Shown in pieces: positions 1-46,047 of a stretch of DNA of 46,047 bases. Made by a program: the position numbers and the translations under genes. The DNA comes from Mucilaginibacter sp. (GTDB lineage: Bacteria > Bacteroidota > Bacteroidia > Sphingobacteriales > Sphingobacteriaceae), in assembly GCA_028287805.1 (NCBI GenBank), contig JAQBOY010000321.1, positions 1-46,047 of the forward strand, in the 5' to 3' direction. The notes below the pieces were generated by a model, which saw nothing but the letters and a program-made list of their open reading frames with translations, made no database searches and had not been told where the DNA came from. Positions within the stretch are counted from its first letter, which is position 1. Each line of letters starts with the position of its first letter.

Positions 1-243
1 GAAGCTGCACGTAATAAACTTTCAGGCATCAGGTGTACCGAGAGTAACAACGTAAAAGTAACCGGAAACCTGACTGAGGGAAATGATGAAAGCGGCATTC
101 AATTCGATACTTTACTTGATAGCTTCCATCAAATTGTGATTAGTAATAATGTGTCTCAATATAACGGAGCGCATGGAATCTATATGGATAAAGCTTTGGA
201 AAGTATGGTTAAAAATAATACCCTAACAGGTAATGGCCATTAA
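1..243 (+). CDS. C-terminal end of a right-handed parallel beta-helix repeat protein (truncated by window start)
   Basis: Frame 1 is open to TAA at 241-243: ...NNVKVTGNLTEGNDESGIQFD...IVISNNVSQYNGAHGIYMDKALESMVKNNTLTGNGH*; repeated (I/V)xxNxxxxNxxxGI beta-helix coils. Confidence 0.75.
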   Translation, partial: EAARNKLSGIRCTESNNVKVTGNLTEGNDESGIQFDTLLDSFHQIVISNNVSQYNGAHGIYMDKALESMVKNNTLTGNGH

Positions 244-872
244 AGGCCAGCCATATTATTGCAAAACTATACCGATGAGGATGGCAACAAGCCGGACAAA
301 ATGAGCATCCGTGCAGAACTGGAGTTCAAAAGCCTACGCTGGTGAGCAGGGGCTCGGCTTCCAGGTCAGTTTCGTTTTTGCGTTTCCTGTAGATGGTGAG
401 TCCCAGCAATCTTTACTGATAACAGTATAGCGAACGTCGAATAAATCCAATTCGGATTTAATGCATTTTTGCAAAAAAAAGTGTTTTTTTATATTTGACT
501 AATAGCATTTGCAACTATACTAAAACAGATTAAAAGTGGTGAATGGTGCGGTGAGTACAGCGTTAAAACCCTTGAAAATATCAAAATAGCGGGGTTTTTA
601 ACGGCGATTACAATCCATCCTCTCCGCATCTTACATCATCAAAATGAACAAAATCCTGTGAACTATTGGATTTTATTTCTATCAACCGCACAAAAACAAA
701 AAAATGCCTAAAGTTCTGGCAACGATTGCGTAGTTTTAGTTGAGCATATCCTTTTTTACTCACTTAGAAACAACTATTCTTGTTCAAAATTGCAAGCAAT
801 TTGCTTTCCGGAACGGCTAATTAATGGTAATTAAGAAGGCTGGTTTAAATTGGAATTTCTTAATAAAAAGTA

Positions 873-3635
873 ATGAAAAAAATATTTCTTCAAATACTAT
901 TCGCTTGTCTCTGCTTAAGCTCGTTTTCACAAGAAACAATTACAAAATATCTTTCCGGTACGGATAAAGACCACACCGTCCAATGGGATTTTTATTGTTC
1001 CGGCGGTCGTCAAAGCGGCACCTGGACAAAAATAGCGGTACCATCCAATTGGGAATTACAGGGTTTTGGCACTTATAATTATGGTCATGATAAAGTGAAG
1101 GCGAATGAGCAAGGACATTATAAACACCAGTTTTTTGCAGAAAGCTGGCATGGAAAAAGAGTTTTCATCGTGTTTGAGGGTTCAATGACCGATACTAAAG
1201 TGCTGATCAACGGGAAGCAAGCCGGCGCAATACACCAGGGAAGTTTTTACCGTTTTAAATATGATATTACCGATTTGCTTATTCCTAATGCACCTAATTT
1301 GCTCGAGGTTATCGTAGACAAAACATCGGCTAACGCTTCAGTAAATGACGCGGAACGCGGAAACAGTGATTTCTGGGTATTTGGGGGAATATTCCGCCCG
1401 GTTTACCTGGAAATTGTTCCGGAAACATTTATTGACCGTACGGCTATAAATGCAAAAGCTGACGGGTCTTTCCAGGTGGATATTTACGCCCGGGGACTAC
1501 ATGGTGATGAGCTCATTGAAGCACAGGTAAAAAAGCTGACCGGTGAAAACGTGGGCAAACCCTTTTCAATTGCTGCAAATGGGAATAAGGACCACCTTGA
1601 ACTGAAAAATAATTTTGACAATATCCGGTTGTGGAGCGCAGAGTTTCCGAATTTATACCAGGTCGTCGTATCCCTGAAAAACAAACAAGGCACCATTCAC
1701 CAGATCAAAGAAAAATTTGGGTTTCGAACTATAGAGGTTCGTATAAAAGATGGCTTATATATAAATGGCACCAAAATAATCCTTAAAGGAAGTAACCGTC
1801 ACAGCTTCTGGCCGGAAACCGGCCGCACACTGAGCCATCCTGTACAAGTAATGGATGTAAAGCTTATGAAGCAAATGAACATGAATGCTGTGCGAATGTC
1901 GCATTATCCGCCGGATCAGGATTTTCTGCATGTTTGTGATTCGCTCGGATTGTACGTACTTGACGAGTTAACCGGCTGGGAAGCTAAATATGATACTTTA
2001 GTGGGTCATAAACTGGTTAAGGAATTGGTTGTGCGGGATGTAAATCACCCCTCCATCATATTTTGGGACAACGGCAATGAAGGTGGTTGGAATACCTTAT
2101 TAGATGATGATTATGACCTTTACGATCCGCAAAAACGAACGGTAATACACCCCTGGGAAAAATTTAGGGGTACAAACACCAAACACTATCCTGATTATAA
2201 CTATATCTTAAAATCAGTTGCTACTGAGCAGGACGTGTTTTTTCCTACGGAATTCATGCATGGGTTGTATGACGGAGGAGCAGGAGCCGGACTGGATGAT
2301 TTTTGGAGCCTGATGCAAACACATCCGCATGGAGCAGGCGGTTTTATATGGTCATTTTTAGATGAGGTTGTAATCCGTACTGATAAAAACAACACCTATG
2401 ACGGTGATGGGAACCATGCCCCAGACGGGATTGTTGGTCCGCATCGCGAAAAAGAAGCCAGCTTTTATACAATTAAAGAAATATGGTCGCCTGTCTACAT
2501 TAACCCACAACCTATAGACAAAACTTTTGATGGAAAGATAGAAGTAGAGAACCGGTATGCGTTCACTAAATTAAGTCAGTGCAAATTTGAATGGCAGCTG
2601 GTTAAGTTTCCATCGGCGCAAAGCACAACAACTACAGCTGTTGTAATGGCTACCGGCAAACCTTTACCGCTTGAGCTGGCACCGGGAAAAAAGGGTATCC
2701 TAAATCTGAATTTGCCTAAAACCTGGTCAAAAAACGAAGCGCTTTATCTGAAAGCCTATGGTCCTGATCATGAAGAACTGTTTACCTGGAGCTGGGCCAT
2801 CAAACCCCCTCCGGTTATTAATCAAGGACTTGCATCTGGTTCAAAACGGGCTATCGTCAGCAATGCAACAGATACAGAGCTCATCGTTACGTGCGATAAC
2901 ATCAAATATTATTTTAACAGAGCAACCGGTTATATGGAAAAGGTATCAAAACCTAAAACGGATATATCGCTGTCTGGCGGGCCTGTATTGGCTGGAATAA
3001 ATACTACATTAAACACATTTACTTACAACAGTTCAAATAACAAATATGTGGTGGAAGCTGACTACCAGGGTGCCGGATCATTGCATGTAAAATGGACCTT
3101 TATGTCCGGCCATCCCGTAAAACTGGACTACACCTATTCGCAGACGCAGGATGCCGATTTTATGGGGATCACTTTTAATTATCCCGAAGAAAAAATTACA
3201 GGAATGAAATGGCTGGGCCGCGGCCCTTACCGGGTTTGGAAAAACAGGTTACGCGGACAGCAGTTTGGCGTATGGCAAAAAGCATATAACAATACGATTA
3301 CCGGAGAAACCTGGGGATACCCGGAATTTAAAGGTTACCATGCCGAAATAAACTGGGCGGTAATTCAAAACACGGAATCAGCATTTGCCGTGTATACGGA
3401 TAACAAAAACCTATACCTGCAAATGCTTCATCCGGCATTAGAGAAGGCCGCTCTGCCTAATCATAATGTAGAGCCTGCTTTCCCCCCTGGCGGCATCGGG
3501 TTTTTAAATGGCATAAGCCCTATCGGCACCAAATTTCAGTCAGCAAAAATAATGGGGCCACAAGGGCAAAAAAATCATAATTCCGGCGAACCAATCAATG
3601 GGACGCTGTGGTTTGATTTTATAAATAAATATTAA
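873..3635 (+). CDS. Secreted glycoside hydrolase family 2 (beta-galactosidase-like)
   Basis: Signal peptide; GH2 jelly roll ('VFEGSMTDTKVLINGKQAGAIHQGSFYRFKYDIT'), 'GTKIILKGSNRHSFWPETGRTLS', acid/base 'FWDNGNEGGWN', 'FPTEFMHGLYDGG', C-terminal 'WLGRGPYRVWKNR'. Confidence 0.85.
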   Translation: MKKIFLQILFACLCLSSFSQETITKYLSGTDKDHTVQWDFYCSGGRQSGTWTKIAVPSNWELQGFGTYNYGHDKVKANEQGHYKHQFFAESWHGKRVFIVFEGSMTDTKVLINGKQAGAIHQGSFYRFKYDITDLLIPNAPNLLEVIVDKTSANASVNDAERGNSDFWVFGGIFRPVYLEIVPETFIDRTAINAKADGSFQVDIYARGLHGDELIEAQVKKLTGENVGKPFSIAANGNKDHLELKNNFDNIRLWSAEFPNLYQVVVSLKNKQGTIHQIKEKFGFRTIEVRIKDGLYINGTKIILKGSNRHSFWPETGRTLSHPVQVMDVKLMKQMNMNAVRMSHYPPDQDFLHVCDSLGLYVLDELTGWEAKYDTLVGHKLVKELVVRDVNHPSIIFWDNGNEGGWNTLLDDDYDLYDPQKRTVIHPWEKFRGTNTKHYPDYNYILKSVATEQDVFFPTEFMHGLYDGGAGAGLDDFWSLMQTHPHGAGGFIWSFLDEVVIRTDKNNTYDGDGNHAPDGIVGPHREKEASFYTIKEIWSPVYINPQPIDKTFDGKIEVENRYAFTKLSQCKFEWQLVKFPSAQSTTTTAVVMATGKPLPLELAPGKKGILNLNLPKTWSKNEALYLKAYGPDHEELFTWSWAIKPPPVINQGLASGSKRAIVSNATDTELIVTCDNIKYYFNRATGYMEKVSKPKTDISLSGGPVLAGINTTLNTFTYNSSNNKYVVEADYQGAGSLHVKWTFMSGHPVKLDYTYSQTQDADFMGITFNYPEEKITGMKWLGRGPYRVWKNRLRGQQFGVWQKAYNNTITGETWGYPEFKGYHAEINWAVIQNTESAFAVYTDNKNLYLQMLHPALEKAALPNHNVEPAFPPGGIGFLNGISPIGTKFQSAKIMGPQGQKNHNSGEPINGTLWFDFINKY

Positions 3636-3653
3636 CCTGAATCTAACGAAATA

Positions 3654-4910
3654 ATGAAAAACAAATTCCGTCATCAACGCCTCTGGAAACCATCAAAGTT
3701 ATGGACATCCTTTATTATCCTGTTGGGTTCGGGCATTTTCATGTCTTTGCTCCCTTCTTTTAACAACACTAAACCGCCCGCGAAAATTGAAGAGCCATCA
3801 CCCATCACTTTAAAAGTTCAACTGGTTGCTGAAAATCTGAATGCACCCACGGATATGACTTTCCCGGGTAACGGAGATGTCTGGATTACGGAACAAACTG
3901 GGAAGATCCGCGTAGTTAAAAACGGGAAATTAAGTGAGGCGCCATTGCTTGACCTGCACAACAAGCTGGTAAAGTTAAACGGCGGTTATGAAGAAAGAGG
4001 GTTGTTGAGCATCGCACTGCATCCGAAATTTAAAACCAATAGAAAATTCTATGTGTTTTACAGCAGGCCGTCTACCCAAAAATCAAATCATACCGGCGTA
4101 GTAGCCGAGTATATACTATCGGCCGATTCAGGTAGGGTGGAGGCTAACAGTGAGCGTATTATACTTACTATTGAAGAACCGGAATCAAATCATAACGGTG
4201 GCTGTATCAAGTTTGGCCCCGATGGCTATTTATATATTTCATTCGGCGATGGCGGTGGCCAGGGCGACAAACACGGCACGGCTGGTAACGGTCAAAAACT
4301 GGATACCTGGCTTGCTAAAATATTGCGTATAGATGTTAATACCAGCGTTGGATATATTGTGCCTAAAGACAATCCGTTTGTCGGCAGAAATGACGCAAAT
4401 CCCGAAATATGGGCCTATGGTTTCCGTAACCCATACCGGTTTTCCTTCGATAGAGCCACGGGTCAAATGTTTGCAGGCGATGTTGGTCAGGACTTGTGGG
4501 AAGAGGTGGATATCGTTACCAGGGGCGCTAATTACGGTTGGCGTTTAATGGAAGGAACACATTGCTATAACCCCGCTACAGGATGTCTTATTGAGGGAAT
4601 TACCTTGCCCATAACCGAATATAGCCATAAAACAGGGGTAAGTATTATTGGGGGCTATATTTATAACGGACGACAAATGCCTGGTTTAAAAAGCAAATAT
4701 GTATTTGCCGACTGGATAGGAAAAGTGTTCTTTTTGGAAAAAGCAGGCGATAAATGGCGAAGAGGTGATATAACCTTACAAAATATCCCCCCCAACTTAA
4801 AAATAACCGGGTTCGGTGAAGATCCGGCAGGTGAGCTTTATTTTTCAACCAATCCGGATACCGGCCCCGGAAACACCAAGGGAAGTATTTATAAGATCAT
4901 AAAAAACTAA
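3654..4910 (+). CDS. PQQ-dependent sugar dehydrogenase / glucose-sorbosone dehydrogenase family
   Basis: 'LVAENLNAPTDMTFPGNGDVWITEQTGKIRVVKNG', 'ERGLLSIALHPKF', 'NHNGGCIKFGPDGYLYISFGDGG', 'EIWAYGFRNPYRFSFD' are typical of the family; 18 bp after the GH2 stop. Confidence 0.88.
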   Translation: MKNKFRHQRLWKPSKLWTSFIILLGSGIFMSLLPSFNNTKPPAKIEEPSPITLKVQLVAENLNAPTDMTFPGNGDVWITEQTGKIRVVKNGKLSEAPLLDLHNKLVKLNGGYEERGLLSIALHPKFKTNRKFYVFYSRPSTQKSNHTGVVAEYILSADSGRVEANSERIILTIEEPESNHNGGCIKFGPDGYLYISFGDGGGQGDKHGTAGNGQKLDTWLAKILRIDVNTSVGYIVPKDNPFVGRNDANPEIWAYGFRNPYRFSFDRATGQMFAGDVGQDLWEEVDIVTRGANYGWRLMEGTHCYNPATGCLIEGITLPITEYSHKTGVSIIGGYIYNGRQMPGLKSKYVFADWIGKVFFLEKAGDKWRRGDITLQNIPPNLKITGFGEDPAGELYFSTNPDTGPGNTKGSIYKIIKN

Positions 4911-4912
4911 GC

Positions 4913-4947
4913 AAAAAAGACTGTTACATTCGCGACAGTCTTTTTTT
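4913..4947 (+). terminator. Rho-independent terminator
   Basis: AAAAAAGACTGT-TACATTCGCG-ACAGTCTTTTTTT immediately after the 4910 stop. Confidence 0.85.
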
Positions 4948-5198
4948 ATGCTATAAACCCATCATTATTTTCGAGTGGACTTTCCTCATTAAATATCGCT
5001 TCTTTTCAATCCTTTCGTCATTTTCAGAAAACTGTCTCTGATCTCTTCCTGTCATTCCCTTTACCGACCGCTTACTCGGGCGACCGGCAGCTAAAGCTGA
5101 TTTAATGGTCCTTCTTTTTTTTTCTTCGCTTGCGTTGCGATTTTGAAGTATGGGTTATTGCCAATATTTTCATTTTATTAATATTTATGATTTAAGAA

Positions 5199-5894
5199 CT
5201 ATTTATTTCCTGCTTTGGTTGCAGCCTCGATGATCAACTGAGCAACCTCTTTGGGATGCGATTCGAAAACAGAATGGCTGGCGCCCTGAATCTCAATCGT
5301 ACTGCTGTTAGCCCTTTTGGCATACATGCGCTGCAGGTCGGGATTGATGATTCGATCAGCGCTTGCCACCATGTACCAGCTAGGTTTTAGGCGCCAAGCC
5401 GAATTCAGAATAACGGCATGGAATACACCATCAGCGGTAGGCATTTGAGCATTAGCCATAAATTCAGCCTTTTCTTTGGGCAGATCCGCGGCAAAATCTT
5501 TATAAAACTGAGCCGGATCGATATAATCAAAGCCATTGGTCGGTTTTTGCAGGGATTTATAAGCGGGCGGGAAACGTTTACCATTGTCTGCCTCCGATTC
5601 TCCCTTATCCGGTGCATGCGCCGCAATGTATACCAGTCCGACTACGTGCGGGTCATTACCAGCCTCGGTGATCAGTCCCCCGCCGTAGCTGTGGCCAACT
5701 AAAATACAAGGGCCGGTTTGCATATCGAGTACATGTTGCACCGCCGCAAGGTCGTTTTGAAAAGAGGTTAGGGGTTGCTGGACTACAGATACATGATAGC
5801 CCCTTTTTACAAGAATGTCATAAACAGGTTTCCACCCCGAACCGTCAACGAATGCTCCATGCACCAGCACAATATTTTTTACCGGGCCCGGCAC
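5199..5894 (-). CDS. Alpha/beta hydrolase
   Basis: 'NIVLVHGAFVDGSGWKPVYDILVKRGY', nucleophile elbow 'LVGHSYGG', 'ASHSVFESHPKEVAQLI'; starts directly at the fold with no leader, so the N-terminus may be truncated. Confidence 0.85.
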   Translation of the reverse strand: MPGPVKNIVLVHGAFVDGSGWKPVYDILVKRGYHVSVVQQPLTSFQNDLAAVQHVLDMQTGPCILVGHSYGGGLITEAGNDPHVVGLVYIAAHAPDKGESEADNGKRFPPAYKSLQKPTNGFDYIDPAQFYKDFAADLPKEKAEFMANAQMPTADGVFHAVILNSAWRLKPSWYMVASADRIINPDLQRMYAKRANSSTIEIQGASHSVFESHPKEVAQLIIEAATKAGNK

Positions 5895-5902
5895 CTGTCT
5901 GA

Positions 5903-6034
5903 TGGCGGCAAGTCTTAAACAAAGCTATAGCAGCAGGCGAAAAGGAAGGTTTATCTGCAGAATTCGTAACCGAATTGCTAAATGCCATTCACAAGGAAAG
6001 CCTGCGAATTGAAGAGAATATCGATAAAAATTAA
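5903..6034 (+). pseudogene. C-terminal remnant of a type II chorismate mutase (AroQ-like)
   Basis: Frame reads WRQVLNKAIAAGEKEGLSAEFVTELLNAIHKESLRIEENIDKN*; 'GLSxEFxxxLLxAIHxESLRI' resembles the AroQ-type C-terminal helix; stop TGA directly upstream (5900-5902). Confidence 0.55.
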
Positions 6035-6407
6035 TACTGATGAAAAAACTTTTTTATCGTTCATAACCTTGCTGTTATGCAAGTCCTTCAGACAAATATT
6101 TAGCCCTGTTTACTGGAGTTACACGGCTAAAAAAACCAGTAAAATCCAGGCTGTAATATAGGATGACTGCCTGCCCTTTTATGGCAAATTCGTAGGCCAC
6201 TTTTCGGTCCTGGCTTTTTAATATCCGTCTATCCTTTTCCTTTTAAGGTTATCATCAGGACAGTCAGTTTTATTCAGACAGAAGCATTTTGAAAACAAAT
6301 CGTGTGGGTTTAACGTCTAAGAAAATTGATCTTTCCAATTTTTATCTCAACCCTGAAACTAAGATATATTGCCATGCTTCCATCTTTTCCAAATTTTAAA
6401 GAAGACG

Positions 6408-6989
6408 TTATCTTAATAAGAGTAGCAATATGATGGTAGTGGCGATATGTTTAAGGCATACCCTTAGATGTTTTATTGATAGCGCTATTTGATTTTCAAC
6501 ACTTCTTTTAGATATGCCTAATTGGGTGGCAATTTCCTGGTTAGAAAGATTATACATCCTGCTCATCTTAAAGATTTCCTGGCATCGCATAGGCAATTGA
6601 TGTAAATAGCCATCAATCTCCTGTTCAAATTCCTCTTCTTTTATCTTGTTAAGGCCTTTGTTGGTTTCCCAGGCATAATCCTCATAACTATTATCACCCG
6701 TAAATATAACCGATGGTTTAGCGGCTCTCATACGGTTATAGATCTGGTAACGCACTGCCTGCAACAAGAAGTTTTGAAATGAAATAATTTCAAGTTTTTT
6801 TCTCCTGTCCCATATATTTAAAAACACATCATGAACAATCTCTTCGCTCAATTCTCTGTCTTTTAAGTACTTATAAGAAGCGTTGTATAGCTTTGACCAG
6901 TACCGGTTAAAAAGTGCAGCAAAGGCCCATTCGTCATCTTCACGTACGGCTTTCCATAAATCAACGTCACTGTTAGAGGGTACAGACAT
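6408..6989 (-). CDS. ECF RNA polymerase sigma factor (FecI-like / Bacteroidota sigma-70 family)
   Basis: 'AFAALFNRYWSKLYNASYKYLKDRELSEEIVHDVFLNIWDRRKKL' (region 2) and 'LPMRCQEIFKMSRMYNLSNQEIATQLGISKRSVENQIALSIKHLR' (region 4). Confidence 0.93.
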   Translation of the reverse strand: MSVPSNSDVDLWKAVREDDEWAFAALFNRYWSKLYNASYKYLKDRELSEEIVHDVFLNIWDRRKKLEIISFQNFLLQAVRYQIYNRMRAAKPSVIFTGDNSYEDYAWETNKGLNKIKEEEFEQEIDGYLHQLPMRCQEIFKMSRMYNLSNQEIATQLGISKRSVENQIALSIKHLRVCLKHIATTIILLLLLR

Positions 6990-7120
6990 AATTGGATTTT
7001 TAAATGTAGAAATTGTTTTTTAATATTCAAACACACTGTTTAAATAATAAAATAAAAAAAGTGTGTGAGTTATTGTGCTGTTTCTACACTTACCTCTATA
7101 ACCAATTATATCTGATCGTC

Positions 7121-8278
7121 ATGATTAGCAAGCAAGAATTTATAACGCTGTATAGAAAATATCTTGCAGGACAATGTACCCCTGATGAACTTAAGGTGCT
7201 TGATAAGTATCGTGATGAATTGAATTTGGTGGATTTTGATTACACCGATGATCAGATTGACCAACAGGAAGTTCATGATCGCATTTGGCAGCGCCTTAAG
7301 AAAAGCAGAGAAACCCCCTCCAAAAACAAATTTCAAAGATTGGGCTGGTTACAGATAGCCGCAACCATATTGATTGGTTTATCTGCAGGTTTATGGATTG
7401 CCAAATTTCATCGTAAAAGCGTTCAACATAAAATATTTACAAAGACTAACCATAGTAATGTGCTTCCGGGTGGTAATAAAGCATTTCTTACTATGGCAGA
7501 TGGTTCAACTATTACACTAACCGATGCTAAAAACGGGCAGTTGGCTACCGAAGGGCAGACACGGATCAGCAAGTCGAGGAATGGAATGCTTGTTTATCAA
7601 TTTGGCAAAACCGGGAGTGAAAAAACAGACAATGTTGCTGCTGCTATGAATACAATTACAACCCCGCGTGGCGGCCAGTATCAGGTTGTATTATCTGATG
7701 GGACACGGGTTTGGTTAAATTCAGCCACTTCACTGCGTTTTCCGGTAACTTTTACTGGTAATCAGCGGAATGTTGAACTTAACGGAGAGGCTTATTTTGA
7801 AGTGGCAAAAAACAAAGAGAAACCTTTCATGGTACAGGCGAACGGTACTACTACGCAAGTGTTAGGGACGCATTTTAATGTAAACGCTTACAATAATAAC
7901 GCTGAAGTAACTACCACATTATTGGAAGGATCTGTACGCTTATTAAAGGGCCGGGCAACCGCCATGTTGATACCCGGCGAAAAAGGCACTGTACTAAATG
8001 ATGGAGTTTTAATAGCTGTAAAAAACGCTGATATTGAAGAAGCTATAGCCTGGAAAAATGGCTATTTTGTATTTCATGATGAAAATATTATAAACATTAT
8101 GAAACAGGTATCAAGGTGGTATGATGTAGATATTGAATATTTGGGAGATGTAAAAGACAGAGAGTTTGGAGGGACGGTATCAAGATATAAAGATATAACT
8201 GAACTATTAAACAATATGGAGCTTACGCAATCAATTCATTATAAACTGGAAGGAAGGAGGCTGTATATTATGAAATAA
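7121..8278 (+). CDS. FecR family anti-sigma factor (ORF track start 7013; ATG at 7121 preferred)
   Basis: Start MISKQEFITLYRKYLAGQCTPDEL; TM segment 'LGWLQIAATILIGLSAGLWIAKF'; FecR 'TPRGGQYQVVLSDGTRVWLNSATSLRFPVTF...RNVELNGEAYFEVAKN'. Confidence 0.93.
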   Translation: MISKQEFITLYRKYLAGQCTPDELKVLDKYRDELNLVDFDYTDDQIDQQEVHDRIWQRLKKSRETPSKNKFQRLGWLQIAATILIGLSAGLWIAKFHRKSVQHKIFTKTNHSNVLPGGNKAFLTMADGSTITLTDAKNGQLATEGQTRISKSRNGMLVYQFGKTGSEKTDNVAAAMNTITTPRGGQYQVVLSDGTRVWLNSATSLRFPVTFTGNQRNVELNGEAYFEVAKNKEKPFMVQANGTTTQVLGTHFNVNAYNNNAEVTTTLLEGSVRLLKGRATAMLIPGEKGTVLNDGVLIAVKNADIEEAIAWKNGYFVFHDENIINIMKQVSRWYDVDIEYLGDVKDREFGGTVSRYKDITELLNNMELTQSIHYKLEGRRLYIMK

Positions 8279-8411
8279 ATATACACTCAATATTACATTA
8301 CCGGATAAATAAAAATACCAGGAGCGTTCGCAGCGCCCCCGGTAGTATTTGCCAGGTAATTTTAATGATCGTATTCACAAAACCAATTATTTAAAAACCT
8401 AACTATTTCAA

Positions 8412-11400
8412 ATGTATAAAAATTCTACTGCAATTAGATGCAGAAGCACTTTCTGTGTAAATTATAAACCATTTCTAATTATGAAGCTGTCATTCATTAT
8501 ATGTCTGGCCACTTTTTTACAGGTAAGCGCATCATCCATGGCACAAAAAATCAGCCTGGATAAAACAAATGCTACCCTTAAAGAGGTGTTAAATGAAATT
8601 CACAATCAAAGCGGATATAGCGTATTATATGATGCTAAAATGCTTAAAGATGCCAAAGTTGATATCCATTTAACCAATGTTTCTTTAAATGAAGCCTTGA
8701 AAAGCTGTTTTAAAGATCAACCGTTTAGCTATGTTATTAATAAAAATACTATTGTAATAACACCGGTTAATAAGCCAGTTGTAAGTTCTGTAATATCTCC
8801 GCTTCCGGTTACTATAAGGGGCATAGTAACTGATGAAAAAGATGCCCCCTTACCTGGAGTAACAATAACTTTAAAGGGAACACAACATCATACGGTTACC
8901 AATCAGGACGGTAATTATATTTTTACTGTTGATAATTTAACCAGCAATATATTGGTGTTTTCCTATATTGGCTATCAGACGCAAGAAGTTGATATTACAG
9001 GTAAAACTGCGGTAAATGTTAAGCTAATTTCTGCAAACGCAAATTTAACAGAAGTTGTTGTTACAGCGCTGAATATATCAAGAACAAAGGCCTCCTTAGG
9101 GTATTCTGTACAGGGTGTAAATGTTAATGAGATGACAGAAGCCAGGGCAACCAACATTACCGACTTGTTAGACGGTAAGATTTCGGGCTTACAGTTAACT
9201 ACCAGCGGTCAGCCTACGGGGTCTACCAGGGTACAGTTGCGCGGTGCAGGCTCTATTACAGGTAATAATCAGCCGTTATGGGTAGTTGATGGTGTGCCCA
9301 TTGATAATACCGACTCGAACGGGCAGGTAGGTAACCTGGATTATGGAAACAATGCTGCCGACTTAAACCCAGATGATATTGAAAGCATTGAGGTATTAAA
9401 AGGGCCAAACGCCGCCGCTCTTTACGGTTCAAAGGCAGCCAACGGCGCTATACTGGTAACTACCAAAAAAGGGAAAAAGAATGCCGGTTTAGGCATTAGC
9501 TATAACGGTAATTACATGGCTTCGCGCGTCTTACAGTATCCTGATTATCAGTATGAATATGGTGAAGGTGGTAATGGCAGGCTTAACGGCACATTAGTAG
9601 GTACTTTAGGGCAGCAAGTTGTACAAGCGGGTACAGGCGGTGGCCGTAACTGGGGCACCGTCCTGCTCGGTCAGCCTTATCTTTCTGTAAGCGGCAAGCC
9701 AATCACTTACTCGCCACAACCAAATAGTGTTAATTCCTTGTTTCAAACAGGAAGTCAATCATCACAAAACATTTCACTAAGTAATGCCGACGACAAATCA
9801 GCTGTCCGTTTTTCTTATACCCGCGCCGATGCAACGGACGTAATAGAGAAACAAAACCAGGTGCAGAAAAACAATTTTCAGTTAAATGTAAGCCGTGATT
9901 TTTCGCCGCGTATAAAGGTCGAAGCCCGCTTGCAATATATACAGGAACAGGTCACTAACAGAACCTACCGTAATGAGGATAATGCCAACCCTTATAATTA
10001 TTTTAATAACGCGGTGTTAAGCATACCCTTAAGCAGTCTTATCCCCTGGAAAGATGCTAACGGTAACGCGTTTAACGGTGGCGGCTCTGGCAGTATTGAA
10101 AACCCTTATTGGGATATTAATGAAAATGGCAACCAGGATACTCATAATACTATTATAGGTGGTGTAACTGCAACTTTAAGTATAACTAAGGATTTGAAAT
10201 TCAAGGCTCAGGAATCGGGTAACTTATTGTGGGGAAACCGTTATACATTTATTCAAAAAGGGTCATTGTCAAATATAAACGGATCATACAGCGCGTATCA
10301 GCAAAATAATAAGTCATGGGATTCCCAAGGATTGTTGATGTTTAACAAACGTGTTTCTAATTTCTCTGTTGTGGCTAACTTAGGTAGCGAACTTCGCAGC
10401 CTCAATTATTACAATACAAGTTCATCTACTAATCAGTTATTGGTACATGATGTAAGAAGCCTGACCAATAATGCCAGCATTATAACATCCAATGAAAACT
10501 TTTCACGTTCACAGGTAAATTCAATATTTGGTATTGCGAGTATTGGTTATAAAGACTTTTTGTATGTTGATATAACAGGCCGTAATGATTGGTCATCCAC
10601 GCTTCCTCCTAAAAACGCGTCGTTTTTTTATCCTTCAGTCAGCGGCAGCTTTGTATTTACCGAACTTTGGAAATCTATACCAAAAGATATTTTAAGTTTT
10701 GGTAAAATAAGGGCTTCAATTGCGCGTGTGGGTAATGATACCAGCCCTTTTAATCTGTATAATGCATTTAACTCTTCTGGCGTATTTAATGGGGTAAGCT
10801 TTTTAACATTTGACAACCAATTAAAAAACAGCAATTTAAAACCGGAACTGACCACATCCACCGAATTGGGGCTTGAGCTTCACTTCTTTAATGACCGCCT
10901 GTCACTGGATGGTGATGTTTATAAATCAAGTACTGTTAACCAGTTATTAACGGCAACTACACCTGCCGAGTTTGGTTTTGGCACTCAGATCATTAATGCA
11001 GGCAAGGTTCAGAATGAGGGGCTTGAATTAACTTTGACAGGAACACCTTTAAGAACCAGGAATTTTAGCTGGGATGCCGTATATAATTTCTCGGTAAACC
11101 GCAATATGGTTGTATCGTTAACTCCCGGGGTGCCTTCTGTAAGGCTTGGTGGCGCAGTAACTGCATCCAACTGGGCCGAAGTAGGTAAGCCTTTAGGCGT
11201 ATTAAGGGCTGAAGATCAGCAATACTCATCAGCCGGATATGCGGTTATTAGCCCGGCTACCGGTTTGCCTTTTTATACCTCTGCCATACCAGGCTATACA
11301 CCAATAGTTGGTTATGCCAGTCCAAGGGCCCTGATGTCATTCGGGTCTACATTCAGGTATAAACAATTCAGCTTCAATTTCCTTACTTCGGCACGTATTG

Positions 11401-11993
11401 GCGGCTCTTTATATTCAGGTACCGGTTACCGGTATTTCGTCTCGGGCGTTGCAGCACAAACGCTCGGTGGTCGTGATGCCTGGTTATTCAGTGATGGTGT
11501 GTTAGGCGAGAATGCTAATGAACAAGCCGGTATAACATCATTATATAACAAAGCCTATCCGGATGCCAGCCGTGTTAAAGGTTCTATATGGCCGGGTTAT
11601 TACCCGGTATTAGATGCCAGCGGTAACCCGGTTAAGGATGCTAATGGTTTTTATATCGCTGATCTTACCAAGCCAAACACTAAATACATATCTCCGCAAA
11701 CTTACTGGCAACAAACCAATCACGTATCACACCTTTACACTTACGATGCATCTTATGTTAAACTCTCGCAGGTTATCATAACCTATGCTGTATCTCAAAG
11801 GTTTTTAAGAAAATCAATATTCAGAACTGCCTCCATATCATTGGTAGGACGTAACCTTTGGACTATTTTCCAAAACACTCCAAAAGGTATCGATCCTGAA
11901 TCTGCGGCTTTCTCGGGCAATGCTCAGGGACTTGAACAAGGCGGCTCATTACCGTATGCAACTTATGGTGTTGATTTAAAAATTTCATTATAA
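8412..11993 (+). CDS. SusC/RagA-family TonB-linked outer-membrane protein with N-terminal STN domain
   Basis: STN 'KISLDKTNATLKEVLNEIHNQSGYSVLYDAKML', CarboxypepD-reg 'RGIVTDEKDAPLPGVTITLKGT', plug 'IESIEVLKGPNAAALYGSKAANGAILVTTKKG'; internal start 8481 also plausible. Confidence 0.95.
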   Translation: MYKNSTAIRCRSTFCVNYKPFLIMKLSFIICLATFLQVSASSMAQKISLDKTNATLKEVLNEIHNQSGYSVLYDAKMLKDAKVDIHLTNVSLNEALKSCFKDQPFSYVINKNTIVITPVNKPVVSSVISPLPVTIRGIVTDEKDAPLPGVTITLKGTQHHTVTNQDGNYIFTVDNLTSNILVFSYIGYQTQEVDITGKTAVNVKLISANANLTEVVVTALNISRTKASLGYSVQGVNVNEMTEARATNITDLLDGKISGLQLTTSGQPTGSTRVQLRGAGSITGNNQPLWVVDGVPIDNTDSNGQVGNLDYGNNAADLNPDDIESIEVLKGPNAAALYGSKAANGAILVTTKKGKKNAGLGISYNGNYMASRVLQYPDYQYEYGEGGNGRLNGTLVGTLGQQVVQAGTGGGRNWGTVLLGQPYLSVSGKPITYSPQPNSVNSLFQTGSQSSQNISLSNADDKSAVRFSYTRADATDVIEKQNQVQKNNFQLNVSRDFSPRIKVEARLQYIQEQVTNRTYRNEDNANPYNYFNNAVLSIPLSSLIPWKDANGNAFNGGGSGSIENPYWDINENGNQDTHNTIIGGVTATLSITKDLKFKAQESGNLLWGNRYTFIQKGSLSNINGSYSAYQQNNKSWDSQGLLMFNKRVSNFSVVANLGSELRSLNYYNTSSSTNQLLVHDVRSLTNNASIITSNENFSRSQVNSIFGIASIGYKDFLYVDITGRNDWSSTLPPKNASFFYPSVSGSFVFTELWKSIPKDILSFGKIRASIARVGNDTSPFNLYNAFNSSGVFNGVSFLTFDNQLKNSNLKPELTTSTELGLELHFFNDRLSLDGDVYKSSTVNQLLTATTPAEFGFGTQIINAGKVQNEGLELTLTGTPLRTRNFSWDAVYNFSVNRNMVVSLTPGVPSVRLGGAVTASNWAEVGKPLGVLRAEDQQYSSAGYAVISPATGLPFYTSAIPGYTPIVGYASPRALMSFGSTFRYKQFSFNFLTSARIGGSLYSGTGYRYFVSGVAAQTLGGRDAWLFSDGVLGENANEQAGITSLYNKAYPDASRVKGSIWPGYYPVLDASGNPVKDANGFYIADLTKPNTKYISPQTYWQQTNHVSHLYTYDASYVKLSQVIITYAVSQRFLRKSIFRTASISLVGRNLWTIFQNTPKGIDPESAAFSGNAQGLEQGGSLPYATYGVDLKISL

Positions 11994-11997
11994 AACC

Positions 11998-13737
11998 ATG
12001 AAAAAGACAATTATATATTTAGCTGCGCTGCTCGTTACTCTGGCAGCATCATGCACGAAGAATTTTACAAAAATCAATACTAACCCCGGGTCTTTTGTAT
12101 CTGCAGAACCTGAAGCCGTTTTGCCCGGAGTTTTTTTAGCCACTATTAATAGATTTGAACTGAATAATATTCAGACCTTGTGGGAATATGGTCACTTAAT
12201 AGATCCGGCAGGCCGATATAATCCGGGGAATGATCAATTTTGGACTGTTCCATATATCAATGTATTAGGTAATACTACCCAATTGAAAAAACTGTTTGCA
12301 GGTAACCCGGCATACACCAACCGTTTAGCGATTACTGATATATGGGAATGTTATGTTTATGCATATCTGGTTGGAATGTATGGCCCCATACCTTATACTC
12401 ACATGGGCGACACCAGCAGCCCTGAGGTGGAATATGATACTGAAGCCACGGTTTATACCTCATTGCTAAGCAGACTAAAAGCTGACGCTGCGGCTATAAA
12501 AGTTACAGGCGGCGATAAGTTTATAACCGACCCCATCTATGCGGGAGATATGTCTAAATGGATCAAATTTGCCAATACATTAAGATTACGCACTGCTTTA
12601 ACAGTACAAAATAATTTGCCTGATCTGGCTGCATCCAACATAAAGGAACTGATGACGAGTGAAAGTACTTTAATAAGTTCAGATGCCGATGACCCGAAAC
12701 TGAGTTATGGTACAGCATCAGGAAGTCAGTCTATTTACAACGTGCAACTGGTTCAGGGTACTTCATATATCAATACTGCAACTCCTGTTATGAGTGATTA
12801 TGTTTTTACCTATTTCCGTTCATATCATGACCCAAGGATAGATGCCTATTTCCTTAAAGCAGCAACTTCTTATAATATTACTGATACCTTAACCAGTACC
12901 AGCACCTCTTTGCACTACGTCGTTTCATATCCAATACCGCATCTGGGGCAGCCAAAATCTCCGGCACTGCTTGTAGGATGGAGCTTGGTGTCACCAACTA
13001 ATCCAACCGGAAATAATCCGTTTGCCGGCTCTACCGTTCCGGTAAATTACAGCACGCTACAGCCAGCGCTGGTAGCGGCGGCCCGCCCTTTCTATATAAT
13101 GACCTATGCTGAAACTTGTTTTATGAAAGCAGAAGCCGCGGTAAGAGGATATGGTGGTACACAAACGGCAGATCAATATTATTATGCCGGTATAAATGCC
13201 AACTTCGCTTTCTGGGGCCTAACGCCAGCCCAAGCTATAGCCTATCAGACGCAGAATGGCATTAAATGGAATACCGCTGGACATGGTTTTAACTATGATT
13301 TGGGCTTTATAAATACCAGTATACCGGCTGATAACCTGACTAAAATATGGATACAGCAATGGATGAATTATTTTGATGACGGTGGTTTTGAGGCGTGGCT
13401 GCTGCTACGCAGAACGCGAGCTCTTATTTTACCTCCGCACACTAATCCGGGTGCAGGTACTATACTCGCGGTATTTCAAAATTTGCCAGATCGTTTTACT
13501 TATCCTGTAACAAGTGAGGCATCAGTTAACCCCAAAGGTTATGCTAATGGTGTAAAGTTATTGGGCGGGCCAGATCAAACTAATATACCCTTAAAAATTG
13601 AACCGGCTTATACACCAACCGACTGGACAAAGGCGGTTCCATTTTATGACATCAGTTTTGTGCAAAAATGGTATGGGACTCATATTCAAGACCTTACAAC
13701 AGCAGGGGTAAAGTATACAATACTAAATACTTATTAA
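11998..13737 (+). CDS. SusD/RagB family lipoprotein
   Basis: Lipobox 'LAASCTKNF'; SusD-like architecture; 4 bp after SusC. Confidence 0.9.
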   Translation: MKKTIIYLAALLVTLAASCTKNFTKINTNPGSFVSAEPEAVLPGVFLATINRFELNNIQTLWEYGHLIDPAGRYNPGNDQFWTVPYINVLGNTTQLKKLFAGNPAYTNRLAITDIWECYVYAYLVGMYGPIPYTHMGDTSSPEVEYDTEATVYTSLLSRLKADAAAIKVTGGDKFITDPIYAGDMSKWIKFANTLRLRTALTVQNNLPDLAASNIKELMTSESTLISSDADDPKLSYGTASGSQSIYNVQLVQGTSYINTATPVMSDYVFTYFRSYHDPRIDAYFLKAATSYNITDTLTSTSTSLHYVVSYPIPHLGQPKSPALLVGWSLVSPTNPTGNNPFAGSTVPVNYSTLQPALVAAARPFYIMTYAETCFMKAEAAVRGYGGTQTADQYYYAGINANFAFWGLTPAQAIAYQTQNGIKWNTAGHGFNYDLGFINTSIPADNLTKIWIQQWMNYFDDGGFEAWLLLRRTRALILPPHTNPGAGTILAVFQNLPDRFTYPVTSEASVNPKGYANGVKLLGGPDQTNIPLKIEPAYTPTDWTKAVPFYDISFVQKWYGTHIQDLTTAGVKYTILNTY

Positions 13738-13760
13738 ACTTTTGAGTTAGAATTACAGAC

Positions 13761-14909
13761 ATGAAAAATAAAAACATATATAAGTACTGTTGCCTGGTAA
13801 TATTATTAACAACAAGCCTGTTTGCATGTAAGAAAAAGGTTTTAGGCCCTCAAAATAACTTTCTAAATTATATTGTGCCTGATGTGCCGGCAACCAAGAA
13901 TTACACAGTTGGCGCCTTCTATTACACATTCGGTTCTTTTAATGTTAATGTTACACAAAAGCCAGTTGTTGGTGGTCCTGGACCGTATTTTTATAACAGT
14001 GGAGTGCCAAGCCTGGGCACGGCAGCAGCGCCTATAGCTACACCTGCTATAATGGATGCACATGTTGCTGATGCAGCTATTGCTAAGATAGATTACTTTG
14101 TATTCTCGGTGCGTTCGCCTACAATGGATAATAACAACTTTAAGGCCGACTCCAATACCATTGTATCATTCCTTAACGCGGCAAATTCATCAAAAATGAA
14201 CTTTGCTATATCTTATAGTTTGAATACGGGTACATTGGGTGTTTCCAACACGGTGGCTTTAGAAAGTAACGCAACAAAACTGTTGGGCTTTTACAATGAT
14301 TTTAAACGTTTATCTTACTGGATGACCAAGGCGAATTATCAAAAGGTGAACGGCAAATATCTTATCATTATTAACCACGCGCAGGATCTGAACTCAAATG
14401 ATAACGTGGCTTTGTATAAACAGCTACGGTCCAATCTAGCGGCCATGGGGTTTGACCTTTACATTGTAGGTATGCAAGACAGATGGTCTCCGCCAGATCG
14501 TTTTTATTACCGTTTCCAAAACTGTACCGACGCGATGTATGAGGCCAACATGGGCGATGTGGCTGGTGATAATGATAGGTATTGGGGCTTTCCGCAATTT
14601 TGCGATCAGAACTGGGCCTACTGGAAAACTACTATCGAAGGCTGGGGCCAGGAATTTATACCATGTGTTATGGCGGGTTATAATTATCAGATCAATAACC
14701 CAACCAACAATGGCCTTAGCGTGCAGCGTACCAATGACGGCGTCTGGTATAAAAAGTTTACCGATGTTGCCAAACGTAACGCTTCAAAAAGCGGGCTGAT
14801 TTTTGTTGATTCATTCAATAACTTTACATTAGATAGCCAGATAGAGCCGACACAGGCTTATGGCAACAACTTCCTTGATATTACAAGGACGGCTTTTAAA
14901 TTAAATTAA
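13761..14909 (+). CDS. Lipoprotein with GH99/GH71 (WbsX)-like fold, possibly non-catalytic
   Basis: Lipobox 'LFACKKK'; 'YTVGAFYYTFG', 'KVNGKYLIIINHAQDL', C-terminal 'VDSFNNFTLDSQIEP' aligns to the canonical '(T)SWNEWxEGTxIEP'. Confidence 0.6.
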   Translation: MKNKNIYKYCCLVILLTTSLFACKKKVLGPQNNFLNYIVPDVPATKNYTVGAFYYTFGSFNVNVTQKPVVGGPGPYFYNSGVPSLGTAAAPIATPAIMDAHVADAAIAKIDYFVFSVRSPTMDNNNFKADSNTIVSFLNAANSSKMNFAISYSLNTGTLGVSNTVALESNATKLLGFYNDFKRLSYWMTKANYQKVNGKYLIIINHAQDLNSNDNVALYKQLRSNLAAMGFDLYIVGMQDRWSPPDRFYYRFQNCTDAMYEANMGDVAGDNDRYWGFPQFCDQNWAYWKTTIEGWGQEFIPCVMAGYNYQINNPTNNGLSVQRTNDGVWYKKFTDVAKRNASKSGLIFVDSFNNFTLDSQIEPTQAYGNNFLDITRTAFKLN

Positions 14910-14917
14910 TGGATTAA

Positions 14918-14951
14918 ATAATGGCCGGGTTTTATACCCCGGTCATTATTA
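14918..14951 (+). terminator. Probable Rho-independent terminator (possibly bidirectional)
   Basis: AATGGCCGGG-TTTTATAC-CCCGGTCATTATTATT after the 14909 stop. Confidence 0.7.
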
Positions 14952-15165
14952 TTAAGTTAACACCTATTTAAATTTATCAGAAGTTTAGCATTAACTTATG
15001 TACTAAAACAAATATTAGCATAGGTTTTTCTTCTTTTAGCAGGTTTATTGAAAAAGATAATCAATAAACCATGGCAAGTTTAATTTAAACAGCAACAATT
15101 ATCAATTGAAACACCCTCAGCTTATCGGGGACTAATAATTACCATCTGTCTTCATCAATATAAAA

Positions 15166-17961
15166 ATGAATTTCACCTTGCTCTACAGAAAAATAATTAT
15201 CATTATTGGTTTTTTTAGCCTGTACGTTCCTGTCTTATCTCAGGCTCAATCTTCAGTTATTATAGAAAAATTGAATAAATACAATGACAAATTTCCTGAT
15301 GAACGGTTATACCTGCATTTTGATAAACCTTATTATGCGGTGGGAGATACGGTATGGTTTAAAGGTTACGTAGTTACTGCCACTCTTGCTTACTCCCCAT
15401 TGAGCAGTAAAGTTTATGTTGACCTGATTAATGATAGTGATAAAGTAATAAAGCATTTTATATTTCCGGCAACATTAGGGATGACGATGGGTAATATTTA
15501 CCTGGATGAAAAGGTGGTACATGAAGGGGCCTATACCATAAGGGCATATACCAGTTGGATGCGTAATTTTGACGCTGATCGCTTTTTTTATAACCACATT
15601 TATATTAGCGGCACAGATAATCCATGGCTTATTGGTGCAAATTCTACACTTTCAGCTAACCATATTAAGATTGATCTGAAATATACGAGCTTAGAAAAAA
15701 AGTCCGCTGCTCTGCATGATATGCAGGTAAAATTAATAAATGATAAAAAAACATTGGTTCATAGTAACGCGCAGCTATCAGCAGATGGCAGCTTAAGTTT
15801 AAATTTTGATTTGCCCGGTAATTTGCCAGTTAAACACCTTACGTTGATTACACAGGATAAAAACGGCACAGCAGCAATTCCTTTACATGTTTTAAGAGCA
15901 GCAGATCTTGACCTTCAATTTATGCCTGAAAGCGGGCCGGTGATAGAAACATTGCCATCACATATAGGGTTTAAAGCAATTGGAGAAGACGGTAAAGGTG
16001 TAAACATTAAGGGAGAAGTTTTTGATAACGAAAATAATATCCAGGCCACTTTTGAATCATTTCATAATGGTATGGGCGTATTTGATCTGGTACCACAGCA
16101 AGGTGAAAATTATAGGGCTAAAATAACCTTACCATCAGGGGAGGTTAAAACAGTGAGTCTTCCGTCAATAAAAAGTTCGGGAACTGAATTAAAGGTTAAA
16201 AACAATCCGGAATCCGATTCACTTCAAGTTACCATTATGGCAACTAAAGATCTGGTAGGTCATAATAAGGAATATACAATTATTGGACAATCAAGAGGAA
16301 TGATTTGCTATGGTGCCACCCTAAAGTTTACTAAAGACTACGTAAATATTCGCATACCAAAAGATAGGTTTCCAACCGGAGTGGCACATTTTATATTAGT
16401 TAACATGCAAAATGAGCCTGTAAACGAAAGGATGGTGTTTGTTGATCATCATGATAATCTTAAGGTTGATATTAATACAGGTGCTAAATCTTTTGCCTCA
16501 AGAGATAGTATCCCTTTACATATCAGCGTAAAAGATGAAAAAGGAAATCCGGTAACAGGTAGTTTTTCGCTGGCTGTTACAGATGACGGACAGGTTAAAG
16601 ATGCCGATATACATAACAGTAATATATTTACTCAATTATTATTATCAAATGATCTGAAAGGATATGTTGAAGATCCGGCTTATTATTTTAAAGGTACAAA
16701 TGATGCTGCTAAAGCATTAGATATATTGTTACTTACCCAGGGGTGGATTGAATATGACTGGAAAAATGTTATTAATGAATTAGCCCGGCCGATATATGCT
16801 GCCGAGCCCGGCTTTATGGTAAGAGGTAGGGTAAGCAACCTTTTAAATAAGCCTATTGCCAATTCAAACGTTACTTTAATAAGCACCGGGAGATATAAAG
16901 TTTTGAAGGATACCAGTACTGGTACCGATGGTGAATTTACTTTTAAAAATCTTCCGATAGTTGATACTATTGCTTATGTATTGCAAGCCCGCAAAGCCAA
17001 AGGGCGAATTATAAACGCAGGTATCACCATTGATGAAAACAATAGCATACCACCTGTTGTGTTGCCCAATTACCCGGAATTTACCCCATGGTATGTTAAT
17101 AATGACAGCACCATGTTAAATTACATGAAAAGTATCACAAATTTTCATGGCGAGGTGAATGATATGAAATACGGGCCTGGCAAGCATTTATTAAAGGCAG
17201 TTGAGATAAAAGATAAGGCCTTAATTAAAAATTCGCAAAATTTAAATGGTGAAGGCAATTCTGATCAATCTATAGGGCAGGATGAAATTGAAAAAGCAGG
17301 TAAAGTATCCCTGCTTGATCTGATAGAGAAAAAGGTAACTGGTTTCCGGGTAGGATATATTCATAAAAGCACCGATCTTAATTTTATGCTTAAGGACAAA
17401 AGAGTCCGGTTTGTTATTGATGGTATAGATTTAGACAAATTTTATGATACAATAAGTAATATACCTAATGAGCATTATTATTATCAAAAAGAAACACTTG
17501 ACTATTTATCTGCAGAAGACATTACAGGTATAGAAGTGATATATAGCGCGCAATATAGTGCCCGTTATAATAACAAGAATTTAACAAACGACGAACTGTT
17601 AGCTCTTAACCCGGCCGGGCCTTCCGGTTTTGATGTAGCCTACTTAGAAATTACAACCAGATCAGGAAATGGGCCCTTTACTAAAGTGGCTACTGGTATA
17701 ATGGTTTACAAACCGGCGCCTCTTACGCGGGCAGCACAATTTTATACGCCAAGATACCCGGTTAAAAGTGTTCATCCCGGTTTTACAGATCTGCGCTCAA
17801 CCATTCACTGGGTGCCTAATATCATAACTAATAAGCTTGGTGAAGCTACAACGTCTTTTTACGCGGCCGATCCGTCAACAACATACACTATTATATTACA
17901 GGGTGCCAATTTGAACGGAAAGGTTGGTTATACAACCCGAAAAATAACCATTGCGAAATAA
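15166..17961 (+). CDS. Large secreted MG2/alpha-2-macroglobulin-like protein with TonB-receptor plug-like segment
   Basis: 'NDKFPDERLYLHFDKPYYAVGDTVWFKGYV' (MG2-type), Ig-like repeats, 'DQSIGQDEIEKAGKVSLLDLIEKKVTGFRV...VRFVIDGIDLD' (plug-like), 'SFYAADPSTTYTI' C-terminus. Confidence 0.75.
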   Translation: MNFTLLYRKIIIIIGFFSLYVPVLSQAQSSVIIEKLNKYNDKFPDERLYLHFDKPYYAVGDTVWFKGYVVTATLAYSPLSSKVYVDLINDSDKVIKHFIFPATLGMTMGNIYLDEKVVHEGAYTIRAYTSWMRNFDADRFFYNHIYISGTDNPWLIGANSTLSANHIKIDLKYTSLEKKSAALHDMQVKLINDKKTLVHSNAQLSADGSLSLNFDLPGNLPVKHLTLITQDKNGTAAIPLHVLRAADLDLQFMPESGPVIETLPSHIGFKAIGEDGKGVNIKGEVFDNENNIQATFESFHNGMGVFDLVPQQGENYRAKITLPSGEVKTVSLPSIKSSGTELKVKNNPESDSLQVTIMATKDLVGHNKEYTIIGQSRGMICYGATLKFTKDYVNIRIPKDRFPTGVAHFILVNMQNEPVNERMVFVDHHDNLKVDINTGAKSFASRDSIPLHISVKDEKGNPVTGSFSLAVTDDGQVKDADIHNSNIFTQLLLSNDLKGYVEDPAYYFKGTNDAAKALDILLLTQGWIEYDWKNVINELARPIYAAEPGFMVRGRVSNLLNKPIANSNVTLISTGRYKVLKDTSTGTDGEFTFKNLPIVDTIAYVLQARKAKGRIINAGITIDENNSIPPVVLPNYPEFTPWYVNNDSTMLNYMKSITNFHGEVNDMKYGPGKHLLKAVEIKDKALIKNSQNLNGEGNSDQSIGQDEIEKAGKVSLLDLIEKKVTGFRVGYIHKSTDLNFMLKDKRVRFVIDGIDLDKFYDTISNIPNEHYYYQKETLDYLSAEDITGIEVIYSAQYSARYNNKNLTNDELLALNPAGPSGFDVAYLEITTRSGNGPFTKVATGIMVYKPAPLTRAAQFYTPRYPVKSVHPGFTDLRSTIHWVPNIITNKLGEATTSFYAADPSTTYTIILQGANLNGKVGYTTRKITIAK

Positions 17962-17977
17962 CCATCGCATCTAAGCC

Positions 17978-18220
17978 ATGCTGCTAAATGATAAACGTGA
18001 GTTCAGAAATGTTAAGTTATTGAAGAAGATCGAAGAACTGACCCTGTATTTAATTGAAAAAGATTCCCGCTTATTCAAGGAAAAAACCATTGATCTCGTT
18101 CCTAAAGTCAGCACCAAAGCCAAAGAGGAAGCGAAACAAGCTGGTATGTCTTTTGGTAGGGATATGGCAGACTTGTTATTTTTACTTTGTAATCATTCAA
18201 TATCGGCAAGCTTAAGTTAA
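17978..18220 (+). CDS. Small hypothetical protein, coiled-coil N-terminus
   Basis: 80 aa; 'NDKREFRNVKLLKKIEELTLYLIEKD' resembles coiled-coil tails of larger Bacteroidota proteins; second half unrecognised. Confidence 0.35.
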   Translation: MLLNDKREFRNVKLLKKIEELTLYLIEKDSRLFKEKTIDLVPKVSTKAKEEAKQAGMSFGRDMADLLFLLCNHSISASLS

Positions 18221-18259
18221 CCGTGTTAATTGTCGTGTTCTCCACGTTCTTAATAGATT

Positions 18260-18285
18260 AAAAGCCGGGTAGCACCCAGCTTTTT
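18260..18285 (+). terminator. Putative terminator hairpin
   Basis: AAAAGCCGGGT-AGC-ACCCAGCTTTTT, 11-bp stem with one mismatch, T-run. Confidence 0.65.
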
Positions 18286-18420
18286 AAAAGCTCATCTGTT
18301 ATTTGCAGGTGTTTCGGCATCTACCGGAGGCCTTACACTTCTTGCTGCAATAATCCACGCAGTTCGGCCTACACCCCACTCTTGTCAGAAAAGATATAGC
18401 TAATGCTTCCCGCGAAAACA

Positions 18421-18879
18421 TTAAGTAGTTAATGCCGGGTTCAATAAAGTTTCGGTCAGGGCTTTTTCCTTTTCGATCATATCAGCAATGCTTGTCCCGG
18501 ATAATATTTTCAAATCAGCTGCACGTATTTCAAGATACAGATCACGTATACTACAGGTAGCCTCTACGGGGCATTCTTCGCACTTGTGATAATGATAAGT
18601 ACTCGCACAAAATACCATGGCAATAGGCCCGTCTACGAGCCTTACAACACCATCAAGGTAAATATCCTGAGGCAGTTTGCTTAATGTATAACCGCCGGCT
18701 ATACCCTTCTTGCTATGTAAATATCCTCCGTTTCTTAGGTCCAATAAAATAGATTCCAGGTATTTCCGGGGTATATTTTCCTGCTCAGATATCTGAGAAA
18801 CATGCATCGGTGATTTCTCCGCATTCTTTCCTAACGCGATCAGCGCCTTAATAGAGTACTTTGCTTTTTTTGATAACAT
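18421..18879 (-). CDS. Rrf2 family transcriptional regulator
   Basis: 'MLSKKAKYSIKALIALGKNAE...HVSQISEQENIPRKYLESILLDLRNGGYLHSKKGIAGGYTLSK' wHTH; Cys cluster 'CASTYHYHKCEECPVEATC'. Confidence 0.93.
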   Translation of the reverse strand: MLSKKAKYSIKALIALGKNAEKSPMHVSQISEQENIPRKYLESILLDLRNGGYLHSKKGIAGGYTLSKLPQDIYLDGVVRLVDGPIAMVFCASTYHYHKCEECPVEATCSIRDLYLEIRAADLKILSGTSIADMIEKEKALTETLLNPALTT

Positions 18880-18906
18880 TTAAATAATTAAAAATATAGG
18901 TAATTA

Positions 18907-18932
18907 AAGGTGTTGTGTGTATATAACACCTT
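18907..18932. promoter_or_regulatory. Inverted repeat upstream of rrf2
   Basis: AAGGTGTT-N10-AACACCTT, perfect 8-bp arms, 28 bp upstream of the Rrf2 start codon. Confidence 0.5.
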
Positions 18933-19076
18933 GGTATTATGGGTTCGCAAACAACAATACATCATGATACCATTAATAGATATGAGCATTTTGCTGTGTT
19001 TATAGCCAACTCTTTGAAGAGCTAAAAGAGTATTATTTACAGTTGTTTTCATATTTTCAGACAAACATAAATAATA

Positions 19077-19095
19077 ATCTATTAAATCAATAGAT
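19077..19095. promoter_or_regulatory. Inverted repeat abutting the leader promoter -33 box (candidate operator)
   Basis: ATCTATT-AAATC-AATAGAT, perfect 7-bp arms, 1 bp upstream of TTG at 19097. Confidence 0.5.
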
Positions 19096-19096
19096 A

Positions 19097-19126
19097 TTGT
19101 AGATAATAAAAATTAATTTATATTTG
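19097..19126 (+). promoter_or_regulatory. Bacteroidota-type promoter (TTG-N19-TATATTTG)
   Basis: TTG 19097-19099, exactly 19 nt, then TATATTTG 19119-19126, fitting the Bacteroidetes -33/-7 consensus TTG/TAnnTTTG. Confidence 0.75.
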
Positions 19127-19144
19127 CCTCGCTAAATCAAAAAA

Positions 19145-19237
19145 ATGAAGACTTTTTATCATCTGTTAAACCGAACATTAAGATTCTACGATTCCCTTCC
19201 AATACCGCATAGGTGTTGCATATGTTGTTGTTGCTGA
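19145..19237 (+). CDS. Poly-cysteine leader peptide (30 aa), candidate cysteine-responsive attenuator ORF
   Basis: ATG..TGA translates MKTFYHLLNRTLRFYDSLPIPHRCCICCCC*; 6 of the last 7 codons are Cys; 19 bp downstream of a consensus -7 box. Confidence 0.75.
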   Translation: MKTFYHLLNRTLRFYDSLPIPHRCCICCCC

Positions 19238-19398
19238 TTAACGCAACGCCCCATACATAATTCTTGTTGTGTTATAGGTCTCGGGGACTATTGCGGCATA
19301 ATACTTCCAATAAATTCAAATTACTTCACTCATCTTTATCTATTAAAATGAATAAATAAGAAAAAATATAATCAGCAAGGAAGCCTTGCCGGTTATAA

Positions 19399-19542
19399 AT
19401 GAACGACCAGTTTCGTAACGGCAATTACGCCAGAAGCATAAATCTGAATGCCAGAAAGGTAATTGTGCCGACACGCAAGCCGGGCGGGCAAAAAGCACCA
19501 GATACAACTGCATCCCCCGTTAAAAGTGAGCGGGAGGAGTGA
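19399..19542 (+). CDS. Small ORF (47 aa), hypothetical
   Basis: MNDQFRNGNYARSINLNARKVIVPTRKPGGQKAPDTTASPVKSEREE*; between the leader ORF and the M14 gene; coding status uncertain. Confidence 0.3.
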   Translation: MNDQFRNGNYARSINLNARKVIVPTRKPGGQKAPDTTASPVKSEREE

Positions 19543-19589
19543 TTAACAATTTAAAATCAGTTATTTAGCATTAAGATTAAACTAAAAAC

Positions 19590-22385
19590 ATGAAAAAAAT
19601 TTACATTGCCATTTTCTGTTCGATGTTCCTGTCGGGCAGCTTACTGGCGCAAACTATTCCATCCCCAAAAGAGTTTTTTGGCTTCAACATCGGGGACGAT
19701 TATCAACTGGCTAATTTTACACAAACAGAAGCCTATTTTAAAAAGCTTACAGCTTCTCCACGTACAAAATATGTAGACATCGGGCTTACCGAAGAAGGCC
19801 GGCATCAATTTATGCTGGTTATTTCTTCACCCGAGAATATAAAGAAATTAGAACAATATCGAACCATCTCAAAAAAAATGGCCCATGCCGAGGGCCTTAC
19901 CGACGAAGAGGCTCACCAGCTTTCATTAGACGGTAAGGTTGTTGTTTGGATAGATGGCGGTTTACATGCTACCGAAGTATTGGGTATTCATCAGTTAATA
20001 GAAACCTCATACCAACTGGTTACCCGGAATGATGACGAAACTAAAAAAATATTAGATAAAGATATTATTTTAATGGTACATGCTAATCCGGACGGCCAGG
20101 AGTTGATCTCTAACTGGTATATGAAGGAAAAAGACCCCCAGAAACGTAATATGAATGTGCCGCGCTTGTGGGAAAAATATGTTGGCCATGATAATAATCG
20201 CGATTCTTATATGATGAATATGAAAGAGTCGCAAAATATTACCCATCAACAATTTTTAGACTGGATACCACAAATAGTTTATAATCATCATCAGTCAGGC
20301 CCTGCCGGTTCCGTTGTAGCGGGTCCGCCTTTCCGCGATCCATTTAACTATTTATACGATCCGTTACTAATGACCAGTATTGATGAAGTAGGATCAGCGA
20401 TGAACAGCAGGCTTAACGCCGAAGGAAAACCAGGTTATACCCAACGCTCCGGAACAGAGTTCTCTACATGGTTTAACGGTGGGGTGCGCACAGCAACTTA
20501 TTTCCATAATACGGTAGGTTTGTTAACTGAAATGATAGGCAGCCCTGCACCTTCCACTATTCCGGTAGTGCCTGAGCGTTTAATACCAAATAGCGCAACG
20601 CCATTCCCGGTTCTGCCGCAAACCTGGCATTTCAGGCAATCCGTAGAGTATTCATTGTCGCTTAACTACGCGGTATTAAATTATGCTGCGCGCCATAGTG
20701 ATGAGTTATTATACAATATGTATAGGATGGGTAAAAACTCTATCGAACGAGGAAGTAAAGATTACTGGACACTTTCACCCAAGCGCTCTGATGCGATAGT
20801 TGAAGCGGCCAAAGCAGGACGACCAGCTGTAGACAGCACTGCAGGCGGTGGGCGGGGAGGACGCGGTGGTGCCGCAGGCGCGGTTACTATTGGCGGTGCG
20901 CGTAATGGAAATATAGCGCTTAAATATTATGATGAGGTATTAAAAAATCCCGAACTACGTGATCCCCGGGGATATATCATTAGCGTAGATCAGCCTGATT
21001 TTGCAACGGCGGTAAAGTTCGTCAATCTTTGTATCAGATCAGGACTTATTGTACAAAAAGCGACTGCGGCATTTACCGTAAATGGTAAAAATTATCCCGC
21101 CGGCTCTTACATCCTGAAAACTAACCAGGCATTTCGCCCGGAAGTGTTGGACAGATTTGAACCAGAAAATCATCCCAATGATTTCTTGTACCCGGGCGGC
21201 CCCCCAATAAAGCCGTACGATATGACCGGCTGGACAGTAGCTTACCAAATGGGTATTAAATTTGATCGCATACTGGATGACTTTAACGGTCCTTTCCAAC
21301 GTATTTCTTATGGCGAATTACAGCCAATGCCGCTTGCTTCTGCACCGGCAACTGCTAAAAACGGTTATTTCATTAGCCCAACTGCCAACAATTCATTTAT
21401 AGCGGTTAACGATCTTTTACAGGCTGGTGTGGGCGTATATCGTTTAACCGAAGCTTCTGCCACCCAACCTGCAGGTTCTTTTTATGTTGCTTACTCCGAA
21501 AAAGCAAAAGCGGTATTGGATAAAGCGGCAAAAGAACTGTACGTAAAAGCGGTAACAGCACCAAAAAAGCCAAAAAACATTGAACCAATAAATACTGCCC
21601 GAATAGCGCTTTGGGATCAATATGGAGGTTCTATGCCTTCGGGCTGGACCCGCTGGATGATGGAGCAGTACCATTTCCCATTTAAAGTTGTTTATCCGCA
21701 GGAGTTTGATGCAGGTGATTTAAAAAGCAAGTTTGATGTGATTATACTTGTTGGAGGAGCTGTGCCGCCTCCGGGAAGAGACGGTGGTAATTTTGGTGGC
21801 GGCGGCCGTGGAGGTCGTAGTGCCGGTGAGATCCCTGATGAGTATAAAACCTGGACCGGGCGACTTACCGTAGAGAAAACAGTACCACTGCTTAAAACAT
21901 TTTTAGAAGCTGGCGGAACTATTGTTACAGTAGGCACCAGCGCGAATTTAGCTTATGCCCTTAATTTGCCGGTGCATAACGCGCTGGTTGATGTAGTAGG
22001 GGGCAAAGAAGTGCCTTTTTCAGGTGATAAATTTTATATTCCGGGTACCATATTGCGTGCTTCGGTTGATACCAGGCAGCCGGCCAATTATGGTATGGAA
22101 AATGAAGTGGACGTGATGTTTGACAATAGCCCGGTATTTAAACTGGATGCAGATGCGGCCAGTAAAGGCGTTAAACCATTAATGTGGTTTAGTACCGATA
22201 AGCCATTACGAAGCGGTTGGGCCTGGGGACAACAATATTTGAAAGATGATGTAGCGGCATTTTCGGCGCAAGTAGGTGCGGGGACGCTTTACTCATTCGG
22301 ACCGGAAATAACTTTCCGCGCGCAGCCTCATGGCACATTCAAATTATTGTTTAATGAGTTATATAAAAAAGGCAGCCAGAAATAG
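19590..22385 (+). CDS. M14 family zinc carboxypeptidase (secreted)
   Basis: Signal peptide; 'VVWIDGGLHATEVLG' (HxxE), 'DIILMVHANPDGQELI', 'QIVYNHHQSGP', 'LLTEMIGSP'; two Gly/Arg-rich insertions. Confidence 0.87.
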   Translation: MKKIYIAIFCSMFLSGSLLAQTIPSPKEFFGFNIGDDYQLANFTQTEAYFKKLTASPRTKYVDIGLTEEGRHQFMLVISSPENIKKLEQYRTISKKMAHAEGLTDEEAHQLSLDGKVVVWIDGGLHATEVLGIHQLIETSYQLVTRNDDETKKILDKDIILMVHANPDGQELISNWYMKEKDPQKRNMNVPRLWEKYVGHDNNRDSYMMNMKESQNITHQQFLDWIPQIVYNHHQSGPAGSVVAGPPFRDPFNYLYDPLLMTSIDEVGSAMNSRLNAEGKPGYTQRSGTEFSTWFNGGVRTATYFHNTVGLLTEMIGSPAPSTIPVVPERLIPNSATPFPVLPQTWHFRQSVEYSLSLNYAVLNYAARHSDELLYNMYRMGKNSIERGSKDYWTLSPKRSDAIVEAAKAGRPAVDSTAGGGRGGRGGAAGAVTIGGARNGNIALKYYDEVLKNPELRDPRGYIISVDQPDFATAVKFVNLCIRSGLIVQKATAAFTVNGKNYPAGSYILKTNQAFRPEVLDRFEPENHPNDFLYPGGPPIKPYDMTGWTVAYQMGIKFDRILDDFNGPFQRISYGELQPMPLASAPATAKNGYFISPTANNSFIAVNDLLQAGVGVYRLTEASATQPAGSFYVAYSEKAKAVLDKAAKELYVKAVTAPKKPKNIEPINTARIALWDQYGGSMPSGWTRWMMEQYHFPFKVVYPQEFDAGDLKSKFDVIILVGGAVPPPGRDGGNFGGGGRGGRSAGEIPDEYKTWTGRLTVEKTVPLLKTFLEAGGTIVTVGTSANLAYALNLPVHNALVDVVGGKEVPFSGDKFYIPGTILRASVDTRQPANYGMENEVDVMFDNSPVFKLDADAASKGVKPLMWFSTDKPLRSGWAWGQQYLKDDVAAFSAQVGAGTLYSFGPEITFRAQPHGTFKLLFNELYKKGSQK

Positions 22386-22396
22386 CCTTGATTGAT

Positions 22397-22427
22397 ACTA
22401 AGGAATGGCGATAAGCCATTCCTTAGT
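22397..22427. terminator. Bidirectional terminator between convergent genes
   Basis: Perfect 13-bp stem ACTAAGGAATGGC-GATAA-GCCATTCCTTAGT. Confidence 0.8.
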
Positions 22428-22529
22428 TATATTTTCCTCATTAAACGTTTCAACTTTAATTCCATGATGGGTTATGAAAGTGAAACCATGATTGGCATTT
22501 TTCTTTTCCAGCTCATGGCGAACCGGTAA

Positions 22530-23768
22530 TCAGGCTGTTCTTTTAATTTTTACTGCAAAAAGAGACCATGTAGCCAATAACATGAGTACTGCCGAAACCT
22601 GGTAAATAACAGACAGGTCAATATGTGCGTCTTTTAAGATCCCGCCTATCAGCACCATAATACCGCCGACAATAGTGCTCAGGAAATTAAGGAAACCATA
22701 CCCGGTGGCTATGTACCGGTTATCTACGATCTGGCAAAGTATGGGCATCAGGTTAGCATCATTAAAACCACGGGCCAGTCCGTAAATGATCATAGCCATA
22801 ATACCGATGGCAAAAACAGAGGTAGATGACATCAAAAACAAAAACGGTGCGCCAAGTGTGAATCCAATAATAATCACATATAAACGGGCTTTGGGATTAC
22901 TTCGCGACCATCGGTCGGCCAATAAACCACCACATACCACGCCTATAAATGAGCCAATTTGGACATATCCCGTTGCCGCAATACCTGCCTGACCAAGGCT
23001 AAGGCTAAAGTGCTCCTTTAAAAAAGTTGGCAGCCAGCCATACAGTAGCCAGTTCACCATACCCAACGCACAAAAATATAATAACACAATACGAAAGGAC
23101 GATTCAGAAAAAAGCATTTTAAAAGAGTGAAACAGGTTAAGGGGTTTTTCAACAACCAGAATATCAGGTTGATCACCATCTTCTTGTACAGGTTTGCTAT
23201 TTTTAAGGAGAAACAAAAGTACCACGGCATATAATATACCAAACAGGCCAAATACCCTGAACCCGTGACGCCATCCCCATAATTCGGCAATGTAACCCCC
23301 AAGCCCTCCAAGTGCCAAACCGGCATATAGCCCACTCATGTGTAAACCGGTTGCCAACGAGCGTGTGCGCCCCCTATGGTAATCAATTATTAAAGCAAGT
23401 GCAGCCGGGATATAACAAGCCTCGCTGATACCCATTACCACACGTGCGGCTAACATTTCGTTAAAAGAGCTTACAAAGCCTGTCCACAAGGTTACAGCCG
23501 ACCATACCGATACACTAAAAACAATGACAGCTTTCCTGCCATATTTATCGGCGAAAAAACCACCTAAAGGGCTTAATATGCCGTATGACCATAGAAATGC
23601 CGAAGTTAACAGACCAAATTGGGCGTCATTCAAATGGAACTCTCCAATGATAGGGTCACGCATTGAGGTAATGAGTATCCGATCAAAATAGTTTAAAAAG
23701 GCCACTACCCACAGCAAGCCTACAATAATCCATGGATAATAAGAACCTGATGTTTTAAAATTTGTCAT
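22530..23768 (-). CDS. MFS transporter (last gene of sialidase operon)
   Basis: 12-TM MFS; 'YFDRILITSMRDPIIGEFHLNDAQFGLLTSAFLWSYGILSPLGGFFADKYGRKAVI'. Confidence 0.92.
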   Translation of the reverse strand: MTNFKTSGSYYPWIIVGLLWVVAFLNYFDRILITSMRDPIIGEFHLNDAQFGLLTSAFLWSYGILSPLGGFFADKYGRKAVIVFSVSVWSAVTLWTGFVSSFNEMLAARVVMGISEACYIPAALALIIDYHRGRTRSLATGLHMSGLYAGLALGGLGGYIAELWGWRHGFRVFGLFGILYAVVLLFLLKNSKPVQEDGDQPDILVVEKPLNLFHSFKMLFSESSFRIVLLYFCALGMVNWLLYGWLPTFLKEHFSLSLGQAGIAATGYVQIGSFIGVVCGGLLADRWSRSNPKARLYVIIIGFTLGAPFLFLMSSTSVFAIGIMAMIIYGLARGFNDANLMPILCQIVDNRYIATGYGFLNFLSTIVGGIMVLIGGILKDAHIDLSVIYQVSAVLMLLATWSLFAVKIKRTA

Positions 23769-23796
23769 TGATTAGCTAAATAATAAACATGCTTAC

Positions 23797-24924
23797 TCAC
23801 TTTAAATTTGGCACAACTTTAAGCACACGCGGTGTACGCACAGCGGGCCTTACCTCTCCTCCTGGAAAAATTAACTCGCCATTCCATAACACCAATGTGG
23901 TAGTTACCGGTGCCCAAACACTGCCATTCGGGTGAGTAACTACATCTGCTTTTTTATGGGTATATATTTCACCGGCAACAGACCAGCTGTTTTTACCGGG
24001 ATTGTAACAAAGTATTTGATTACTAAATCCCGGATGCTTATCTTTTAATATTGCCGCTTTTTTTACCAGCCTGCCATTGTCACCTCCAAATATCAACAGT
24101 CTGTTCTGTTTGGTTGCATAGGCCGGGTTTGCAGCTGCAACTGTAGCAAAAGGCATATCGCTCAGCTTTTTCCAGCCTTTTCCCGGCGTATATTCATAGG
24201 CATCATTTAAATACCTTCGTTTTACAGCTCCTTTTCCATCATCAACTAATGCAGTGCCGCTAAACAAATAAAAAGAACCATTTTGAGTTCCTGAAACACT
24301 TAACATGCGTTCAGGACCGGGCCATGATTCTAATATCGTCCATGCTGTTGTGGTAACAGGCTGTGACAGATCAATTGACCAGAAATTCCTGGCGGCATGT
24401 TTGTCATCAGGGTTTACTAATCCGCCTGCAATGTAAACGGTATGCCCGGCCAGCGCTCCGGAACTGTTGGCCAACGCAGCCGGCATATCAGGCAATTTGC
24501 TAATGCTTATTTTCCCGTTTTTATAGCTAATGCTTATCACGTTTTTGTAATGGCCACCGGCATTGCTGCCACCAAAACAAATGAGTTGATTGTGCCAGGT
24601 TACCGATACACCATATCCAAGCGGCATGGGTAATTTCCCGGCCTCTTTCCAGCGTCCATCTGATTTTTCAAGTACAAATATTTTAGCTGTCCATGTTTTT
24701 TTTGCGCCTGTCCATGGCCCACCCCCATCTGGAAAATTGGCCCCTCCCGCTACAATTAAACTGCCGTTTGATACCCCGGCAAATGATCCCGCAAATCCAT
24801 ACTTATCAGGTATGGCAGGTAGTTCGCCCCAGCTAAAATACGAAACGGGGCGTGATTCCTGAGCTTTAATTGGTGTGGTTAAAAGCATAATAACTATTCC
24901 CGTGTAAATTAGTCTGCGTTGCAT
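23797..24924 (-). CDS. Kelch-repeat N-acetylneuraminate epimerase/mutarotase-like (NanM family)
   Basis: Kelch repeats 'GFAGSFAGVSNGSLIVAGGANFPDGGGPWTGAKKTWTAKIFVLE', 'LPMPLGYGVSVTWHNQLICFGGSNAGGHY'; adjacent to NanA-like gene. Confidence 0.85.
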   Translation of the reverse strand: MQRRLIYTGIVIMLLTTPIKAQESRPVSYFSWGELPAIPDKYGFAGSFAGVSNGSLIVAGGANFPDGGGPWTGAKKTWTAKIFVLEKSDGRWKEAGKLPMPLGYGVSVTWHNQLICFGGSNAGGHYKNVISISYKNGKISISKLPDMPAALANSSGALAGHTVYIAGGLVNPDDKHAARNFWSIDLSQPVTTTAWTILESWPGPERMLSVSGTQNGSFYLFSGTALVDDGKGAVKRRYLNDAYEYTPGKGWKKLSDMPFATVAAANPAYATKQNRLLIFGGDNGRLVKKAAILKDKHPGFSNQILCYNPGKNSWSVAGEIYTHKKADVVTHPNGSVWAPVTTTLVLWNGELIFPGGEVRPAVRTPRVLKVVPNLK

Positions 24925-24951
24925 AAAATTATAGTGTTAAAACACATTATT

Positions 24952-25866
24952 TTAAGCCTGGTAACTTTTTAGTAATTCAAAAAAGCCTAATTCTTCAAGG
25001 TCGGTTTTAAGCTGATGGTAAGCCTGATCTGATAATCCGGTTAGTGGTAATCTTGCGTTCCCCATGTCAATACCCAGCATTTTCATAATAGCCCTTTGCG
25101 CAGCAATGGAAGGATGTTTAATAATACATCTGATAAAGTCGACCACCTTTAGCTGCAACGCTCTTGCCTCATCGTGTTTTCCGGTGCGGTAAAGATCAAT
25201 AATGTGTAAGTAAACCGGCGCGGCAAAAGTGTAAGTGCTGCCAATAGCGCCTTCGGCACCTACTGCCAGTGCGCTTAACAGCATCTCATCTAAACCATAA
25301 AGCGCTTCAAATTTACCCTCTTTATAGTTTAAACAAGCCTGGTACTCATATAGGGTTGATGCTGTATATTTTATGCCAGCAAGGTTAGGGATCGATTTTT
25401 CACCCAATTTTAAAAATTCAACCATATCCATACCTACGCCGGTTAAGTTAGGCATGTGATAATAATAGAAGGGAAGGGCAGGTGCTGCTGATGCGATTTC
25501 TGCCATACAGTCAACCAGGTTCTGAACCGATGTTGGCTTAAAGTAAAATGCCGCTACTGACGAAAAAGCATCGGCTCCAATAGCCGCGGCATGCGCCGCG
25601 AGTTTCTTACATTCAGCTATTGAGGTATGCCCTACATGTACCAGCACCAATATTCGTTTACGGGACGCCTTAACATAAGCTTCAGCAACAGACATTCTTT
25701 CCTCAACCGTCATGTTGGGGCCCTCGCCATTTGTGCCGCATATAAAAACCCCGGATATGCCTTCGGCAACAAGTTTATCAACAAGTGCCGGTATAATATC
25801 ATTATTCAACGAGCCATTCGATTTATAGGCTGCAAAAGTTGCTGCAACTATACCTTTTATTTTCAT
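24952..25866 (-). CDS. nanA: N-acetylneuraminate lyase-like (DHDPS superfamily aldolase)
   Basis: 'GTNGEG', 'PFYYYHMPNLTG', Schiff-base Lys 'GIKYT', 'LYGLDEMLLSALAVGAEGAIGSTYTF' as in sialic acid lyases. Confidence 0.85.
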   Translation of the reverse strand: MKIKGIVAATFAAYKSNGSLNNDIIPALVDKLVAEGISGVFICGTNGEGPNMTVEERMSVAEAYVKASRKRILVLVHVGHTSIAECKKLAAHAAAIGADAFSSVAAFYFKPTSVQNLVDCMAEIASAAPALPFYYYHMPNLTGVGMDMVEFLKLGEKSIPNLAGIKYTASTLYEYQACLNYKEGKFEALYGLDEMLLSALAVGAEGAIGSTYTFAAPVYLHIIDLYRTGKHDEARALQLKVVDFIRCIIKHPSIAAQRAIMKMLGIDMGNARLPLTGLSDQAYHQLKTDLEELGFFELLKSYQA

Positions 25867-25892
25867 GTATATAAGTGTAAATATTTATTTAT

Positions 25893-26840
25893 TTAAAAAA
25901 ATTCGGGTATGATATGCTGAGCCCGTTTGCGTACGGACAACACATCATCATTTGATATAAATTGATAGGGCCAGCGTAAACGCGTATTTATTTGCACATA
26001 ACCACCTACTGCTGCTAAAAATTTATCTAAAGCAGGGTTTGAATAACCTTTTTGCTGGTACGGTGATATACATTCTTTAAAAAACTGTAAAATACGCTGC
26101 TCCAGCTCAAGAGCGGCATCCATGTCTGTTTGCATCTGGTTCCACCATTTTTGAGCAGCTATTGCATTGATACATGCTATATTGGAGTATGCACCTGATG
26201 CCATCTCACTACATACACCGCTTGCCAGCAGATGACCTGGTACAAACACAGAAAGATGTGCTGTGTATTTTTTCATTCCGGCTATCCAATCCCTGTCACC
26301 GTACGGTACCTTTATGCCGATCACCTGTGGAATAAGGGTTTTTAATTCTCCAAATTCCTTGGGCTTTAACACTGTTTTTGCATGTGGCGGATTATACAAT
26401 ACTAACGGAATTCCATGACTATTATAAGCAATGCCTTGTAAAAAGGCGATCTGCTCTGTATGGTTAGCCACCACCCAATCCGGCAGAATCACTTGTATTG
26501 CATCCGGTTTTAAATGGATGCATCGTTTAACACGCTTAAGCGAAATGATAGGCGAGGAGTGGCCTGCACCTATCTGGAAACGCATATTGGCCGACCGGCA
26601 TTTTTCTGACAGCAGTTGGTTAATTTGGTCAAATTCATCCTCGGTTTGGTTATGAAATTCACCAGCCGTACCGTTTGAATAGATCCCATCCACACCCGCT
26701 GCTATCAGATACTCTATTTCCTCCGTCAAAAGAGGGTAATTGATGGTGTCGTTGTCATTAATTGGCAACAGTAATGTTGCCCAATTACCTTTTAAGGTGG
26801 CTGCTGTAAGTTTCTGCATCAGTTTATAATTCTGCTTCAA
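25893..26840 (-). CDS. Second dihydrodipicolinate synthase family protein, divergent aldolase
   Basis: 'GIYSNGTAGEFHNQTEDEF', 'PLVLYNPPHAKTVL', 'GIKVPYGD'; alternative start Met8 (26819) would avoid the overlap with the upstream gene. Confidence 0.85.
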   Translation of the reverse strand: MKQNYKLMQKLTAATLKGNWATLLLPINDNDTINYPLLTEEIEYLIAAGVDGIYSNGTAGEFHNQTEDEFDQINQLLSEKCRSANMRFQIGAGHSSPIISLKRVKRCIHLKPDAIQVILPDWVVANHTEQIAFLQGIAYNSHGIPLVLYNPPHAKTVLKPKEFGELKTLIPQVIGIKVPYGDRDWIAGMKKYTAHLSVFVPGHLLASGVCSEMASGAYSNIACINAIAAQKWWNQMQTDMDAALELEQRILQFFKECISPYQQKGYSNPALDKFLAAVGGYVQINTRLRWPYQFISNDDVLSVRKRAQHIIPEFF

Positions 26841-27603
26841 AAGCTTTCACTTCTTCAAATTTTGTTTTACCCTTTACCAGCCGGCCTAAACGTGGTTTGC
26901 GTTCATTGTAAACTTCAACTGCATCAGCATCGGCATAGCGCAGAAAGAGTATGCGCCTGTCGCGGTCGTTTGAGTAGTTACCGTCTGATTTATGCAACAT
27001 CCAGCAGTTAAATAGCAGCGTATCACCCGCTTTCATTTCAATTGGTACTGCAAGCTTATCGTCAGCCTCAACAATAATTTCTGATTGACTTTTTTTCTGA
27101 TCCGCATCCTGTTGTACCCTTATTTGTCCCTGCTTGTGGCTGCCGGGGATTAACCATAAACAACCATTACCCCGGTCTGTATCATCAAGCGCTGTAAGTG
27201 TAGTAATGGCATTATACGGTTCCAATTCGCCGTAGCCGTTATCCTGGTGCCAGCCAAAGGGTTTGGTGTTGCCCTTCATTTTAAAAGTGAGCTGTGAAGT
27301 TGCACCTTTTACGTTGGGGCCTATAATTTGTGATGCAATATCAACCAGTGGGCCTTCAAAATAATAATCCCGTACGGTTGAAGCCTGGTGATGGATATTT
27401 ACAAGAAGCGAGTTTTGCAGCCAGCTTTTATTCGGGTCAAAAGATTCCTTTTCTTTGTTCCAGGCCACCATACATTCTTGCTGCATTTGCTTTACACCTT
27501 CGGGCTTTATGATACCCTTTATAATAAGGTAACCATTATCCTGATACGATTTCAACTCTCCATCGCTTAATTTCCTGTAATTAAACAATTCTTCCTTTTT
27601 CAT
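26824..27603 (-). CDS. Phytanoyl-CoA dioxygenase (PhyH) family Fe(II)/2OG oxygenase
   Basis: 'YLIIKGIIKPEGV', 'FGWHQDNGYGELEPYNAITTLTALDDTDRGNGCLWLIPGSHKQG' (HxD), distal His 'FNCWMLHKSDGN'. Confidence 0.9.
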   Translation of the reverse strand: MKKEELFNYRKLSDGELKSYQDNGYLIIKGIIKPEGVKQMQQECMVAWNKEKESFDPNKSWLQNSLLVNIHHQASTVRDYYFEGPLVDIASQIIGPNVKGATSQLTFKMKGNTKPFGWHQDNGYGELEPYNAITTLTALDDTDRGNGCLWLIPGSHKQGQIRVQQDADQKKSQSEIIVEADDKLAVPIEMKAGDTLLFNCWMLHKSDGNYSNDRDRRILFLRYADADAVEVYNERKPRLGRLVKGKTKFEEVKAFEAEL

Positions 27604-27629
27604 GATGTTGAGTATTTAAACATTGCCAA

Positions 27630-29075
27630 TTAATAGCCGGTTGTTTGCGTAAGATTTTTATTTGCCGCCAATACCGTTGCTGACAGCGGCCAAAACAAAG
27701 GCGTAGTTTTACCTACAAGGTTGGGAACATAAGTATAGGCGTTAATGGTACCGCCGTAATGAAAGCGCACCATATCATACCATCGCTTATTTTCAAAAAA
27801 GAATTCGCGTCCCCGTTCATCAAATATGGCCCGCTCAACCGTGGCCTTATCTGTTGCACCTGTATAGTTGCCATCGCCTGCTCTTAATCTTATTTTATTG
27901 AGGTAAATAATAGCTTGTGATGTATTGTTAAGGCCTGCATAGGCTTCGGCCTCCATCATGTAAACATCTGCCAGACGCCACATTATAATGTCATTATCTG
28001 AAACACGATCATCGGGATACTTTGTACCGGGTAATTTGGTGATCCAGGCACTTTTTAGCGTGGTGCCCTGTCGCTCAACAATGTAGGTATAAGGCAGGCG
28101 TTTATCGCTACTTAAACCACTAAATAACTGGCGGCTTTGCGGGCTAATCTGGTAGCCGCCTTGTCCGTTAACAGAGGTTAAACAATAGGCGATACTATCC
28201 AGGTTGGATGCGTTGGAGATGGCCGTTAAGAACGGCAAAGCATTTAAACCATAATTAGCGCCTGTTTCATCACGATTATAATATGCAGACATAATGACTT
28301 CAGCATTAGCCCTTGTAGTAGTTACATCCTTAAAGTTTGGCAGCAAACTAACACCGGTGCCTTCAACTGCCGTAGCAGCGGTTAGGGCATCGTTAAAGTC
28401 ATTGGCTCCGCCTCCTAATACCTTTGCACTCCACAGCTTAGCTTCGGCCTTCAATGCCTGGGCGGCTCCGTATGAGAAGCGATATTTGTTAACATAGGTT
28501 TTTTCAGGAAACAAACTGATGGCCAGGTCCAGGTCTGTAAAAATCTGTTTCATCACATCAGTGGCTTTAGCCCTTGGCAGCAAGGGCACATTATCATCAG
28601 TAATAGCCTGTAGCATTAACGGTGTATCACCAATGATCCTAACCAGTAAAAAATAAGTATAGGCACGTTGGCAAAGCGCCTCGGCCTTTAGCCTGTTTTT
28701 GTTAGCCGGGCTTGAAAAATTAAACGGTTCAATTTTATTCAACAACAAATTAACATTACCGATAGCTTTATATTGGGCGTTGTAATTAATAGCCCCAACC
28801 GTAGGACTCAATATTTGAGACCACGCCGTGCTTAAACGGCTGTTTGAACCGTTAATTAGTTCCCCACTACGTTCATCACCATATAATATAGTATTGGCAA
28901 AAGAACGGATGGAGGTATAAGTACCCACCACATAGGGTTCAAAATCCGTCTCATTTTTAAAATAGACCTGTTCTGTAATTTGCGACTGTGGGGTTACTTC
29001 TAATATTTTTTTACAAGATGTAAAAACAGCTCCCATTAATAGGATAATGGCAGGTATGGTATATATCTTTTTCAT
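27630..29075 (-). CDS. SusD/RagB family nutrient-binding lipoprotein
   Basis: Lipobox 'FTSCKKILEVTPQSQITEQVYFKNETDFEPYVVGTYTSIRSF'; 'IMWRLADVYMMEAEAYAGLNNTSQAIIYLNKIRLRAG'; 'FFFENKRWYDMVRF'. Confidence 0.95.
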   Translation of the reverse strand: MKKIYTIPAIILLMGAVFTSCKKILEVTPQSQITEQVYFKNETDFEPYVVGTYTSIRSFANTILYGDERSGELINGSNSRLSTAWSQILSPTVGAINYNAQYKAIGNVNLLLNKIEPFNFSSPANKNRLKAEALCQRAYTYFLLVRIIGDTPLMLQAITDDNVPLLPRAKATDVMKQIFTDLDLAISLFPEKTYVNKYRFSYGAAQALKAEAKLWSAKVLGGGANDFNDALTAATAVEGTGVSLLPNFKDVTTTRANAEVIMSAYYNRDETGANYGLNALPFLTAISNASNLDSIAYCLTSVNGQGGYQISPQSRQLFSGLSSDKRLPYTYIVERQGTTLKSAWITKLPGTKYPDDRVSDNDIIMWRLADVYMMEAEAYAGLNNTSQAIIYLNKIRLRAGDGNYTGATDKATVERAIFDERGREFFFENKRWYDMVRFHYGGTINAYTYVPNLVGKTTPLFWPLSATVLAANKNLTQTTGY

Positions 29076-29085
29076 GATAATAAAA

Positions 29086-32000
29086 TTAAAATTTTATTGA
29101 TGCGCCTAAAGTGAATTGTTTTGCCCGTGGATAGCCGCCCGGATCAAACCCGGTAACAACCTCTGGGTTTTGGCCTTTATATGCGGTGATATATCCTAAA
29201 TTATTTGCACTTACAAAAATGGTAAGACCGGTAGACTTAATTTTTGAAAGCAGTTTTTTAGGCAGATCATAACTCAGGTAAACTTCACGAAAAGCCAGGA
29301 AATCACCTTTACTGATCATAGTAGATACGTCTGCAGAATAGGCGCTTCCGGTACCTACATCAGCAGCGGCTTGCCTGATAAAGTTCTTTTGACCAAAATC
29401 TGCATCTCCGAATGAAAAGCGCGCATATTTTTTACCTACATCGCCTGATTTTTGCCAAATATCCGGCCCCAGCGCTTCAACCGGTGCCCCTTCATTATAA
29501 GCACGGCCCTGTCCTAATTCACGCGCAAGCGAACCATTATCGATCACGTTACCCATAGAAAAATCAATATTTACACGCATTGAAAAGCTTTTATAAGTGA
29601 AGGTATTTTGCATGCCGCCTGTTTTATTTGGCGTTTTATAACCCATAAAAGCTAAATCGCGGTTATCAATAATGCCATCATTATTTAAATCGGCAAACTG
29701 ATAATCGCCGGCATGTTTGCCCGTTTTGATTCCGGCCGCTGTAGCAATCTGATCAACGTGTGTTGACTGCCAGGCTGCTGCTTCTGCTTCTGTAGAGAAT
29801 ACTTTTACTACCTTCCAGGCATAATAAGCAAACGGACGTTCGCCCTCGGCATAACCGCCTACTTCAATTTCCTGGCCTGTTTTAGGGTCAATTACAACAC
29901 CACCGCCCTGGCGGTTTTTGTTACGCCCGTTATCAGGCAGGGATATAACTTTTTGCGCATTATAGGCAAATGAAAAATTAGTGCGCCAGTTAAAATCCTT
30001 TGACCGTAATACAACGGCCTGTAATTCAATTTCAACACCTTTATTTTGAATGCTACCATTGTTAAAAACGATGGATGAAAATGGCGCTTCGGCTGGTAGT
30101 GGTTTTGAATCAAGCCTGTCTTTGGTTAACTTATTATAAAAGTCAACAGTTAAATTAATGCGATCTTTAAAAAAACCCATGTCAACGGCCACGTCTGTAG
30201 TTTGTGTAGTTTCCCATTTCAGGTTCGGGTTTGATAAATTAGCGCGCTGAATACCTGAAAGCTGATCATATACATTGGATGTGTAATTACCGTAGGTATC
30301 AGTTAAACTCAGGTCACTTGAGCCTGCCTGACCCCAACTGCCGCGTAATTTCAATGAACTAACTACATTCTCTTTCCAAAAATTTTCTTTATTTATATTC
30401 CAGCCTACTGATGCTGACGGAAAGGTGCCGTATTTATTTGCAGGTGCAAAGTTAGAAAAACCATCTCTCCGGATCACCGCGTTAAAAAGGTATTTAGACA
30501 TGTAATCATAGCTAAACTGACTAAAGAAACTGGCTGATTTAGATTCACTTAAACTGGTGCCAAAATTAGTGACATTTGTTACCGTTACCCCATTTACTGT
30601 TGTTACTGATGGCTCGCTTATAGTTGTTATATAATCATTTGTGCCTCTTTGTGAGCCAATATCAACTACATTGCCGCTATTACTGGTATAGTTAAAACCG
30701 CCCAATATCATAAAATGATGATACTGATGAAAGGTATGGTCATATTGTAATATCTGGTCTATCATCAATTGCCGGGTATTATTAACGTTTTCTGTTTTTA
30801 AACGGGTGGTTGCAAATTGTATAGGATCAGGAAACGCTTTTCTTGAAAATAACGTGCTGCCGTCATTTATCAAATAAGATATTGCGGGCCTGAAGTGCAA
30901 GCCTTTAACAATATTCCAGTCTACATCCACCCTGGTTGCCAATCGCTCGGTTGATACCTTAGTATTATCGTAAGCCAGTGTATGAAAACGATTACGTGTG
31001 GTAAGGTTCTCACCGGTAGTTGGCGTGCCGTCATCTTTAAATATCCTGATCAGGGGTGTAACACGGGTTGCTCTAACCAAGTCATTAGTATAGGCATCAA
31101 CATAATTTGGCAGTACGTTTTGGTAATTAACCATGGCATTGATCTGCACATTATTTGTAGCCTTAAAGCTAAAGTTTCCTAATGCGCTGTAACGCTTGTA
31201 ATTAGTGCCAACAAATGTGCCTGCCTGGTTTATATAGTTCATGGATATATTATAGTTAGCCACCTGGCTGCCACCATCTATACCAAAATTATAGTTATTG
31301 GTCATGCCTGTATTCCAAAGCAGGTCCTGGTAATGGTTATCTGCAAAAAGCAATTTGGTTCCGGGGTTAATAGGGTCATCCATAGTTTCCCATCCGTTGG
31401 CCAACAAATTATTAACATAATCCTGGCCTTCTATGTTCACTATATTATCATATAAGGCGGTAAGGTTAGTGGCTGTACCATATTGCCCTTTAGCGGTATA
31501 AACTTTAGTGCCGGCAGAAAAACCACCATTATTAAGTAAGGTGTTTTTATCCAATGCATCAAAAGTATTTTTAACGGTGGTACGCGCCAGGGTAAGGTAA
31601 TCGCGTGCACTCAGGTATTTTTGCGCACCTGTTGGTACTTCCCAGTTAGTACGGTAATTAAAGTTAATATTAGCTTTGCCCGATCCAAACTTGCCACCTT
31701 TTGTTTTAATAACAATTACACCATTGGCACCCCTTGCGCCATATATTGATGTTGACGCAGCATCTTTCATCACCTGTAATGATTCAATATCATCGGGATT
31801 AATATCTTTCATGGGTCTGAAAATCCCATCTACAATTACCAACGGGCTTGATGCGTCTGAACTTAGTACCGGGTTACCACCTGAGTTACCCGTACCTGTA
31901 CCGTACACATTCAGTTTTGATCCACCACGAATAATAATATTGGTTGGGGCTGATCCCGGCTGACCATTTGAAATTGGGATGGAAACCCCTGCAATTTTCC

Positions 32001-32442
32001 CTTGCAATGCGTCAATCGCAGTAGCATTAGCAGTATTTACCAATTGTTGGGGATCAATTTTTGAAATTGATGCCGTATTCGTTTCTCGTGTTTGTTGCGA
32101 GTAACCTACAACAACAACTTCAGAAAGTGCTTTTGAGCTGGCATTAAGTGTTACATTAACGCTTGCCCGGCCCTTAACAGGAACTTCCTGGCTGTCATAC
32201 CCGATAAAGGAAAATACCAGCGTAACATCCGATCCGGGTGTGCGGAGCGTATATTTGCCATTAATGTCAGTAACTGCACCTATGGTTGTACCTTTTACGT
32301 TTACACTTACACCAGGTAAAGTTTCATTTTGGGCTCCGTTACTAACAGTTCCGGAAACCATAAACGTATTTGATTGTGCATTTACTCCGCTAACGGCAAA
32401 ATAACATGCCAAAAGCAATAAATAAATTAATTTTCTTTTCAT
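29086..32442 (-). CDS. SusC/RagA-family TonB-linked outer-membrane protein (no STN domain)
   Basis: 'VSGTVSNGAQNETLPGVSVNVKGTTIGAVTDINGKYTL', 'DIESLQVMKDAASTSIYGARGANGVIVIKTKGG'. Confidence 0.95.
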   Translation of the reverse strand: MKRKLIYLLLLACYFAVSGVNAQSNTFMVSGTVSNGAQNETLPGVSVNVKGTTIGAVTDINGKYTLRTPGSDVTLVFSFIGYDSQEVPVKGRASVNVTLNASSKALSEVVVVGYSQQTRETNTASISKIDPQQLVNTANATAIDALQGKIAGVSIPISNGQPGSAPTNIIIRGGSKLNVYGTGTGNSGGNPVLSSDASSPLVIVDGIFRPMKDINPDDIESLQVMKDAASTSIYGARGANGVIVIKTKGGKFGSGKANINFNYRTNWEVPTGAQKYLSARDYLTLARTTVKNTFDALDKNTLLNNGGFSAGTKVYTAKGQYGTATNLTALYDNIVNIEGQDYVNNLLANGWETMDDPINPGTKLLFADNHYQDLLWNTGMTNNYNFGIDGGSQVANYNISMNYINQAGTFVGTNYKRYSALGNFSFKATNNVQINAMVNYQNVLPNYVDAYTNDLVRATRVTPLIRIFKDDGTPTTGENLTTRNRFHTLAYDNTKVSTERLATRVDVDWNIVKGLHFRPAISYLINDGSTLFSRKAFPDPIQFATTRLKTENVNNTRQLMIDQILQYDHTFHQYHHFMILGGFNYTSNSGNVVDIGSQRGTNDYITTISEPSVTTVNGVTVTNVTNFGTSLSESKSASFFSQFSYDYMSKYLFNAVIRRDGFSNFAPANKYGTFPSASVGWNINKENFWKENVVSSLKLRGSWGQAGSSDLSLTDTYGNYTSNVYDQLSGIQRANLSNPNLKWETTQTTDVAVDMGFFKDRINLTVDFYNKLTKDRLDSKPLPAEAPFSSIVFNNGSIQNKGVEIELQAVVLRSKDFNWRTNFSFAYNAQKVISLPDNGRNKNRQGGGVVIDPKTGQEIEVGGYAEGERPFAYYAWKVVKVFSTEAEAAAWQSTHVDQIATAAGIKTGKHAGDYQFADLNNDGIIDNRDLAFMGYKTPNKTGGMQNTFTYKSFSMRVNIDFSMGNVIDNGSLARELGQGRAYNEGAPVEALGPDIWQKSGDVGKKYARFSFGDADFGQKNFIRQAAADVGTGSAYSADVSTMISKGDFLAFREVYLSYDLPKKLLSKIKSTGLTIFVSANNLGYITAYKGQNPEVVTGFDPGGYPRAKQFTLGASIKF

Positions 32443-32451
32443 AACTTGTAC

Positions 32452-32466
32452 TTATGTACTACTTAT
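32452..32466. promoter_or_regulatory. Candidate GntR operator (site 1)
   Basis: TTATGTACTACTTAT, 9 bp upstream of the SusC start codon; variant of TTATGTAnTACATAA. Confidence 0.5.
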
Positions 32467-32507
32467 TAATATTAAACAGTTAGGTTAAAATTAAATTGGT
32501 TTTATTA

Positions 32508-33677
32508 TTATGGCTTTAGTAATTGGTTTAGATCAATAGCCTTTACGGCAATACCTTCATATGGTTTAGTAAGCCCCCCCTCATAAAGGCATACCACTTG
32601 TTTATCCTTATTCACAGCAATATCTGAATAAGCAGATGGCCCCGGAAAGATCACCTGTCCGGTGGACCATGTTTTACCATCGTTTAAACTTATACGCACT
32701 GTTAAATTTGCCCGGGCTGCCTGATTGGCCGGATTGCAGAATAGCAAAATTGATTTTTTAGGAGATAGTTTATAGTTGAGCAGGCTTCCCTGGCATATTG
32801 GTTCAATCAAAGTACTGTCAATATGCATACCGGTCCAGGTTTGTCCGCCGTCGGCGCTGGTGGTTACCTGCCGGTATTTAGTTTTCCTGTCGCTGCTGCG
32901 GGAGTTTAGTATCAATTGCCCTTTACCGATTTCGGCAACGGTGGTTTCATTGGCCATATCAAGTGGTGTGTTGTTACCCAGTTTCCAGGTATCACCATGA
33001 TCATCTGAATATATAATATGGGCGAAATTTTTGCCTGAACCCGCTTCAATATGATTAATGGGTACTACAAGCCGGTTTTTATATTTGCCTTTACTTATTT
33101 GTACGCCATGGCACGGCCCTGTTGCATACCATGTCCAATCCGGCATTTTTACTTGCTGTGTGATTTCCTTCGGCGCAGACCATGTTTTACCTTCATCATC
33201 AGATGAAAGTGTAAACACCCGCCGGCCATATTTACTGGTTTTATCCCTGATCTTTTTTTCATGTTCAATACCTGAATTCCAGGAGCATACCAACCATATT
33301 TTACCGGTTGCGATATCTTGTATAGGTACAGGATTACCACAGGTATTAGTAGAATCATTCCATACCACCTGCATGTTACTCCACGTTTTACCTCCATCTT
33401 CTGACCGTTTTAATACCAGGTCAATGTCGCCCGAATCGCCACAGCCATTTTTACGGGCCTCGGCAAAGGCTAATAAATTATTTTTTGCTGTGTTTATTAA
33501 TGCAGGTATTCTAAAACATGCATAATTGTTATCGCCTGGTTTATAAATATAATTAAGCGGTGGCTGGTCGTTATTTTGCCCATGTGCATTATTGGTATAT
33601 GCTACGCAGAATAGCACACAAAGCATTGGAAATGTAACTTTAGCAAATAGATTTAAAGTTGAACCTATACAATTCAT
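32508..33677 (-). CDS. Exo-alpha-sialidase (GH33-like, BNR/Asp-box repeats)
   Basis: 'CFRIPALINT' (FRIP), Asp boxes 'SEDGGKTWSN', 'SSDDEGKTWSA', 'SDDHGDTWKL', 'SADGGQTWTG', 'SLNDGKTWST'; 'SAYSDIAV...CLYEGG'. Confidence 0.93.
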   Translation of the reverse strand: MNCIGSTLNLFAKVTFPMLCVLFCVAYTNNAHGQNNDQPPLNYIYKPGDNNYACFRIPALINTAKNNLLAFAEARKNGCGDSGDIDLVLKRSEDGGKTWSNMQVVWNDSTNTCGNPVPIQDIATGKIWLVCSWNSGIEHEKKIRDKTSKYGRRVFTLSSDDEGKTWSAPKEITQQVKMPDWTWYATGPCHGVQISKGKYKNRLVVPINHIEAGSGKNFAHIIYSDDHGDTWKLGNNTPLDMANETTVAEIGKGQLILNSRSSDRKTKYRQVTTSADGGQTWTGMHIDSTLIEPICQGSLLNYKLSPKKSILLFCNPANQAARANLTVRISLNDGKTWSTGQVIFPGPSAYSDIAVNKDKQVVCLYEGGLTKPYEGIAVKAIDLNQLLKP

Positions 33678-33741
33678 AATAATTTATAATTGGTTTGTGG
33701 CGGATTTGGATATCCGTGAGACAAATGTAATTATTAAGTTA

Positions 33742-33756
33742 TTATGTAGTACATAA
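33742..33756. promoter_or_regulatory. Candidate GntR operator (site 2)
   Basis: TTATGTAGTACATAA, perfect odd-centred palindrome in the sialidase upstream region. Confidence 0.6.
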
Positions 33757-33766
33757 AAAATCAAAA

Positions 33767-34471
33767 TTATTTTTTCAATAATTCCAATCTATCAAAGTGC
33801 GGCTTTAAATGCTCATACATGCCTTCTCTAAAAGAATGTTTATTGCCTTGTTTAAGCAATTCAACCAGGCCGCGATGGGAAACTTTACCCGAAACAAATT
33901 CTTTTTCGAGCTTTAAAACATAGCCAAATATGGGTAACAACATATTCTGAAACCGTTTAAGCGTATCATTCCCAGCAATTTCATAAAGCTTGCCATGAAA
34001 AGCTATTTCATTTTTTATACGGAAGCCTTGCCCCTCGTTTTTCACCTCGTTGTCAACAATTACTTCCAGTTCCTTGAAATGCTGGTCTGTAAGGTTAAGG
34101 AATAAAATATCAGCCAGCCCCATTTCAAGTACTAACCTCAGCTCAAATAAGTCCTGTAAAGTTTTTTCGGTAATAATCATAGGATCAAGCACACGCTCAA
34201 AGGCGCCAAGAACATCGGGGTTTGATAATATCATTCCACGCTTTTTTCTTGACTCAATCATGCCCAGCATCCTTAAACGGCTCAAAGCTTCTCTTACCAC
34301 ATTGCGGCTAACTCCTAATGCTTCTGCAAGTTCCAATTCTTTAGGCAAGGCATCCCCGGGCTTAAATAATTTCTTTTTGAAATACTCACGTAATTTTACC
34401 TCTACTATATCGGTCATAGTATCAGATGATAGCCGGCCCAAGTCTTTGTTCAAATCATTTTGTGTATACAT
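33767..34471 (-). CDS. GntR family regulator, FadR/FCD subfamily
   Basis: 'KLREYFKKKLFKPGDALPKELELAEALGVSRNVVREALSRLRMLGMIESRKKRGMIL' wHTH; C-terminal 'ELRLVLEMGLADILFLNLT...EIAFHGKLYEIAGN' FCD. Confidence 0.93.
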   Translation of the reverse strand: MYTQNDLNKDLGRLSSDTMTDIVEVKLREYFKKKLFKPGDALPKELELAEALGVSRNVVREALSRLRMLGMIESRKKRGMILSNPDVLGAFERVLDPMIITEKTLQDLFELRLVLEMGLADILFLNLTDQHFKELEVIVDNEVKNEGQGFRIKNEIAFHGKLYEIAGNDTLKRFQNMLLPIFGYVLKLEKEFVSGKVSHRGLVELLKQGNKHSFREGMYEHLKPHFDRLELLKK

Positions 34472-34506
34472 ACAAGATACTTATATTTTCAAAAATGGCA
34501 TAAATT

Positions 34507-34521
34507 TTATGCTCTACAAAA
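34507..34521. promoter_or_regulatory. Candidate GntR operator (site 3, weaker, gntR upstream)
   Basis: TTATGCTCTACAAAA, 13/15 identical to site 5; 35 bp upstream of the gntR start. Confidence 0.35.
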
Positions 34522-34623
34522 GAATATATTCTATTTCGTAAACTAAGCCTGAGTTTTAATGGGTTACAAGTTCTGTAGCGGCCGTTAAATATTTATGCAG
34601 ATTTAAATTACGGATTAAATAAT

Positions 34624-34634
34624 ATGTACTACAT
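34624..34634. promoter_or_regulatory. Candidate GntR operator (site 4)
   Basis: ATGTA-C-TACAT perfect palindrome upstream of the 34678 gene. Confidence 0.5.
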
Positions 34635-34663
34635 GTATACAAATTTAAATTAAATTTGTATAC
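34635..34663. promoter_or_regulatory. Long perfect inverted repeat overlapping a -7-like box
   Basis: GTATACAAATTT-AAATT-AAATTTGTATAC; right arm contains TAAATTTG (34651-34658, fits TAnnTTTG); 14 bp before ATG 34678. Confidence 0.6.
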
Positions 34664-34677
34664 CAATTATTTTAATT

Positions 34678-35592
34678 ATGAAAACAATATTCACAATAGC
34701 AGCAATAATAGGATTATCACTAATGCAATTAATTGCCATGTCACAAACTGTAATACCGCTCTACAAAAATATTCCTAATTCAATACCCAGTACTTTAAAA
34801 GAAATAACAGATAGCACATCTGTACGAGGAAAAGTGAGCCATGTGGTAACACCAACATTAACGGCTTATTTACCTGAAAAATCAAAGGCTAATGGTGCGG
34901 CAGTAATTATATGCCCGGGTGGTGGTTATGCATACCTGGTAGTAAACCACGAAGGAAAGGATGTAGCACAGGAGTTTGCTAAAAGAGGAATAGCCGCATT
35001 TGTTTTAAAATACCGCTTACCTAATGATCTGATTATGATAAACAGGGAAATAGGCCCTTTGCAGGATGCGCAGCAAGCCATTAAAATGGTAAGGGACCAT
35101 GCTGCCGAATGGAATATTAATCCTGCAAAAGTAGGTATTATGGGGTTTTCTGCCGGCGGGCACGTGGCCTCAACCCTATCAACCCATTACAAAATAAGTG
35201 TGATCGAAAATCAGTCTAATACCAATTTGAGGCCCGACTTTTCTCTGCTTATTTATCCTGTTATCAGTTTTCGGGACAGTATATTGCATAAAGGGTCAAA
35301 AAAAGCTTTAATAGGTGAAAACGCAAGTGCGGAGAAAGTGCGGGAATACTCAAATGAAATGCAGATTACCAGCGATAGCCCTATAGCATTTATTATACAT
35401 TGCTCAGATGATAAAGTTGTACCGGTTGCCAACAGCATTAATTACTATAATGCGCTTCATAAAAATGGTGTAAAGGCAGAGATGCATATTTATGAAACAG
35501 GCGGCCACGGTTTTGGTATGTATAACTCCACAACTGCAGATAAATGGATGGAGCACTGTTTTAACTGGATGGCCGCAAATAAATTGCTTTAA
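34678..35592 (+). CDS. Secreted alpha/beta hydrolase, acetyl-esterase/BD-FAE-like
   Basis: 'AAVIICPGGGYAYLVVNHEGKDVAQEFAKRGIAAFVLKYRLP', 'VGIMGFSAGGHVAST', 'CSDDKVVPVANS', 'ETGGHGFG'. Confidence 0.88.
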   Translation: MKTIFTIAAIIGLSLMQLIAMSQTVIPLYKNIPNSIPSTLKEITDSTSVRGKVSHVVTPTLTAYLPEKSKANGAAVIICPGGGYAYLVVNHEGKDVAQEFAKRGIAAFVLKYRLPNDLIMINREIGPLQDAQQAIKMVRDHAAEWNINPAKVGIMGFSAGGHVASTLSTHYKISVIENQSNTNLRPDFSLLIYPVISFRDSILHKGSKKALIGENASAEKVREYSNEMQITSDSPIAFIIHCSDDKVVPVANSINYYNALHKNGVKAEMHIYETGGHGFGMYNSTTADKWMEHCFNWMAANKLL

Positions 35593-35798
35593 TAGTTAGA
35601 AGATTTAGCTGCAAAATCTAATTCACTCGCCCTAATTATACATTTTTTGCCAGGAATTGGTGAATAAATAAGATTTGACCTAAATACAAAAGCTTGTAGT
35701 CCGCGAATCTTCTGAATCAATAAATGCATCCTATATTCATTATGTTTCAATAAACCATATAGGACAGGTATGTCTTTTAAAAGTATATAAAAAATAAT

Positions 35799-35828
35799 TT
35801 GCTATAGTAAATCTAATTTTTACATTTG
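35799..35828 (+). promoter_or_regulatory. Bacteroidota-type promoter of the second SusC operon
   Basis: TTG 35799-35801, exactly 19 nt, TACATTTG 35821-35828. Confidence 0.75.
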
Positions 35829-35831
35829 TCA

Positions 35832-35846
35832 TTATGTTCTACATAA
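35832..35846. promoter_or_regulatory. Candidate GntR operator (site 5)
   Basis: TTATGT-TCT-ACATAA; overlaps extended repeat TTATGTTC-N8-GAACATAA (35832-35855); directly downstream of the -7 box. Confidence 0.6.
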
Positions 35847-35881
35847 TGAACATAAACCAATTTTAACCTAACTAACCAATT

Positions 35882-38800
35882 ATGAATAAAAATCTACTAA
35901 TCTGTCTCAGATTTTGTCTGGGAATTTCTTTTTTATTTTTCCTGACGTGTTCAGGGTCAATTGTATATGCGCAGCAGCGAATATTAAAAGTAACGGGCAA
36001 AGTAACAGATGAACTTGACGAATCTGTAATTGGTGCAACTGTAAAAATAGCGGGCACCAGACTTGTTACGGTTACAAATTCCGACGGAAAATATACAATT
36101 AATGTTAACCCAGCTGACTCACTGGAGTTTTCTTATGTGGGTTATAAAAGTATGCGCCTTGCTATAAAAAACAGGGTAGAACTGAATGTGAAATTAGAAG
36201 CAGTAGCCGGTGGGTTGAATGAAGTTAGCATAGTTGGATATGGGCAGCAAAAAAAGATAAGTGTAGTGGGTGCACAGTCGACACTGGATGCGAAGGATTT
36301 GAAACTGCCTATACGGGATATTGCCAGCACCCTGGGCGGCAGGATTGCGGGTATGATCACCACATCAAGAGGTGGCGGCCCGGGTCAGGATAATAACGGT
36401 TTTTTAATAAGGGGAGTCTCCACCTTTGGTACCAGCTCACGTACACCTTTGATCATTATAGATGGTGTTCCCGACAGGGCACTAAATGATGTTGATCCAG
36501 AAGATATCGAATCATTTACTGTACTTAAGGATGCCGTTTCCACAGCCGTTTACGGTACCCGCGGTGCAAATGGCGTGATTTTAATTAATACTAAAAAAGG
36601 CGTGGCCGGAAAACCGGCTGTTAATGTAGAAGTAAATCATGGAATTTCGCAGTTTGTACAAGTACCAAAACTATTAGATGCGCCAACCTGGATGACACTC
36701 TACAATGAGGCTTTAACTACCAGAGGAAGGCTGCCTTTGTATACCGCGGCAGATATTGACCTGCACCGGACAGGAGCAGATCCTGACTTATATCCGAATA
36801 TAAACTGGTATAATGAGATCTTTCGGAAAACAGGATCAACGCAAAGAGCTAATTTAAATATTAGCGGCGGTTCAGATAAATCCACCTATTATATATCGGC
36901 TGGTTATTATGGTGAAACCGGATTGCTCAAAGATAATCCTAACGCCCAAAAATATGATATAAGCTCCTATTACAAGCGGTATAATGTTACTATTAATATA
37001 GGTGTAAACGTAACTAATACTACAAAATTAGATCTGGGTATATCATCCATCATCGATCAAAGAAACGGTCCCAACGGCGGAACGAACGCTGATGCCTTGA
37101 ATAATTTATTTGCGCAGGTTTTGCGTGTCCCCCCGCATATCATGCCAGGGCAGTATTCTAATGGCCTTTATTCTCAGTACCCGGGTGGATTTAGCAGTCC
37201 TAATAAAATCGCATTCGATTTCGGTTCAGAGAATGACTATTCAGCTACTATACGCCCTAACATTAAACTTAAACAGGACCTAAGCATATTAACCAAAGGA
37301 CTGTCGGTTTCCGGGTTGTTCTCTTTCGACATTTATACGGACGGATCAAGCGGAACAGGTATTGCTGATCCATCCTATTATGCAACAGGAAGGGATGCCA
37401 ATGGTAACCTGATCCTGCAACTTACAAGGGATGCGAGTGGGTCTTATACTTATACTTCGGCCAGAAGCTCTACCCGCAGAATGTATACAGAGGCTTCAAT
37501 TAACTACGGACGTACGTATGGTAAAAGCGATGTTGGTGCCTTAGTCCTTTTTAATCAATCAGAATATATTGATGGAAATGCGACCACTTTTACATCTGCT
37601 GTTCCTTACCGCAACCGCGGTATTACCGGCAGGGCAACCTACGGGTACAATAATCGTTATTTCCTGGAAGGCAACTTCGGTTATACAGGTTCGGAGAACT
37701 TTAGCCCGGGTAAAAGGTATGGATTCTTTCCATCTGTCGGCTTAGGTTATGTTGTTTCCAACGAAAAATTCTATAATGCTTTTAAAGAAATTTTGCCTTA
37801 CCTCAAATTAAGGTACAGCTATGGTCTTACCGGCAATGGTAGTTTTGGTACCCGGTTTTTATACTTGACGCAATTAACAAAAACTGCCGCAACGGGCTAC
37901 CAGTTTGGTACACCTGCTTCTCTTTCGCCAGCCTATAGCGGATATGCAGAATCGCAAATCGCGACAGATCCTTCATGGGAAACGTCATACAGGCATAATT
38001 TGGGTATAGAAATAGGTTTCTTTAATAACGAACTTAAGCTGGTTACCGAATTATTCAGAGAGGTGCGAAAAGGAATTTTAAGAGCAGATCAAACCATTCC
38101 TACCATATCAGGCTTTGGAAGCGTAACTCCTACACGTAACATAGGTATAGTTTTAAACAAAGGTGTTGACGTAACACTTACCTATAATAAAAATTTAGGC
38201 GATCGTAAATGGGTAAACATTACCGGAACATTTACTTATAATAATAACATCAATTTAGAAGATGGCCTTCCCCCTCAAAAATACCCATGGATGGAATGGA
38301 AAGGTAAACAACTGGACGCCAAAACATTATATATTGCTGATGGCCTTTTTAAAGACCAGGCACAAATTGATGCTTCGGCCAAACAATCGGGTAATATCCG
38401 TCCGGGAGATATCAAGTACAAAGATCTTAATAATGACGGTGTAATTGACGCAAATGATATTGCGCGCATAGATGTTTCAGGAACGCCTAAAATTATGTAT
38501 GGTGTTAACCTTGCATTTGGCTACAAAGGATTTGATATTGGCGCTTTTATACAAGGCACGGGCAAGGTTTACCTGAATTATGGACTGGGGGATGGAACAC
38601 AGCCATTTGCGGCAGGGTCAATCAGCAGTGCTTTGATGACTATGGTGGCCGACCGGTGGACAGAAAGCAACCCTAACCCAAATGCATTTTATCCAAGGCT
38701 GAATAGTAACCAGGACCCTAACTCTAACTACCTTAACAGTACCTGGTGGCTAAAACCTGCAGATTTCATCAGGCTAAAAAGTGCTGAATTTGGATATACT

Positions 38801-39001
38801 TTAAATCAGTCTTCTATGAAGCGTTATGGAATTAAAAATCTTCGGGTATTTATGAACGGAACCAATCTGATTACGCTATCAAAATGGAAATTCTGGGATC
38901 CTGAACTGAATGATACCGGTACGAGCTCAACTAATTACAGTCGGGGCGAATCGTATCCAAACATAAAAGCATACAATATTGGTGCAAGGGTAACTTTTTA
39001 A
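35882..39001 (+). CDS. SusC/RagA-family TonB-linked outer-membrane protein (no STN domain)
   Basis: 'VTGKVTDELDESVIGATVKIAGTRLVTVTNSDGKYTI', 'DIESFTVLKDAVSTAVYGTRGANGVILINTKKG'. Confidence 0.95.
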   Translation: MNKNLLICLRFCLGISFLFFLTCSGSIVYAQQRILKVTGKVTDELDESVIGATVKIAGTRLVTVTNSDGKYTINVNPADSLEFSYVGYKSMRLAIKNRVELNVKLEAVAGGLNEVSIVGYGQQKKISVVGAQSTLDAKDLKLPIRDIASTLGGRIAGMITTSRGGGPGQDNNGFLIRGVSTFGTSSRTPLIIIDGVPDRALNDVDPEDIESFTVLKDAVSTAVYGTRGANGVILINTKKGVAGKPAVNVEVNHGISQFVQVPKLLDAPTWMTLYNEALTTRGRLPLYTAADIDLHRTGADPDLYPNINWYNEIFRKTGSTQRANLNISGGSDKSTYYISAGYYGETGLLKDNPNAQKYDISSYYKRYNVTINIGVNVTNTTKLDLGISSIIDQRNGPNGGTNADALNNLFAQVLRVPPHIMPGQYSNGLYSQYPGGFSSPNKIAFDFGSENDYSATIRPNIKLKQDLSILTKGLSVSGLFSFDIYTDGSSGTGIADPSYYATGRDANGNLILQLTRDASGSYTYTSARSSTRRMYTEASINYGRTYGKSDVGALVLFNQSEYIDGNATTFTSAVPYRNRGITGRATYGYNNRYFLEGNFGYTGSENFSPGKRYGFFPSVGLGYVVSNEKFYNAFKEILPYLKLRYSYGLTGNGSFGTRFLYLTQLTKTAATGYQFGTPASLSPAYSGYAESQIATDPSWETSYRHNLGIEIGFFNNELKLVTELFREVRKGILRADQTIPTISGFGSVTPTRNIGIVLNKGVDVTLTYNKNLGDRKWVNITGTFTYNNNINLEDGLPPQKYPWMEWKGKQLDAKTLYIADGLFKDQAQIDASAKQSGNIRPGDIKYKDLNNDGVIDANDIARIDVSGTPKIMYGVNLAFGYKGFDIGAFIQGTGKVYLNYGLGDGTQPFAAGSISSALMTMVADRWTESNPNPNAFYPRLNSNQDPNSNYLNSTWWLKPADFIRLKSAEFGYTLNQSSMKRYGIKNLRVFMNGTNLITLSKWKFWDPELNDTGTSSTNYSRGESYPNIKAYNIGARVTF

Positions 39002-39019
39002 TATAATAAAAACAAAGTC

Positions 39020-40870
39020 ATGAAACAGTACATAACTAAATATAAAATTCAAATCGCAACCATACTGTTAACAGGTGCTACACTGTTACCAACAGGTTGC
39101 AAAAAGGGATATTTTGACGCTGCTCCAAAGGATCTTCAAACCATTGATATGGTTTTTAGTAATAAGTTGGAGGCCGAAAACTGGTTATCGGGAGTTTATA
39201 ACCGCTTGCCTGATGTATGGGGTGCCGGGGATGTAACCGCCCGGGGCTTTGCTACATCATGCGATGAGCTGGAACTTGCATCGCCATCTACAATTGCATC
39301 CGGTAACCTAACCAGCCAAAATACATTTGGTGGATATAGCAATTATTATCAAGCCATCAGGCTGGCCAATATATTTATGGCCAATATCAACAATAGCAAA
39401 TCCACTTTGTTAAATGAGCCGGACGGTGCAGAGCTTATTAAGCAATATACAGGCGAAGCACGTTTTTTGAGGGCATATTATTATTGGCTGCTGATTAGAA
39501 TGTACGGCCCGGTAGTATTAGTTGGGGATAAGGTAGCCGGTGTAGATGATAATTTTCAGCAGCCCAGAAATTCCTGGAGTGAATGCGTTAGCTATATCTT
39601 ATCTGAAATGGATGCCGCAAGAGATTTGGTGCCTGAGCAGCATCTTGTGGCTGCATCGGGTGCAGTAGATCTTTCGCAAACAGGCAGAATTGATAAACTG
39701 ATTGTGGATGCAGTAAAAAGCGAAGTGCTTTTGTACGATGCAAGTCCGCTTTTTAATGGCAATCCCTACTTTAGCGGTTTTAAAAACAAAGACGGAAAGC
39801 AGTTGATGAATCAGGTAGCAGACCCCAACAAATGGGTAAAGGCAGCACAGGCTGCTAAAACTGCCATTGATCATGCGGCGGCCAACGGCAGGAAACTATA
39901 TAAGGAAACTAATGCTGATCCTTTTTTAGCAGCAGTAAATTCTTGCAGAAACCTATTTTTAACCGGTTGGAGTGATGAAGGAATCTGGTTAAGAACAGTT
40001 ACCGCCTACCAGGCCTGGGAAGCAGATGCGGCACCCCGTGCCGCAAACGGAACAACAACAAATGCCGTACTTTCGCTCCCCCAGGAAATGGTAGATAAAT
40101 ATAGAATGGCAAACGGCAAACGTATTGAAGAAACTGGCAGTACCTATACCGAAGCCGGATTTACAAGCACTGCAAAATCGGGTTTTTATGTTACAGGCAC
40201 ATCCAATATGTACATAAACAGAGAACCCCGATTTTATACCAGCGTAACCTTTAATGGTTCTACTGTTCCCTTTGTGGCAAAAACAGGGCTTACCAGTGTA
40301 GAGTTTTGGCCTACAGGGAATTCGGGCAATGCCAACGGAAGTCAAACCATGTATCCTAAAACAGGCTACCTGGTACGTAAAAATACTAATCCAAGCAGGA
40401 ATCTTCAAAGCAATGCCGGTAATGTTGTGCGCCCGGCCATGTATATCAGGCTGGCTGAACTTTATTTAAATTATGTTGAAGCATTAAATGAATCAAACCC
40501 AGGCCATACGGATATATTAGCTTATCTGAATGCCATTCGTGTGCGCGGCGGTATACCCCCGTTAGCTTCCGGGTCGAATCAGGCAGCCATGAGAACCGCA
40601 ATTCAGAGAGAAAGACTGATTGAGTTAGCTTATGAGGGGCATCGCTTTTTTGATGTAAGAAGGTGGAAAATAGTGGATCAACCAGAGGGTAGGCAAAGCG
40701 GCGATTTTACCGGCATGAACGTGTTTGTTGGAAAAAACATCAACGATCCGGCTTATTACGTTCGTACCAGAACAAGCACACGTGTATGGAGCGATAAATA
40801 CTATTTGATACCTATACCACAAAGCGAGGTAGGGAAAAATTTGAATATGATACAAACATTTGGTTATTAA
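39020..40870 (+). CDS. SusD/RagB family nutrient-binding lipoprotein
   Basis: Lipobox 'LPTGCKKGYF'; 'EARFLRAYYYWLLIRMYGPVVLV'; 'RPAMYIRLAELYLNYVEALNES'; 'RERLIELAYEGHRFFDVRRWKI'. Confidence 0.95.
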   Translation: MKQYITKYKIQIATILLTGATLLPTGCKKGYFDAAPKDLQTIDMVFSNKLEAENWLSGVYNRLPDVWGAGDVTARGFATSCDELELASPSTIASGNLTSQNTFGGYSNYYQAIRLANIFMANINNSKSTLLNEPDGAELIKQYTGEARFLRAYYYWLLIRMYGPVVLVGDKVAGVDDNFQQPRNSWSECVSYILSEMDAARDLVPEQHLVAASGAVDLSQTGRIDKLIVDAVKSEVLLYDASPLFNGNPYFSGFKNKDGKQLMNQVADPNKWVKAAQAAKTAIDHAAANGRKLYKETNADPFLAAVNSCRNLFLTGWSDEGIWLRTVTAYQAWEADAAPRAANGTTTNAVLSLPQEMVDKYRMANGKRIEETGSTYTEAGFTSTAKSGFYVTGTSNMYINREPRFYTSVTFNGSTVPFVAKTGLTSVEFWPTGNSGNANGSQTMYPKTGYLVRKNTNPSRNLQSNAGNVVRPAMYIRLAELYLNYVEALNESNPGHTDILAYLNAIRVRGGIPPLASGSNQAAMRTAIQRERLIELAYEGHRFFDVRRWKIVDQPEGRQSGDFTGMNVFVGKNINDPAYYVRTRTSTRVWSDKYYLIPIPQSEVGKNLNMIQTFGY

Positions 40871-40872
40871 AT

Positions 40873-42276
40873 ATGAAACGAATTAACTTAATCATTTGCT
40901 GCTTAATACTATTATCGGGCAGCTCATTTGCCAAAATAGTTCTCCCGGCCATAATTGATAATAATATGGTACTGCAGCAAAATACACAGGTTCCATTGTG
41001 GGGAAAGGCTAAGGCAAATGCAAAAATTACTGTTATTACTTCGTGGAATCATAAACTATATACTGTTTGGGCTAAAAAAGATAGTTCATGGCGGGTATTA
41101 GTTCAAACACCCAAAGCCGGAGGGCCTTACCAGATCAGTCTTAATGATGGTGAAACTTTACTGTTAAAAAACATACTGATTGGCGAGGTGTGGGTCTGCT
41201 CAGGACAATCCAATATGGAAATGCCGGTTAAAGGATTCGGCAACCAGCCTATATTAAACAGCAGCGATATCCTGATGGATGCCGAAAATTCAAGTATCCG
41301 TTTGTTTCGCCTGGAAAGAGCGTTAACCCGCTCGCCGCAAAGCGATTGCAAAGCCACTCCCTGGGAAGAAGCCAATGCGCAGAGTGTTAAAGACTTTAGT
41401 GCGGTTGGTTACATGTATGCTAAATTATTGCAGGAAAAATTAAAAGTTCCTGTGGGCGTAATCATGTCAGTATGGGGTGGTACTATGATAGAGGCATGGA
41501 TGGATCAATCCAGTTTAAAGGAATTTCCGGAAATAAAAATAGCAGCCGATACAGCTAAGATCAACAAAAACGATCCAACAGTGTTATTTAATGCCATGAT
41601 CAACCCGTTTGTGGGTTATGGCATTAAAGGGGTGATATGGTACCAGGGCGAACAAAACCGAATTAACTACCAGCTATACGACAAGCTGATGGCAGCTATG
41701 GTTAAAGAATGGCGGAAAATATGGCAAATGGGTGAATGGCCGTTTTATTATGTACAAATAGCACCCTACACTTACACTTTGAAAGATAAACAGGGCCTGG
41801 CCGCCTATTTACGGGAGGCGCAACAAAAAGCTTTGGGTGAGATCCCTAACTCGGGTATGGTAGTGACAATGGATGTGGGCAGTGAAAAAGCAATTCATCC
41901 GCCAGACAAATTGCCGGTTAGTAAGCGGCTGGCTTATTGGGCGCTGGCAAATACCTACGGAAAAAAAGGATTAAATTTTCAAAGCCCCGTTTATAAATCC
42001 ATGAAGATAACCGGTAACAGTGCTTATATCAGTTTTAATTATACCCCTAATGGGCTTACCTCTTTTGGCAAAGAATTGTTAGCTTTTGAAATAGCCGGAG
42101 ACGATAAAGTATTCTATCCTGCCAAAGCAAGAATTTCGGGTAATGGAATTATGGTTGAAAGTGATAAGATAAAGGTCCCCGTAGCAGTCAGATACGCTTT
42201 TAAAGATTGGGTAACCGGAGATGTTTATAATACCGAAGGGCTACCGGTGGCGCCCTTCAGAACGGATAGCTGGTAA
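40873..42276 (+). CDS. Sialate O-acetylesterase-like (SASA domain) carbohydrate esterase
   Basis: 'VLQQNTQVPLWGKA', 'VWVCSGQSNMEMPVKG', 'GVIMSVWGGTMIEAWMD', 'GVIWYQGEQN'. Confidence 0.92.
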   Translation: MKRINLIICCLILLSGSSFAKIVLPAIIDNNMVLQQNTQVPLWGKAKANAKITVITSWNHKLYTVWAKKDSSWRVLVQTPKAGGPYQISLNDGETLLLKNILIGEVWVCSGQSNMEMPVKGFGNQPILNSSDILMDAENSSIRLFRLERALTRSPQSDCKATPWEEANAQSVKDFSAVGYMYAKLLQEKLKVPVGVIMSVWGGTMIEAWMDQSSLKEFPEIKIAADTAKINKNDPTVLFNAMINPFVGYGIKGVIWYQGEQNRINYQLYDKLMAAMVKEWRKIWQMGEWPFYYVQIAPYTYTLKDKQGLAAYLREAQQKALGEIPNSGMVVTMDVGSEKAIHPPDKLPVSKRLAYWALANTYGKKGLNFQSPVYKSMKITGNSAYISFNYTPNGLTSFGKELLAFEIAGDDKVFYPAKARISGNGIMVESDKIKVPVAVRYAFKDWVTGDVYNTEGLPVAPFRTDSW

Positions 42277-42466
42277 TAATATAAACTGAAATAGTTGAGC
42301 AAATATTTGAAACAGGTGTTTTTACGGGTTTAATATAATCAGGCCTTTGCTAAATATTGGTAATGCGATATAATTGGACGGATATGTAATGGCTAAGTTT
42401 TATTATTTTAGCGTATCTATCCTGCGGCAGTTAACTGTAATTATGTTAAGCATCATTAATAATTAA

Positions 42467-45607
<3,141 letters not shown>

Positions 45608-45621
45608 TCATAGCCTCCGAT

Positions 45622-45663
45622 AAAAGCAGGGCAATTCGGAAAAAGACGAAATGCCCTGCTTTT
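45622..45663 (+). terminator. Rho-independent terminator-like hairpin
   Basis: AAAAGCAGGGCA-N18-TGCCCTGCTTTT, 12-bp perfect stem after the GH2 stop. Confidence 0.75.
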
Positions 45664-45791
45664 CCATTAAATGCCCTCTTTATCCTATGGTAGCGGTATA
45701 AATGCTTTATATAAAAAAATGATTACAAATTGTAAAAATATTAAAATTCAAATCTTTAGCTAAATCAATTTAGCTTTTATAGATTTGTGTG

Positions 45792-46047
45792 ATGAAACTA
45801 AGTTGGTTTGCCTTATATTTATTTTTTTGCCTACCCGGAATTGTAAGGGCGCAAAAAGTTCAACCTTTTCAACAAGGCGACCGGGTGGTATTTACAGGTA
45901 ACAGTATTACTGATGGTGGCCATTACCATTCTTACATTTGGCTGTATTATTTAACACACTACCCGGGCAGGCGCATTACCGTATTTAATGCCGGGATAGG
46001 TGGCGATGTAGCACAACAAATATTTGAAAGGCTGGATAGCGACGTAT
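45792..46047 (+). CDS. SGNH/GDSL hydrolase, N-terminal part (runs off window)
   Basis: MKLSWFALYLFFCLPGIVRAQKVQPFQQGDRVVFTGNSITDGGHYHSYIWLYYLTHYPGRRITVFNAGIGGDVAQQIFERLDSDV; GNSITDGG block I, NAGIGGD block II. Confidence 0.85.
   Translation, partial: MKLSWFALYLFFCLPGIVRAQKVQPFQQGDRVVFTGNSITDGGHYHSYIWLYYLTHYPGRRITVFNAGIGGDVAQQIFERLDSDV

Follow-up and report, generated by a model that had tools for sequence, protein, structure and literature searches.

Cysteine-run leader peptides in Mucilaginibacter: a conserved family with probable Rrf2-type control

Introduction

Polycysteine leader peptides, or uORFs, of the cys operons of Actinobacteria are reportedly among the subjects of work by Canestrari in 2020. 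For actinobacterial cys operons, polycysteine leader peptides without a conserved intrinsic terminator have been described, and Rho was suggested as a possibility (Seliverstov 2005, PMC1262725). In Rhodobacterales, the uORFC-8-2 motif upstream of cysS contains a uORF with tandem Cys codons, for which ribosome-mediated attenuation has been proposed (PMC8632094). In Flavobacterium psychrophilum, leader-peptide attenuation has been inferred before amino-acid biosynthesis operons; the main text of that study does not name cysteine for these leaders and mentions neither polycysteine leaders nor Rrf2 (PMC9723704). A search of the open-licence literature, with subscription papers and preprints outside its scope, returned no report of polycysteine leaders in Bacteroidota.

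The Cys leaders of Mucilaginibacter are a variant of the polycysteine type already known from Actinobacteria. Both are short 5' ORFs with a Cys run at the stop codon, located before sulfur or cysteine genes (in Mucilaginibacter, at family loci other than the window) and without a conserved intrinsic terminator. However, they belong to different phyla, and for mycobacteria the description is of leaderless ORFs, whereas the AUG of the leader studied here lies 18 nt past the -7 box. Moreover, an Rrf2-type operator, a conserved RNA element (R1), a start-stop mini-ORF and SusC/SusD-sulfatase targets set the Mucilaginibacter leaders apart. The uORFC-8-2 motif resembles them in its tandem Cys codons but differs in having two such codons inside a structured stem, an intrinsic terminator, cysS as target and a host among Alphaproteobacteria. 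F. psychrophilum shares with Mucilaginibacter the phylum and the putative use of leader peptides.

Results and Discussion

Two divergent Cys leaders around one operator

The window, i.e. the whole stretch of DNA analysed (46,047 nucleotides), comes from a fragmented assembly of a Mucilaginibacter sp. (GCA_028287805.1, contig JAQBOY010000321.1). The original prediction had pointed to a 30-codon ORF (leader A) with 6 Cys among its final 7 codons, to a TTG-N19-TATATTTG promoter with a 7-bp inverted repeat at its -33 box, and to a divergent Rrf2 gene. All these features were recovered (Table 1). The repeat consists of ATCTATT (19077-19083) and AATAGAT (19089-19095), and one base separates it from the TTG. 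The -7 box is invariant in an alignment of promoters from 21 loci, and its distance from the AUG suggests a short 5' UTR. That first reading had missed a second Cys leader on the minus strand before rrf2 (leader B), as well as the mini-ORF and hairpin downstream of leader A (19348-19389).

Table 1. Features of the leader locus in the window
Feature	Coordinates	Strand	Support
Rrf2-family regulator with conserved C-x2-C-x5-C segment	18421-18879	-	PF02082, 2.1e-31; TIGR00738 above cut-off
Leader B, MKTTVNNTLLALQRVGYKHSKMLISINGIMMYCC fused to LRTHNTKVLYTHNTFNYLYF and stop	18888-19052	-	Stop 8 nt before rrf2 start
-7 box TATGTTTG in the divergent promoter facing rrf2	19062-19069	-	Conserved with own-genome copy L259
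Dyad operator ATCTATTAAATCAATAGATATTGTAGAT, common to both divergent promoters	19077-19104	.	Top two PWM scores in the window
Leader A promoter: TTG (19097-19099), N19, -7 box TATATTTG (19119-19126)	19097-19126	+	
Leader A, 30-codon ORF MKTFYHLLNRTLRFYDSLPIPHRCCICCCC and stop	19145-19237	+	Family alignment: three Cys columns invariant, two more at least 90%
Start-stop mini-ORF ATG AAT AAA TAA (MNK and stop), ATGAATAAATAA	19348-19359	+	Family counterpart in 78/78 loci
R1 hairpin 1 core, GCAAGG-AAG-CCTTGC	19375-19389	+	Shortened relative to the 10-11 bp stem of the family
Degenerate remnant of second R1 hairpin, GACCAG...CGTAACGGCAATTACG	19399-19431	+	Alignment; 3' part of R1 lost
Zinc carboxypeptidase of the M14 family, nearest large gene downstream of leader A	19590-22385	+	Pfam

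Leader B is read from the same operator as leader A. It is damaged: the third Cys and the stop are lost and the frame is fused. Its homologue on contig C95 of the same genome is intact and ends in MMYCCC before the stop; the similarity between the two breaks off immediately past the second Cys codon. Contigs C95 (leader-R1) and C126 (R1-SusC) carry these elements at contig ends and may represent one locus split by the assembly. An 80-aa ORF before the Rrf2 region (17978-18220, plus strand) has no Pfam or NCBIfam match.

The genes next to the window leaders are those of the M14 carboxypeptidase and of Rrf2; sulfur or cysteine targets are seen for the leader family elsewhere. The M14 gene was considered as a target conserved with the leader and rejected, its paralogues elsewhere having no leader. 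By its layout, the window copy looks like the common leader unit in rearranged form. It may be rearranged or decaying, since M14 is not a cysteine gene and R1 is truncated. It could even be a relic, a leader and a truncated R1 left behind by the loss or rearrangement of a SusC/SusD-type operon and regulating nothing relevant to cysteine at present. The shortened hairpin and missing 3' part of R1, the lack of a match by the R1 covariance model to this copy, the M14 paralogues without leader and the fused leader B are what such a remnant would look like. On the other hand, the operator and promoter are intact, as are leader A with its six Cys codons, the mini-ORF and the core of the hairpin, and no other TAnnTTTG box was found between leader A and the M14 gene; we regard a relic as possible but somewhat doubtful.

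A leader family defined by its Cys tail

A pattern combining promoter, start and Cys run, TATTTGN{12,24}ATGN{39,69}TGYTGYNNNTGYTGY, was applied to 151 congeners and returned a family of the form TATATTTGCGnCGTAAAACAAACGCAATGAAAGCTTTTTTACAT..., i.e. MK[AT]FLH, a variable middle and CCxCCC(C) before the stop. At dozens of Mucilaginibacter loci, many of them related by descent and so not independent events, the operator and TATATTTG precede an ORF of 24-37 codons ending in CCC, CCCC or CCxCCCC. Conservation is confined to the start and the Cys tail, with a variable middle; the number of Cys ranges from 2 to 7, and the tail nearly always abuts the stop. Leader A, judged by alignment, belongs to a large, conserved and apparently undescribed leader-peptide family in one Bacteroidota class. 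BLAST with the 30-aa peptide alone was discarded as a family search, yielding mostly noise and one real match (L002), as were the HRCCxCC and CCxCCC-stop patterns without promoter, which were dominated by coding repeats.

R1 is a conserved RNA element that follows the leader by ~130 nt and lies between it and the gene. It comprises hairpin 1 (ACCGGCAAGG-AAG-CCTTGCCGGT), a further hairpin whose loop is conserved around GTAACGCCAATCAC, and then TTTTACTAAC...ATTAACATAAAAC. Hairpin 1 has strong energy support in RNAalifold but, because covariation is small, the case for R1 rests mostly on sequence conservation; Rfam holds no relevant family that matches the leader or R1. A covariance model built without leader sequence detected ~100 copies in 66 of the 151 congeners. 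Independently, a GTDB scan with the hairpin pattern CCGGCAAGGNAGCCTYGCCGG gave 69 stretches, with R1-like sequence downstream in 61. All but one of the R1-like stretches belong to Mucilaginibacter, Pedobacter or MAGs labelled Bacteroidetes/Sphingobacteriaceae, the exception being a Prevotella MAG without leader.

Merging both sets gave 86 distinct loci collected blind to the leader, which are not independent of one another phylogenetically. A promoter-linked ORF with at least two Cys in its last eight codons is present in 78 of the 86 (at least three in 76, at least four in 56), compared with 7 of 63 control promoter-linked ORFs (at least three in 4/63). Several of the misses trace to a variant promoter (L238, L258) or to misplaced coordinates (L233, L252). 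Cys accounts for 55% of the last eight codons in the leader-blind ORFs and for 1.5% of their body, at a median length of 30 codons. The Cys codons are TGT (257) and TGC (110), and this use of both indicates conservation at the level of the amino acid and not of the DNA. The Cys run on which the original prediction had staked its sequence-level test is thus conserved, and nothing that it had listed as telling against it at this level was found.

These data bear on three other explanations of the ORF. Many Cys in a small peptide might indicate that leader A is made for its own sake, as a metal-binding or RiPP-like molecule that is either secreted or cytosolic; this is very improbable, considering that only the start and the tail are kept, with a variable number of Cys placed nearly always at the stop, and that the neighbourhood holds sulfur genes downstream and no maturation genes. 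We likewise give hardly any credence to regulation of the operons by the Rrf2 operator alone with incidental Cys codons, which the conservation of the operator over the -33 box would allow; the excess of Cys tails at leader-blind loci relative to control ORFs and the variation of synonymous codons speak against it. Finally, leader A is short and unannotated, but a chance ORF without function is extremely improbable, as one set of promoter, 5' UTR, tail and downstream element recurs at scores of loci and in several families.

The mini-ORF, located between leader and R1, consists of an ATG with a stop within five codons (M, MK, MC or MKL before the stop, among others), the stop lying 10-25 nt before R1. 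It occurs in all 78 loci and in 69/69 after removal of sequences with >70% identity; as controls, the preceding 60 nt gave 8/56 and shuffles gave 31/78 on average.

The operator and the Rrf2 regulator

The sequence TCTATAGATTTnGTAGATT is common to 55 non-redundant leader promoters, over the -33 region, and a PWM built from these promoters scored the window operator at 16.4 (+) and 15.1 (-), the two best matches in the window. The CTAT...GTAG operator covers the -33 box at dozens of Mucilaginibacter loci. As a site finder, a scan of the own genome was rejected, with 25 two-mismatch matches, only a few of them real, against 31 for a reversed-pattern control.

Like CymR, the cysteine regulator of Firmicutes, the window regulator has the Rrf2 fold and a link to cysteine or sulfur genes. 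However, it scores 76.6 bits with the CymR equivalog (NCBIfam NF047409), far under the curated cut-off of 195, and has a conserved C-x2-C-x5-C segment; with the NCBIfam IscR equivalog it scores 66 bits, below the curated cut-off of 207.55. A relative with ~60% identity exists in 57 of 61 congeners, usually adjoining a nitrite/sulfite reductase gene, and the window protein is, from its sequence, a paralogue of this genus-wide regulator. Closer copies have as neighbour either a luciferase-like monooxygenase or a methionine-type ABC transporter. At many of the sulfite reductase loci, an operator-like site precedes the reductase gene (20.3 at L193, 15.6 at L210, 14.4 at L190, 14.1 at L207); some others score only 9-12, close to 10.9, which is the 99.99% background quantile. 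R1 itself lies before an Rrf2 gene in two congeners (L291, L294). Altogether, control of the leader family by an Rrf2-type regulator is probable.

Genes downstream of the leaders

At leader-R1 loci, the next genes encode SusC (at +345 to +370), SusD, a fatty acid (FA)-hydroxylase-like protein and often an arylsulfatase, SusC and SusD being named by sequence character and gene order rather than by Pfam. At some loci, the leader lies directly before a sulfatase gene, followed by that of a formylglycine-generating enzyme (FGE). A second operon type comprises SusC, SusD, an S51-peptidase-like protein, membrane proteins, a YeiH-like protein (PF03601), cytochrome c and a sulfite-dehydrogenase-type Mo oxidoreductase. 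One region with a luciferase-like (sulfonate-type) monooxygenase has outward-facing Cys leaders on both flanks (L150; G023:C16:58000-77000), and a SAM riboswitch lies ~1.3 kb upstream of one leader-SusC operon (L114, 171-277, minus strand).

Most loci with redoxin-like genes have Cys leaders, and at some of them two leaders stand in tandem. Such tandems were noted at L440, L442, L421, L425, L165 and L167, and the second leader often ends in a motif of the type Y-x-V/A-I/V-Y-G-L-x-R-C-C. In the own genome, contig C130 (L393/L413) carries the leader MTKINQINISFNASGMCCGCCPMPGRC and stop, then an intrinsic terminator and a gene for a 214-aa redoxin-like (AhpC/TSA-like) protein. The terminator, GGGCCTTTC-ACTATA-GAAAGGCCCTTTTT (i.e. 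GAGGGCCTTTC-ACTATA-GAAAGGCCCTT) with a T-run, makes C130 an own-genome candidate for a classical attenuator.

If the proposed function is true, the leader would mark a regulon by sequence alone, and sulfatase, sulfonate, sulfite-oxidation and cysteine-synthesis operons could be assigned to sulfur limitation at every place where it is present. In that case, sulfur acquisition would be the role of some SusC/SusD systems, which are commonly taken for carbohydrate importers.

A proposed two-layer control model

Leader conservation, the operator, the targets and the association with Rrf2 are read from the sequences; from leader, operator and targets together, and by inference from established attenuation biology, cysteine sensing through ribosome stalling is the best reading. 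We consider it quite probable that the leader is the ribosome-sensor part of a two-layer unit, combining Cys-codon attenuation with an Rrf2-type operator. What we infer is that the leader is translated, that the ribosome stalls at low cysteine, that Rrf2 binds, and how the stall is read out. In the first layer, a sulfur regulator of the Rrf2 type would bind the CTAT...GTAG dyad that covers the -33 box, setting transcription initiation. In the second, a ribosome on the short leader would reach the Cys codons that adjoin the stop; a shortage of Cys-tRNA(Cys) would make it stall there and the downstream operon would be expressed, whereas with plentiful cysteine it would terminate, leading to attenuation within the ~130 nt between leader and hairpin 1. 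The unit would drive organosulfur scavenging or cysteine synthesis at typical loci, so these bacteria probably turn on such genes when cysteine is short. In the window, a single operator would feed two divergent Cys leaders, one before the M14 gene and the other, damaged and fused, before rrf2.

The original prediction of a cysteine-sensing unit with both Rrf2 control and attenuation holds in part. For the family, the sequences lend good support to a leader that would respond to cysteine and would probably be controlled by Rrf2: the Cys run is kept while the rest of the peptide varies, leaders precede sulfur or cysteine genes in several families, and Rrf2 relatives and the operator class are found beside sulfite reductase and sulfur genes. 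Less favourable are the M14 neighbour and the truncated R1 of the window, and the absence of a visible classical competing-hairpin attenuator at most loci.

As for the readout, an intrinsic terminator was found at C130 only and was absent from nearly all loci examined; the R1 loci have no U-tract after hairpin 1. A conserved antiterminator involving the Cys codons was not found, pairing partners differing between loci, and pairing of these codons within 70 nt after the stop was 0.25 versus 0.23 for shuffled intervals. The leader-to-R1 interval contains 20% C and 13% G, a mild C-richness that is weakly suggestive of Rho. We favour intrinsic termination for C130 and, for the R1 loci, attenuation that depends on Rho or is coupled to reinitiation. 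We also put forward, tentatively and with some doubt, a new attenuator class in which the stalled leader ribosome would be read out through the start-stop mini-ORF, which a fixed hairpin follows at 10-25 nt (e.g. by reinitiation or Rho access), without competing hairpins and together with the Rrf2 operator, to coordinate a Bacteroidia-wide cysteine/organosulfur regulon including SusC/SusD import of sulfated substrates. The leader family offers a genetic test case for attenuation without an obvious terminator, a question raised for actinobacterial cys leaders since 2005.

Leaders in other families

Outside the class, no convincing leader was seen among the matches listed for a phylum-wide CCCCC pattern (five loci opened). 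Within it, another family carries MCCCCCCC-stop and Cys runs of up to seven before cysH-metY-metX in five genomes, the operon products being PAPS reductase, a Cys/Met PLP enzyme and a MetX-type alpha/beta-hydrolase. At L473 and L475-L478, leaders with six to seven Cys precede the PAPS reductase-Cys/Met synthesis operon, and several of these loci have a GC-rich hairpin (GTCGGGATT...AATCCCGAC) without U-tract after the leader. Further leaders in other families lie before TonB receptors, one of them adjoining cysN/cysD/cysH-type genes, and before a dioxygenase-like gene. In a third family (L487-L489), the leader ends in CCCCCC(C) before the gene of this 268-aa dioxygenase-like protein, and CTACTAATTCnATAGA, located between the TTTG and the ATG, resembles the operator dyad.
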